Assembly (NCBI GenBank): GCA_023663345.1
Contig: JAMPHR010000004.1
Coordinates: forward strand, 68,447 to 122,508
Source: Paenibacillus sp.
GTDB lineage: Bacteria; Bacteroidota; Bacteroidia; Bacteroidales; Muribaculaceae
Length of the DNA: 54,062 nucleotides
Direction: 5' to 3'
A program made the position numbers and the translations under genes. The stretch's first letter is position 1, and each line of letters starts with the position of its first letter. This document shows positions 1-54,062 of the stretch, piece by piece. The notes under the pieces are model-generated. The model saw nothing but the letters and a program-made list of their open reading frames with translations, was not told the origin of the DNA and ran no database searches.

Positions 1-334
1 GGGTGTAGCCGGTGTATTCGGGGTACATTTGACCGAATTCTCTCTTTTTGCCCTCTTGGGAGAGGTAGAGGAGTGCGGTTGCGCCCTCGGGGGATGTGGC
101 GAGACGGTAGTCGAGATATGAGCGGAGGAGTTCGGTGGAGTCGTATCCTTTGGGGTCTACAATTACGATCGGGCGCGGGCGGGAGAGCCGGCGGGCGCGT
201 TCGAGCCGGGATATGACGGTTTTCTCGGTTGGGGTTAGTTCCCGGCCGAGAAAACGTGAGAATGAGTGGCACCAGATGTCTGGGCGACGGATTCTTTTGC
301 GTAAGTGGGTTACCTTGTGGCTCGTTGGTTTCAT
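1..334 (-). CDS. Unrecognised protein, 5' part only (runs off window start)
   Basis: An open minus-strand frame of 111 codons starts at the ATG at 334-332 (MKPTSHKVTHLRKRIR) and has no stop before base 1. The upstream in-frame stop is at 355-353, and this ATG is the only plausible start. The N-terminus is strongly basic (many Arg/Lys in residues 7-55). A hydrophobic strand follows (PIVIVDPKGYDS, around residues 56-67), then a helical charged segment. There is no signal peptide. A TATCTTTG -7 box lies at 350-343, so transcription would begin within a few bases of the start codon. I do not recognise the family. The basic N-terminus would suit a nucleic-acid-binding protein, but that is only inference. 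Confidence 0.6.
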   Translation of the reverse strand, partial: MKPTSHKVTHLRKRIRRPDIWCHSFSRFLGRELTPTEKTVISRLERARRLSRPRPIVIVDPKGYDSTELLRSYLDYRLATSPEGATALLYLSQEGKKREFGQMYPEYTGYT

Positions 335-338
335 ATTA

Positions 339-365
339 CCGGCAAAGATAAGTTAGTTTTGCCGG
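339..365 (-). promoter_or_regulatory. -7 box inside an inverted repeat, at the start of the partial gene
   Basis: CCGGCAAA (339-346) and TTTGCCGG (358-365) form perfect 8-bp arms around an 11-bp spacer. The minus-strand reading contains TATCTTTG (350-343), which matches the Bacteroidetes -7 consensus TAnnTTTG. No good TTTG -33 box lies 19-21 bases further upstream. A protein bound to the repeat would cover the promoter, so this may be an operator. The ATG begins only 8 bases beyond the box. Confidence 0.5.
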
Positions 366-618
366 GGATATGGTGCGATAATGTCGTGTTGTTGGTGGGG
401 AATTCTAAGACCAGGGGGCCAGAGATTTTTTAGTATAGAGGTGTTTTTGGGTATAGAGGGGAAAGTATAGTATAGTGATTAAGAGGGTTTAGACCAGAGA
501 TCAAGAGGAGATTTAGAGGTATATTGGTGTAATATAGGAGGTTAGGGAGGGTGATGCGGGGAATTATAGGACGTCTTCGACGCCCGATTTGGTATGCGTT
601 TCATTTTCCCCACACCTC

Positions 619-661
619 GGGATCGCGCAAATCTGCCCTGACGGGCGATTTGCACGATCCC
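619..661. repeat. REP-like palindrome
   Basis: GGGATCGCGCAAATCTGCCC (619-638) is followed by TGAC and then GGGCGATTTGCACGATCCC (643-661). The second arm is the reverse complement of the first apart from one mismatch and one extra base. The stem is G+C rich with a 4-base loop and no T-run. This fits a REP-type intergenic element better than a terminator. Confidence 0.6.
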
Positions 662-672
662 TCGTGGTGGGG

Positions 673-728
673 CTATAACTACATCGCCTCTTCGAGGCTT
701 TGTGGGTAGTGGTCCTGCGGGGGATTTA
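673..728. repeat. Degenerate repeat unit, copy A
   Basis: This copy aligns with 752-807: shared ACATCGCC, then CGGCTTTGTGGGT-like sequence, then a GCGGG(G)GAtTTA end. It contains a 5-bp hairpin GCCTC-TTC-GAGGC (686-698). It is probably the remnant of a duplicated intergenic element. Confidence 0.45.
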
Positions 729-751
729 CGTGGATATGGCTTGGTGGGAGG

Positions 752-807
752 CTTCAATTACATCGCCGTTTCTCGGCTTTGTGGGTGGTGTTGCCAGCGG
801 GAGTTTA
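752..807. repeat. Degenerate repeat unit, copy B
   Basis: This is the second copy of the unit at 673-728. Its hairpin is GCCG-TTTCT-CGGC (765-777). The stem differs from copy A but pairing is kept, hinting that the folded form matters. Confidence 0.45.
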
Positions 808-910
808 GACCATAGGAGCGTTGGTGTTGCCTGATAGGATTTGGGACAAAGGCCAAGGAGTCGTATTTATAGTGTTAGTTTATAGAGGTTTAACAAGGAT
901 TGTAGCGAGG

Positions 911-1744
911 CTATTTTTTAAGGATTTGCTCGCGGAGCCATTTTTCAAGTTCACCGGTCCATTCACGTTTATAGGAGAATGAGTCACGGAAGCCCCAACC
1001 GTGGCCACCAACAGGATATATGTGCATAGTGGCCGGTACCTTATTGGCGATCAAGGCTGAATAATAGCTTAGGGAATTGGCAGGAGGTACTGCACGATCG
1101 TCGGATGACAGTACGACAAATGCCTGAGGTGTGGAGGATGTGACCTGCTTCTCGTTGGAATACTTTTCTTCCAATTCAGGTGATATTTCTTTGCCCAACA
1201 AATTGGTGCGGGATCCGCCATGAGTAAACGATGGATCCATGGTGATAACCGGATACAATAGCACCTGGAAATCAGGTCGGGAAAGCGAATCGGAATAATG
1301 GGTAGAGAGCATGGATGCCAGATGACCACCGGCCGAAGCTCCCATAATACCGATCTTGGCAGGGTCAATGTTCCACTCTCCGGCATGAGACCGGACGAGG
1401 CGCACAGCCTGCTCAGCATCGGACAAGGGGATCATAGGGTCGCCTTGGGGCAAACGATATTTCAGCACAACATAGGTGACACCCTGAGAGTTGAACCATG
1501 ATGCCATGTCGTGCCCCTCATGATTTATAGCCTGATGGGAATAGCCTCCCCCCGGACACATTATTATGGCAATGCCGTTTGGCTTGGAGGGACGATAGAC
1601 CGTAATGCCGGGATCACGGGTAAGATCCTTCACATCTAATTTAACATCTTTTGCTTCGGGATTCCACAGAAGCATCTCGAATTTTTCCTGGGACGAGGCC
1701 ATTAAGGAAATTAAAGCAAACAGTGACAAGAATAATTTTTTCAT
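911..1744 (-). CDS. Secreted alpha/beta-hydrolase, acetyl-esterase-like
   Basis: The 277-aa protein opens with a signal peptide (MKKLFLSLFALISLMASSQ), so it acts in the periplasm or beyond. An oxyanion-type segment MCPGGGYSHQA precedes the nucleophile elbow GASAGG. Candidate acid and base are the Asp in SSDDRAVPP and the His in GGHGWGF, completing a Ser-Asp-His triad. This is the layout of the BD-FAE/acetyl-xylan-esterase-like family, which removes acyl groups from plant polysaccharides. The start is an ATG 37 bp downstream of yitT's stop, so it is probably the last gene of the clpC-yitT transcript. No glycoside hydrolase lies nearby, so the substrate is unknown. Confidence 0.85.
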   Translation of the reverse strand: MKKLFLSLFALISLMASSQEKFEMLLWNPEAKDVKLDVKDLTRDPGITVYRPSKPNGIAIIMCPGGGYSHQAINHEGHDMASWFNSQGVTYVVLKYRLPQGDPMIPLSDAEQAVRLVRSHAGEWNIDPAKIGIMGASAGGHLASMLSTHYSDSLSRPDFQVLLYPVITMDPSFTHGGSRTNLLGKEISPELEEKYSNEKQVTSSTPQAFVVLSSDDRAVPPANSLSYYSALIANKVPATMHIYPVGGHGWGFRDSFSYKREWTGELEKWLREQILKK

Positions 1745-1781
1745 GGTAAGTAAGTCTTAAAAAGGGACGCTACATATATAG

Positions 1782-2711
1782 TCATTTACGAGGCTTAAGT
1801 TTCAGCGTGTCGAATCCGTTGCCCCACACTCCACGTACATCACAATCGGTGATGTAGGCATTGGGATCGACCTCATGGACGATGTGGAATATTTCAGCTG
1901 TGTTATATTGCCGACACCATACCAGAAGGAGGACTCTGCTCGCTCCGGTCCAATAGCCGTGAGTGTCGATAGTGGAGACTCCGCGGCCGGTCTCGTGGGT
2001 GATGCGATAGGCAATCTCCTCCCACTTATCGGAAAGGATAAAGAATTGGATGGTCTGCTTGTCGGCGACAATAAACCGGTCGGCGATATAGGAGTACACA
2101 AATATCGCAACCCAGCCATAGATGATAGTCTCGGTGCGGGCCTGGATGCGGGCTTCCATATCGCCACCGTCGAACGGCAGGAAGAATGATGCGGCCACTA
2201 TGGACATGTCGACAATCATCATGGTGCGGCCGACACTGACCGAGCTGACACGTTCCATAACAGCGGCGACAATATCAGTGCCACCGGTGGTGCCGTTGTG
2301 ACTGTAATAGATACCGATACCAACGCCGAGCAACATGGCGCCCATAAGCACGCTCATGGTCATGTCGCTCACCAATGGCGGGCGAGACGCAAAATATGTC
2401 TCCATGGCACCGATCACAAGCGACAGCATGGTGAAGCCGAAAACCGTCTTCAGGACAAAACTCCGTCCGAGGTAGCGGAACGCACATATAAGCAACAAGA
2501 GATTGCTGCAATACATGGCAACGGCCACCGGGATACGCTCGCCGGAAAAATAGTAGACCAATGTGCCAAAACCCGACATCCCCCCGATCACAACATGGTG
2601 AGGGAGGATGAAAACGGTAAATCCTACGGCATATATCAATATGCCGAGGATTATATAGAAATAGTCACGTCCGCTTAGAACGAGCCTATTGCAAGCCCTT
2701 AAAATATTCAT
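1782..2711 (-). CDS. YitT family membrane protein (DUF161 + DUF2179)
   Basis: The 309-aa protein has about five to six hydrophobic segments in its first 200 residues (for example YFYIILGILIYAVGFTVFIL). The glycine-rich GGMSGF and HNGTTGGTDI motifs are typical of the YitT/DUF161 repeat. The C-terminal ~90 residues form a soluble DUF2179 domain (QFFILSDKWEEIAYRI, GVSTIDTHGYWTG), thought to bind a small ligand. It starts 12 bp after clpC's stop, so the two are probably co-transcribed. Molecular function is unknown across the family; a transporter role is only inferred from the topology. Confidence 0.85.
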   Translation of the reverse strand: MNILRACNRLVLSGRDYFYIILGILIYAVGFTVFILPHHVVIGGMSGFGTLVYYFSGERIPVAVAMYCSNLLLLICAFRYLGRSFVLKTVFGFTMLSLVIGAMETYFASRPPLVSDMTMSVLMGAMLLGVGIGIYYSHNGTTGGTDIVAAVMERVSSVSVGRTMMIVDMSIVAASFFLPFDGGDMEARIQARTETIIYGWVAIFVYSYIADRFIVADKQTIQFFILSDKWEEIAYRITHETGRGVSTIDTHGYWTGASRVLLLVWCRQYNTAEIFHIVHEVDPNAYITDCDVRGVWGNGFDTLKLKPRK

Positions 2712-2723
2712 TACAAATATCTG

Positions 2724-5300
2724 CTATTCTTGTAAATGCCGTATCTCGGTGGTGAGCTTATCCGCTCCCGGGGTAAATGAGACATAGATCTCATCGCCAG
2801 GCTTGACGGTATCATCGATGATAAGCTCGGCGAGCGAATCCTCGAGATACTTCTGGATCGCCCTCTTAAGCGGACGTGCTCCGAACTGAGAGTCATAGCC
2901 CTTGTCGGCGACAAAGTCGCGGGCCTCGTCGGTCAACGTGAGCTTGTACCCAAGCTGAGCCACGCGCTTGTAGAAGCCTGCAAGCTCAATGTCGATGATC
3001 TTGAAGATGGATTCACGGCTCAGGGGATCAAACATCACGATGTCGTCGATGCGGTTGAGGAACTCGGGAGCAAAAGCCTTGTTGAGCGCCTTACGTATAA
3101 CACCCTGGCTAACCTCACGATCGTCGGCCGGACGGGAGTTGAATCCGATACCGCCACCGAAATCCTTAAGCTGACGCGAGCCGATGTTGGAGGTCATGAT
3201 AAGGATGGTGTTCTTGAAGTCCACACGGCGTCCGAGCGAATCGGTGAGTCGGCCCTCGTCCATCACCTGCAACAAGAGGTTGAAAACGTCGGGATGAGCC
3301 TTCTCGATCTCGTCGAGCAGAACGATGGAGTAAGGATGACGGCGCACTTTTTCGGTGAGCTGACCGCCCTCCTCGTAACCTACGTATCCCGGAGGCGCTC
3401 CGACGAGACGCGACACGGTGAACTTCTCCATATACTCACTCATGTCAATGCGGATGAGGGAATCGGATGTGTCAAACATATATTCGGCGAGCTTCTTGGC
3501 CAAATGGGTCTTGCCGACACCGGTGGGGCCAAGGAAGAGGAATGTGCCGATGGGCTTGTTGGGATCTTTGAGACCAATGCGGTTGCGCTGGATAGCCTTT
3601 ACGATCTTGTCGATCGCAGGATCCTGTCCTATGATCTGGGATTTGATCGAGGGTCCCATCTCCTTGAGGCGCTTGCCCTCGGCCTGGGCGATGCGCTGGA
3701 CGGGCACGCCTGTCATCATGGCCACGACTTCGGCAACCTTGTCCTCGTCGACGGTCTCGCGCATGGTCGAGAGCTTCTCCTGCCACTGGGCGTTGGCCTC
3801 ATCAAGCTGAGCCTTGAGCTGCTGCTCGCGGTCGCGATAGGACGCGGCCTTCTCAAAGTTCTGAGCCTGGGCAGCGCGGAGCTTTTCGGCCGCGACCTCG
3901 TTGATCTCCTTCTCAAGCTCCTCGATGGCGGCCGGGACGGCTATATTTGTCACATGGACACGGCTACCGGCCTCGTCCATGGCATCAATAGCCTTGTCAG
4001 GGAAATTGCGGTCGCTGACATAGCGCTCGGTAAGCGCCACGCAAGCGTCGAGGGCCTGGGGAGTGTATATCACATTGTGATGAGCCTCGTATTTCTCGCG
4101 GATGTTATCGAGGATAACACGGGTCTCCTCGGGTGTGGTAGGCTCGACCATCACTTTCTGGAAGCGACGTTCGAGGGCACCATCGTTTTCGATATTCTTG
4201 CGGTATTCATCGAGAGTGGTAGCTCCAATGCACTGGATCTCTCCGCGGGCAAGGGCCGGCTTGAGCAGATTGGCGGCATCCATCGAGCCGGCGGCGTTGC
4301 CGGCACCGACAATGGTGTGCAACTCGTCGATGAACAGAATGATGTTCTTGTTCTTGGCAAGCTCGTCGAGGATACCCTTGACACGCTCCTCGAACTGACC
4401 GCGATACTTGGTGCCTGCCACGAGTGAAGCCATATCGAGCGACACTACCCTCTTGTCGAAGAGGATGCGTGACACCTTGCGCTTGACAATGCGCAGAGCA
4501 AGGCCCTCGACAATGGCCGACTTGCCGACTCCGGGCTCGCCGATGAGCACGGGATTGTTTTTCTTGCGACGGCTGAGGATCTGGGCGAGACGCTCAATCT
4601 CAACATCGCGACCGACAACAGGATCGAGGCGGTTCTCCTCGGCTGCGCGTGTCATGTCGTAGCCAAACTTGTCGAGCATAGGAGTGTCGGTATTGCCACG
4701 GGAGTTGCCACCCTGAGCCTCGCGTCGCGGTCCTGAGGGCTGACGACCGGCAGATCCGGCTGAGGCTGAAGGAGTGTCATCATCGTCGTCCTCATCGTCG
4801 TCGTCACCATCGCGCTGAAGACTCATGGGCTGATCGGAAGAGGCTCCGGCCAAAAGGCGATAAAGCGACTCATAGGTGACTCCGGCACGACGGAAGGGTT
4901 CCATGAACGCCGAGTTCTGAGCATCGGAATTATGGAAGATGGCAAGCAAGAGATGCACGGCATCGACCACGTTGCTCTTGAGCATACGGGCCTCGAGGAC
5001 ACTGAGCTTGATGATACGGCTGGTGAGATCGCTCACCGAAACGTCAGACACAGCCACGGTGCCGGTGTAACCACTCTCGGCGGCGGCATTGAACAGCTCC
5101 TTGTCGAGCGACTCCTGAAGCTGGGCCGACGAACTGTCGCGCGAAGCCCGGTCGATGAGCCGAGAGGCATCTGAGCCGGAATCGGACAGTAAGGCCAACA
5201 ACAGGTGCTCGGGCATCACATAACGGCTGTTATGACGGGCGGCGAGTACCGGGGTGGAGTTGACCGTATCCTTAAATTTCTGAGAATATACTGTTTCCAT
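2724..5300 (-). CDS. clpC: ATP-dependent Clp protease ATP-binding subunit ClpC/ClpA type
   Basis: The 858-aa protein is a class I Clp/Hsp100 unfoldase that feeds proteins to ClpP. Two Clp-N repeats span about 1-150. D1 has Walker A GEPGVGKS (254-261) and ILFIDE Walker B (about 321-326). A UVR-like coiled middle region covers about 460-520. D2 has Walker A GPTGVGKT (591-598). A GGGIGF loop in D2 is the expected ClpP-docking motif. Unusual is the linker at about 160-208: a run of Asp/Glu (164-175) followed by Ser/Gly/Arg-rich sequence. The start is ATG 5300. It heads the transcript containing yitT and the esterase. No clpP or adaptor gene is nearby. Confidence 0.97.
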
Positions 5301-5664
5301 TAATTTCTTTAGTAACTGGTGGAGTGATGAGTGTTAATTTTCTAAGCCTTGCTTGAAAGTATAACAAAAACCATGCCAAAAAGTGCGACTGTAAAGCAAA
5401 AAATGTTAAGAGGGCGTTAATAACAAATATTAAAGCCAGAGTCCAATATCATGAGATGCGGACAATGTATTATCTTTTTGTTTCATATCACACGAAGTTT
5501 TTATCCATTTTAAGGAATAAGAAGTGATTAGTCTCATGGATGTCTTTTTGGTTAAATTATCCCTAACCATCGGTCACATAGCTACAGCTATGCTCCCTCT
5601 GATTATGAATAATTTACCTCAAAAATACATCCACTCTGGCTTAACATTTGTTATTAAACACCCT
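5301..5664. other. clpC upstream region and maf downstream region
   Basis: No gene is supported here. The clpC promoter should lie in 5301-5400, but only a poor -7-like TATACTTTC was found on the minus strand (5362-5354). The half near maf holds a nested imperfect palindrome, listed separately. Confidence 0.5.
5550..5620. repeat. Nested imperfect palindrome downstream of maf
   Basis: The core CATAGCT-AC-AGCTATG (5577-5592) is perfect. About 25 bases out on each side lie GGTTAAATTATCC (from 5550) and GAATAATTTACC (to 5619), near reverse complements of each other. It sits about 45-115 bases past maf's stop. It could be a processed 3' structure, an unusual terminator or a dispersed repeat. Confidence 0.4.
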
Positions 5665-6255
5665 CTAAAAGCTCTTCAATGCTTCATACAGCCGATGGAC
5701 AGGCAAGCCCATCACATTATAAAAACTGCCCGTAATGCCTTTTATCGCCGCCGCACCGATCCATTCCTGGATGCCATAGGCCCCGGCCTTGTCAAGCGGC
5801 CGATAGCGGTCAACGTAATAGCGGATCTCATCATCGGAGAGTTCTCCGAACTCAACCCGGGAAGTGGCGCTGAACGTGACACTGCGCATCGAGGTGCGCA
5901 ACGTAACGCCGGTCACCACAGTCTGCTCCCGGCCGGCCAAACGGCGGAGCATTGCCATAGCCTCGGCCTCATCGGCAGGCTTGCCGAGCACGTCCCCGTC
6001 GAGAATAACCACCGTATCGGCAGTAATCACCAGGCGGTTGTCGTCAGGGGCGAGCGGATAGGCATCGGCCTTGAGGCAGGACAGATAGACCGGCACATCG
6101 CGGGCCTCGGTGCCGGCGGGGACGGATTCATCCACAGGATATGAGGTATCCACAGTGAATTCAATGTCAAGCAACCCGAGCAATTCTCGCCGGCGTGGCG
6201 ATCCGCTGGCAAGTATCACCTTGTATTTATTGAGATTTTCAAGCGGATGAAACAT
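5665..6255 (-). CDS. maf: Maf-family nucleotide pyrophosphatase
   Basis: The 196-aa protein follows the Maf/YhdE pattern: ILASGSPRRRELL near the N-terminus (substrate loop), SCLKADA, then ITADTVVILDG with the catalytic Asp, GKP, and a late KAGAYGIQEWIG segment. Maf proteins hydrolyse dTTP/UTP or modified nucleotides and have been linked to septum control. The ATG at 6255 is chosen over an upstream TTG at 6264. A TAAATTTG -7 box at 6286-6279 gives a short leader. It is monocistronic as far as can be seen. Confidence 0.93.
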   Translation of the reverse strand: MFHPLENLNKYKVILASGSPRRRELLGLLDIEFTVDTSYPVDESVPAGTEARDVPVYLSCLKADAYPLAPDDNRLVITADTVVILDGDVLGKPADEAEAMAMLRRLAGREQTVVTGVTLRTSMRSVTFSATSRVEFGELSDDEIRYYVDRYRPLDKAGAYGIQEWIGAAAIKGITGSFYNVMGLPVHRLYEALKSF

Positions 6256-6278
6256 AGCAATCAATTGTTATTCGGCTA

Positions 6279-6286
6279 CAAATTTA
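6279..6286 (-). promoter_or_regulatory. -7 promoter box for maf
   Basis: The minus strand reads TAAATTTG, a full match to TAnnTTTG, 24 bases before the maf ATG. No TTTG -33 was found at the usual spacing. Confidence 0.45.
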
Positions 6287-6325
6287 ATGCAAAACATTGA
6301 TTTATCCTGCTTATGGATGATGTTT

Positions 6326-6356
6326 TTTGACAAGGCCGATTAAAACCTTACTTTTA
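6326..6356 (+). promoter_or_regulatory. Promoter-like pair upstream of a possible tiny gene
   Basis: TTTG (6326-6329), a 19-base spacer and TACTTTTA (6349-6356) match the Bacteroidetes consensus except for the last base. Nothing but a small ORF lies within the next 350 bases. Confidence 0.4.
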
Positions 6357-6407
6357 CAGCCCATACCAAACGTAATATGAAACGCTCATTCCTTACCTTA
6401 TTTATAT

Positions 6408-6536
6408 ATGCCGGCTGAGCTGGAAATGATTCTTACGTCCCTACCCCTCCATTTTTCCTCGGCTGATGCAGATTTACGTGAGAACATGGCCGATTTCACA
6501 CGCCAAAACGCAAATGAACTGAACGAAAAAGGATGA
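6408..6536 (+). CDS. Possible small protein (42 aa), unrecognised
   Basis: This ATG-started frame encodes MPAELEMILTSLPLHFSS... and ends ...NELNEKG, with a plausible acidic/helical composition. It overlaps the end of an even shorter frame (6377-6418, MKRSFLTLFIYAG). A promoter-like pair lies 52 bases upstream. It may be a real small gene, a decayed remnant or chance. Confidence 0.25.
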   Translation: MPAELEMILTSLPLHFSSADADLRENMADFTRQNANELNEKG

Positions 6537-6678
6537 CTTAAGGCCAGCAAAGCCATAGAAATTCTCCGGAGTTGACAAAAATGGCAGTTTATGCACAAAA
6601 TTATTTTCTTTTTTAAGCGGTTTTTACCGATTTCAACAACAAAAGCGACTATTTGTATATTTAACGATAACAAATAGA

Positions 6679-6719
6679 TGCCAATATCGTGCTCACAGGC
6701 ACCTGTGAGCACGTTGGCA
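6679..6719. promoter_or_regulatory. Strong palindrome upstream of susC
   Basis: CGTGCTCACAGG (6688-6699), CA, CCTGTGAGCACG (6702-6713) are 12-bp perfect arms. Flanking TGCCAA (6679-6684) and TTGGCA (6714-6719) extend the symmetry after a 3-base bulge. There is no T-run, so a dimeric-regulator operator is more likely than a terminator. Confidence 0.5.
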
Positions 6720-6828
6720 CATCAGTGTCATTATTCTATTTTTCAAAGATTACACCTGCCTAAACGAAATTTGCGACTCTATTTTCTTTCTTTTTTTCAA
6801 CAAAAATCCATCTTTTTGCATACTTTGC

Positions 6829-6859
6829 TTGTTTTTTACATTTTTTATTCCTTATTTTG
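6829..6859 (+). promoter_or_regulatory. Putative susC promoter
   Basis: TTG (6829-6831), a 20-base spacer and TTATTTTG (6852-6859) fit TTTG-N19/20-TAnnTTTG with a mismatch in each box. It would give a leader of about 170 bases. Confidence 0.35.
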
Positions 6860-7034
6860 CAAAAAGTAAAAATCACTTAAATCCAATCATTCACCATCAA
6901 AGATTATTTAAAATTAACATTTCTCCTTAACGGATATTTAGGCTCTGCTAAAAATCCTAACATTTAATACTTAACAGGACTCTAAAAAGTCACATTATCA
7001 ATCAATCATTATACTCAAACCAAAGGACAAAAGC

Positions 7035-10000
7035 ATGAGAAAAAACGCAATGCGATTTTCAGCGATCTTTACAGCTGTCTTTTTGGCTTTAGGGGGGGCT
7101 AACTCCATTGAAGCTCAGTCAGTTGTAATGTCTGACAATCCCAAAACAGTTGTCTACCGAGGTGAGGTCATCGACGAAGAAGGTGAACCACTACCGGGCG
7201 TGACGGTCAGCATCAAGGGAAAAACGGCTGCCGTAGCTACCGATATTGACGGACGTTTCATCCTTCCCGGCCCCAAAGGGACCAGTACACTCGTTTTCAA
7301 TTCGATAGGCATGAAGCCTATTGAGGTTAGAGCAGGTGCCAATAAATTTGTCACTGTACGCATGGAATCCAATGCCGAACAACTCGGAGAAGTTGTAGCC
7401 AACGGTATTTACACACGTAACATCGAGAGCTTCACAGGTTCAGTATCATCATTCAATAAAGATGATCTGAAAATGATCAGCTCCAACAACATTCTCAAGA
7501 GTCTGTCGGCGCTTGATCCATCGATCATTATGCCCGAGAATACTCTTATGGGATCAGACCCTAATACAATGCCGAAGTTCACAATCAACGGTGAAATGAA
7601 TCCCCAGGCACTCGCGCAGGAATATGAGACAGACCCCAACCAGCCTCTTTTCATCCTTGACGGATTCGAGTCGACACTCCAAGCTATTAACGACCTTAAC
7701 ATGGACCGTATCGAGAGCATCCACATTCTTAAGGATGCTTCCGCTACAGCTATTTACGGTTCAAAAGCCGCAAACGGTGTGATCGTTGTCGAGACCAAAA
7801 GGCCTGAGGCCGGCCGTCTGCAGCTCAGCTATAACGGTACTCTCCAGTTTGCATGGGCCGACCTTTCAGATTATAACCTCATGAACTCGGAACAGAAGCT
7901 ACAATACGAGCTTCTCTCCGGCGAATATGGCACTCTTGGCGAAGACGGTCTCCCCATAGGAGAAAGCAATAGAAATGCCTACTACAACCGTCGTAGGCTT
8001 GTAGATATGGGAAATAATACGTACTGGATGAATGAACCTCTCCGTACTGCTATCTCACAGACACACAATGTGTATATTCAAGGTGGCGACCCGTCATTCC
8101 GCTATGGTGCCGGTCTATCCTACAACAAGAATGAGGGTGTCATGAAAGGGTCAAATCGAGATGTCATCAACGGTAATGTAAATCTTACATATCGCGTTGA
8201 CAATTTCAATTTCACTAATCAGACCACAATCAACAATGTGAGTTCTGACAGTGAAACTGTTGCATTCAGCGAATTCTCGAAAATGAATCCTTTTTACTCC
8301 AAATATGATGATTACACCGGAGAAGCTCCTAAATATGTATATCGGGATGGTGATTCTTATGTTTGGAACCCAATATGGGATATGCAACAGAACAGTTTCA
8401 AGAAAAGCGACATTACGAGCATAACCAATAATTTCCAGTTTGAGTGGCGTGCAACACGTCAATTACGTCTACGTGGTAACTTCCAGTACCAAATGCAAAA
8501 AACCACCAACGAGACATATAAATCACCCAACGAAACATCACAAGCTCAGCTGGACGTTCTGAAGAGAGGTAGCTATACCAACCAAAACTCAACAGCCAAT
8601 AGCTATAATGGGCGTATAAACGCCACTTATGGTACTGCCATCGGCAACAATACTATCAACGTTGTCGGCGGTATGCAGTTCTCGGAGAAAAATAACAAAT
8701 CGTATTCTTTTGGTGCTCAAGGCTATACGAGCGATACATTTTGGAACCCCAACTTCTCTCAAGGCTATCCCGAAGGGAAACCGTCCTCATCTGATTCTAA
8801 GACCCGAAATGTAAGTTACTATGCCAATGGTAACTACTCCTACGACATGAAGTATCTTCTCGATTTCAACTGGAGTATGAGTGGCGCTTCTCAGTTCGGT
8901 ATCAATGACCCGTTTACATCCACATGGTCGGTTGGTATCGGTTGGAATGTACACAATGAAAAATGGTTTAAAGCATCCAATGTCGTAAACTATCTCAAAA
9001 TCAGAGCTTCTTATGGTAATCCCGGAAACCAGAACTATGATGCAAAACTTGCAGCTTCAATATATGCGTTTCTCGATGATTATTCCAATCCATTTGGAAT
9101 CGCCAATATTATAGATCAATGGGGTAACAACGGACTGAAATGGCAGAAGACCAATACATATAACGTTGGTATCACCACAACTTTGTTCAACAACAAGCTG
9201 TCTCTTAACGCTGATTACCAGATCCGCAAAACAGATCCTCAGCTCGTCCGTATAGACCTTCCAGGTTCCACCGGTGTTTCCTCCGCACCTATGAATGTCG
9301 GTGGCACAGATAACCGTTCCATCAGTCTCAGTGCAACATACTATATTATAAAGAAATATGATTTCAGTTGGTATATCAGTGGTAATATGAACCACTACTC
9401 CACCAAGTATTACGGCATAGGCAATCTTCTTGAGCAATACAATGAAGAAGGTCGTGCATCAAGCACATCTCTCACACGCATTTATGATGGAGCAAGCATT
9501 TCCGGACTGTATGCTGTACGTTCACTCGGTATCGATCCCGCGACTGGTAACGAATTGCTACTGAAGAAGAATGGCACCCCTACCTATGAATGGAATTCCG
9601 ATGACGAAGTACTCATCGGAGACTCCACTCCTGATATCCAAGGCAACTTCTCAACCTCATTCCTCTATAAAGGATTCTCGTTCGGAGCTTCATTCTCATT
9701 CAAGATGGGTGGAGATGTGACACTATCCACACTCATGGATAAAGTAGAAAACATCGGTGCTGATGCTCGACAATACAATCAAGATGTTCGCGCTCTGACC
9801 GACCGTTGGAAGAAACCGGGCGATATCGCCAAATACAAGCGTATTGATGATACCTCAACGTCTCATATTACAACGCGCTTCATCAAGACGGAGAATACAC
9901 TCACCTGTGGATCCATCAATATCGGCTACAGGACATCAACAGCAAAATTCCTTAATACTATCGGTGCATCTTCGGTTGATCTCCGCTTCTACATGAACGA

Positions 10001-10091
10001 CATCTTCCGTATCTCGAATATCAAGGAGGAACGCGGTCTGAGCTATCCGTTCCAACGCTCATGCTCAATGTCTCTCGGACTGAGCTTCTAA
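7035..10091 (+). CDS. SusC/RagA-family TonB-dependent outer-membrane transporter
   Basis: The 1018-aa protein has a signal peptide (residues 1-28), then a carboxypeptidase-regulatory-like domain (about 40-110, GEVIDEEGEPLPGVTVSIKG). The plug follows (about 120-250), including the family signature ILKDASATAIYGSKAANGV (231-249). The rest is a 22-strand barrel ending in Phe. There is no N-terminal STN domain, so it is not of the ECF/anti-sigma signalling type. With SusD it should form a lidded 'pedal-bin' importer for glycans or peptides. It is first in an operon with susD 25 bp downstream. Substrate cannot be read from sequence; no glycoside hydrolase is in the locus, while a secreted protease lies downstream. 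Confidence 0.96.
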   Translation: MRKNAMRFSAIFTAVFLALGGANSIEAQSVVMSDNPKTVVYRGEVIDEEGEPLPGVTVSIKGKTAAVATDIDGRFILPGPKGTSTLVFNSIGMKPIEVRAGANKFVTVRMESNAEQLGEVVANGIYTRNIESFTGSVSSFNKDDLKMISSNNILKSLSALDPSIIMPENTLMGSDPNTMPKFTINGEMNPQALAQEYETDPNQPLFILDGFESTLQAINDLNMDRIESIHILKDASATAIYGSKAANGVIVVETKRPEAGRLQLSYNGTLQFAWADLSDYNLMNSEQKLQYELLSGEYGTLGEDGLPIGESNRNAYYNRRRLVDMGNNTYWMNEPLRTAISQTHNVYIQGGDPSFRYGAGLSYNKNEGVMKGSNRDVINGNVNLTYRVDNFNFTNQTTINNVSSDSETVAFSEFSKMNPFYSKYDDYTGEAPKYVYRDGDSYVWNPIWDMQQNSFKKSDITSITNNFQFEWRATRQLRLRGNFQYQMQKTTNETYKSPNETSQAQLDVLKRGSYTNQNSTANSYNGRINATYGTAIGNNTINVVGGMQFSEKNNKSYSFGAQGYTSDTFWNPNFSQGYPEGKPSSSDSKTRNVSYYANGNYSYDMKYLLDFNWSMSGASQFGINDPFTSTWSVGIGWNVHNEKWFKASNVVNYLKIRASYGNPGNQNYDAKLAASIYAFLDDYSNPFGIANIIDQWGNNGLKWQKTNTYNVGITTTLFNNKLSLNADYQIRKTDPQLVRIDLPGSTGVSSAPMNVGGTDNRSISLSATYYIIKKYDFSWYISGNMNHYSTKYYGIGNLLEQYNEEGRASSTSLTRIYDGASISGLYAVRSLGIDPATGNELLLKKNGTPTYEWNSDDEVLIGDSTPDIQGNFSTSFLYKGFSFGASFSFKMGGDVTLSTLMDKVENIGADARQYNQDVRALTDRWKKPGDIAKYKRIDDTSTSHITTRFIKTENTLTCGSINIGYRTSTAKFLNTIGASSVDLRFYMNDIFRISNIKEERGLSYPFQRSCSMSLGLSF

Positions 10092-10116
10092 TCTTAAATT
10101 TCTAAAGGATTTTAAA

Positions 10117-11643
10117 ATGAAAAAAACTATTATAAAGGTTGCTGCATCTGCATCTATATTGCTCTCCCTTTCCTCCTGCTCGGATTGGTTGCAGGTTGAG
10201 ATGGAGGACAAGATCATGGAACCGGTGCTCTTCAGCAACTACCCAGGATATGTGGCAGCTCTTAATGGAGTATATATGTCATTAAATGAATATTACACTA
10301 CAGGATCTCTCAATGATATTCTTGATGTAATGGCACAGTACTACTACGTGACAGACGACATGAGAGATAATACCTATAGGATATACCAATCGTATAGCTT
10401 CAGTGATGCCGGTTTTGAAAGCAAGAATGGCGTATTATGGAATAAGGCTTATACCCTTATCGCCAACACCAATACTATACTTGATCATCTCACAAGCGTC
10501 GGCGATACTCCGTTAAGCCAAACCCAATACAATGTCCTTCGTGGTGAAGCATTAGCCATGAGAGCAATGCTTCATTTCGATGTACTTCGCCGACATGGTG
10601 CGATATATGCTACCAATCCTGATGCCGAAACGATACCATATCAGGACGATACCAGCCGTGAAATCAAGCCATTCCTGACAAATAAAGCAATAATGGAACG
10701 CATCATTGGTGATCTGGCCGAAGCATCTTCATTGCTCAAGGAGTCCGACCCGATTATCACTGAGGGCATCAAAGACACTCAAGTAGAAGACAATGGCGTG
10801 GCAAGCTATGACATGTCATTCCGTCAACTTCGATTGAACTATTATGCCGTTCAGGGTCTTCTTGCACGTGCATACCAGTGGATTGGAGACAAAACCAATG
10901 CATACAGAATAGCCAAGGAAGAAATCATTGATAAGGTAACAACTGAATCACTTGAAGTATTCCCCTGGATTACCGATGAGCGTGTTCATGCCGATGGTAA
11001 GCCCGACCTGATGTTCTCTACTGAGGTTATGTTTTCGCTTTACCATAACACAAGGAGCAAGTATAATAGTGCAGTATTTGCATCAAGCTTATCTTCTTCC
11101 CGGCGTCTCACATTTTATGGAGAGAATAAAGATGGCGAAGACTCCAAGGTAGGACTTCTGTATGACTACGTAAATGATTATCGCCGTGATCAATGGAGCT
11201 TGGCTGATCCTCCTCAGGGTGCTGGAGATGATGATAATCCAATCGGAACCACATTGTATCTAACAAAGTATGATGATTTTAAAAGCGGTGCAACCGAAGA
11301 GACATTCCGTTACATGCTTCCAATGATACGTCTGAGCGAAATGTACTTGATAGCTGCAGAATCTGCATCTAATGTTGACGAAGCCTATAGGTTATTGAAT
11401 GAAGTCCGTCTCCATCGAAATTGTCCGAGCCTGGAAACCAGCGGTAATTTCAATGTCGATTTATTATATGAATTCACAAGAGAGATGCTCGCAGAAGGAC
11501 AATTGTATTATTTCTATAAGCGTCGCCAAGAGACACGCATCATAAGCCGTACAGGTTCCTATGACTTTAATATGCTACTCTCCAATTATATATGGCCAAT
11601 TCCTGAAGCCGAACTAAACAAACGTACACATTCAGGTAAGTAA
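10117..11643 (+). CDS. SusD/RagB-family nutrient-binding lipoprotein
   Basis: The 508-aa protein has a lipobox (LLSLSSC, Cys21), so it is lipidated and surface-anchored. The N-terminal region holds the helical TPR-like scaffold of the family (NGVLWNKAYTLIANTNTIL, then LRGEALAMRAMLHFDVLRRHG). The C-terminal part carries the typical LPMIRLSEMYLIAAESA segment followed by LLNEVRLHR. It serves as the lid and ligand-binding partner of the upstream SusC-like transporter. It is 25 bp from susC and 20 bp from the next gene, consistent with one transcript. Length is normal for the family. Confidence 0.96.
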   Translation: MKKTIIKVAASASILLSLSSCSDWLQVEMEDKIMEPVLFSNYPGYVAALNGVYMSLNEYYTTGSLNDILDVMAQYYYVTDDMRDNTYRIYQSYSFSDAGFESKNGVLWNKAYTLIANTNTILDHLTSVGDTPLSQTQYNVLRGEALAMRAMLHFDVLRRHGAIYATNPDAETIPYQDDTSREIKPFLTNKAIMERIIGDLAEASSLLKESDPIITEGIKDTQVEDNGVASYDMSFRQLRLNYYAVQGLLARAYQWIGDKTNAYRIAKEEIIDKVTTESLEVFPWITDERVHADGKPDLMFSTEVMFSLYHNTRSKYNSAVFASSLSSSRRLTFYGENKDGEDSKVGLLYDYVNDYRRDQWSLADPPQGAGDDDNPIGTTLYLTKYDDFKSGATEETFRYMLPMIRLSEMYLIAAESASNVDEAYRLLNEVRLHRNCPSLETSGNFNVDLLYEFTREMLAEGQLYYFYKRRQETRIISRTGSYDFNMLLSNYIWPIPEAELNKRTHSGK

Positions 11644-11663
11644 TTCTTTCTAAAGATAAGGAC

Positions 11664-12566
11664 ATGAAAAAATTAATATATCTCACTTTTATCCTTACCA
11701 TAACATCATTATGGTCCGGATGTACCAAGGAAGACATCGATCTATATAGTGGCATGGACGCTTTATATTTCTCACAACAATGGGGTGTTGCCACTTTTGA
11801 AAATAACATAGATCCCACCGGAGGCGGTAAAAATATGCAACAAGCCTATTCTAAAATAGGTTTTGGCGGAATTGCTCAGACCGATTCTCTCCTGAGATTG
11901 AATATCCAAGTGGCAGGATCAGTAAAAGATTACGACCGTCCTTTTGGCATCGAAGTGGTTAATGATAGCACAACTGCATTGGAAGGTGTCGAGTTTGAAC
12001 TTGTAGCTCCTGAAGAAGATGCTGTTATTCGTGCCGGACAAACCCGTACCTTGGTAAGAATACTATTCCATAAGACTGAGCGCATGGATGATGAGAATCT
12101 ACTGCTTCAGGTCAGATTAGTGCCTGGCGAACATTTCGTTCTTCCATTTGATACTGCCGGATATGGTAAAATGCCGATTATTCACAATTCTGCAACTCTG
12201 CTAAATGAATACAACCATTTGAATCTCGATCCATCTATCCATAATATTTTCATCAATAATTTCCTTGTTTCTCCTCCTGGATGGGTTGATAATTTCATGG
12301 GTATATGGTCAGAGACTAAGATGCGAATTCTTCTTGACACTACCAATGAACGTCTTGGCTGGACAATCGACACATGGAATGACAATGCTAACATGTGGCC
12401 ACCAGCTACCCGCTATACAATGGCCCAGACACTTCTTGCCGAGTACTTATTGGAGCAGTACAACAAAGGCCGTGAATACTGGGTTCTTGATCCTGATGGA
12501 ACAATGATGTGGTGCCCGAGCTCACTACTTCCCTGGGGAGAGGATTCAAGACCTGAATACATGTAA
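11664..12566 (+). CDS. DUF4843 lipoprotein of the SusCD locus
   Basis: The 300-aa protein has a lipobox ending SGC (Cys20), followed by TKEDID. This acidic stretch resembles the Bacteroidetes lipoprotein export signal, so it is probably surface-exposed. The body has the DUF4843 look: a conserved YSGMDALYFSQQ start and beta-rich segments (FGIEVVNDSTTALEGVEF, AGQTRTLVRILFHKTERM). This family usually occurs behind susD-like genes and is followed by a PKD-like protein, as here. Its function is unproven; a ligand-binding or complex-forming role with SusD is inferred from location. The gap to the next gene is 33 bp. Confidence 0.8.
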   Translation: MKKLIYLTFILTITSLWSGCTKEDIDLYSGMDALYFSQQWGVATFENNIDPTGGGKNMQQAYSKIGFGGIAQTDSLLRLNIQVAGSVKDYDRPFGIEVVNDSTTALEGVEFELVAPEEDAVIRAGQTRTLVRILFHKTERMDDENLLLQVRLVPGEHFVLPFDTAGYGKMPIIHNSATLLNEYNHLNLDPSIHNIFINNFLVSPPGWVDNFMGIWSETKMRILLDTTNERLGWTIDTWNDNANMWPPATRYTMAQTLLAEYLLEQYNKGREYWVLDPDGTMMWCPSSLLPWGEDSRPEYM

Positions 12567-12599
12567 TTTGTAATAATAGCCGTACTAATATTTCAAATA

Positions 12600-14231
12600 A
12601 TGAAAACTAAATTATATATCTCACTGTTCGCTATCGGGCTGTTGTCGACAGCCTGTGTCGAGGATGAGACCAACTACGACATCACTCCTATCAATGAAAT
12701 CTCCATTGGAGGATTGGAAGATAACTACTATGGAATGGCCTATAATGATGTGATTTCAATCAAGCCTGAAATCACAGGTTCCCTTTCCGGAGATGACCTT
12801 TCCAACTACGAATACACGTGGTATCGTTGTGGAGGCAACCATGTACATGACACTATAAGTCATGACAAAGATCTGGAATGGTTGGCTCAAGCATCTCCAG
12901 GCACACATAGTCTTTATCTCGTTGTTAGAGATAAGGCTACTGGCTATGAGAAGAATCTAAGCACTAATCTTGTGCTTTCTTCTCCATTCACCAGAGGATT
13001 TCTTATCCTCGGCAACCGTCCTCATTCCGACAACATGATTGGATTGGATATGCTCACAATGATTCAAGGTAAGAATGATACAATCTATGCCAAGGACGTA
13101 TTTGACAATTCCGAGACGAAAATCCGGAATGCCAAGGCTATGTACCTTACCGGCAATTCTCGAACCAACCGTTTTTACATTCAGACTGAGGATGATACGT
13201 ACAATCCAATCTTCACTAATGAACAGACTCTTGAATCCATCGGTGAGGAGTTTAATGACCTTGGCTTAATAGAATGTCTCGAACCTCATAAAACGCCCAT
13301 AAAGCTTATTGGCTTGGCGCTACAAAAGGGAGAAGGAAATAGATATGCGGCCGCTCTTAGCCAGGTGCCTCGATTCTATTTAACAGAAGATCAGTTTTTT
13401 GGGCACAAGGGTACTGAAAAGATGAATCAACCGATCAACAGGTATACCAATACCTCTAAGCAATTTTTCAAATTCTATCCCTATATTTTCTATAATACAA
13501 GGAAGAATTTATCACATGCCCAAACAGACTATAGCAGTCAATATTCGCCTGTAATCTTGTATGATACTGACAACGACTGCTTCTCATACGTAATAGGTTC
13601 TGCCCTTGGCTTTACCCACATGGGACAAATATCAAATACGGTTGTATTACAGCAATTAGGAATCTATCTGATGAATCAGCCCAACGGACGAACTTTGGTT
13701 TATGGAGAAAACGATCATAGACTTTCCAGTGGTCGTTGTAATTTCATCATGAAGGATAACGATGACAAATATTGTCTGTATCGTTTTGAGTTAGGCTTCC
13801 CTTCAATGGGATGGAACCCTCAACCTGCAATCCGAAATCCATATTTCTGTAATCTTGATATCGCATCAATGACCGGATTCCTGGATCGTGAGCATATTTT
13901 CTTTGCCTCCGGTGCCACCTCCTTAATATATTATTCAGTAGGCAATACTTTATATGCTTACGATTATGTGGCAAAGAGACTCGAAAGCAAACAGTTTGAT
14001 GGAAACATCACATATCTTGCACCTGAATTCGTTTCTCCTAGAGAAAACAATCTTACAAATGACGCGACCAATTATTGGGTTGCAACTTTCGACGGCAACA
14101 AAGGACATCTTTATAAGATGAAGACGATTGAAAATGCTGACAAGATCGAATTCACACATTTGGATGGTCAAGACTGGGAAATAGATCTTGAAATTAAGTC
14201 AGTTCTATGGAAAGATGGTGCTATATACTAA
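12600..14231 (+). CDS. PKD-like family surface lipoprotein
   Basis: The 543-aa protein has the lipobox STAC (Cys19) followed by VEDE, which predicts surface display. An Ig/PKD-like beta domain follows (about 45-125; YEYTWYRCGGNHVHDT, then a GTHSLYLVVRDKATG strand typical of PKD folds). After it comes a long region with repeated beta-hairpins that could form a propeller. It matches the PKD-like proteins that follow DUF4843 genes in SusCD loci. It is last in the operon and is followed by a hairpin terminator. A role in substrate capture at the cell surface is inferred. Confidence 0.75.
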   Translation: MKTKLYISLFAIGLLSTACVEDETNYDITPINEISIGGLEDNYYGMAYNDVISIKPEITGSLSGDDLSNYEYTWYRCGGNHVHDTISHDKDLEWLAQASPGTHSLYLVVRDKATGYEKNLSTNLVLSSPFTRGFLILGNRPHSDNMIGLDMLTMIQGKNDTIYAKDVFDNSETKIRNAKAMYLTGNSRTNRFYIQTEDDTYNPIFTNEQTLESIGEEFNDLGLIECLEPHKTPIKLIGLALQKGEGNRYAAALSQVPRFYLTEDQFFGHKGTEKMNQPINRYTNTSKQFFKFYPYIFYNTRKNLSHAQTDYSSQYSPVILYDTDNDCFSYVIGSALGFTHMGQISNTVVLQQLGIYLMNQPNGRTLVYGENDHRLSSGRCNFIMKDNDDKYCLYRFELGFPSMGWNPQPAIRNPYFCNLDIASMTGFLDREHIFFASGATSLIYYSVGNTLYAYDYVAKRLESKQFDGNITYLAPEFVSPRENNLTNDATNYWVATFDGNKGHLYKMKTIENADKIEFTHLDGQDWEIDLEIKSVLWKDGAIY

Positions 14232-14271
14232 CGACATCAATCTCCGGTATATAAAAACATCATAAAAAATC

Positions 14272-14321
14272 AACTGCCTGGAAAAATCCTAAGACTATCG
14301 GGTTTTCCCGGGCAGTTTTTT
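14272..14321 (+). terminator. Terminator of the SusCD operon
   Basis: AACTGCCTGGAAAA (14272-14285) pairs with TTTTCCCGGGCAGTT (14303-14317) with one bulge, and is followed by a T-run to 14321. It separates the SusCD operon from the thioredoxin operon. Confidence 0.85.
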
Positions 14322-14393
14322 CCTTAAGCAAGTTAAACTTTCAGAAATTATTTAAGTCAAATATTTATAAGTCGATATTTATGGCGACAAGAG

Positions 14394-14424
14394 TTTGCAA
14401 ATCAATGAATATTTGCTAAATTTG
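14394..14424 (+). promoter_or_regulatory. Promoter of the thioredoxin-protease-GLPGLI operon
   Basis: TTTG (14394-14397), a 19-base spacer and TAAATTTG (14417-14424) are a full match to the Bacteroidetes housekeeping promoter. The likely transcription start near 14431 leaves about 90 bases of leader before the ATG at 14522 but almost none before the ATG at 14438. This supports the later start. Confidence 0.75.
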
Positions 14425-14521
14425 ACCCGCCTTAAATATGAAAGGCTGTCGAAAAGCAGTACCTTTTAAGACAAGCCTCTTTTTATCCAATCGTCACATA
14501 ACTCTTACCAATTCAAAATAT

Positions 14522-15598
14522 ATGAAAAAGTTTTTAGCAGCCCTCCTCGTAGGGACAGCAACCTTGACAGCGTCTGCTCAGACCGATTTCCGTCACATCA
14601 CCTTTGATGAGGCTCTCACAGCAGCCAAGCAGGAAAACAAGCTCATCTTCATCGACTTCTTCACCACATGGTGTGGTCCCTGCAAGATGATGTCCAACAA
14701 GGTGTTCCCTCAGGTTGAGGTGGGCAATTACATGAATGCCAAGTTCATCCCCCTGAAACTCGATGCCGAGAAGGAGGGGCTGGAACTCTCCAAGAAATAT
14801 GGCGTGACCGCCTACCCCACTTATGTAATAGTGAACAGTGCCGGCGACATCCAGGCAAAGTTCAGCGGAGCAATGGATGGCGACAAGTTCATAGCCAAGC
14901 TCGAGAGCAGCCTCGACCCCGACATGCAACCCGCCCGCATCAAGGAGCGCTATGCCGCCGGCGAGCGTAATCCCAAACTGGTCAACGCTTATGCCATGCA
15001 GTTTATGGAGGCCCGCGACGAGGCCAACGGCTTCAAGGTGATCGACGAATATTTCGCTTCGCTAAATGATGCCGACCGCCTGAAGGATGAGAACAGTTTC
15101 CTCTTCACCACCTACACCGTCGATCTTGACAATGACCGCGCCCGCTTCATGGTAGCCAACCGTGGCAAATTCAGCGCATCGGTAGCCCCTGCAGTCAAGG
15201 AACGCATAGGCCAGCTCTATAACAATGAGCTCAACACCTATTTCTCAGGCTACAAGCGCAAGGAGGGATTGTTCAATGCCGACACTTACGCCCAGCTTAA
15301 GAAGGATTTTGCAGACCTCGGCCTCAACGATGACAACCGATACAATTCGGTATTCAACTTTATTGAGCAGCGCAACGCCCTCAATGACGCTGATTTCATG
15401 GCGTTCTGCGAGAACAACTATGACAGCCTCAGCGACCGTAACAAGGAAATGCTGATCATGAATCTGCCACGTCTTATCAACGTAGAGGAGACAGCATCGG
15501 CCAAGAGTGTATCCAAATTCATCCGCACCCGTCTCAGCAACATGAGCCCCATCGCTATCCAGTTTGCGGGACGCACCCTAAGCAATATCGAGAAATAA
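14522..15598 (+). CDS. Secreted thioredoxin-fold protein with C-terminal helical region
   Basis: The 358-aa protein has a signal peptide (MKKFLAALLVGTATLTASAQ), then a thioredoxin domain with active-site WCGPCK (50-55) and a cis-Pro loop (GVTAYPTYVIV). About 220 residues of mainly helical sequence follow without recognised motifs. The frame could begin 28 codons earlier, but only the later ATG gives a signal peptide. It should act as a periplasmic disulfide reductase or isomerase. It leads an operon with a secreted protease and a GLPGLI protein (gaps 18 and 15 bp). It may keep thiols of those partners or of the upstream surface proteins in order (inference). Confidence 0.88.
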   Translation: MKKFLAALLVGTATLTASAQTDFRHITFDEALTAAKQENKLIFIDFFTTWCGPCKMMSNKVFPQVEVGNYMNAKFIPLKLDAEKEGLELSKKYGVTAYPTYVIVNSAGDIQAKFSGAMDGDKFIAKLESSLDPDMQPARIKERYAAGERNPKLVNAYAMQFMEARDEANGFKVIDEYFASLNDADRLKDENSFLFTTYTVDLDNDRARFMVANRGKFSASVAPAVKERIGQLYNNELNTYFSGYKRKEGLFNADTYAQLKKDFADLGLNDDNRYNSVFNFIEQRNALNDADFMAFCENNYDSLSDRNKEMLIMNLPRLINVEETASAKSVSKFIRTRLSNMSPIAIQFAGRTLSNIEK

Positions 15599-15616
15599 TC
15601 GTCACTCAATCCGAGC

Positions 15617-16552
15617 ATGATTAAATTCATATCTTATCCACGCAGACTCATGGCCGCCTCAGTGGCAGTCGTGAGTCTGCTGGGTATATCACCGGCCCAT
15701 GGTGAAACGAACAAGCATTTCACCGATTTTCCTGAAAAGCTCACCAACGCCACAGCCCAGATGCGCGAGAATCTCAAAAATAATCCCGACGCACATGTGG
15801 ACTCGATCGAAGCGCGCATACTCACCGACATGAGTATCGACGGCCCTGTAGGGAAACTTTCCGATCTGAAAGGCGCGAGCAAGAAAAAGCTTTCGGCCGA
15901 GCAGGTGTTTGAGAAATGCCACCGCAGTTCGCTTGTGTTCGGCAAGATGGAGCATGTGCCTTATATCAAGGCCGACTCCGCCTACTCCAACGCATCGGCA
16001 GTGGTGCTGACCCCCGACGGCGTATGCGCCACCAATTTCCACGTAGTAGCCGACATGGTGCTACGCGGAGCCATGGACTACAAGGTAGAAACCGACCGCG
16101 GTCGTTTTGTCATGGATTATGACGGCAACTGCTATCCCGTGACCGATGTCCTCACCATCGATCCGCTCAATGACTTCGCCATCATAAAGGTCGACACCAA
16201 AGGCACCAAGCTCACGGCTCCTACTATCGGAGATGATCTGCCCCAGGGAGCCACGGTGTATTGCCTCTCCCACCCCAGCGGCGCATATTATCATTTCACC
16301 AAGGGCATCGTGAGCAACAACACCCGCAAGACAGATCCCCGCAAAGGATCCACCAAGTACATCACCGAGATCACAGCCGACTATGGCGTAGGCGCAAGTG
16401 GCGGTCCCATCTTCGACGAGTGCGGCAATCTGGTCGCAATCGTCAGTTCCACATTCTCCCTCTACGGCAATCCTCAACAATACCGCAACTTCCAGATGTC
16501 CTACAAGCAGACCGTGCCCGTGTTTCTCATCAAAGAACGTTTCACCAAGTAA
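15617..16552 (+). CDS. Secreted trypsin-like serine protease (S1 fold)
   Basis: The 311-aa protein has an N-terminal export segment (about residues 10-29). After an unassigned ~80-residue N-terminal region comes a trypsin-like core: ATNFHVVAD (His142), NDFAIIKVD (Asp186) and GVGASGGPIF (Ser261). This is the full catalytic triad in HtrA-like spacing. No PDZ domain follows; the protein ends about 50 residues after the Ser. It is therefore a compact single-domain protease. It lies between the thioredoxin and GLPGLI genes, and downstream of a SusCD locus. Peptide generation for uptake, or quality control in the periplasm, are both possible. Confidence 0.88.
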   Translation: MIKFISYPRRLMAASVAVVSLLGISPAHGETNKHFTDFPEKLTNATAQMRENLKNNPDAHVDSIEARILTDMSIDGPVGKLSDLKGASKKKLSAEQVFEKCHRSSLVFGKMEHVPYIKADSAYSNASAVVLTPDGVCATNFHVVADMVLRGAMDYKVETDRGRFVMDYDGNCYPVTDVLTIDPLNDFAIIKVDTKGTKLTAPTIGDDLPQGATVYCLSHPSGAYYHFTKGIVSNNTRKTDPRKGSTKYITEITADYGVGASGGPIFDECGNLVAIVSSTFSLYGNPQQYRNFQMSYKQTVPVFLIKERFTK

Positions 16553-16567
16553 TCCCATCCCTGACAC

Positions 16568-17491
16568 ATGAAGAAAACGATAATCACATCGGTATTCGCC
16601 CTGGCCGTGGCTATAGCGACCTCGGCACAGCAACCGGGCGAAAGGCGCGGTCAGCATCAGGGACGCGGACAGCAAGGTGCCGACCGCGAGGCCCAGGCCA
16701 AGGAGATGCAGGCTAAAGCCAAGGCTGAGGCAGATGCATATTACGCCAATGCCGACACAGCAGAGTATGGAGTGAGATACCGCCTGAAATATCTGTTCAA
16801 TAAGGAACAGAACCTCACGTTTGAGGAGGACCGCGTGGTGCTCATCGCTCCCAAAGTAGCTCTCGACATGAGCTATGAGGGCATAGGTGAGGTACGCTGG
16901 AAGATGCAGAATAAGGACAAGCAGGGAGGAGACCCCTCGCTGGCCTATCATCTCACCCCGTCCTATTACTTCTATTATCCTGAATCGGGACGTTGCGTGA
17001 ACACATACCGCATCATTGCCGACGAGTTCAAGCTCAAGGATACCACATGCGACAACAAGTGGAAAATATCGGATGAGGAAAAGACCATTGGCGAATACAA
17101 GTGCAAGAAGGCCACGATCAGCAAAGACGGACGCGACTGGACAGCATGGTTCACCACCGACCTGCCCCACCGCGGTGCTCCACGTGAATTCAACGGCCTG
17201 CCCGGAGTAGTACTCGAAGTGACTGATGCGGACAATGAAGTGCGTTGGATGTTCAACGGTCTTGTAAACCACATCGAGGGGGACACCTTGTTCATCAAAT
17301 ATCCCGATAAATTCACGGATATACCTATGGAGAAATTCCCCAAGGTACTGCGTATATTCTCCATTGGAGATGAGAGCAACTATCTGCAGATGTCGGGCGT
17401 GATGGACAAACACAAAGGGCAGTTCCCCAAGCGATACCGCCCGTCGACCGGAATAGACGCCTGCATCATTGACAATCCTATCGAGCGTTAA
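16568..17491 (+). CDS. GLPGLI family protein
   Basis: The 307-aa protein has a signal peptide (residues 1-20), then a Gln/Gly/Arg-rich linker with an Ala/Lys/Glu helix (22-60). The GLPGLI body includes YKCKKAT (about 177-183), the WTAWFTTDLP strand and the name-giving FNGLPGVVLEV (208-218). The family is exported and found across Bacteroidetes, with no proven activity. It is the last gene of its operon and precedes a hairpin terminator. The link to a protease and thioredoxin suggests an envelope proteostasis or peptide-processing role, which is inference. Confidence 0.87.
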   Translation: MKKTIITSVFALAVAIATSAQQPGERRGQHQGRGQQGADREAQAKEMQAKAKAEADAYYANADTAEYGVRYRLKYLFNKEQNLTFEEDRVVLIAPKVALDMSYEGIGEVRWKMQNKDKQGGDPSLAYHLTPSYYFYYPESGRCVNTYRIIADEFKLKDTTCDNKWKISDEEKTIGEYKCKKATISKDGRDWTAWFTTDLPHRGAPREFNGLPGVVLEVTDADNEVRWMFNGLVNHIEGDTLFIKYPDKFTDIPMEKFPKVLRIFSIGDESNYLQMSGVMDKHKGQFPKRYRPSTGIDACIIDNPIER

Positions 17492-17554
17492 CCTACATCC
17501 GGCCAACCGGCAACAGGCTTTTCGGCAGATGCGGGAAAGCTAACACTAATCAAT

Positions 17555-17599
17555 AAAATCTCTCTGATGCCACAGGTTTGGGCAATAGAGAGATTTTTT
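17555..17599 (+). terminator. Terminator after the GLPGLI gene
   Basis: AAAATCTCTCT (17555-17565) pairs with AGAGAGATTTT (17587-17597), followed by TT. The -33 box of the der promoter lies within its loop. Confidence 0.75.
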
Positions 17600-17608
17600 G
17601 TACCTTTG
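17577..17608 (+). promoter_or_regulatory. der promoter, overlapping the upstream terminator
   Basis: TTTG (17577-17580), a 20-base spacer and TACCTTTG (17601-17608) match the Bacteroidetes consensus fully. The -33 box is in the loop of the preceding terminator and the -7 box just after its T-run. Confidence 0.75.
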
Positions 17609-17719
17609 CGGTAATAATCACACCCTCGCAACGGAAACGCATCCCCATGCCGGGATTGAACTCCTCGTTCATTATGATTGTTTCTGTATGAGAAGCTTAT
17701 AAAAAACGTAATCATCAAT

Positions 17720-19039
17720 ATGTCACAGTTAATAGCCATAGTGGGCAGACCCAACGTGGGCAAATCTACCCTCTTCAACCGTCTGACGCAGACACGCACA
17801 GCCATTACCAACGACGAGGCCGGAACCACACGTGACCGCCAGTATGGCAAAGTGGACTGGAACGGCAAGGAATTTTCAATCGTCGATACGGGCGGTTGGG
17901 TAGTAGGCAGCGAGGATGTCTTCGAGACCGAGATCAACAAGCAGGTGCATCTGGCCATAGAGCAGGCTGATGAAATACTCTTTGTGGTCGACGCCACCAA
18001 CGGTGTCACCGACCTCGATGACCATGTAGCCGAAATACTCCGACGCTCCACCAAGCCCGTCATTCTTGTGGCAAATAAGGTTGATGCGGGTGACTCGCTC
18101 TATAATATAGCTGAGTTCTATTCCCTCGGCCTCGGTGATCCCTACGGTGTGTCAGCTGTGAGCGGGTATGGCACCGGCGACCTGCTCGATGAAGTAGTGG
18201 CAAAGATGCCCGAGAAGGATGAGGATGAGGACGAAAAGCTTGACGACATCCCTAAGATATGTATCGTAGGTCGTCCTAATGCCGGCAAATCATCGCTCGT
18301 CAACGCATTTATGGAGCAGGAGCGCCATATCGTGACCGATATCGCCGGAACCACCCGCGATTCGATCTATACCCGCTACAATAAATTCGGATTCGACTTC
18401 TATCTGGTAGATACCGCCGGAATCCGCAAGAAGACCAAGGTAAACGAGGATATTGAGTATTACTCGGTGATCCGCTCCATCAGGGCCATTGAGGCATCCG
18501 ACGTGTGTGTGCTCATGATCGATGCTACCCGAGGCATCGAGGCTCAGGATGTGGCCATATTCTCGCTCATACAGCGCAACAAGAAAGGTCTTGTGGTGGT
18601 TGTCAACAAGTGGGATCTCGTGGAGGACAAATCCAAGGAGTCCATACGTCATTACGAGGACGCCATACGCTCACGTTTCGCACCGTTCACCGATTTCCCC
18701 ATTATCTTTGCATCGGCTTTGACCAAGCAGAGAATATTCAAGGTGCTCGAGACTGCACTCGATGTGTGCAAGAACCGTCAGCGCGTAGTCCCGACCTCAC
18801 AGCTCAACACTGTGATGCTCGAAGCCATATCTGCCTATCCACCACCAGCCAACAAGGGAAAGTTTGTAAGAATCAAGTATGTGACCATGCTCAAGGGATC
18901 CCCCATCCCCACATTCATATTCTTCTGCAACCTCCCGCAGTGGGTCAAGGAGCCGTACCGCCGCTATCTTGAGAACAAGATCCGCGAGAACTGGGATTTC
19001 CACGGCACGCCCGTTAATATCTACATGCGCGAGAAATAA
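17720..19039 (+). CDS. der: Ribosome-biogenesis GTPase Der (EngA)
   Basis: The 439-aa protein has two tandem GTPase domains. The first begins at once with [11 protein letters not shown] and has DTGGWV (G3) and NKVD (G4). The second has [19 protein letters not shown] and NKWD. A KH-like C-terminal domain follows (about 350-439), ending with the conserved [12 protein letters not shown]. Der is needed for 50S subunit maturation. The frame extends 14 codons upstream, but [15 protein letters not shown] at 17720 matches normal family starts. A strong promoter lies about 110 bases upstream. Confidence 0.98.
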
Positions 19040-19065
19040 TCACGATTCTTACTCTCTTCTTGATC

Positions 19066-19284
19066 ATGAATCTCACCTGTATAGCCCAATTCTCCAATCC
19101 CGTAACGGCCGATATTGCCCGTGGAATGCTCGAAAGCCACGGCATAAGAGCCATTGTTGACAACGGCACCATACTCTCGGTGCTCCCTATGCCATCGGCC
19201 ATCGGCGGAGCACGGCTCATGGTGTTCGAGTCGGATGTCCAGAAGGCCCTGCGCCTGCTCGGCGAGCACGGTGATCTGGAATAA
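19066..19284 (+). CDS. DUF2007 small protein
   Basis: The 72-aa protein matches the DUF2007 'putative signal transducing protein' pattern: a CIAQFSNPVTADIARGMLESHGI helix-strand start, then a short loop (DNGTILSVLPM), and the ending IGGARLMVFESDVQKALRLL. The ATG at 19066 is chosen over a TTG six bases earlier. It is 26 bp after der, so it is probably co-transcribed, and ends before a bidirectional terminator. It is related in fold to PII/ACT-like regulatory domains. Function is unknown. Confidence 0.85.
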   Translation: MNLTCIAQFSNPVTADIARGMLESHGIRAIVDNGTILSVLPMPSAIGGARLMVFESDVQKALRLLGEHGDLE

Positions 19285-19308
19285 ACAGCGTGCACACATA
19301 CATAAAAT

Positions 19309-19351
19309 AAATCATCGCCCTGCGTCACACATTTGCGCAGGGCGATGATTT
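19309..19351. terminator. Bidirectional terminator between DUF2007 and MFS genes
   Basis: AAATCATCGCCCTGCG (19309-19324) and CGCAGGGCGATGATTT (19336-19351) are perfect 16-bp arms, A-rich before and T-rich after. They lie between two convergent genes. Confidence 0.9.
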
Positions 19352-19394
19352 TATGAACCTCCGGCATAATCAGCGACAGGAGTCGAGCGACATC

Positions 19395-20747
19395 CTATCC
19401 CGGGTCGACGGGAGAAAGATGAATGTTCTGCAAAGCCTCCTTGTCAGTGACTTTACAGCCCCATATAGCATACGACAGCATGACGAGTTCGCAAACGAGA
19501 GCTATAGACCATGTCCATTGCCACGAGCCAAGCTCATCGGCCATAAATCCCTGCAATACGGGGAAAACGGCTCCGCCAAACACCCCCATCATGAATACGC
19601 CCGAAGCCTTGGAGGTATAATTCTTCAGTCCGGCCACAGCTAATGTGAATATGCAACCCCACATCACAGAATGACACAGACCTACAGAGACAAGCACCCA
19701 CAGGTTATCGGTAATCATTGCAATAATTATCAGCACAGAGGCAAGCACAGAGGTAGACATCAGCAGACGCTTCGGCGACACATTATTCACGCAACTGAAA
19801 AGCAATCGGCCTATCATCATTCCACCCCAATACAGGGTGGCAAGCAGAGCCGGTATGCCGAGATCCAATCCTACTACCTCAATCCTGTCGAGTCCGAAGA
19901 AAGAAAGCCGATGTCCGCTTTCGATCAACTGCATTGCGTGAAGATTGACGTTAACTCCTATTGACACCTCGGTGCCCACATAGAAGAATATCGCCACAAC
20001 ACCGAGAGCAAGATGTCTGAATGACCATACACTCCTGCCTCCGCCCTCCCTCTCGGCCGAACGGGTATCGGAAAGATCGGGTAAATGCAGCCTTGAGGTG
20101 ACCGCAGTCACTATCACTATGGTCCCAGCGATGAGCAAAAACGGCATCATGAGCTGACCGGGCGACACCGCATCCAACGCCACACCTGCAAACACCACTC
20201 CCGACACGAAGAACGGGCCTATTGTGGTGCCGATGGAATTGATGCCACACACTATATTCATGCGTTGCACAGCATTTGTGCCGGGCAATTCATAAGCCGA
20301 CACGTATGGGTTTATAACAACCTGGAGCATAGCCGCCGATGAACCCATGAGAAAAGACCCCAGAAGAAATATGAAATATCCCCACGGGATGATATCATTC
20401 CCTATAGCCACATTGGCGTCATTATAGTTGGTAGCCACCCATGACGACAAGCTGTACAGCAACAATCCTCCCACCATGAATATAAGCGCCCTCATAAGGG
20501 TAACCTTATAGCCACACGCGTTGATCCACTTTCCGGCCGTTCCACTGTTGAGCAGATAACCTAAAAAGAAGAAAAACGAGATCATGGTGGTGAGAGTGTT
20601 GCGCAGGTCATCAGTACGCGACAGAAATGCCACTTTCATCGGCCCCTGAAACTGTCCATTGACAGTTGTCAGGAACCCGACGATAAAATATATGAACGTA
20701 AGGACCACAAAAGGCCCCAACGTATATCTCGTCTTATCATTCATCAT
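19395..20747 (-). CDS. MFS sugar permease (FucP/GluP-like)
   Basis: The 450-aa protein has about 12 hydrophobic segments and the FHS/FucP-type start (FIYFIVGFLTTVNGQFQGPMK). Inner-membrane sugar-H+ symport is expected. The start overlaps the stop of the mannitol-dehydrogenase-family gene by 4 bp, implying coupled translation. Its partners are a fructokinase-type kinase and a polyol dehydrogenase. The substrate is thus probably mannitol, another hexitol or fructose, rather than fucose (inference from context). Confidence 0.88.
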   Translation of the reverse strand: MMNDKTRYTLGPFVVLTFIYFIVGFLTTVNGQFQGPMKVAFLSRTDDLRNTLTTMISFFFFLGYLLNSGTAGKWINACGYKVTLMRALIFMVGGLLLYSLSSWVATNYNDANVAIGNDIIPWGYFIFLLGSFLMGSSAAMLQVVINPYVSAYELPGTNAVQRMNIVCGINSIGTTIGPFFVSGVVFAGVALDAVSPGQLMMPFLLIAGTIVIVTAVTSRLHLPDLSDTRSAEREGGGRSVWSFRHLALGVVAIFFYVGTEVSIGVNVNLHAMQLIESGHRLSFFGLDRIEVVGLDLGIPALLATLYWGGMMIGRLLFSCVNNVSPKRLLMSTSVLASVLIIIAMITDNLWVLVSVGLCHSVMWGCIFTLAVAGLKNYTSKASGVFMMGVFGGAVFPVLQGFMADELGSWQWTWSIALVCELVMLSYAIWGCKVTDKEALQNIHLSPVDPG

Positions 20748-22195
20748 TTACCAAGCACTGACATCTCGAGAGTGGACATCGCACCATTCTTTCTTATCGA
20801 CTCCACCATTTCGAGATACTTATCCTTAAAATGCTCCGATCCCATCAGGTCAGCTCCGGCAAATGCCGCCAACCCGAGGAAGTCCAGAGGATTGTCACTG
20901 TCAATCAGCTCCTGATCTGCCTCGGTCATCCAAGGCTCTGCAATATCGATGCTGTTGCCATAATCGTCAAGCCGATATTTCAGATAATGACGATAAGCGG
21001 CCAAAAGATATGCCACACGAGTAAAGTCCTTATCGTCCTTCACCATTTTGGCAAGATTAGGAGTCACATACACCGGGAATTTTGACAAGCCGTCAAAGCA
21101 CAGACGCGCCACTTGGTCGCTCACGGCCTTATTGGCAAAACGCTCTATCAAAGTCTGCTTATATTTTTCGAGATCGGTGTTACCAGGAGCCGGCACATAA
21201 GGAGTTATATCTATATCCATAAACTCCTTCACTAAGCAGCAGATACGATCGTCACGCATGGCATCGTCCACTTTACGGTATCCACCAAGATATGATGGAT
21301 ATGACAGCAAGGTATGCGACGCATTGAGCAAACTCAACTTCATATTCTCATATGCAGTCACATCATCAGTGAACTCTACGCCTACCTTCTCCCATTCGGG
21401 ACGGCCGGCGGCGAAATTATCCTCGATCACCCACTGGATGAAATCCTCGCAGTACACCGGAGCCTTGTCGAGAGTGCCGTTTATACTGTTCAACCGCTCC
21501 ACATCGGCCGGAAGAGTGGCCGGAGTTATGCGGTCTACCATACTGTTGGGGAAGGTCACGTTGTCCTTAACCCAGCCTGCAAGCTCGGGATCCTGCGCCT
21601 CGAAAAATGACATGAAAGCCTTTCGTGCCGTATCGCCGTTGTGCTGCAGGTTATCACAAGTGAGAATGGTCACAGGCCCATGTCCGCGAAGACGGCGGCG
21701 ACGCAAACCCTCGGCAAGATATCCAAACACGGTGTGAGGATTATGCCTATCGGCGATATCCCCCTTCACGGCATCATTGTCAAGATCAAACCGACCCGTT
21801 TCCTTATCAATATTGTAACCACCCTCGGTAATGGTCATGGAGATGATCTTGACATCACCATCGGCCACTTTCTCTATTATGTCCTGAGAATTATCATAGG
21901 CCCATATCACCTCCACGAGCGATCCTATCTCATGGCATACATCCTTGCCATCGCGTCCACACACGGTGAGCGTATATTTCCCGTCCTGGGCCCTGAGCGC
22001 ATTAAACAACTTCTCATCCTGAGGCATGAGCATAGCTCCTGTTATGCCCCAGGAATGTTGCTCGGGACATATCTTCATCAATTCATCGGTATAATACTCT
22101 TCATGAGCGCGATGGAAATTCCCCACGCCGATATGCAAAATACCTGTAGTGATCCCACTGCGGTCATACCCTACTTTTATAACTTTATTTTCCAT
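20744..22195 (-). CDS. Mannitol dehydrogenase family protein
   Basis: The 483-aa length is typical for polyol-specific long-chain dehydrogenases. The N-terminus has the NAD-binding GILHIGVGNFHRAH motif. The catalytic region carries MVDRITPATLP, then KLSLLNASHTLLSYPSYLGG with the lysine-anchored helix of the family. Members include mannitol 2-dehydrogenase, arabinitol dehydrogenase and the uronate reductases UxaB/UxuB. With a PfkB kinase and sugar permease in the operon, a mannitol-to-fructose (or similar hexitol) oxidation fits best. Fructuronate reduction is the main alternative. It lies 14 bp after the kinase gene. Confidence 0.87.
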   Translation of the reverse strand: MENKVIKVGYDRSGITTGILHIGVGNFHRAHEEYYTDELMKICPEQHSWGITGAMLMPQDEKLFNALRAQDGKYTLTVCGRDGKDVCHEIGSLVEVIWAYDNSQDIIEKVADGDVKIISMTITEGGYNIDKETGRFDLDNDAVKGDIADRHNPHTVFGYLAEGLRRRRLRGHGPVTILTCDNLQHNGDTARKAFMSFFEAQDPELAGWVKDNVTFPNSMVDRITPATLPADVERLNSINGTLDKAPVYCEDFIQWVIEDNFAAGRPEWEKVGVEFTDDVTAYENMKLSLLNASHTLLSYPSYLGGYRKVDDAMRDDRICCLVKEFMDIDITPYVPAPGNTDLEKYKQTLIERFANKAVSDQVARLCFDGLSKFPVYVTPNLAKMVKDDKDFTRVAYLLAAYRHYLKYRLDDYGNSIDIAEPWMTEADQELIDSDNPLDFLGLAAFAGADLMGSEHFKDKYLEMVESIRKNGAMSTLEMSVLGK

Positions 22196-22209
22196 AATAG
22201 TTCTGTGTG

Positions 22210-23118
22210 TTATCTAATATTCTTTATTTTGTCAATCAGCTCTTTCGGAATACATGGCATTGCACCGGCCTGAGTACACACATAGGCCGAGACCTCTACA
22301 GCCAAACGGTGGGCATCCTCAACGGACATTCCACTCAGTATGGAAGACACGAAAGTAGCCGTAAAGGAATCTCCGGCACCCACTGTATCAGCGACGTTAA
22401 CCTTAGGGGTAGGCACGAACGACACACTACCCGGCACAAATACGTAACTTCCGTTTATACCACAGGTAAGTATCAGCATCTCAAGATTGTACTTGCCAAG
22501 CAATATCCAACATTTATCCTGGAGATCTATGCCCGGATAACCGAACAGACGGCTTATTATCACCAATTCCTCATCATTGATCTTCAGGATATTGCAACGC
22601 GTCAACGAGTCGTGAATTATTTCCGGTGTATAGAATCCCTGCCTGAGATTGATATCAAATATCCTGTAGACATCTTTACCAACCGGCATCGCGTCAAGGA
22701 ACCGATGGATAGTATCCCTGGATACTATATTCCTCTGGGCCAACGATCCGAAACACACGGCAGATGTCTCAGCAGCAAGCGCTCGTAGATCATCACTGAA
22801 CGGAATATTGTCCCACGCCACATTTTCTTTAATATCATACGTAGGCACTCCCATCTCATCGACAGTCACGTGCACAGCGCCTGTCGGATATTCGACTACA
22901 GGGAGCATCGCGTCGAGTCTTTTGTCTTCGACACATGTCATCAGCTCTGTTCCGAGCCGATCATCTCCGATGGCGCTTGCCACACAACCATCAAGGCCAA
23001 ATTGCGATACATGATATGCAAAATTAGCCGGTGCGCCACCCATTTTTTTACCATCAGGGAGAATATCCCAAAGGATCTCCCCTATTCCTACTACTTTTTT
23101 ATCACTTTCTTGTATCAT
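22210..23118 (-). CDS. PfkB-family carbohydrate kinase, fructokinase-like
   Basis: The 302-aa protein has the PfkB layout. The N-terminal GEILWDILPDGKKMGGAPAN segment binds sugar. The C-terminal NVADTVGAGDSFTATF motif provides the anion hole and catalytic Asp. It would phosphorylate the ketose made by the downstream dehydrogenase, giving fructose-6-phosphate. It is the first gene of the three-gene cassette. A 38-bp near-perfect palindrome abuts its ATG, so expression is probably regulated at that site. Confidence 0.9.
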   Translation of the reverse strand: MIQESDKKVVGIGEILWDILPDGKKMGGAPANFAYHVSQFGLDGCVASAIGDDRLGTELMTCVEDKRLDAMLPVVEYPTGAVHVTVDEMGVPTYDIKENVAWDNIPFSDDLRALAAETSAVCFGSLAQRNIVSRDTIHRFLDAMPVGKDVYRIFDINLRQGFYTPEIIHDSLTRCNILKINDEELVIISRLFGYPGIDLQDKCWILLGKYNLEMLILTCGINGSYVFVPGSVSFVPTPKVNVADTVGAGDSFTATFVSSILSGMSVEDAHRLAVEVSAYVCTQAGAMPCIPKELIDKIKNIR

Positions 23119-23156
23119 AAACGGGACTGCTATATTTTACTATAACAATCCCGTTT
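23119..23156 (-). promoter_or_regulatory. 38-bp palindrome abutting the fructokinase start
   Basis: AAACGGGACTGCTATA (23119-23134), a 6-base spacer and TATAACAATCCCGTTT (23141-23156) are reverse complements at 14 of 16 positions. The palindrome ends right next to the ATG. In DNA it looks like an operator for a dimeric regulator; in RNA it would fold into a hairpin at the start codon. Confidence 0.6.
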
Positions 23157-23222
23157 ATAAATAGGTGTTCCTTATATCGCTTTTTTACAACACGAGGAAT
23201 CTTAAAAATACATAATCACGCA

Positions 23223-25010
23223 TCAGTCAAGCTTGAGCACAGCAAGGAATGCCTTCTGAGGCACCTCGACCGAGCCGATCTGCTTCATGCGCTTCTTTCC
23301 TTTCTTCTGCTTCTCGAGCAGCTTACGCTTACGAGATATGTCACCGCCATAACATTTGGCCGTCACATCCTTTCTCACAGCCTTGATAGTCTCTCGGGCT
23401 ATGATCTTAGCGCCTATTGCAGCCTGAATAGCGATATCAAACTGCTGACGCGGTATCAGCTCCTTAAGTTTCTCACACATGCGACGACCGAAAGTAACGG
23501 CATTGTCCACATGAGTCAGAGTAGACAGGGCATCAACGCTCTCGCCGTTGAGAAGTATATCGAGCTTGACAAGCTTGCTGGGACGGAAATCGTGAAGATG
23601 ATAGTCAAACGATGCGTAGCCCTTGGAAATGCTCTTCAACTTATCATAGAAGTCGATCACAATCTCGCCCAAAGGCATGTCAAAAATCATCTCCATGCGG
23701 TTGCCCGAGATATATTCCTGCTTCACAAGCTCACCACGCTTACCCAGACACAGGGTCATGATCGGGCCGATATAGTCGGCCGCGGTAATGATTGAAGCGC
23801 GGATGTAAGGCTCCTCGATACGCTCGATCAAAGTAGGATCGGGCAAGCCCGAGGGATTGTGGACCTCGGTCATAGTGTTGTGCTTGTCATACACGCGATA
23901 GGACACGTTGGGGACCGTAGTTATCACATCCATATCAAACTCGCGGCCCAGACGCTCCTGAATGATCTCCATGTGAAGGAGTCCAAGGAAGCCGCATCGG
24001 AAACCGAAACCAAGAGCCATTGATGACTCAGGCTGGAACGTAAGCGACGCGTCATTGAGCTGAAGTTTCTCAAGTGATGTCCTGAGGTTCTCGAAATCCT
24101 CGGTCTCGATGGGATATACACCGGCAAACACCATCGGCTTCACTTCCTCGAATCCGTCGATAGCCTCGGCACAAGGGCTCTGTACATGTGTGATTGTATC
24201 GCCTACCTTTACCTCCTTGGAGGTTTTTATGCCCGATATGATATATCCTACATTGCCGGCCGACAGTTTATCGCATGGTTGCATGTCAAGCTTGAGCACA
24301 CCGATCTCATCGGCGTTATACTCCTTGCCCGTGGCGACAAATTTTACAAAATCATTCTTGCGTATCGATCCGTTTTCAATCTTGAAGTAGGCAATAATGC
24401 CACGGAACGGATTGAACACCGAATCGAATATCAGCGCCTGCAACGGAGCCTCAGGATCACCTTGAGGCGCCGGGATGCGCTCCACAATCGCCTGAAGTAT
24501 ATCGGGAACTCCGATTCCGGTCTTTCCGCTCGCTCTTATTATATCCTCGCGGTCACATCCGAGCAGATCTATTATCTGATCCTCCACCTCGTCGGGTTTC
24601 GCGCTGTCAAGATCCACCTTATTTATAACAGGTATAATCTCCAGGTCATTGTCAATGGCCATATAGAGATTGGAAATAGTCTGGGCTTGGATGCCCTGCG
24701 ACGCATCCACAATCAGCAGTGCTCCCTCACATGCCGCGATCGAACGCGACACCTCGTAAGAGAAATCCACGTGTCCCGGAGTGTCGATAAGGTTCAATAT
24801 ATAATCCTCACCATTCAACCGGAAATTCATCTGGATGGCATGACTCTTAATTGTGATACCTCTCTCGCGCTCGAGATCCATGTCGTCAAGCACCTGGGCC
24901 TGGAGATCCTTTCCGGCGACAGTGTTGGTGTACTCAAGAAGACGATCGGCAAGTGTGCTCTTGCCGTGGTCTATATGGGCTATTATGCAGAAGTTGCGAA
25001 TATTCTTCAT
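23223..25010 (-). CDS. lepA: Elongation factor 4 (LepA)
   Basis: The 595-aa translational GTPase has AHIDHGKST (G1, about 10-18), a DTPGHVDF G3 motif and NKVD G4. The LepA-specific C-terminal domain ends the protein ([19 protein letters not shown], then [10 protein letters not shown]). It back-translocates or remodels stalled ribosomes. The ATG at 25010 (MKNIRNFCI) is chosen over a TTG four codons earlier, as it matches the family length. A TACCTTTG -7 box lies about 20 bases upstream. It is divergent from tRNA-His. Confidence 0.98.
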
Positions 25011-25030
25011 AGGGCATTTCAAGTAGTATG

Positions 25031-25038
25031 CAAAGGTA
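25031..25038 (-). promoter_or_regulatory. -7 promoter box for lepA
   Basis: The minus strand reads TACCTTTG, 20 bases before the lepA ATG. A canonical -33 TTTG is not seen at the right distance. Confidence 0.55.
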
Positions 25039-25075
25039 CAAATTATTTTTTGATTGAAAAAAATTTGACAAAATG

Positions 25076-25107
25076 TTTGGTAGTTTCAAAAATCCTCCTT
25101 AACTTTG
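25076..25107 (+). promoter_or_regulatory. Promoter of tRNA-His
   Basis: TTTG (25076-25079), a 20-base spacer and TAACTTTG (25100-25107) fully match the Bacteroidetes consensus, ending 19 bases before the mature tRNA. Confidence 0.8.
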
Positions 25108-25126
25108 CACCGCAAAACCAAAGATG

Positions 25127-25203
<77 letters not shown>

Positions 25204-25217
25204 AGTTTAAACAATAG

Positions 25218-25260
25218 TTAGCAACGGGCCTTGTAAAATCATTACAAGGCCCGTTGCTAA
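25218..25260 (+). terminator. Terminator of tRNA-His
   Basis: TTAGCAACGGGCCTTGTAA (25218-25236) and its exact reverse complement (25242-25260) form a 19-bp stem with a 5-base loop, followed by TTTC. Confidence 0.88.
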
Positions 25261-25412
25261 TTTCATCATGCCGACAGGACCATCTATCTCATATCCGAGC
25301 GAACATTTAGGAGGTGTTTTTCCTTATATATTTAAGTGACGCGCATGTGACGGCACCACCGCCCCATGATGAATCACTATCGAAATATTCAACCCTCATT
25401 AATTTCAACGTT

Positions 25413-25655
25413 ATGAAAGCCATAGGAAAAGCCCTGTTTTGGATAGGATTTGTAGCCCTCATCGGAGTAGTACTCGCATATCTTATAATAATTCTGTCGG
25501 GAGCCGTAGCATTTGCCACCACCGCCACCGCACTGTCGATCTGCGCAATCATACTCATAGGATCTCTGCTCATGCTCATGGGTCGCTCCTATGAGAAATC
25601 AGGTGAACGGAAAGAAGAAATGCGACGTATGCGCGAGATCCAAAACAACCAGTAA
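25413..25655 (+). CDS. Small two-helix membrane protein
   Basis: The 80-aa protein starts MKAIGKALFW. It has two hydrophobic segments (about 8-30 and 32-56) and a charged C-terminal tail (SGERKEEMRRMREIQ) expected in the cytoplasm. The open frame extends 33 codons upstream, but that part has no protein-like character and the ATG at 25413 directly precedes a membrane segment. I do not recognise the family. Confidence 0.55.
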   Translation: MKAIGKALFWIGFVALIGVVLAYLIIILSGAVAFATTATALSICAIILIGSLLMLMGRSYEKSGERKEEMRRMREIQNNQ

Positions 25656-25754
25656 ATCCCCCTCCGAGAATATTCAACACCGCGTAAAAAAGAATCGGCC
25701 TTATAAAAAGGGCAAAAAACGAGATTTAAGGATGGATAAATTATAGAAAATGCG

Positions 25755-25762
25755 TAAATTTG
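25755..25762 (+). promoter_or_regulatory. -7 promoter box for the thioredoxin-fold lipoprotein
   Basis: TAAATTTG matches TAnnTTTG and lies 32 bases before the ATG at 25795. The -33 box is not clear. Confidence 0.5.
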
Positions 25763-25794
25763 CACTAAATATTCATCCGAAATAATCTCTACAA

Positions 25795-26895
25795 ATGAAA
25801 TCCATATATCGTATTGCCCTTTTAGGCATGACTGCCATTATGGCATCATGCTCCAACAATGGCCCCCAATGGCACCTGAACGGCTCGATCGAAGGTCTGG
25901 CCGATGGTGATGACATAATCCTCGAAGGTAACAATCAGGGATACTGGTACGTGATCGACACGATCCATCCCGCCAAGGACGGATCTATAAAATATGCCGG
26001 GGATGCTCATGGCTACCCCGACATTTTCCGTGTACGTGTAGGTGAAAGCTCGGTATATTTCCCGATCGACAGCATCGAAACTGTCACTGTAACGGCTACC
26101 GCTCCCGATATCGCATCCAACCACACCCTCAGTGGCACGCCTCAGGCCGTAAATCTCGCCAAGGTTGACAGTATGCTCACAGTTTCAGCCACCCGTAATG
26201 GGGTAAAAGCAGTAGTCACTGACGACAACCTTAAGCGTGAGCTCGGCAAGATGATACTTGCCGATCCGGCAGGCGTGGTAAGCTACTATGTGATCAGCAA
26301 ACGCATCGGCAACATGCCATTGTTCAACCCCACCACATCGGTTGACCACCGCATCATCGGCGCTGTGGCTAATTCGTATGCCCAATTACGCCCCAACGAT
26401 CCCCGCACCAAATATCTCACCAAGCTCTACCTCGACAACCGTCGCCCGAGCGAGAAGGCTGAAGCAGGACGTCAATTGAACATTCAGGAGATACGCGCCT
26501 TTGAGATCAACCTGTTTGACCACAAAGGAAAGCAGCATTCCCTGCTTGAACTCACAGCAAGTGGCAAGCCCGTAATCCTCAACTTCACCGCCTATGCCGC
26601 CGATTGGTCTCCGGCGTTCAATGTAGAGTTGAACAAAGTGTATGAGAAATATCATGCCAACGGCCTGGAGATATATCAGGTTTCGGTTGATGAGGATGAG
26701 TATGCGTGGAAACGCACTGCCAAGAATCTCCCCTGGATCACAGTGCTCAACAATGTGGCCAACGGAAGCAAAATCCTCTCGCAATATAATGTAGGTGCAA
26801 TACCCACGACATTTGTATTCAACCGTGACGGACAGCTTGTGGAACGTGTGCTTGATATCGCCGATCTCGACAAGGCTGTTGCCAAATGCATGTAA
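25795..26895 (+). CDS. Thioredoxin-fold lipoprotein lacking the CxxC (TlpA-like, DUF4369)
   Basis: The 366-aa protein has a lipobox (IMASC, Cys19), then a beta-rich DUF4369-like domain (about 25-110, HLNGSIEGLADGDDIILEG). A helical middle region precedes a C-terminal AhpC/TlpA-like domain (about 235-366). The domain has the cis-Pro loop GAIPTTFVF (Pro337) and the expected ILNFTA strand. The active-site position reads AYAADWSP (266-273) instead of WCxxC, so it cannot do thiol-disulfide exchange at that site. A binding or structural role is more likely. It precedes a TamB-like gene by 21 bp and may share its transcript. Confidence 0.85.
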   Translation: MKSIYRIALLGMTAIMASCSNNGPQWHLNGSIEGLADGDDIILEGNNQGYWYVIDTIHPAKDGSIKYAGDAHGYPDIFRVRVGESSVYFPIDSIETVTVTATAPDIASNHTLSGTPQAVNLAKVDSMLTVSATRNGVKAVVTDDNLKRELGKMILADPAGVVSYYVISKRIGNMPLFNPTTSVDHRIIGAVANSYAQLRPNDPRTKYLTKLYLDNRRPSEKAEAGRQLNIQEIRAFEINLFDHKGKQHSLLELTASGKPVILNFTAYAADWSPAFNVELNKVYEKYHANGLEIYQVSVDEDEYAWKRTAKNLPWITVLNNVANGSKILSQYNVGAIPTTFVFNRDGQLVERVLDIADLDKAVAKCM

Positions 26896-26916
26896 TTTAT
26901 TACCTCTAACCACATT

Positions 26917-29900
26917 GTGAAGAGATTTTACAAAATTCTTCGCACCGTATTGGTACTGATGCTGGTGCTGCCGTTGGCAGTACCGGCATTGCTCTATATC
27001 ATCCTGTCGATTCCGGGCGTGCAGAAATCGCTCGGGAACAAGGCTGAAAAAGAACTGACCACCCTGCTTGGCACAGAAGTAAGAATCGGTGGTGTGGATT
27101 ATTCCCCGTTCACACGTATAGTGCTGAAGGATGTATCGGTCAATGACACTACCGGCCGGGAAGCATTGCATATAGGACATCTTGGAGCGGGAGTAAGCAT
27201 CGGTGAGACTCTATGGAACAAACGTCTCATCATTACCTATGCCGAGATCATAGATATGCAGCTATCCCTGCGTCGCGACTCCGTAGGCTCTCCTCTGAAT
27301 ATCGATCCCATTCTCGCCCGATTCAAAAAGAAAGACAAGAAAGAGAAATCGCCGTTTGACCTGGCTGTAAATATGGTGGTGATACGCAGGTCGGGCATGA
27401 CCTACGACATACTCTCGGCTCCTGTACGCGAAGATGGAGTGTTTGATCCATCCCATATAAAAGTCTATGGTCTAAGGGCTGACTTGAGAGCTCCACGCAT
27501 CTCCAACGGTGACGTGAACGTGGTAGTCAAGCGAATGGCTGCCACCGAGCAATCGGGATTCACGCTCAGCTCCCTCACTGCCTCATTGCACATGGATATG
27601 TCGGAGGCTTCACTTTCCGACCTGGCAATACAGTTGCCTAACTCCTCCATAGCTTTCGACAATATCGAGATCGAAGGCTCCCCACTTGTCCCCGGGTTCG
27701 ATTTCAAAAAGATCCACACAGCACTGCGGCTTCTGCCCGATTCATACCTGTCCACAGCCGACCTCACCCCATTCGTGCCGGCTCTTAACGGCATGGGACT
27801 GATCGCCGATCTTGAATTGGAATCGACGGGAGATGTGTCACACATAGACATATCCCGTCTCGGAGTATCGATACGTGACCGCAACACGTGGATCACGCTC
27901 AATGGCAATATAAGCAATTATATCCGCAACCGCGACTCCATAGATATTGAGATCAAGCGTATCACGGCTAATTTCAATATCCCCGAAGCACTTAAGGCCA
28001 TCAGCTGTATAAACCCAAAGACCGCATCACTGGCAGAAAAACTTCATCCTCTCGCGAGCTTGGGTGACATAAATATCCTCGGGCAAATGGACGCGACATC
28101 AAGAAGTATGGATTTCAACGGCTCGATAGTCACCTCGTGCGGAAGCATCGACATCGATGCCGGAGCAATGCGCCTCACCCCCGACTCTCCATTTAAGATC
28201 GATGGTAATATCGCCACAATGAATCTGGATCCATCAGGTCTTGATGCCAGATTTGCCAGACTCACCGGCATTACCCTCGAATCATCGGCCGACCTGTCCA
28301 TAAGCAAATCAGGAGCGATAGACGGAAACATCGATCTATCAATCGATGAAGCGATTTGGGATGGCATAGCCTATGAAAACATTGCTGGCAATGCGACATT
28401 TGCCGGCCATCATGTCGATCTAGCCATCGATAGCGATGCGGCTATGGCCGATTTCTCAATCCGCGGAGGCTTTGACCGCGCCGGTTCAGATCCTCTCACC
28501 GAGATGTATGCCAACATCCGTAATTTCTCACTCTCACCATTCGTCGGGAAAGGCATGTTCAAGGATTACACCCTCAGGGCTGAAATCGATGCCTCGGTTC
28601 ACGGATTGAAAGCCGACGACATGGATGGATGGCTTAATATCAAGGGCCTGCACCTGTACAATAATGACAACAATGGGCGCGACCTCGATCTGCCATTGAT
28701 AGCAATCACAGCCCAGGCGAGCGATTCTGTTCACTCCCTGTCTCTGACAGGAGGGCCTGTTGACATGAAAGTCAACGGCGAGTTTTCCTATCCTGGACTG
28801 ATTCGTGACATCAAAATGCTCGCATCTACCGTACTGCCTGCCCTTGTTCCATCACCGGCCACCACGACTTTGCCAACAGCAAAAAGAGTCGGAAAAAAAG
28901 ATCTCGCCATTGCAAACGATAAGGAGTGCCACATGTCCAGCAAAGCCGTGATGCACCTCGTAATCAATCCCGACACGATGATATCGAGATTCTTCCGTCT
29001 GCCGGTAGAAGTGATTCATCCGTTGCAGATCGAAGCTATCGCCGACAGTCGCGACAACACTGCCGTGCTCATGCTCAATGCCCCCTATCTCAAACAGAAA
29101 GACAAACTCATAGAGGAAACCACCCTCACTGCCAGGATCGATGGCAATGACAGCACATGCTACATGGGGTTCAGCTCACTTATCCCGACCAAGGACGGAC
29201 AGATGGACCTGAGCATAAAGACCAACGGGGTGAACGATCTGCTCAACACAGCAATACACTGGCGTATTGACCGCAAAAGTGACTTTCACGGCGACATCTC
29301 ACTGGCATCGATATTCAGTCGCAATGAGGACAATCAATTACTCACCGACATTCGGATCAATCCGGGAACTGTGGTATTCAACGACTCGGTATGGGATGTC
29401 ACACAGGCCGATATCAATGTTAAGCCGGGAGAAATACTCGTAAAGAACCTTGGAGCTACCCGCAACGGCCAGGTCCTCGCCATAAATGGAGTGGCGGCGG
29501 CTGACTCACTGAGCCGTGTTGAGATCGCACTCGACCATATCGACCTCGACTACGTGTTCGAGACTTTGGCTCTGAGCGATGCCGTGAAATTCGGCGGTAT
29601 AGCATCGGGACGCATCTTCGGTGAGGCTCTTCTTTCCAAGGATCCCATCCTGTACACCCCACGACTGCTTGTGGAAAACATGAGCTATAACAACTGCAAC
29701 TTCGGCACAGGTGATATACACAGCTGGTGGGACAACAATACAAAGACCATCACCATCGGTGCCGAGCTGAAACAGCTGAACGGAAAGTACTCCAAAGTAT
29801 CGGGCATCATAAAACCGATGAGCGAGGAGCTTGATTTCACGTTCACAGCCGATGATGCTCCCGCCGACTTTATGCTTCCGTTCATGTCGGCATTCACGTC

Positions 29901-31608
29901 GAGTGTCACCGGCGCCGTTTCGGGTGAAGCGCGCCTGTATGGCACTTTCAAGGATCTCGATCTGTCGGGCGACATATATGCCAAGAATCTCAAAATGAAG
30001 CTCGACTTCACCAACACCACCTATACCGTATCGGATTCTGTACACATCAGCCCCGGTGTAATCACTTTCAACGACGTGATACTCACTGACCGCGACGGCA
30101 ACCGGGCCAAACTGTCGGGCGAGGTTACGCACAAGTATTTCCATGACCCGTCGTTCAAGTTCAACATCACCGATGCCAACAATATGCTCGTGTACAACGT
30201 GGGTGAGCATGACACCGATGATCCATGGTATGGCCGTATATATGGCACAGGTTCCGCCACTGTAACAGGCGTACCCGGAAAGATCGACATCGGCGTGAAG
30301 ATGCGCACAGCTCCCAAATCGACATTCACATTCGTACTAAGCGATGCGGAGCAATCTGTGGAATACGATTTCATCACACTTCGCGACCGCGACCGTGCCA
30401 AAAAGGATTCCATCGAAGCCCTCGATCCCACTCCGCTCATTGTAAAGCAACTGCGTCAGCGCATAAAGCAGCAGGAGGAAGGCGCTCCAACGGTATATGC
30501 CATGGAATTTGTGGTAGACATTACCCCCGAGGCTACCCTCAACCTGATTATGGATCCAATAGGCGGTGATAAGATCACAGCCCACGGATCAGGACACCTG
30601 CGCATGAACTATGCTTCTGACGGCGAACTAGAAATGTATGGTGAATACACTCTCAATAAAGGCTCCTATAACTTCACGCTTCAGGACATCATCATAAAGG
30701 ACTTCACCATACTTGAAGGGAGTAAGATCACATTCCTCGGAGACCCATATGCCGCACAGCTCAACATACGGGCGTCCTATTCGCTGAACGCCAACCTCAG
30801 CGACCTTGACGAATCATTCCTTGAGGACAGAGAACTCACACGCACCAATGTGAAAGTCAATGCCATAATGATCGTAACTGGCGACATGAGGCAACCTGAC
30901 ATAAAATTTGATCTCGAATTCCCTACCCTCACGGCCGACACCTACCGTAAGGTAAGATCCATCATATCAACTGACGAGATGATGTCACGACAGATAATAT
31001 ATCTTCTCGCCCTCAACCGATTCTATACACCGGAATACATGGCCACTACCCACGGCAACGAGCTTGTCTCGGTGGCTTCATCCACACTATCGTCCCGCCT
31101 CGGATCAATGCTCGGACAGCTTAGCGACAACTGGAGTATAGCACCGGCCATTCGCAGTGACCGAGGAGATTTCTCCGATGTAGAGGTCGACGTCGCGCTG
31201 TCGAGTCAGCTTCTCGACAACCGACTGCTGTTCAACGGCAACCTCGGCTACCGCGACAAGTCGCTCAACAACAACAGCTTTATCGGCGATTTTGACATCC
31301 GCTACCTGCTCAACCGAGCCGGCACCATACAGCTGAAAGCCTACAACCGCTACAATGACCAGAATTACTATCTGAAAAGCGCTCTTACCACCCAGGGCAT
31401 AGGCGTCGTATTCAAGCGTGACTTCGACAATATCTTCTCATTCCTGCGTCCACTGAGAAGGAAACTGCAAAAGAAAAAAGAAGAAAAGGAGAAGCCCGAT
31501 TCTGTAAAAGTAAAGGTGGACATAGACCTCAACGAAAACAAGCAGGAAGAATCAGAAGATGAATTCATCACAATTCACCCTGCAACAAAACAACGGAAAA
31601 AGGACTGA
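26917..31608 (+). CDS. TamB-like translocation/assembly module protein (DUF490)
   Basis: The 1563-aa protein has an N-terminal membrane anchor (about residues 8-32, rich in Leu/Val/Pro). A long AsmA/TamB beta-taco region with repeated short beta-strands follows. The C-terminal TamB/DUF490 domain contains YGEYTLNKGSYNFTLQDII, then KFDLEFPTL, and a barrel-like end. TamB proteins bridge the two membranes and carry phospholipids or help barrel assembly. A basic tail follows the final domain (KKKEEKEKPDS...). The start is GTG at 26917; no ATG is better placed. It is 21 bp after the lipoprotein gene. Confidence 0.9.
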   Translation: MKRFYKILRTVLVLMLVLPLAVPALLYIILSIPGVQKSLGNKAEKELTTLLGTEVRIGGVDYSPFTRIVLKDVSVNDTTGREALHIGHLGAGVSIGETLWNKRLIITYAEIIDMQLSLRRDSVGSPLNIDPILARFKKKDKKEKSPFDLAVNMVVIRRSGMTYDILSAPVREDGVFDPSHIKVYGLRADLRAPRISNGDVNVVVKRMAATEQSGFTLSSLTASLHMDMSEASLSDLAIQLPNSSIAFDNIEIEGSPLVPGFDFKKIHTALRLLPDSYLSTADLTPFVPALNGMGLIADLELESTGDVSHIDISRLGVSIRDRNTWITLNGNISNYIRNRDSIDIEIKRITANFNIPEALKAISCINPKTASLAEKLHPLASLGDINILGQMDATSRSMDFNGSIVTSCGSIDIDAGAMRLTPDSPFKIDGNIATMNLDPSGLDARFARLTGITLESSADLSISKSGAIDGNIDLSIDEAIWDGIAYENIAGNATFAGHHVDLAIDSDAAMADFSIRGGFDRAGSDPLTEMYANIRNFSLSPFVGKGMFKDYTLRAEIDASVHGLKADDMDGWLNIKGLHLYNNDNNGRDLDLPLIAITAQASDSVHSLSLTGGPVDMKVNGEFSYPGLIRDIKMLASTVLPALVPSPATTTLPTAKRVGKKDLAIANDKECHMSSKAVMHLVINPDTMISRFFRLPVEVIHPLQIEAIADSRDNTAVLMLNAPYLKQKDKLIEETTLTARIDGNDSTCYMGFSSLIPTKDGQMDLSIKTNGVNDLLNTAIHWRIDRKSDFHGDISLASIFSRNEDNQLLTDIRINPGTVVFNDSVWDVTQADINVKPGEILVKNLGATRNGQVLAINGVAAADSLSRVEIALDHIDLDYVFETLALSDAVKFGGIASGRIFGEALLSKDPILYTPRLLVENMSYNNCNFGTGDIHSWWDNNTKTITIGAELKQLNGKYSKVSGIIKPMSEELDFTFTADDAPADFMLPFMSAFTSSVTGAVSGEARLYGTFKDLDLSGDIYAKNLKMKLDFTNTTYTVSDSVHISPGVITFNDVILTDRDGNRAKLSGEVTHKYFHDPSFKFNITDANNMLVYNVGEHDTDDPWYGRIYGTGSATVTGVPGKIDIGVKMRTAPKSTFTFVLSDAEQSVEYDFITLRDRDRAKKDSIEALDPTPLIVKQLRQRIKQQEEGAPTVYAMEFVVDITPEATLNLIMDPIGGDKITAHGSGHLRMNYASDGELEMYGEYTLNKGSYNFTLQDIIIKDFTILEGSKITFLGDPYAAQLNIRASYSLNANLSDLDESFLEDRELTRTNVKVNAIMIVTGDMRQPDIKFDLEFPTLTADTYRKVRSIISTDEMMSRQIIYLLALNRFYTPEYMATTHGNELVSVASSTLSSRLGSMLGQLSDNWSIAPAIRSDRGDFSDVEVDVALSSQLLDNRLLFNGNLGYRDKSLNNNSFIGDFDIRYLLNRAGTIQLKAYNRYNDQNYYLKSALTTQGIGVVFKRDFDNIFSFLRPLRRKLQKKKEEKEKPDSVKVKVDIDLNENKQEESEDEFITIHPATKQRKKD

Positions 31609-31628
31609 TGTAAAGACCTTTATCCGTT
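31592..31628 (+). terminator. Hairpin spanning the tamB stop codon
   Basis: AACGGAAAAAGGAC (31592-31605) and GACCTTTATCCGTT (31615-31628) pair at 12 of 14 positions around the TGA at 31606-31608. A T-rich stretch (TTCTTAATATTTCCTTT) follows soon after. Confidence 0.5.
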
Positions 31629-31651
31629 GTAGGTTCTTAATATTTCCTTTA

Positions 31652-31680
31652 GATCACTTTATTTAGCAAAGAAAGTGATC
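31652..31680. terminator. Second hairpin between tamB and the PHP gene
   Basis: GATCACTTT (31652-31660) and AAAGTGATC (31672-31680) are perfect 9-bp arms with an 11-base loop, between convergent genes. Confidence 0.45.
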
Positions 31681-31716
31681 GTGAAAATGTTTCATATCAC
31701 ATCATTGACCACACTT

Positions 31717-32565
31717 TTATTTCACCGAGTCAATTATGGCAAACACATCATCGCGGCCGGCTGTGATGCGCGATGAGTAATGGGCATCGCTGTTTACGGC
31801 AATAGGTATTCCGGCCGACACGAGACGGCATATAATGTCGGGCGATGGGAAAAGGCGGGGCACATATGAAGCCTTCTGCTCCTCAGTTGCTCCCACCGGG
31901 GCGGGATAGGCCTTGGTATTGACCTCGACAATTATATCGGTACCCTTCACGGCATCAATCACATTGTCGATATGACGGCGATACCACGCTTCATCCTCAA
32001 TACCGGGAGAGAATGACGAGGCATTGAAACCGATCTTGTTGAAATGACCCATAATGTCAAATCCCCCCTTCTCAATCATAGCAAGGGTGCGTTCATAGAA
32101 CTTATCAACCACATATCGTATATCATTATCGAAATACTTAGCCATATTCCCTTTGAAATGACCGGGATCTCCGTCAACATCGATCTCGCGCTCCCCGTCG
32201 GGCGTGGGCACGAAATGGATTGAGCTCAGCTTGTAATCGAGAGGAATAGAGTCGAAATAGGGATTGGAAGCGCCCCACCTGTCACCGAGAAAGTCTATCT
32301 CCATCGAGAGATACAGATTTATCTTCTCTGCATAGAGGGCCTTGAGCCTATTGAATTCGACTACGTAATCATCCACGCTGAGGGCCGACATATTGCATGA
32401 CGAGGGCAGCGGTATGGGCGAATGAGGCGAGAATCCGTAATGCTTCATGCCACAGGCCAGGGCAGTCTCTGCCATTTTAGCCATAGGCTCACGCCCGTCG
32501 CAGAATTGTGTATGTGAATGGAAATTATAGTCGCGTGTCGAAGATATTATATCGTGTAAGTTCAT
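31717..32565 (-). CDS. PHP-domain phosphatase, histidinol-phosphatase-like (HisJ type)
   Basis: The 282-aa protein opens with the PHP metal motif NFHSHTQFCDG, followed by HYGFSPHSPIPLP, FDIMGHFNKIGF and a late NSDAHYSSRI. These supply the His/Asp/Glu cluster for a trinuclear metal site. Length and motif order fit the HisJ/HisK family, which removes phosphate from histidinol-phosphate in histidine synthesis. No other his gene is in the window, so another phosphoester substrate is possible. It stands alone, between a convergent tamB and floA. Confidence 0.83.
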   Translation of the reverse strand: MNLHDIISSTRDYNFHSHTQFCDGREPMAKMAETALACGMKHYGFSPHSPIPLPSSCNMSALSVDDYVVEFNRLKALYAEKINLYLSMEIDFLGDRWGASNPYFDSIPLDYKLSSIHFVPTPDGEREIDVDGDPGHFKGNMAKYFDNDIRYVVDKFYERTLAMIEKGGFDIMGHFNKIGFNASSFSPGIEDEAWYRRHIDNVIDAVKGTDIIVEVNTKAYPAPVGATEEQKASYVPRLFPSPDIICRLVSAGIPIAVNSDAHYSSRITAGRDDVFAIIDSVK

Positions 32566-32628
32566 TTGTACTCTGTAATTGGAAACCTATTTTAATGAGA
32601 GAAAGTGTGCGTGTAGATAGATGGAGCA

Positions 32629-32666
32629 GCCACAGAAGTCGGACATTCCGGTCCGTCTCCTGTGGC
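32629..32666 (-). terminator. Hairpin downstream of floA
   Basis: GCCACAGAAGTCGGAC (32629-32644) and GTCCGTCTCCTGTGGC (32651-32666) pair at 14 of 16 positions. There is no clear U-run on the minus strand, so the call rests on stem strength and position. Confidence 0.45.
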
Positions 32667-32694
32667 ATTATTACGTTTCAGGACAGTCCTCCTG

Positions 32695-33675
32695 TCATTT
32701 GGCCGACGTGGGAGGATTGGCTATGTTCTGGCGCATATTGGTATCCGACTCAATGTTTTTCATCTTGTAGTAGTCCATGATACCGAGATTACCGTTGATG
32801 AAAGCCTGAGCCATTGCACGTGGCAACTCTGCCTCGGCCTCAATCACCTTGGCACGTGCCTCCTGAGCCTTGGCACGCATCTCCTGCTCGAGGGCTATCG
32901 CCATTGCGCGACGCTCCTCAGCCTTGGCCTGGGCTATATTCTTATCAGCCTGTGCCTGGTCGATCTGGAGTGCGGCTCCGATGTTCTTGCCTATGTCGAT
33001 GTCGGCGATGTCAATAGAAAGGATCTCAAATGCCGTACCCGAGTCAAGTCCCTTGCGGAGCACAAGTTTGGAGATGTTGTCGGGATTCTCCAACACCTGC
33101 TTGTGGCTTTCTGACGATCCGATCGACGATACTATACCCTCGCCTACACGGGCAAGCACTGTATCCTCGCCGGCACCACCCACAAGCTGGCGTATATTGG
33201 CACGCACAGTCACTCGGGCTATCGCTATGAGCTGGATACCATCCTTGGCCACGGCGGTCACATGAGGTGTCTCTATTACCTTGGGGTTCACTGACATCTG
33301 CACTGCCTGGAACACGTCACGCCCGGCGAGATCAATGGCGGTGGCCATCTTGAAGCCAAGATCGATATTAGCCTTGGAGGCCGAAACGAGTGCATGAACC
33401 ACTTTCTCGACATTTCCGCCCGCAAGATAATGGGCCTCAAGGTCGTCGCGGTTCACGTCATTGAGCCCGGCCTTGTGAGCCTCGATGAGCGCACGCACTA
33501 TAATTGATGCGGGCACCTTACGTATGCGCATCAGAAACAGCTGCATGAGCGAGATATGCACTCCGCTCACCCGCGCCGATATCCACAGGAAAAATGGCAC
33601 ATAGTAGAAAAATACGCTCAGGCACACAAGCAGTGCGGCTGCAAGCAGTACTATTGTCAATATCATACTGTTCAT
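32695..33675 (-). CDS. floA: Flotillin-like protein FloA
   Basis: The 326-aa protein has an N-terminal hairpin-type membrane segment (about 5-30), then the FloA/UPF0365 region ([22 protein letters not shown]). A band-7-like domain follows, then a long Ala/Glu/Arg-rich coiled coil ([18 protein letters not shown]) that mediates oligomers. FloA organises membrane microdomains. It is the last gene of a minus-strand series nfnA-nfnB-PD40-floA with gaps of 12, 28 and 12 bp, a surprising link of electron transfer to a membrane scaffold. Confidence 0.95.
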
Positions 33676-33687
33676 ATTATTGGGTTT

Positions 33688-35136
33688 CTATATTTCGGAA
33701 TTAACCACCTGGTTGGAGAGATGTTTCAGGTCGGCCTTTCGGGTTTCCAGGTCTCGTTCCATATTCAGGATCTCGCGTGTCACCGATTTCTCGCCGTGAG
33801 CATAGCGATCACGGAGCTGTGACAGGGATTTCTCCATCTCGACTATAGCCTTCTGCTCCTTGAGATAATTTTGCATCGCTGTACGGGCCATTGCTGACCG
33901 GAAATCGCTCAGACGGTGCACCACCCTGCCATCGGGCAGTGCGAAATCGAAATCTCTAGAAGCTACAGTGCGCCGGGCTTCCGAAGACTTGTCGATCCAG
34001 TTTCTCAACGTCTCATAGTCCACTCCCTGCACCCATGTGTCGGCTATTGAGGTCACCTTGGCATATCCGGCAAGGCCTGGCGTACCCACCTCGTAATTGA
34101 TGCGCAACTCCTGGGGAATGAATGTATAGATCGTCACGCTGTCAGGTATCAGATTCCTGTCAGTAGCCCACCACCCTACTCCATTGATCTCATCAACGGC
34201 GTAGAGATAATCGTTAAATGGTGAGTTATAGGGCATACCCACATTCGACGGTTGCAAAAATCCATCCTCGTCACGACGCGAGATGAATATATCGAGACCT
34301 CCGAGCGATTCCTCGCCATCAGCGGCAAAATAGAGTGTCACGCCATCAGCCATAAGGAACGGATAAGCCACGCTCGTACCAGTATCAGCTCCGAACACCG
34401 AAGCGTAGTCAAACAGCTTGCGCGGTGAATCCCACGTGTTGTCCGACAGGCGGAACGACTCATACATCACCGATCCTCCGGCCGGATCTGCTCCTACCCA
34501 TATCATATCATCGCCGGTCTCGGTGAGATAAGCCGGAGAAACGATATCATCGAGCCCAAGGCTGTCAAGCGCCTGGCTTGTCACCACGCGCTCCACGATA
34601 GGAGTCCCCTGGAATGAACCGGCACTGCGGGCTATTTTCACGAAATCAAAAAATTCCTCGGCCGGGACATTGATACTGTCGATTATCTGGATCTTCTCAA
34701 CACGGTCGAGCATTGACTCTCCGAGGCTGATGCGACTCGACAGGTAATCGGTCCAGTCAACCGGTCCCGAATCCAGGCCATAAGAATAGTTCACATCCTT
34801 TTCGGCCTCGGCCTTGGTGCGCTTCTCCAGATACTTATCGAGATACTCGCGGGCCGACTCGAAATCATACATATAATATGATGCCTCGGCGGCTCCGAGA
34901 TTTCCCTGGTTTCCGGCTTTCATGTAAAAAGGTATCGACTCGGCATACCGGCCCGCACCCTTGAGCGCGTCCCCGGCAGCACGGTTGAGCCCCTGATTGC
35001 GCGGAGCATCCTTGGCAGCCGCTACCACACGCGCCACCTCGCCATCCTCGGCTATGGCCTGCGCCGATGCGACGGGTGTGGCGAGCACACCCGTCAGCAC
35101 AGCGAGATATGTGATCTTACGTAACGATGATATCAT
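33688..35136 (-). CDS. Periplasmic TPR/PD40-like protein with C-terminal coiled coil
   Basis: The 482-aa protein starts MISSLRKITYLAVLTG, giving a signal peptide that ends VASAQA. A TPR-like helical part follows (about 30-115, ALKGAGRYAESIPFYMKAG). The middle has PD40/WD40-like propeller repeats (TLYFAADGEESLGGLDIFIS is the clearest). A charged coiled coil ends the protein (about 410-480). This order recalls the N-terminal half of OmpA-family/PorE-type proteins but no OmpA domain follows. The frame extends 25 codons upstream and would overlap nfnB; the ATG at 35136 removes the overlap. Its role with FloA is unknown. Confidence 0.7.
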   Translation of the reverse strand: MISSLRKITYLAVLTGVLATPVASAQAIAEDGEVARVVAAAKDAPRNQGLNRAAGDALKGAGRYAESIPFYMKAGNQGNLGAAEASYYMYDFESAREYLDKYLEKRTKAEAEKDVNYSYGLDSGPVDWTDYLSSRISLGESMLDRVEKIQIIDSINVPAEEFFDFVKIARSAGSFQGTPIVERVVTSQALDSLGLDDIVSPAYLTETGDDMIWVGADPAGGSVMYESFRLSDNTWDSPRKLFDYASVFGADTGTSVAYPFLMADGVTLYFAADGEESLGGLDIFISRRDEDGFLQPSNVGMPYNSPFNDYLYAVDEINGVGWWATDRNLIPDSVTIYTFIPQELRINYEVGTPGLAGYAKVTSIADTWVQGVDYETLRNWIDKSSEARRTVASRDFDFALPDGRVVHRLSDFRSAMARTAMQNYLKEQKAIVEMEKSLSQLRDRYAHGEKSVTREILNMERDLETRKADLKHLSNQVVNSEI

Positions 35137-35164
35137 ATAGCGAGATCGTGTACTTGAAAAATAA

Positions 35165-36622
35165 TTATTTTGAAAGAGCCTCGTGCATGGAGGCGGCAGC
35201 TCTGCGTCCATCGCCCATAGCGAGGATCACTGTGGCACCGCCACGCACTATGTCGCCTCCGGCATACAGATCACCGAGCGACGACCTCATGGTCTCCTCA
35301 TTGACCACGATTGTACCGCGACGCGAGATCTCAAGGTCGGCGATAGCGTTGGGGATAAGCGGGTTGGGCGATACGCCTACACTCACGATAGCCAGATCCA
35401 CAGGAATCTCCTCTACAGCTCCGGGTATTGGCCGGGGCGAACGGCGTCCCGACTCGTCAGGCTCGCCAAGCTCCATGCGCTGTATCTTCATGGCGCGTAT
35501 GCGTCCATGCTCATCGGCCAGATATTCGGTAGGATTGCACAGGGTCATGAACTGTACCCCCTCCTCCTTGGCGTGCTCCACTTCTTCGATTCGGGCAGGC
35601 ATCTCGGCCTCGCTGCGACGATACACTATCATCGCCTCGGCTCCCTGTCGGCGTGCTGTGCGCACCGAGTCCATGGCGGTGTTACCGCCACCGATCACGG
35701 CCACGCGATGCCCCTTGAGCACAGGCGTGTCCTCACCGGGACGGCCGGCACCCATCAGGTTAATACGGGTGAGATACTCATTGCTCGACATCACGCCAAT
35801 GAGGTTCTCGCCGGGGATACCCATGAAGCGGGGTAGTCCGGCACCCGAAGCCACGAAAATCCCCTTGTAGCCCATGGCGTGAAGATCATCATAGGACAGA
35901 GTCTTGCCGACCACACAATCCTTCACAAATTCAACACCGAGCGCACGCAGTCCGTCAATCTCGGCCTCGACCACGCTGTTGGGCAGACGGAATTCAGGGA
36001 TACCATATTTCAGCACACCGCCTATCTCATGCAAAGCCTCATAGACTGTGACCTCATAGCCACGCTTGATCATATCACCGGCAAATGACAGTCCGGCAGG
36101 TCCTGATCCCACAACAGCAATCTTTATGCCATTGCTCTCGGGACGTTTCACCTCCACCGGATTGGCGGCACGCTCCATACGCTCGTAATCGGCGGCAAAA
36201 CGCTCCAGATAACCGATAGCCACGGGAGCTTTCTTCATCTTGTTGTATATGCAACGTGACTCACATTGTTTCTCCTGGGGGCACACACGGCCACACACAG
36301 CGGGCAGAGCACTTGTATTCTTAAGCACCGCAGCAGCCTCGAGGAATTCTCCGCGCTCAACATTCTTGATGAATCCGGGTATATTTACTGCCACCGGGCA
36401 TCCCTGCATACATTGAGGATCGGGACAATCGAGACAGCGCGAGGCCTCGAGAAGAGCCTGCTCGGCCGACAATCCCTGATTCACCTCCTCATTGCAGGTG
36501 ACACGATAATCGGGCTGCAACTGAGGCATCACCACGCGCGGTGTTGCCGAACGATCCTTTGCAGTCTTGGCATTACGGAGAGCGACGCGCCACTGGGCAT
36601 CGCGGGTATTATCTTGGTTCAT
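35165..36622 (-). CDS. nfnB: NfnB-type flavoprotein (GltA-like NADPH-dependent oxidoreductase)
   Basis: The 485-aa protein has N-terminal cysteine motifs for two [4Fe-4S] clusters (CLDCPDPQCMQGCPV, then CGRVCPQEKQCESRC). Two dinucleotide-binding folds follow: VVGSGPAGLSFAG for FAD and VIGGGNTAMDSVRTA for NADPH. It is annotated in many genomes as glutamate synthase small subunit. The directly upstream nfnA gene (12 bp) shows that here it is more likely the large subunit of NADH-dependent reduced ferredoxin:NADP+ oxidoreductase, an electron-bifurcating enzyme. No glutamate synthase large subunit is present. Confidence 0.88.
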   Translation of the reverse strand: MNQDNTRDAQWRVALRNAKTAKDRSATPRVVMPQLQPDYRVTCNEEVNQGLSAEQALLEASRCLDCPDPQCMQGCPVAVNIPGFIKNVERGEFLEAAAVLKNTSALPAVCGRVCPQEKQCESRCIYNKMKKAPVAIGYLERFAADYERMERAANPVEVKRPESNGIKIAVVGSGPAGLSFAGDMIKRGYEVTVYEALHEIGGVLKYGIPEFRLPNSVVEAEIDGLRALGVEFVKDCVVGKTLSYDDLHAMGYKGIFVASGAGLPRFMGIPGENLIGVMSSNEYLTRINLMGAGRPGEDTPVLKGHRVAVIGGGNTAMDSVRTARRQGAEAMIVYRRSEAEMPARIEEVEHAKEEGVQFMTLCNPTEYLADEHGRIRAMKIQRMELGEPDESGRRSPRPIPGAVEEIPVDLAIVSVGVSPNPLIPNAIADLEISRRGTIVVNEETMRSSLGDLYAGGDIVRGGATVILAMGDGRRAAASMHEALSK

Positions 36623-36634
36623 TTCTGCTGATTC

Positions 36635-37420
36635 TCAAATATTGTAACTCTTCAATCGCATCATCATCTCATCAAAGTCCACCTTGTGAGCATCAAACTC
36701 GGGACCGTCGATGCACACAAACTTGGTCTTGCCGTCAACTGTCACGCGGCATGCGCCACACATTCCGGTGCCGTCAACCATAATGGTGTTGAGCGAGCAC
36801 ATGGTGGGGACGTCATACTTCTTGGTGGTCAGGGCGACAAACTTCATCATCACTGCCGGACCGATGGCCACAACGAGATCCACTTTCTCACGCTCGATCA
36901 CCGACTCCACTCCGGCAGTCACAAGGCCCTTGCGTCCGGCCGATCCGTCGTCGGTCATCACTATCACCTCGTCGCTGTACTTAGCCACCTCATCCTCAAG
37001 AATCACAAGGTCAGCTGTACGTGCGGCCAGAATAGATATCACCCTATTGCCGGCCTGCTTCATGGCCTTGATTATAGGCAGAAGCGGAGCGACACCTACG
37101 CCACCACCACAGCACACCACGGTACCCACTTTCTCGATATGTGTAGCCTGTCCAAGCGGACCTACCACATCGGTAAGGAACTCGCCCGGTTCAAGGGCAC
37201 AGATCTTACGGGTTGACACTCCCACCTCCTGCACTATCAGGGTGATGGTGCCATGCTCGATGTCAGCATCAGCTATAGTGAGAGGGATACGCTCTCCCCC
37301 CTCGCCGGCACGCACTATGACGAAGTGGCCCGCACGGCGCGAACGCGCTATCATAGGAGCCTCGACCACGAGTTTTACCACATGTTCCGAGAAATGCTCC
37401 TTGGATACAATCTTATTCAT
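36635..37420 (-). CDS. nfnA: NfnA-type FAD/[2Fe-2S] subunit
   Basis: The 261-aa protein belongs to the dihydroorotate/sulfide dehydrogenase electron-transfer family. The FAD domain contains RAGHFVIVRAGEGGERIPLT. The NAD domain contains CCGGGVGVAPLLPIIKAM. The C-terminal cysteines (MCSLNTIMVDGTGMCGACR, then FVCIDG) fit a [2Fe-2S] cluster. With NfnB it would couple NADH and reduced ferredoxin oxidation to NADP+ reduction. It is the first gene of the operon and has a TAACTTTG -7 box 34 bases upstream. Confidence 0.88.
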   Translation of the reverse strand: MNKIVSKEHFSEHVVKLVVEAPMIARSRRAGHFVIVRAGEGGERIPLTIADADIEHGTITLIVQEVGVSTRKICALEPGEFLTDVVGPLGQATHIEKVGTVVCCGGGVGVAPLLPIIKAMKQAGNRVISILAARTADLVILEDEVAKYSDEVIVMTDDGSAGRKGLVTAGVESVIEREKVDLVVAIGPAVMMKFVALTTKKYDVPTMCSLNTIMVDGTGMCGACRVTVDGKTKFVCIDGPEFDAHKVDFDEMMMRLKSYNI

Positions 37421-37453
37421 AAATAATGTGAAATGATCAGTTTTTCAGATTCA

Positions 37454-37461
37454 CAAAGTTA
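37454..37461 (-). promoter_or_regulatory. -7 promoter box for the nfn operon
   Basis: The minus strand reads TAACTTTG, 34 bases before the nfnA ATG. The -33 box is unclear; a TTG lies about 24 bases further upstream. Confidence 0.5.
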
Positions 37462-37500
37462 CAATATCTTATCTAATTATCATCACAATAAAGTCGAAAA

Positions 37501-37540
37501 AAAGCTGAAGCCACACTAAAATCAGCATGGCTTCAGCTTT
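37501..37540 (-). terminator. Terminator of asnS
   Basis: AAAGCTGAAGCCA (37501-37513) and TGGCTTCAGCTTT (37528-37540) are perfect 13-bp arms. On the minus strand the stem is followed by a T-run. Confidence 0.88.
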
Positions 37541-37561
37541 TATATATTCCTTGTTGCAGAA

Positions 37562-38953
37562 TCAGAATTCAGCCTTTCCGGGTGTGCGGGGGAAAGGTAT
37601 CACGTCACGGATATTGGTCATACCTGTAACGAACAGCACCAGACGCTCGAATCCGAGTCCGAATCCCGAGTGAGGCACTGTGCCGAAACGGCGTGTGTCG
37701 AGATACCACCACATATCCTTCATGGGGATATCGAGCTCCTCGATACGTGCAAGCAACTTGTCATAGTTCTCCTCACGCTCCGATCCGCCTATGATCTCGC
37801 CGATGTTGGGGAACAGCACATCCATCGCACGCACGGTCTTGCCGTCCTCATTCTGCTTCATGTAGAACGCCTTGATCTCCTTGGGATAGTCGGTAAGAAT
37901 CACGGGCTTCTTGAAATGTTCCTCCACGAGATAACGCTCATGCTCGCTCTGCAGGTCGGTACCCCAGTGAACGGGGAACTCAAACTTGCGACCCGACTCC
38001 TCGAGAATCTTCACGCCCTCGGTATAAGTCAGACGCACGAAATCATTGTCGGCCACAAAACGGAGACGCTCCTCCAGATCCTTGTCGAAACGCTCCGAGA
38101 GCGCACGTATATCATCGATATTATGCTCAAGAGCGTAATTGATACAATACTTCACGAAATCCTCGGCAAGATCCATGTTGTCAGAGATGTCGTAGAAAGC
38201 CATCTCAGGCTCAATCATCCAGAACTCCGAGAGGTGACGCGGAGTATTGGAATTTTCGGCACGGAATGTAGGGCCGAATGTGTAGATCTGTCCCAGCGCT
38301 GTGGCTCCAAGCTCTCCCTCGAGCTGACCCGATACGGTAAGAGCGGTAGGCTTGGCATAGAAATCCTTGCTGTAATCCACCTTGCCCTCATCATCCTTGG
38401 GGAGATTGTTGAGGTCGAGAGTGGTCACCTGGAACATAGCGCCGGCACCCTCGCAGTCACTGGCTGTGATAAGGGGGGTGTGGAAGTAGTAAAATCCGCG
38501 CTCGTTAAAGAATTTGTGTATCGCAAATGCGAGTGAGCTACGGATGCGGAGCACTGATCCGAAGAAATTGGTGCGGGGACGCAGATGTGCGATCTCGCGC
38601 AGGAACTCCAGTGTGTGTCCCTTCTTCTGCAAGGGATATGATGCGGGATCGGCTGTTCCATACAGCTCAAGAGTGTCGGCCTGTATCTCGGTCGACTGTC
38701 CCTTGCCCATCGACTCCACGAGCTTGCCGATGACACGGATACTCGAGCCGGTGGTCACGGGTTTGAGCTGTTCGTCGGTAAACCGGCTCATGTCGAGCAC
38801 AACCTGGATATTATTGACCGATGAACCGTCATTGAGCTGTACAAACTGCACATGTTTGTTACCACGGCGGGTACGCACCCAGCCTTTAGCCTCGACTTCC
38901 GTTCCCATGAGGGATGAATCCGAAAGCAGATCCTTTACGGTGGTTCTTTTCAT
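37562..38953 (-). CDS. asnS: Asparaginyl-tRNA synthetase
   Basis: The 463-aa class IIb synthetase has an N-terminal OB-fold for the anticodon (about 15-110, [20 protein letters not shown]). Class II motif 2 contains [20 protein letters not shown]; motif 3 is [10 protein letters not shown] near the end. The [11 protein letters not shown] segment and lack of AspRS inserts favour Asn over Asp. The ATG at 38953 is used; an upstream TTG at 38986 would add a non-conserved 11 residues. A hairpin separates it from rluB. Confidence 0.97.
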
Positions 38954-38973
38954 AATGATTGGCAATATATTTG

Positions 38974-39014
38974 TTTCGCAAGCCAAGCCTGAATCATCGG
39001 CCTGACTTGCGAAA
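38974..39014. terminator. Hairpin between rluB and asnS
   Basis: TTTCGCAAGCCAAGCC (38974-38989) and GGCCTGACTTGCGAAA (38999-39014) pair at 14 of 16 positions. It may terminate rluB or regulate asnS through its leader; no clear U-run follows. Confidence 0.45.
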
Positions 39015-39027
39015 TATTTTAGGTTAA

Positions 39028-40578
39028 TTATTCAAATGAACCCATCTTGAGGTAGTTTACCTCCTCCTGGGTGAGATAGCGCCAGCGACCACGGGGCAGG
39101 TTCTTCTTGGTGAGACCTGCGAAGTACACACGGTCGAGCTTGGTCACATGGTAGCCGAGGCTCTCGAAGATGCGACGCACGATGCGGTTGCGACCCGAGT
39201 GGATCTCTATACCGGCCTGGTTGCGGTCAGTCTCGGTAGCATACGAGATGGCATCGGCATGGATGGGTCCGTCCTCAAGCTCGATACCGTCGGCAATGCG
39301 CTGCATGTCGTCCTCGGCGATATCATGGTCGGTCCACACATGGTAGATCTTCTTCTTCACAAATTTGGGATGAGTGAGCTTCGATGCAAGATCTCCGTCG
39401 TTGGTGAGCAGGAGCACACCGGTGGTGTTACGGTCGAGACGACCTACGGGATATATACGCTCGTCACATGCTCCCTTCACGAGATCCATCACAGTAAGAC
39501 GTCCGTTGGGATCATCGCTTGTGGTCACACAGTCCTTGGGCTTATTGAGCAGGATGTAGCACTTCTTTTCCAGTGTCACCACCTTCTCATCGTACTCTAC
39601 CACATCGCTGTGGCTAATCTTGGTTCCGAGTTCGGTCACTACCTCACCGTTCACCTTGATCAATCCCTGGAGGATGAATTCATCGGCCTCGCGACGCGAG
39701 CACAAGCCGGCATTGGCCATATACTTGTTGAGACGCACCTGCTCGTTGGGATCGGGCAGCGGAGTCTCGTATTCTATACGCTTGGGTCTCGGAGTGAAGC
39801 TACGTCCACCCTGGGGCATACCATACTGATTCTGGCGCGGGCCCTTGTTCTGGTATCCGCCCTGCTGACGGTTGTTCTGATAACCGCCTTGACGGTTGTT
39901 CTGATAGCCACCCTGACGGTTGTTCTGGTAGCCACCCTGCTGACGGGGCTGATAGCCACCCTGCTGACGGGGCTGGTAGCCACCCTGCTGACGGGGCTGA
40001 TAACCGCTCTGCTGGCGGGGCTGATAACCGCCCTGCTGACGGGGCTGATAGCCACCCTGCTGACGGGGCTGATAACCGCCCTGCTGGCGGGGACGATAAC
40101 CGCCCTGGTTGTTGTATCCGCCCTGACGGTTGTTATAGTTGTTGCGGGGCTGATAGCCACCCGATGCAGGAGTCTCGTTTTCGCCAGTTGCATTTTCCGA
40201 GACTGCTCCGTCGGTGGGCTGACCCTCTACCTGAGGTACACGTGGACGGGGCTGATAGCCACCGTTGTGCTGACGGGGCTGATAGCCGCCTTGATTACCG
40301 TATCGATTGTTCTGGTAACCGCCTTGATTATTGTAGCGGTTGTTCTGATATCCACCCTGGCGGTTGTAGTTGTTACGAGGCTGATAAGAACGCTGCGGAC
40401 GGTCCCCATAAGCCTGTCCACCATAAGTGTTGTGCTGTTCATGCTGTCCCTCGGCATTGTTCTCGGTCGAAGGAGCGAAATCCCCCGACACATTCTCTCG
40501 ACCATTGTCATGCGAATCGGATGAATAAGGGCGCGCTCCGATGCGTGGTCTTTTACCTTTCTTTTCGTTGCTGTCCAT
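39028..40578 (-). CDS. rluB: RluB/RsuA-family pseudouridine synthase with a long low-complexity N-terminus
   Basis: The C-terminal half of this 516-aa protein is a normal rRNA pseudouridine synthase. The S4 domain spans about 280-330 ([20 protein letters not shown]). The catalytic domain has [17 protein letters not shown] with catalytic Asp382. The first 265 residues are disordered, with many units of GGYQPRQQ or GGYQNNRQ (about 60-112 and 140-247). Such Gly/Tyr/Arg/Gln repeats may bind RNA or condense. The start is ATG 40578, about 165 bases downstream of the promoter's probable start site. Confidence 0.93.
39855..40100 (-). repeat. In-frame 24-bp tandem repeats inside rluB
   Basis: Units encode (Q/S)GGYQPRQ-type octapeptides, about seven near-identical in a row, then GGYQNNRQ variants. 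Base-level identity between units is high, so copy number should vary between strains without shifting frame. Confidence 0.8.
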
Positions 40579-40750
40579 GATAGCTTTTTAGAATTGGATG
40601 TGAAGTGATTAGATATTTTCCGGCCTCGCGGCTGGCTTTTTTGTATTAAATACTAATGATAAATATTACTTATTAATGTTGTTTATTGATTATGTTATGG
40701 AAACGATTTTGGACGTTAATTTGTTGATATTAACGTGTGAAATAGTTTCA

Positions 40751-40782
40751 CAAAGGTAATAATTATTACACAATAAGTCAAT
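40751..40782 (-). promoter_or_regulatory. Promoter of rluB
   Basis: The minus strand reads ATTG (40782-40779), a 20-base spacer and TACCTTTG (40758-40751): full -7 and near -33 consensus. Confidence 0.6.
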
Positions 40783-40809
40783 AATATCGTATTCATAAAG
40801 AATGTTAAA

Positions 40810-40841
40810 TTTCAAAACTTCACTAAACTTCTCTCGATTTG
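40810..40841 (+). promoter_or_regulatory. Weak promoter candidate for the DUF4890 gene
   Basis: TTTC (40810-40813), a 20-base spacer and TCGATTTG (40834-40841) each differ by one base from consensus. Transcription from here would place the 11-bp repeat in the leader. Confidence 0.35.
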
Positions 40842-40890
40842 CCAAGTCATAATTATACATCCGACGACCTGACGGAACAAAAAACAAACG

Positions 40891-40945
40891 AACAAACAAA
40901 TAACAAACAAATAACAAACAAATAACAAACAAATAACAAACAAAT
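40891..40945 (+). repeat. 11-bp tandem repeat (AACAAACAAAT)x5
   Basis: Five perfect head-to-tail units of AACAAACAAAT are flanked by degenerate partial units (40876-40890, 40946-40960). It lies 24 bases before the ATG of the DUF4890 gene. The run has no G and should be unstructured in RNA. Confidence 0.95.
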
Positions 40946-40969
40946 AATAACGAACAAATAAAACTGAAC

Positions 40970-41500
40970 ATGAAGAAGAAACTTTTCAGCATCGCTCTTG
41001 CATTCGCCTGCCTTGCAGGCCCTGTAGCCGTATCGGCCCAGACTCCTGCCTCAACTCCACAGAACAAGGAGCAGAAGGCATGTTGCAAGGATGGCAAACA
41101 GCAGAAGCGCCCCAACCCGTTTGACGGGCTGAACCTCTCCGAGAAGCAGCAATCCGAGCTCAAGGCGCTCGCCGAAAGCCGCAGGGCCGAGATGAAGAAA
41201 AACGACGCCGATCGCAAGGCCCGTAAAGCCGAGGACAAGGCCAAGAAACAGCAGGCCAAGGCTGATAAGATGCAGGCCCGCAAGGACTATCTCGCAAAGA
41301 TCAAGGGCATACTCACTCCCGAGCAGTATGTACAGTTCCTCGAGAACTCTTTCCTCAACGACCGTGGCGGCATGGTCATGGGACATGGCAAAAAAGGCAA
41401 GATGCACCACAGCAAGCCCGGAAAGGACGGCAAGCACAAGGGTGGCCCGCGGGGACAGAAACCCGCCCAGCCTCAGGCCGACAAGCAGAACGCCAACTGA
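40970..41500 (+). CDS. Secreted DUF4890/Spy-like basic protein
   Basis: The 176-aa protein has a signal peptide (MKKKLFSIALAFACLAGPVAVSAQ). A DUF4890-like segment follows, with LSEKQQSELKALAESR and later ILTPEQYVQFLEN, resembling the two LTxxQ-type helices of Spy/CpxP chaperones. A Lys/Ala/Glu-rich helix joins them. The C-terminus is Lys/His/Gly-rich and could bind metal or anions. It is monocistronic, convergent with kdgK across a strong terminator. A role as an envelope-stress periplasmic protein is inferred from the family. Confidence 0.75.
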   Translation: MKKKLFSIALAFACLAGPVAVSAQTPASTPQNKEQKACCKDGKQQKRPNPFDGLNLSEKQQSELKALAESRRAEMKKNDADRKARKAEDKAKKQQAKADKMQARKDYLAKIKGILTPEQYVQFLENSFLNDRGGMVMGHGKKGKMHHSKPGKDGKHKGGPRGQKPAQPQADKQNAN

Positions 41501-41577
41501 TTAAGCTATCATAACTTTTTTACACATTCTCCATCTACTCCTCTATCACTCACGCTCCAACCGAGGGATTAAATATC

Positions 41578-41619
41578 AAGCAGTTCTTATTTTGCCTATG
41601 CGCAAAATAAGAACTGCTT
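41578..41619. terminator. Bidirectional terminator between DUF4890 and kdgK
   Basis: AAGCAGTTCTTATTTTGC (41578-41595) and GCAAAATAAGAACTGCTT (41602-41619) are perfect 18-bp arms with a T-run to 41626. Confidence 0.92.
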
Positions 41620-41672
41620 TTTTTATCTATCGGAGAGATGCGCCCATGGGCGCATCCCGTAGTATGACATGA

Positions 41673-42695
41673 TTAGCGCTGTACGCGACCGTTGGCGTTA
41701 CCACCGGCGAGCGACTTAACTTCGTCAACCGATACGAGGTTGAAGTCACCGGGGATAGTGTGCTTGAGAGCCGATGCGGCCACAGCAAACTCGAGAGCGT
41801 CAGCCTGGTTGTCCATGGTAAGAAGACCGTGGATCACACCACCCGAGAACGAGTCACCACCACCTACGCGGTCAATGATGGGGTTGATGTCGTAACGCTT
41901 GGACTCGTAGAACTCCTCGCCATTGTAGATCATAGCCTTCCAGCCATTGTGGGTAGCCGAGAACGACTCGCGGAGTGTGGAGATCACATACTTAAAACCA
42001 AACTCCTTGGCCATAGCCTTGAAGATACCCTTGTATCCCTCGGCGTTGGTCTCGCCACCTTCTACGTCAGCATCGGGCTTGAAGCCGAGACACAGCTCAG
42101 CATCCTCCTCGTTACCGATGCACACGTCAACGTACTGCATGAGAGGACGCATGATTGACTGAGCCTTCTCCTTGGTCCAGAGCTTCTTGCGGAAGTTGAG
42201 GTCAACCGATACGGTCACGCCGTGACGCTTGGCAGCCTCACATGCGAGACGGGTAAGCTCGGCAGCCTTGTCCGAGATAGCAGGGGTAATACCGCTCCAG
42301 TGGAACCAGTCGGCACCTTCCATGATTGCATCGAAATCGAAATCCTCGGGATCAGCCTCAGAGATAGCTGAGTGAGCACGGTCATAGATCACCTTGGAGG
42401 GACGCATGGATGCGCCGGTCTCGCAGTAATATATACCTACGCGCTCGCCACCACGTGCGATGTGGTCGGTGTGAACGCCATAACGGCGGAGGGCGTTGAG
42501 AGCGGCCTGACCGATCTCATGCTTGGGGAGTTTTGACACGAAATATGCGTCATGGCCATAGTTGGCGCAGCTTACGGCTACATTAGCCTCGCCGCCACCC
42601 CAGATGACGTCAAAATTGTCTACCTGTACGAATCGATAGTTCCCGGCAGGGGAAAGGCGGAGCATGATCTCGCCTAAAGTAACTACTTTACTCAT
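41673..42695 (-). CDS. kdgK: 2-dehydro-3-deoxygluconokinase (KDG kinase)
   Basis: The 340-aa PfkB kinase has TLGEIMLRLSPAG at the N-terminus, the GGGEANVAVSCA substrate motif and the DRVGGGDSFSGGVIHGL ATP/anion-hole motif. The sequence resembles KDG kinases, and context supports this: kduI and kduD lie in the same gene series. It makes KDPG for cleavage to pyruvate and glyceraldehyde-3-phosphate; the aldolase gene is not in the window. The ATG at 42695 removes an apparent overlap with the upstream gene. Confidence 0.9.
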   Translation of the reverse strand: MSKVVTLGEIMLRLSPAGNYRFVQVDNFDVIWGGGEANVAVSCANYGHDAYFVSKLPKHEIGQAALNALRRYGVHTDHIARGGERVGIYYCETGASMRPSKVIYDRAHSAISEADPEDFDFDAIMEGADWFHWSGITPAISDKAAELTRLACEAAKRHGVTVSVDLNFRKKLWTKEKAQSIMRPLMQYVDVCIGNEEDAELCLGFKPDADVEGGETNAEGYKGIFKAMAKEFGFKYVISTLRESFSATHNGWKAMIYNGEEFYESKRYDINPIIDRVGGGDSFSGGVIHGLLTMDNQADALEFAVAASALKHTIPGDFNLVSVDEVKSLAGGNANGRVQR

Positions 42696-42747
42696 GGTTA
42701 AAATTTGATATATAGGTTTTATTTGGCTTTCTTGATAATTGTTCTTG

Positions 42748-44085
42748 TCATTCAGGTGCATTATGCCGAGCTTCATCGGCATCTATGCCCTCCATAAGTC
42801 TCTTGGCATCGACATACTTGATGATTCCTTCGGCCACCATCTTGGCATCCTGCATTGCATGGACAACAGTGGCTGGACGATTGGTGACATCACCTCCGGC
42901 AAACACGCCACGGCGGGTAGTCATTCCGTAAGGGGTCTCACGGGTGAGCACATATCCTTTTGGATCGACATCTATACCCTCGGTAGTGGAAACAATGCGT
43001 GATGCCGGAGCGCTACCCACGGCCAGGATCACTCTGTCGACATCCATGCGGGACTTTTCGCCCTCGGTGTCTACCGTAATGCTTCGCAAGCGATTGTCGT
43101 CGCCACCCTCGATCTCGGTCACCGAGGATTTCCATAGGAACTTCACGCCCTCGGCCACAGCGTCATCATACTCAGCTTTCAAGGCGCTCATCTCGTTGAC
43201 GGTGCGGTGATAGATAACCGTGACTTCCGACGATCCCATACGCAAGGCTGTACGGGCAGCATCGATTGCGGTATTTCCGCATCCTATCACGGCCACTTTA
43301 TCGCCATTGCCCACTATCACCTCCTTACGGTCAATGAAGCCCGACTGGTAGAGACTCACCCTGCGCAGAAACCATATAGCCTGGCGCACTCCGGGATGAT
43401 CAATCCCGGGGATCGGGAGCTTCTTGGGTTTGCCGGTTCCGGTGCCCATGAATATGGCATCGAATCCGCGGGCGAAAAGGTCATCGATAGTGAAATCGCG
43501 ACCTATTGTGGTCATGAGATGGAATGTGACGCCAAGATTCTCGATCTTCTTTATCTCGCGACGCACCACTTCCTTGGGTAAGCGGTACTCGGGGATACCG
43601 AACATCAACACGCCTCCGGGCTCGGATTCCATCTCGAATATCTCTACCTTGAAACCCTTACGGGCAAGATCGCCCGCGATAGTCAGTCCGGCAGGACCAC
43701 TGCCTATCACGGCAACCGATCCACGCGTCTTTTCCGGTATGGCCTCGTGGGTGAGACCTGCGGCACAGTCAAAATCGGCAACGAACCGCTCGAGCTTACC
43801 TATGTTGATATGCTCGCCCTTTTTATTAAGCACGCAACTTCCCTCACACTGCCTCTCGTGACCGCACACGCGACCACACACGGCAGGGAGATTACTGCGT
43901 GTATTGATTATTGACATTGCATTGCCAAAGTTTCCCTTGGCGAGTTCCGCGATCCACTCAGGAATATCATTGCTGATAGGACACCCCTTCTTACACAAGG
44001 GCACCTTGCAGTGCAGACACCTCTGTGCCTCATGCACCGCCTCGGGAAGAGTGTAATTCTCGGATACTTCCTTAAATTCGTTCAT
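42748..44085 (-). CDS. Second GltA/GltD-type Fe-S flavoprotein
   Basis: The 445-aa paralogue of NfnB has CLHCKVPLCKKGCPI and CGRVCGHERQCEGSC cluster motifs. VIGSGPAGLTIAG binds FAD and VIGCGNTAIDAARTA binds NAD(P). There is no adjacent NfnA-like subunit and no glutamate synthase large subunit. It sits between kduI and kdgK, 52 bp before the latter. It may recycle NAD(P)H made or used by KduD or act with a remote partner; its real electron partner is unknown. Confidence 0.85.
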   Translation of the reverse strand: MNEFKEVSENYTLPEAVHEAQRCLHCKVPLCKKGCPISNDIPEWIAELAKGNFGNAMSIINTRSNLPAVCGRVCGHERQCEGSCVLNKKGEHINIGKLERFVADFDCAAGLTHEAIPEKTRGSVAVIGSGPAGLTIAGDLARKGFKVEIFEMESEPGGVLMFGIPEYRLPKEVVRREIKKIENLGVTFHLMTTIGRDFTIDDLFARGFDAIFMGTGTGKPKKLPIPGIDHPGVRQAIWFLRRVSLYQSGFIDRKEVIVGNGDKVAVIGCGNTAIDAARTALRMGSSEVTVIYHRTVNEMSALKAEYDDAVAEGVKFLWKSSVTEIEGGDDNRLRSITVDTEGEKSRMDVDRVILAVGSAPASRIVSTTEGIDVDPKGYVLTRETPYGMTTRRGVFAGGDVTNRPATVVHAMQDAKMVAEGIIKYVDAKRLMEGIDADEARHNAPE

Positions 44086-44155
44086 GCCGATTTATTTGAA
44101 GTCGTTCTGTTTCATCGGTGAGCTGGGCCATGCCCTCCTCCACCGATACTATATA

Positions 44156-44202
44156 TTACACTATGCGTGCATTCCTTTTTTTCAGGATCACGCATAGTGT
44201 AA
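44156..44202. repeat. Inverted repeat between kduI and the GltA-like gene
   Basis: TTACACTATGCGTG (44156-44169) and CACGCATAGTGTAA (44189-44202) are perfect 14-bp arms around a T-rich 19-base loop. No U-run follows on either strand, so it could be an operator, a processing site or a weak terminator. Confidence 0.6.
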
Positions 44203-44248
44203 GGATCATTGTTAATTTAATGATGAAGTCAGGTGCTGACAACCCGGT

Positions 44249-45169
44249 TTACTTCATCTCGGGATAGGTGATCTTGTCCATGTCGCCATAGTTGAGGTTC
44301 TCTCCACCCATGCCCCAGATGAACATGTAGTTGGAGGTACCTGCAGCAGCATGAATCGACCACTCGGGCGACATGATGGCCTGCTCATTGTGGAGCCAAA
44401 CCACGCGGTTCTCCTGGGGCTCGCCCATGAGATGGCAGATGGCATTTCCTTCAGGAACATTGAAATAGAAGTAAGCCTCCACACGACGGTCGTGAGTGTG
44501 GGCAGGCATGGTGTTCCACACGCTACCGGGCTTGAGCTCGGTAAGGCCCATCTGGAGCTGGCAGGGACCCTCCTCAAGCACATTGTTCACGATGAGCTGG
44601 TTGATCACGCGGTCGTTGCTCTCCTCCATCGATCCGGCGGCAAAGCTATTGGCCTTGATCGAACCCTTGCGGCCATCAATGGTGATGAGCTGGGTCTTGT
44701 AAGCCTTGTGGGCGGGAGTGGAGTTGAGATAGAATTTCGCGGGATTGGAAGCATCCTTGCTGCGGAAAGTCACCTTCTTGTTGCCACGTCCCACATAGAG
44801 GGCGTCCTTAAAGCGGAGTTCGTAATCCTTGCCATCGACAGTCACGATACCGTCACCACCGATATTGATCACACCCAGCTCGCGACGCTCGAGGAAATAC
44901 TCGGCCTTGAGCGGATCAATAGTCTCAAGCTCCATGACCTTGGACACGGGGATAACTCCACCGAATATCAAGCGGTCATACATCGAGTAAGTGAGATTGA
45001 TCTTGTCCTGCTCCATGACCTTGGGCATCATGAAACGTGAACGCAACTGGGCGGTGTCATAATGCTTGACATCATCGGGATGACAAGCTCTCTGGACGGT
45101 ATATTCAGTCTGAGCCATAGCAGAAATTGAGGCTAATGCAAGTGAAACTGTAAGAAAAATCTTTTTCAT
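44249..45169 (-). CDS. kduI: 5-keto-4-deoxyuronate isomerase with export signal
   Basis: The 306-aa protein is a clear Kdu[16 protein letters not shown] and [15 protein letters not shown], then metal ligands HTHDRRVE (His224, His226, Glu231) and SIH (His273). It converts 5-keto-4-deoxyuronate to DKII. Known KduI proteins are cytoplasmic and about 280 aa. Here the N-terminus [20 protein letters not shown] is a typical signal peptide (charged end, hydrophobic core, AMAQ cleavage site) placed before the normal KduI start. A periplasmic location is therefore predicted. It follows the EIIC gene by 8 bp. Confidence 0.93.
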
Positions 45170-45177
45170 TATAGTAG

Positions 45178-46599
45178 TTATTCTGTTGTTTCGATAGTAT
45201 CGGAATTCTTGGCAATCATATTATTCTGATTGCGTATAATCAGCACGCGGTTCCACACCATGAGGCCAAGCGTGATCAGCACAAGGATGCCGGCACCAAT
45301 CCACTTGAGGCCGATCGAGCACTGATAGATGACCCAAGCGAGAGGACTTGATGCAAAATCGAGGCTTCCGCCATCAAAATTGGCAGGGATGGCCACGGCA
45401 GCATCGCCTGTAGCGGCAAACACGTCCTTGGCGGCGAGAGTGAACGCCGGAGCGAGGTTGGTGACAAAGTAAAGACCGATAGTGAGGACTACGAGACCCA
45501 CAATAAAGGTTTTCACCACACTACCCTTGGTATAAGGAAGCACGAGGGGGAACACATAGAACATGCCGGCAAGCGATGCGAGCGGCAGGAACTGGTTGCC
45601 GGGAAGCGCCACAGCGAGCATGAGGGTCACGGGGATCAGAAGAATCGACACCACGAGAGTGGTGGGATGACCGATCACAAGCGCGGGGGTCATACCGATG
45701 TTGAGACCGTCGGCGCCCTTGAACTTACGGGCCACAAGGCTACGGGTAGCCTCGCTGATAGGACGCAAGCCTTCGATGAACAGCACGGTCACACGGGGGA
45801 TAAGTTCCATGACGGCACCCATCTTGATACCGAGGCCGAGGATGTAAGGGATCTTCTCGACGATCTCGTTCCATGTATTACATGTGAGGCAACCTATCAC
45901 CACTCCCACTACGACACCGAGGAACAACGGCTCGCCGAGCAAGCCGAACTTCTTCTTAAGGCCCTCGGCATCGATCTCGAGCTTATTCATTCCGGGAATA
46001 GCATCAAGCCCCTTGTTGATAGCCCATGCGAAAGGCACGAAACCGGCACAGAAAGGCTGAGGAATCGAAATGCCGTCCATATCCTTGTAGAAGCCCTGAA
46101 ACTTCTTGGCGGTCATGTCGGCGATAATGAGTGTGAGAATGTAGCAGATTATAGCACCGAAGAATCCCCACATGATGGAATCGCTCGCAAAATATATGAT
46201 CGCGCCGATAAACGCGAAGTGCCAGTAGTTCCACAGGTCGATATTTACGGTGCGGGTAGTCTTGGTAATAAGCATCAGGAGGTTAACACCCAGACATACC
46301 GGGATGATAAACGCTCCGACAGCTGTATTGTAGGCCACCGATGCGGCAGCCGGCCAGCCCATATCAAACACTTTGAGCTGGAGATCGTATATATTTACCA
46401 CGGTATCAAGCGCCGGGCCGAGAGCGGTGGTGAGAAGGGCTGTCACAATCGACAGGCCGATGAAACCAACGCCAACCTTAAGTCCCGATTTCAGCGCATC
46501 GCCAAACTTGATGCCGATACAGAGGCCGAGCACGGTAAAGATGATAGGCATCATCACTGCCGCGCCCAGTCCTATGATATAGGAAAATACCTGTTCCAT
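45178..46599 (-). CDS. GatC-like PTS EIIC permease without EIIA/EIIB partners
   Basis: The 473-aa protein has about 10-12 hydrophobic segments and resembles galactitol-type [18 protein letters not shown], then [30 protein letters not shown], and [17 protein letters not shown]. In the PTS, EIIC translocates sugar while EIIB phosphorylates it. No EIIA, EIIB, HPr or EI gene is here, and Bacteroidales generally lack a full PTS. The ATG overlaps kduD's stop by 1 base (TAATG). Transport of DKII, KDG or another uronate without phosphorylation is inferred. Confidence 0.87.
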
Positions 46600-47393
46600 T
46601 ATTTAGGTTGCTTTCCTATGTAAGCCAGTATGCCTCCGTCGACATACAGCACATGTCCGTTCACAAAGTCAGAAGCATCCGAAGCAAGGAACACGGCCGG
46701 TCCCATCAGATCCTCGGGTGTACCCCAGCGTGCGGCCGGAGTCTTGGAGATGATGAACTGGTCAAACGGATGACGGCTTCCGTCGGGCTGGATCTCACGC
46801 AGAGGAGCAGTCTGCTCGGTAGCGATATAGCCCGGGCCGATACCGTTGCACTGGATGTTGTACTCACCAAACTCGGAGCAGATGTTGCGGGTAAGCATCT
46901 TGAGACCACCCTTGGCAGCCGCATAAGCGCTTACTGTCTCACGGCCAAGCTCGCTCATCATCGAACATACGTTGATGATCTTACCGTGACCCTTCTTGAT
47001 CATTCCGGGAATTACAGCCTTGGCGCAGATATAGGGAGCGATGAGATCCACATCGACAACGCGACGGAAATCCTCAACATTCATCTCGGTCATGGGGATA
47101 CGCTTGATAATACCGGCATTGTTCACAAGAATATCGATTGTGCCTACAGTTGCCTCGATGTCAGCGACCATAGCCTTGACAGCGGCCTCGTCGGTCACGT
47201 CGCAAAGATAGCCCTTTGCATCGATTCCAAGCTCTTTGTAAGCCTTCATGCCACGGTCGACAGTCTCCTGGCGAGAGCAGTTGAACACTATCTTTGCACC
47301 TGCTTCAGCATAGGCCTGGGCAATAGCGAGGCCGATACCGTAAGCCGCGCCGGTCACAAGGGCCACCTTGCCCTCGAGAGAAAAGTTTACCAT
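46599..47393 (-). CDS. kduD: 2-dehydro-3-deoxy-D-gluconate 5-dehydrogenase (SDR)
   Basis: The 264-aa classical SDR has TGAAYGIG for NAD(P) binding, NNAGI, and SAYAAAKGG with the catalytic Tyr/Lys. It reduces DKII to KDG, the step between KduI and KdgK. There is no signal peptide, so the enzyme is cytoplasmic. The ATG at 47393 is used; upstream in-frame residues are not SDR-like. A TACCTTTG -7 box is about 50 bases upstream. It is the first gene of the operon. Confidence 0.88.
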   Translation of the reverse strand: MVNFSLEGKVALVTGAAYGIGLAIAQAYAEAGAKIVFNCSRQETVDRGMKAYKELGIDAKGYLCDVTDEAAVKAMVADIEATVGTIDILVNNAGIIKRIPMTEMNVEDFRRVVDVDLIAPYICAKAVIPGMIKKGHGKIINVCSMMSELGRETVSAYAAAKGGLKMLTRNICSEFGEYNIQCNGIGPGYIATEQTAPLREIQPDGSRHPFDQFIISKTPAARWGTPEDLMGPAVFLASDASDFVNGHVLYVDGGILAYIGKQPK

Positions 47394-47443
47394 TTTTAGT
47401 ATAAATTTAGTGTTATAGATTTCAAGGTCACAGGTAACGGTAG

Positions 47444-47451
47444 CAAAGGTA
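47444..47451 (-). promoter_or_regulatory. -7 promoter box for the uronate operon
   Basis: The minus strand reads TACCTTTG, a full -7 match, about 50 bases before the kduD ATG. No clear -33. Confidence 0.5.
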
Positions 47452-47538
47452 CTCAAAATTTACAGTAATATCCGCATTGACGCCAATAATTTTAAATATT
47501 TTTTCTTAAGAAACACAAAAGCACATTCATTTTCTTTG

Positions 47539-47546
47539 TACATTTG
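47539..47546 (+). promoter_or_regulatory. -7 promoter box for fbp
   Basis: TACATTTG, 32 bases before the ATG at 47579, divergent from the kduD promoter. The -33 box is not clear. Confidence 0.5.
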
Positions 47547-47578
47547 CGTCATAAAATCCATTAGTGCCAAAAACGACC

Positions 47579-49588
47579 ATGACTCAGCACACAATAAATG
47601 TAACGCCGGAAAAAGTGAACAACGACCGGCGTATCCTCGAGCTGCTGGCGCAGACGTTCCCTAACATAAGCGCGGCAAGCACCGAGATAATCAACCTCGA
47701 GGCCATACTGAATCTACCCAAGGGGACTGAACATTTCGTAGCCGATCTGCACGGCGAGCACGAGGCTTTCCTGCATATATTGAAGAATGCGTCAGGAAAT
47801 ATAAAGCGCAAAGTGACCGACCTGTACGGCACCACTATGCTCGACAGCGAGATCCGCCAGCTGTGCGCGATGATATATTACCCCGAGGAAAAACTCCAGG
47901 CTATAAAAGCCGAACAGGAGGACCTCGATGATTTCTACAATATCACACTGCATAAACTGGTGAAGGTGTGCCGGAGCGTATCTTCAAAATACACCCGCTC
48001 CAAGGTAAGAAAGGCTCTGCCAAAGGAATACGCCTACATCATCGAGGAGCTCCTGCACGAATCAGGCGGCGACTACGACAAACATGCCTATTTCAACCGC
48101 ATCATCGAGACAATCATCACCACCGGACAAGCCGAGCCGTTCATCATTGCCCTGTGCAACGTGATACAGAAGCTCAGCATCGACCAGCTGCACATACTCG
48201 GTGACATATACGACCGTGGCCCCGGAGCCCACATCATTATGGACACCCTCTGCCACTACGGCAACTGGGATATCCAATGGGGCAACCACGACATTTTATG
48301 GATGGGAGCAGCCGCCGGCAATGACGCTTGTATCGCAAACGTGCTAAGAGTATCGTTGCGCTACGGCAATCTGGCCACTCTCGAGGACGGCTACGGAATA
48401 AACCTGATGCCACTGGCCACGTTTGCGATGGAGGCTTACGCCGACGATCCATGCAAGGACTTCGAGACAAAATCGGTTGAGGAAGGAAACACCCACACTG
48501 TCAAGACCCTCAAGCTGATGGCCAAGATGCACAAGGCCATAGCCATCATACAGTTCAAGCTCGAAGGAGCATTGATAGAAAAGCATCCCGAATGGGGCAT
48601 GGCCGACCGCAGGCTCCTGCATCAGATAGATTTCGAGAATGGTACCGTCAACATCGACGGCAAGACCTACAAGATGAACGACACCCATTTTCCGACCATA
48701 AACCCCAAAGATCCATACGCTCTGACACCAGAAGAGCTGCACCTCGTCCACAAACTGCACCACTCATTCACTGTAAGCACAGGGTTAAGAAGGCACATCG
48801 AGACGCTTCTGTCGCACGGTTGCATGTATGGAATCTACAACAGCAACCTGCTGTTTCACGCATCTATGCCACTGAATGACGACGGCACCTTGAAAGAAGT
48901 GGAGGTGAGAGGCCGCAAGTTAAAGGGTAAAGAGCTCATGACCGGAATCGGGATGATGTTGCGCTCAGCATTCAATGACGATGCCCCTGAACAGGACAAG
49001 GATTATGCCAGGGATTATTACTGGTACTTGTGGTGCGGACCTGATTCCCCCTTGTATGACAAAAACAAGATGACGACCTTCGAGAGATATTTCATCGATG
49101 ATCCTGAAGCCAAAAAGGAGGAGAAGGGCGCCTACTACAAGCTCAGGGACAATGAGGAGGTGTGCGACATGATCCTTGATGAATTTGGAGTGGAAGGTTC
49201 GGATCGCCATATTATAAACGGTCACGTACCCGTGCGCACCGGCCGTGGAGAAAGCCCCATACGCGCCAACGGCAAACTGATGGTGATTGATGGCGGATTT
49301 GCCAAGGCTTACCACAAGACCACAGGCATAGCCGGATACACGCTGATATATCACAGCAGCAACTTTGAGTTGGTGGAGCACGAGCCGTTCACATCGGTGG
49401 AGGATGCAATAAAGAACGGTAGCGACATCGTGAGATCCAAGAAGATGGTGGAGCAGACCGCAAGCCGCAAGTGCGTGAGAGACACCGACAACGGCAAGGT
49501 GCTCCAAAGCCAAATCGGAGAGCTCACCGAACTACTATATGCCTTCCGTCACGGCATGATCAAGGAAGCAAACAGGCAGAGGACATAA
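47579..49588 (+). CDS. fbp: Class III fructose-1,6-bisphosphatase
   Basis: The 669-aa protein is long because class III FBPases have extra domains around a metallophosphatase core. Motifs are VADLHGEHEAF (first metal motif), GDIYDRGPGAH, then WGNHDILWMGAAAGN, and late NGHVPV. It dephosphorylates fructose-1,6-bisphosphate in gluconeogenesis. The ATG at 47579 is preferred to an in-frame GTG at 47564, since it keeps a normal leader behind the -7 box. It opposes pfp, found 1.1 kb away on the other strand. Confidence 0.95.
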   Translation: MTQHTINVTPEKVNNDRRILELLAQTFPNISAASTEIINLEAILNLPKGTEHFVADLHGEHEAFLHILKNASGNIKRKVTDLYGTTMLDSEIRQLCAMIYYPEEKLQAIKAEQEDLDDFYNITLHKLVKVCRSVSSKYTRSKVRKALPKEYAYIIEELLHESGGDYDKHAYFNRIIETIITTGQAEPFIIALCNVIQKLSIDQLHILGDIYDRGPGAHIIMDTLCHYGNWDIQWGNHDILWMGAAAGNDACIANVLRVSLRYGNLATLEDGYGINLMPLATFAMEAYADDPCKDFETKSVEEGNTHTVKTLKLMAKMHKAIAIIQFKLEGALIEKHPEWGMADRRLLHQIDFENGTVNIDGKTYKMNDTHFPTINPKDPYALTPEELHLVHKLHHSFTVSTGLRRHIETLLSHGCMYGIYNSNLLFHASMPLNDDGTLKEVEVRGRKLKGKELMTGIGMMLRSAFNDDAPEQDKDYARDYYWYLWCGPDSPLYDKNKMTTFERYFIDDPEAKKEEKGAYYKLRDNEEVCDMILDEFGVEGSDRHIINGHVPVRTGRGESPIRANGKLMVIDGGFAKAYHKTTGIAGYTLIYHSSNFELVEHEPFTSVEDAIKNGSDIVRSKKMVEQTASRKCVRDTDNGKVLQSQIGELTELLYAFRHGMIKEANRQRT

Positions 49589-49654
49589 TATCAGCCTAAA
49601 GATCCGCTCCATATCGAGTTGAAAACATACGCGCAGCAAAAGCGCCCCTATTAA

Positions 49655-49693
49655 AAGAGTGGCACCCCCTAACGCATTGGGGATGTCACTCTT
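49655..49693. terminator. Hairpin between fbp and the barrel gene
   Basis: AAGAGTGGCACCCC (49655-49668) pairs with GGGGATGTCACTCTT (49679-49693) with one mismatch and one bulge, between convergent genes. Confidence 0.6.
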
Positions 49694-49748
49694 CGATTTA
49701 TGCAGAAAATCCAATATGTGCCTTACAATATGTTCTGACGGTGCGCTA

Positions 49749-50420
49749 TTACCATTCATATCCGATGGTCACTCCGACATTGTTCATCGTGACCGATCCG
49801 GACTTCCAATAGTAGTTGTGATTGGAGGTCAACAGCTGATAGGATATACCCACATTGAACGCCTGACGGCTGTTCTTGGTGTTGACGGGGATACGCACGC
49901 CTATTGTCGGTTTCAGATAGAACTGGGTTTCGTTGGACAAATAAGCATTCTCCATGCGCAGATAGCTTGAGCCCAACAGCCATGCGGCACCTACTTTCAG
50001 ATCAATGAACGCCGATACCGACGACTCGTTGCCGAGATTGAAGCGGAAATCGGTGAAAACAGGTATCATCACCTTGGTCTTGGTAGTCTCATAGTAATCA
50101 TACGGATCCTGCGGGGCTTCGGTGCCGAGCAGATCGTGGCCCTGAGACATGGCGACATCCACGCCGAGACCTACACCCATGAAGAACCATGACGTGTACC
50201 TGAATCCCTGGCTTGTGGAAATACCTATGAAGTTAGCCCGGTTGTCACCGATACCGGCCGTACCGCTGAAATCCACATAGCCTTTATAATTCAGACCTCC
50301 GGACAATGCCGGAGAGAGCAGACTCGGAATCTGGTTGGCTATTTCATAATACTGCGCGCGGGCCGGGACCGATACCATCAACAGCGCGAAAGCAATGGCC
50401 GAGAAGAGTAAGCGTTTCAT
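49749..50420 (-). CDS. Small outer-membrane beta-barrel protein
   Basis: The 223-aa protein has a signal peptide (residues 1-22, ending ARAQ). Alternating polar/aromatic strands follow (GFRYTSWFFMGVGLGVDVAM, then KVMIPVFTDFRFNLG). The last strand ends in Trp (NNVGVTIGYEW), the usual signal for barrel insertion. Size fits an 8-stranded barrel of the OmpX/OprF-N type. Function is unknown. It lies downstream of pfp but is separated from it by a terminator. Confidence 0.8.
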   Translation of the reverse strand: MKRLLFSAIAFALLMVSVPARAQYYEIANQIPSLLSPALSGGLNYKGYVDFSGTAGIGDNRANFIGISTSQGFRYTSWFFMGVGLGVDVAMSQGHDLLGTEAPQDPYDYYETTKTKVMIPVFTDFRFNLGNESSVSAFIDLKVGAAWLLGSSYLRMENAYLSNETQFYLKPTIGVRIPVNTKNSRQAFNVGISYQLLTSNHNYYWKSGSVTMNNVGVTIGYEW

Positions 50421-50524
50421 ATAGTGCTTGTTTTGATGCTTGTGAGACTATACAGTTGGAGTGATCACACACTCACCTATAATAACAATACAACCCGCCA
50501 GGATGTTTAAAACAGTTAAAAAGC

Positions 50525-50557
50525 GCGTCCTCATCCTGAATCGGGGGACGAGGACGC
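50525..50557 (-). terminator. Terminator of pfp
   Basis: GCGTCCTC (50525-50532) and GAGGACGC (50550-50557) are perfect arms. On the minus strand the stem leads into a T-rich run (CTTTTTAACTG). Confidence 0.7.
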
Positions 50558-50676
50558 TTTGCAAGCTGTAAGTAAGGATTAATATAGCTTTCGACGCTCA
50601 GTTTCGGCCGGGCATCGCGCTATTTTTCTATTGTATAGGTCACAAATACCGTGGTTACGGGATTCGTGCCACCATA

Positions 50677-52332
50677 TCAATATTTGCGACGCTTCTGCTC
50701 GTAAACGAGTGTCAACGAGGGAAGATCACACACCTCAGCCGGGCCGAAGTACTGGATGGGGCCGGGATAGGTGTAGCAAGTACCGATCTTCCATGCCTCA
50801 CGTTCCTTGGCGAACTTGAGGAAGGGTGCGCCATCGAGCTCTACAAGAGCCTTGCGGATAACGGGCTTCATGTGGCCGTGGCGACGCTCCATGTTCATCA
50901 TCATGGTGATGGGGATACCACCGGCTACCCAGTTGACGGGAGCGAAGGTGAGATTGCGGAGGCTCGACATGTATCCGGTCACACCCGATGCGATAAGGCA
51001 AGCGGCTGTGAAGCCGAGGCCATAGCAGTAGTTGGCATCGAAGTTGGAGGGATCGGCGCAACGGCCTTCGTAACCGAAGAAGTGGTGCATTGTGGAGTAT
51101 TTTCCATTGTACTCACCCTTGGCAGCAAGTTCCTCAAGACGCTTTCCTACCATTTCGGAGAGGAGCTTCTCGGTCTCGATGAGCGACACCTGTACATTGC
51201 CGTGGGGGTCGCGGTCGAGAGTGAGCTGACGGGCAACACCTGCGGGCAGAGACTCGTAGGTGGCTGCACACTCGGGGGTAAGGTTGCTGATGACCCATGC
51301 ACGCTGATCCTCGGCGGGAAGAGCGGCGAACTCCTCGGCCTTGGCTGCGAGCAGGTCGTTAAGCTCGGCGATGAGCTTCTTGACAGCGGGAATGAACTCG
51401 ATCAGACCTTCAGGAATGAGGACAACACCATAGTTCATGCCATTGTTGGCACGGGCTACGACAGCCGATGCGATCTCATCAACCACCTGGTCGAGAGTCA
51501 TATTCTTGGCCTCAACCTCCTCGGAGATGATACAAACGTTGGGCTGGCACTGGAGAGCGCACTCGAGAGCGATATGCGAAGCTGAACGGCCCATGAGCTT
51601 GATGAAGTGCCAATACTTTTTGGAGGAGTTGCAGTCACGCTGGATGTTTCCGATAACCTCAGAATAAACCTTGGTAGCGGTATCAAAACCGAAAGAGGTC
51701 TCGATCACATTGTTCTTGAGGTCGCCGTCGATAGTCTTGGGCACACCGATCACCTGTACACCGGCATCGATAGACTTGTAGTACTCAGCGAGGATGGCGG
51801 CGTTGGTGTTGGAATCGTCTCCGCCGATGATAACGAGAGCCGAGATATTGAGCTCGCGAAGAATTTCAAGACCCTTGTCGAACTGCTCCTTGGTCTCGAG
51901 CTTGGTGCGTCCGGAACCGATGATGTCGAAACCGCCGGTGTTACGATACTCGTCGATGATGTCGGCGGTGAGTTCCTTGTAGTTGTGATCAACAAGACCA
52001 CCGGGGCCCATGAGGAAACCATAAAGTTTGCTGGAGCGATTGATAGCCTTGATGCCATCGAAAAGACCGCTGATCACGTTGTGACCGCCAGGGGCCTGAC
52101 CACCTGAAAGAATCACGCCTACGTTAACAGGCTTGGACGACTCGGAAGCAGGAGCCTTCTCGAACACGAGTTCGGGAAGACCATAAGTATTGGGGAAAAG
52201 CTTCTTGATCTCTTCCTGATCACCGGCCGACTGGGTAGGCTCCCCTTCCTTAACCTTCACACCGCCTGTGAGGACGATGGGAAGCTGGGGGCGATAAGCC
52301 GCGCGGGCAATCTGCAACGCACTTTTTTTCAT
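50677..52332 (-). CDS. pfp: Diphosphate--fructose-6-phosphate 1-phosphotransferase
   Basis: The 551-aa length is that of the long PPi-dependent phosphofructokinases. Motifs include [25 protein letters not shown] and [10 protein letters not shown]. The Asp-Asp in GGDDS and Lys in PKTIDGD mark the PPi- rather than ATP-using type. The reaction is reversible, so it can serve glycolysis or gluconeogenesis. The ATG at 52332 begins [16 protein letters not shown]; the open frame extends 53 codons further but is A/T-rich and not conserved-looking. A full consensus promoter lies 50 bases upstream. Confidence 0.95.
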
Positions 52333-52382
52333 TATCTTAGATATTGATGTATATTGTAGAATTTTGCTTGTGAAATCAATCG

Positions 52383-52414
52383 CAAAAGTAACAAAAAGAA
52401 ATGAATTTTTCAAA
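52383..52414 (-). promoter_or_regulatory. Promoter of pfp
   Basis: The minus strand reads TTTG (52414-52411), a 20-base spacer and TACTTTTG (52390-52383), a full consensus match. It supports the ATG at 52332. Confidence 0.75.
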
Positions 52415-52823
52415 ACTAAATACCTAATAATTGTAACGAGGGCTAAATGGAGATATTTATTCCCGAACAAAATCCTGAAATCTGGCCACAAGAGCGAATG
52501 TATTTAGTTAAAATACGCAAATTATTGTAAAATATAAAATCCCGGCAGTGATGTATATTTCACAACATATCCGCAAGTTATCAAATTATATCGCACGTTT
52601 GATTTAACATTATTCAAAAACATTCTGTACTCTCTCCAATAATTTTTAAAGATTCCATCCATTAATCGGCGATTCACTTAGTTAATTTATGCAAATTATT
52701 GTATAAAAACAGAGCAAAACGGCATATTTGTTAACAAACTGCACACAAAGTGCTAAAAGGCGTTACTAAGCGTCAAGGATGTTTTCAATATGCCCAATAT
52801 GGCCAGCATCAAAGAGTTGGCAT

Positions 52824-52854
52824 TTTGCAAGGTGCGAAATTATTCGTAACTTTG
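52824..52854 (+). promoter_or_regulatory. Promoter of the NlpC/P60 gene
   Basis: TTTG (52824-52827), a 19-base spacer and TAACTTTG (52847-52854) fully match consensus. The start site near 52861 excludes the longer upstream frame and supports the ATG at 52938. Confidence 0.75.
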
Positions 52855-52937
52855 CAGTGCAAGTCGAGACAAGACTGCATGAATGGATTGAAACCAAATT
52901 AATAATTGTCAACACAGACAAGCAAATCATTGGAAAA

Positions 52938-53573
52938 ATGACATTAAACATCAAGCATATATTAACAATAATCATATCACTCTCAGGAATAGCAAGCCTA
53001 CAAGCCGCTCCTACCGCCAATAACTACCGCCTGCCCGCACAGCATTTCAAAAGCGTAGTGGACACGTCGGAAGAATTGGTGAAATGTGCATTCGAGAGCG
53101 CACGCGAAAATTCGCCATTCGCCATGACTCAAAACATGGCCGAGGAGAACAATGACGAGCACTCTCAGCTGATAGGTCAAATGAAAGAGTTTGCATCGCA
53201 GTTCTTAGGCACACGCTACCGCCTTGGCGCAGCCGGTCCGAAACAGTTTGACTGCTCGGGTTTTGTAGGTTACGTATTCCGCAACTTCGGCTTTGACCTG
53301 CACCGCGATTCACGCAGTCAGTTCCTGCAGGGCGAAAAGGTAGACAAGAACGATCTGAAGCCCGGCGACCTGCTTTTCTTCTCAAGCCGTTCGAGCGGTA
53401 AGGGTCGTGTAGGACACGTAGCGATGGTAACAGATGTCAATGAGGACGGTTCGTGCCGATTCATACATGCTTCCTCATCCAAGCGTGGAGTTGTCTACCA
53501 GAATTTCCCCGACAACGGCTATTACTCCAAACATTATATCGGAGCGAAAAGAATAATTGGTTCATCAATATAA
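52938..53573 (+). CDS. NlpC/P60 family cell-wall hydrolase
   Basis: The 211-aa protein has a signal peptide (MTLNIKHILTIIISLSG..., ending LQAA). A linker of about 60 residues leads to an NlpC/P60 domain (about 85-211): FDCSGFVGYVF (Cys106), GRVGHVAMV (His160) and FIHASS (His177). These are cysteine peptidases that cut peptidoglycan stem peptides. There is no SH3 or LysM domain, so it is a single-domain enzyme. It ends before a strong terminator and is monocistronic. Confidence 0.92.
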   Translation: MTLNIKHILTIIISLSGIASLQAAPTANNYRLPAQHFKSVVDTSEELVKCAFESARENSPFAMTQNMAEENNDEHSQLIGQMKEFASQFLGTRYRLGAAGPKQFDCSGFVGYVFRNFGFDLHRDSRSQFLQGEKVDKNDLKPGDLLFFSSRSSGKGRVGHVAMVTDVNEDGSCRFIHASSSKRGVVYQNFPDNGYYSKHYIGAKRIIGSSI

Positions 53574-53646
53574 TCCACATAGATAATACTAACCAGCAGA
53601 AGCAGAAAGAAGAATAAAAGACATTTTTTAGATCGAGAGAGTTTTG

Positions 53647-53677
53647 AGTGGCCCGCACGACAACGGGCCACTTTTTT
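53647..53677 (+). terminator. Terminator of the NlpC/P60 gene
   Basis: AGTGGCCCG (53647-53655) and CGGGCCACT (53664-53672) are perfect 9-bp arms followed by a T-run. Confidence 0.9.
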
Positions 53678-53941
53678 ATACTCTTTACATGCTTATCGAC
53701 AGGAAAATGCGATATGACGGTTGGCTATAAATTTCATCGGGCACATAGCAGGGAATAGATATAATGGCTCCTGCCCTCACGGGTGGGAGTCATTTGTATT
53801 TTATTGTTGTAGCAGTATGTCAAGGGGCGCTTGCCGAGCTATGAGGGGAGTTTATAGGTTTAGAAGTTTATTGGTTTAGGGGTTTATGGGGTTATAAGTT
53901 TAAGGGCATGTTCTTTTTTACCATGAACACAATCCGCTGAC

Positions 53942-54062
53942 ATGCCCGGGACTATTATTCCATTTTTCCTATTTACCTGTTCTGTAACCTTATTGCTGGT
54001 TCCGGTGGGAACGGCGGAGGTCGGCTCTCCGCTTAAGTGGGTATGGGTGGTGGGGGATTTGG
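53942..54062 (+). CDS. Possible 5' end of an unrecognised exported protein
   Basis: An ATG-started frame (MPGTIIPFFLFTCSVTLLL) stays open for 40 codons to the window end. The N-terminus is hydrophobic, but it lacks the usual Lys/Arg, no promoter match was found and the sequence after it is Val/Trp-rich. It may be chance. Confidence 0.2.
   Translation, partial: MPGTIIPFFLFTCSVTLLLVPVGTAEVGSPLKWVWVVGDL

Follow-up and report, generated by a model that had tools for sequence, protein, structure and literature searches.

The KduI isomerase encoded in the window, by which we mean the whole 54,062-nucleotide stretch of DNA analysed, is very probably exported, judging by its sequence and those of its relatives. 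Its gene (44249..45169, minus strand; 306 aa, ATG start) has directly upstream of it an EIIC-GAT permease gene which ends 8 nt before kduI, a neighbour absent from the first-pass annotation. We lean towards reading this EIIC-kduI pair as an import module of two genes: the isomerase would act on the outer side of the inner membrane, and a PTS carrier which has lost its phosphorylation machinery would import the product DK-II (3-deoxy-D-glycero-2,5-hexodiulosonate). The features concerned, each with its evidence, are as follows.

45113..45169, minus strand: predicted KduI signal peptide, residues 1-19, with predicted signal peptidase I (SPI) cleavage before Gln20 (sequence; layout conserved in the clade)
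44249..45112, minus strand: KduI enzyme body after the predicted cut (NF002091, 401 bits; PDB 9kd0, 545 bits; 1xru, 292 bits)
44498..44500, minus strand: His224, putative metal ligand (alignment to 1xru; 103 of 105 aligned KduI rows)
44492..44494, minus strand: His226, putative metal ligand (alignment to 1xru; 105 of 105 rows)
44477..44479, minus strand: Glu231, putative metal ligand (alignment to 1xru; 104 of 105 rows)
44351..44353, minus strand: His273, putative metal ligand (alignment to 1xru; 104 of 105 rows)
45178..46599, minus strand: stand-alone EIIC-GAT permease, putative DK-II importer (PF03611, 259 bits; TIGR00827, 378.9 bits, below the cut-off of 542.2)
46599..47393, minus strand: SDR reductase with a putative DhuD/KduD role and without a signal peptide; the ORF begins with TTG, and Met22 was chosen as the start (NF005488, 500 bits, cut-off 369)
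41673..42695, minus strand: kinase of the KdgK type for 2-keto-3-deoxygluconate, with Met30 of its ORF chosen as the start (NF041332, 255 bits, below the cut-off of 440; PF00294, 111 bits)

In a profile search the KduI model NF002091 covered residues 25-305 at 401 bits (cut-off 250), and PF04962 also matched the protein (82 bits, cut-off 23.9). As the NF002091 match starts at residue 25, the leader is not part of the enzyme body. The earlier claim that a signal peptide directly precedes a normal KduI body thus held, with n-region, core and A-x-A site all recognisable. A genome search recovered a single KduI from the genome of the window (86.6% complete), so the sole KduI found there is the leader-bearing copy. 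We take His224, His226, Glu231 and His273 to be its metal-binding positions. These putative ligands align with the motifs of E. coli KduI (1xru), in agreement with the first-pass annotation, which had described all four as intact. By eye, a perfect 14-bp inverted repeat (TTACACTATGCGTG / CACGCATAGTGTAA) with a 19-bp spacer was seen at 44156-44202, in the gap which separates the 3' end of kduI from the following gene; it is a candidate terminator or operator.

E. coli KduI is described as cytosolic. Its structures (PDB 1XRU, 1X8M) align with the window KduI over the whole enzyme body and the metal-ligand motif at 292 bits, with the match beginning at residue 6 of the chain, which leaves no room for a leader. 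The closest solved relative was PDB 9kd0 (545 bits), in which residue 2 of the chain aligns with the Gln at the predicted cut. Two entries have accession codes neighbouring 9kd0: 9kcz, which resembles the cytosolic KduI type, and 9kd1, a reductase. Given the mature-form chain and these neighbouring codes, another group may already hold the signal finding, and 9kd0 may pre-empt part of what we report for exported KduI.

The KduI leader comprises an MKK / KK n-region, a hydrophobic core and an AMA/Q cut site, and contains no lipobox Cys. Signal peptides were called with our own crude rule (threshold 1.9), whose false-positive rate was 2.2% (39 of 1758 internal 30-mers from five soluble window proteins). 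The rule was also passed by 1913 of 10000 shuffles of KduI residues 2-30, because the composition of this segment is itself signal-like. Hence conservation, rather than any single sequence, carries the signal-peptide argument. The rule was passed by 90 of 164 KduI loci, which include the same contigs from two collections (L009/L060, L027/L062, L032/L082) and so are not independent genomes. Two narrow misses, L022 (MKKFLTGIALMSMSLTGMAQ) and L068 (MKKIISIALGLAAVIPMAAQ), have a similar look, both being MKK-led and hydrophobic. Over the 58 signal-bearing rows with an identity of 70% or more, the window copy being one of them, residues 4-19 averaged 40% identity to that copy against 86% for the KduI body. 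The layout of the leader is thus kept whilst its letters diverge, as expected of a signal peptide. The cut site took the form A-x-A/Q in 53 of the 90 signal-bearing loci, and Cys29, which might conceivably serve in a disulfide stabilising the exported enzyme, was present in 58 of 63 signal-bearing rows. A similar leader style was noted on other window proteins, for example at 40970-41500 and 49749-50420.

It is highly improbable that KduI is instead cytosolic, whether through a true translation start at Met18 or with the leader as a relic. Met18 is an in-frame ATG right before the KduI body and would yield a product of canonical length, but Met occupied position -2 of the cut site in only 17 of the 90 signal-bearing loci, mostly those nearest the window, and Ser was commoner there (33/90). 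Moreover, the charge, hydrophobic core and cut site of the leader were kept in 90 of 164 loci, and Met1 sits 8 nt past the stop of the upstream gene, the usual operon spacing. With Met conserved so rarely, a start at the codon 18 ATG was rejected, and with it the internal start after the hydrophobic segment which the first-pass annotation had raised against its own proposal. Export of KduI through Sec and SPI is strongly supported by clade-wide conservation of the signal and by the lack of conservation of an internal start.

The signal recurs over a KduI clade of Muribaculaceae, Bacteroides, Phocaeicola and Prevotella; B. clarus and Phocaeicola sartorii are among the carriers of the EIIC-kduI pair (L093, L091). 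In a same-family search KduI was found in 61 of 198 genomes, 59 of which had a copy aligned from residues 1-10; the remaining two matches (G059, G181) were fragments. The order search matched 103 of 393 genomes, most from about residue 15 or later, and the phylum search 103 of 395, of which just three (the genome of the window, G427 and G548) aligned from residue 1. The loci which we named are the best 80 of 586 and hence biased to close relatives; 59 of them make up the leader clade.

Homologues with N-terminal extensions had been proposed for mapping on a tree, and their distribution bore out the idea of a conserved leader: in a tree of 104 proteins, built with the N-terminal columns removed, a branch with support 78, not starred, set the 63 rule-passing rows, the two near-misses and five doubtful rows apart from the remainder. 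Under the rule's own labels the first tree needed six changes of the signal trait. Under adjusted labels the tree of 104 proteins, from which the long-branch L167 was omitted, needed one, counting L022 and L068 as signal-bearing and leaving five doubtful Verrucomicrobiota/Kiritimatiellota rows uncounted. Several independent gains of the signal, hinted at by the divergent L122, L127, L148 and L149, were thus unsupported. The association of signal and EIIC has essentially one origin and has been kept over a long time, and it therefore reflects co-inheritance and not many independent events; to this is added the shared presence or absence of the two across genomes of one family. Three genomes carry both KduI types, namely G667 (L165/L167), G768 (L166/L168) and G969 (L170/L169). 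In each, the exported kduI lies beside EIIC and the cytosolic kduI beside a reductase.

EIIC usually lies just upstream of exported kduI. Among the best 80 of 586 loci, EIIC was present in 55 of the 59 clade loci and leader and EIIC together in 50; the spacing between the two genes was at most 200 bp in 45 of those 50 and 568-1701 bp in the other five. One leader-bearing locus, L069, has only 103 bases of upstream sequence, and L068, whose leader narrowly misses the rule, does have EIIC. The other 21 of these 80 loci had no leader and no EIIC in their flanking sequence, which is short for a few, such as L124. As an overlooked leader is likeliest in loci with long open frames, a further 20 cytosolic kduI loci were picked mostly on that criterion; they gave no signals and no EIIC. 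A whole-genome search with PF03611 extended this pattern, finding EIIC-GAT in 16 of 16 and 35 of 35 exported-KduI genomes, in none of the 21 cytosolic-KduI genomes searched and in none of 18 KduI-less relatives. Applied to the N-termini from these genomes, our rule passed 50 of the 51 exported copies and none of the 21 cytosolic ones; the sole miss, in G054 (locus L022), scored 1.86 against 1.9.

These counts bear on whether the permease imports the KduI product. KduI could be periplasmic and EIIC carry something else, or act as an exporter, with DK-II entering elsewhere, for example through an ExuT-like MFS carrier. A gene for such a carrier, which could be the importer, was found in 18 of the 59 clade loci (among the best 80 of 586), but EIIC was the more constant partner, at 55 of 59, and across the 90 genomes searched it was present in all 51 with an exported KduI and in none of the 39 without. 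We therefore regard a different cargo for EIIC as rather unlikely.

The window permease is a nearly full-length homologue of the galactitol PTS permease GatC (EIIC-GAT; PDB 9u82, 275 bits), with which it shares PF03611. It differs from the galactitol system in falling below the TIGR00827 cut-off and in its missing partners: IIB, the EI N-domain and HPr were each found in 0 of 16 exported-KduI genomes, in a search which covered these three components and had positive controls. With no EI, HPr or IIB match in these 16 genomes the permease is not expected to function as a PTS, and a working PTS was rejected on the basis of these three components. A related behaviour has been deduced in an E. coli strain lacking ptsI, where, according to the accessible part of the report, a mutated galactitol-type PTS carrier lets xylose in without phosphorylating it; the IIA and IIB genes are present in that strain (PMC10989795).

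The strict pairing of signal and EIIC is weakened by the transferred Verrucomicrobiota/Kiritimatiellota group. In L103, L105, L106 and L108 EIIC is retained, but the N-terminus is shortened and fails our rule; L099 and L102 have the signal and no EIIC in the flanking sequence examined, and L109 has neither. The Kiritimatiellota-type copies (L103, L105, L106, L109) begin MNMIAIMLATTVNFTVQ or similar, a short uncharged hydrophobic stub, and EIIC is kept in three of these four, L109 being the exception. L108, from Verrucomicrobiota, also has a truncated stub, so that EIIC lies nearby in four of these five stub-bearing loci. In the Kiritimatiellota copies export may have been lost after transfer, or an unusual signal may be in use. 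Taken jointly with the import-module reading, spread of the EIIC-kduI module to Verrucomicrobiota and Kiritimatiellota is somewhat favoured.

The neighbouring genes supply candidates for the remaining steps. In the window the SDR stop codon and the EIIC start share 1 nt. The SDR scored 500 bits with NF005488 (gluconate 5-dehydrogenase), above the cut-off of 369, and 226 bits with the kduD model TIGR01832, below the cut-off of 338.85, with structure matches to PDB 3cxr, 4z9x, 9kd1 and 4u8g. A GltD-like glutamate synthase small-subunit gene (42748-44085) lies between kduI and kdgK, as it does in several relatives, and a KdgK-type kinase gene is also found near EIIC-kduI in related loci. Among the 59 clade loci (of the best 80 of 586), flanking genes included SDR in 20, KdgK in 11, DUF4861 in 10, GH105 and pectinesterase in 8 each and KdgA in 7. 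DUF4861 proteins were seen beside kduI clusters at L060:3366-4592, L065:2387-3583, L103:5159-5971, L220 and L221, those of L060 and L065 having a lipoprotein-like start, and a possible role is an extra periplasmic step in handling unsaturated uronates. DUF4861 was ruled out as a partner specific to exported KduI, since it adjoins cytosolic kduI too. Elsewhere in the window, a SusC-size ORF (1018 aa) and SusD-like, DUF4843 and PKD-like genes stand in a row at 7035-14231, a polysaccharide utilisation-like locus by its gene content, with no obvious enzyme among the genes scanned (the SusC-size ORF lay outside the scan).

Combining these elements, we consider probable a scheme of periplasmic isomerisation, DK-II import through EIIC and cytosolic reduction. 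The KduI precursor would be exported by Sec, cut by SPI before Gln20 and folded in the periplasm. Secreted GH88/GH105 hydrolases, acting on lyase products, would free 5-keto-4-deoxyuronate (DKI/DHU), which periplasmic KduI would convert to DK-II. EIIC-GAT, as a secondary carrier or facilitator, would pass DK-II, or a DKI/DK-II mixture, to the cytosol, where the SDR reductase would make 2-keto-3-deoxygluconate and KdgK and KdgA would complete the pathway. From the sequences we infer where KduI is located, what EIIC carries and in which direction, and that isomerisation precedes import. The first-pass annotation had already proposed isomerisation before import. That order gains from EIIC accompanying exported but not cytosolic KduI in the genomes tested and from the GH88/GH105 enzymes of genome G000, and loses from the Verrucomicrobiota/Kiritimatiellota group, which breaks strict KduI/EIIC pairing.

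GH88/GH105 matches of at least 300 bits were found in seven of eight exported-KduI genomes, three of three cytosolic-KduI genomes and none of nine KduI-less genomes. As cytosolic-KduI genomes are also strong in these families, GH88/GH105 does not distinguish the exported type. G427 has exported KduI and EIIC, yet its GH88 is weak (best 46.8 bits). G000 had five GH88/GH105 hits, and the three inspected by eye have leader-like starts. One of them is a GH28-GH88 fusion protein with a leader-like start (L174, G000 C16), about 6 kb from the UxaC gene; this region is likely a pectin locus. The accessible part of a review places Bacteroides GH88 in the periplasm, where it frees 5-keto-4-deoxyuronate from glycosaminoglycans, and names a putative hexose transporter, BT4653, for desulfated monosaccharides and, in that part, no importer specific to 5-keto-4-deoxyuronate (PMC9067506).

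Another substrate has also to be weighed, as periplasmic KduI might isomerise intact hexuronates (galacturonate or glucuronate) and EIIC import the resulting keto-sugar. UxaC is the usual enzyme for the hexuronate isomerisation step. It is already present in 15 of 16 genomes tested, which weakens the idea of KduI as a UxaC stand-in. The DKI-route reductase, kdgK and kdgA genes occur in many of the same clusters as EIIC-kduI, and the catalytic residues of the window KduI match those of ordinary KduI. Some observations do fit a hexuronate substrate: according to the accessible part of one report, E. coli KduI contributes under osmotic stress to the conversion of galacturonate and glucuronate (PMC3578941), and 8 of the 59 clade loci among the best 80 of 586 have pectinesterase and GH105 genes close to EIIC-kduI. 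On balance a hexuronate role is quite unlikely, and we retain DKI as the proposed substrate.

Among the nearest described systems are the Bacteroidota type E kduI-dhuD clusters (PMC12838403), which, in the accessible part of that survey of isomerase-reductase clusters, combine the same isomerase family with a DhuD-like reductase and so resemble the window locus with its putative DhuD-type enzyme. By contrast, the partner of exported KduI is EIIC, and the reductase gene was present in the flanking sequence of 20 of the 59 clade loci (best 80 of 586). The words 'signal' and 'PTS' are absent from the accessible main text of that survey. We found no description of exported KduI or its EIIC partner in the accessible portions of the open-licence literature, including PMC12838403, PMC12269599, PMC6045597, PMC5028390, PMC8993927 and PMC3578941.

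KduI is normally an intracellular enzyme in the breakdown of pectin and glycosaminoglycan sugars, and the export signal and lone carrier suggest that here the rearrangement takes place outside the inner membrane, before uptake. The resulting genomic rule separates two uptake routes, one recognised by a signal-bearing KduI together with EIIC and the other by a cytosolic KduI next to its reductase. Should KduI indeed act ahead of import, the order of steps given in textbooks would not hold for this large group. An orphan family with the annotation galactitol PTS IIC would then gain a directly testable substrate, and the scheme would account for the uptake, in these gut Bacteroidales, of the unsaturated uronate which their periplasmic hydrolases release.
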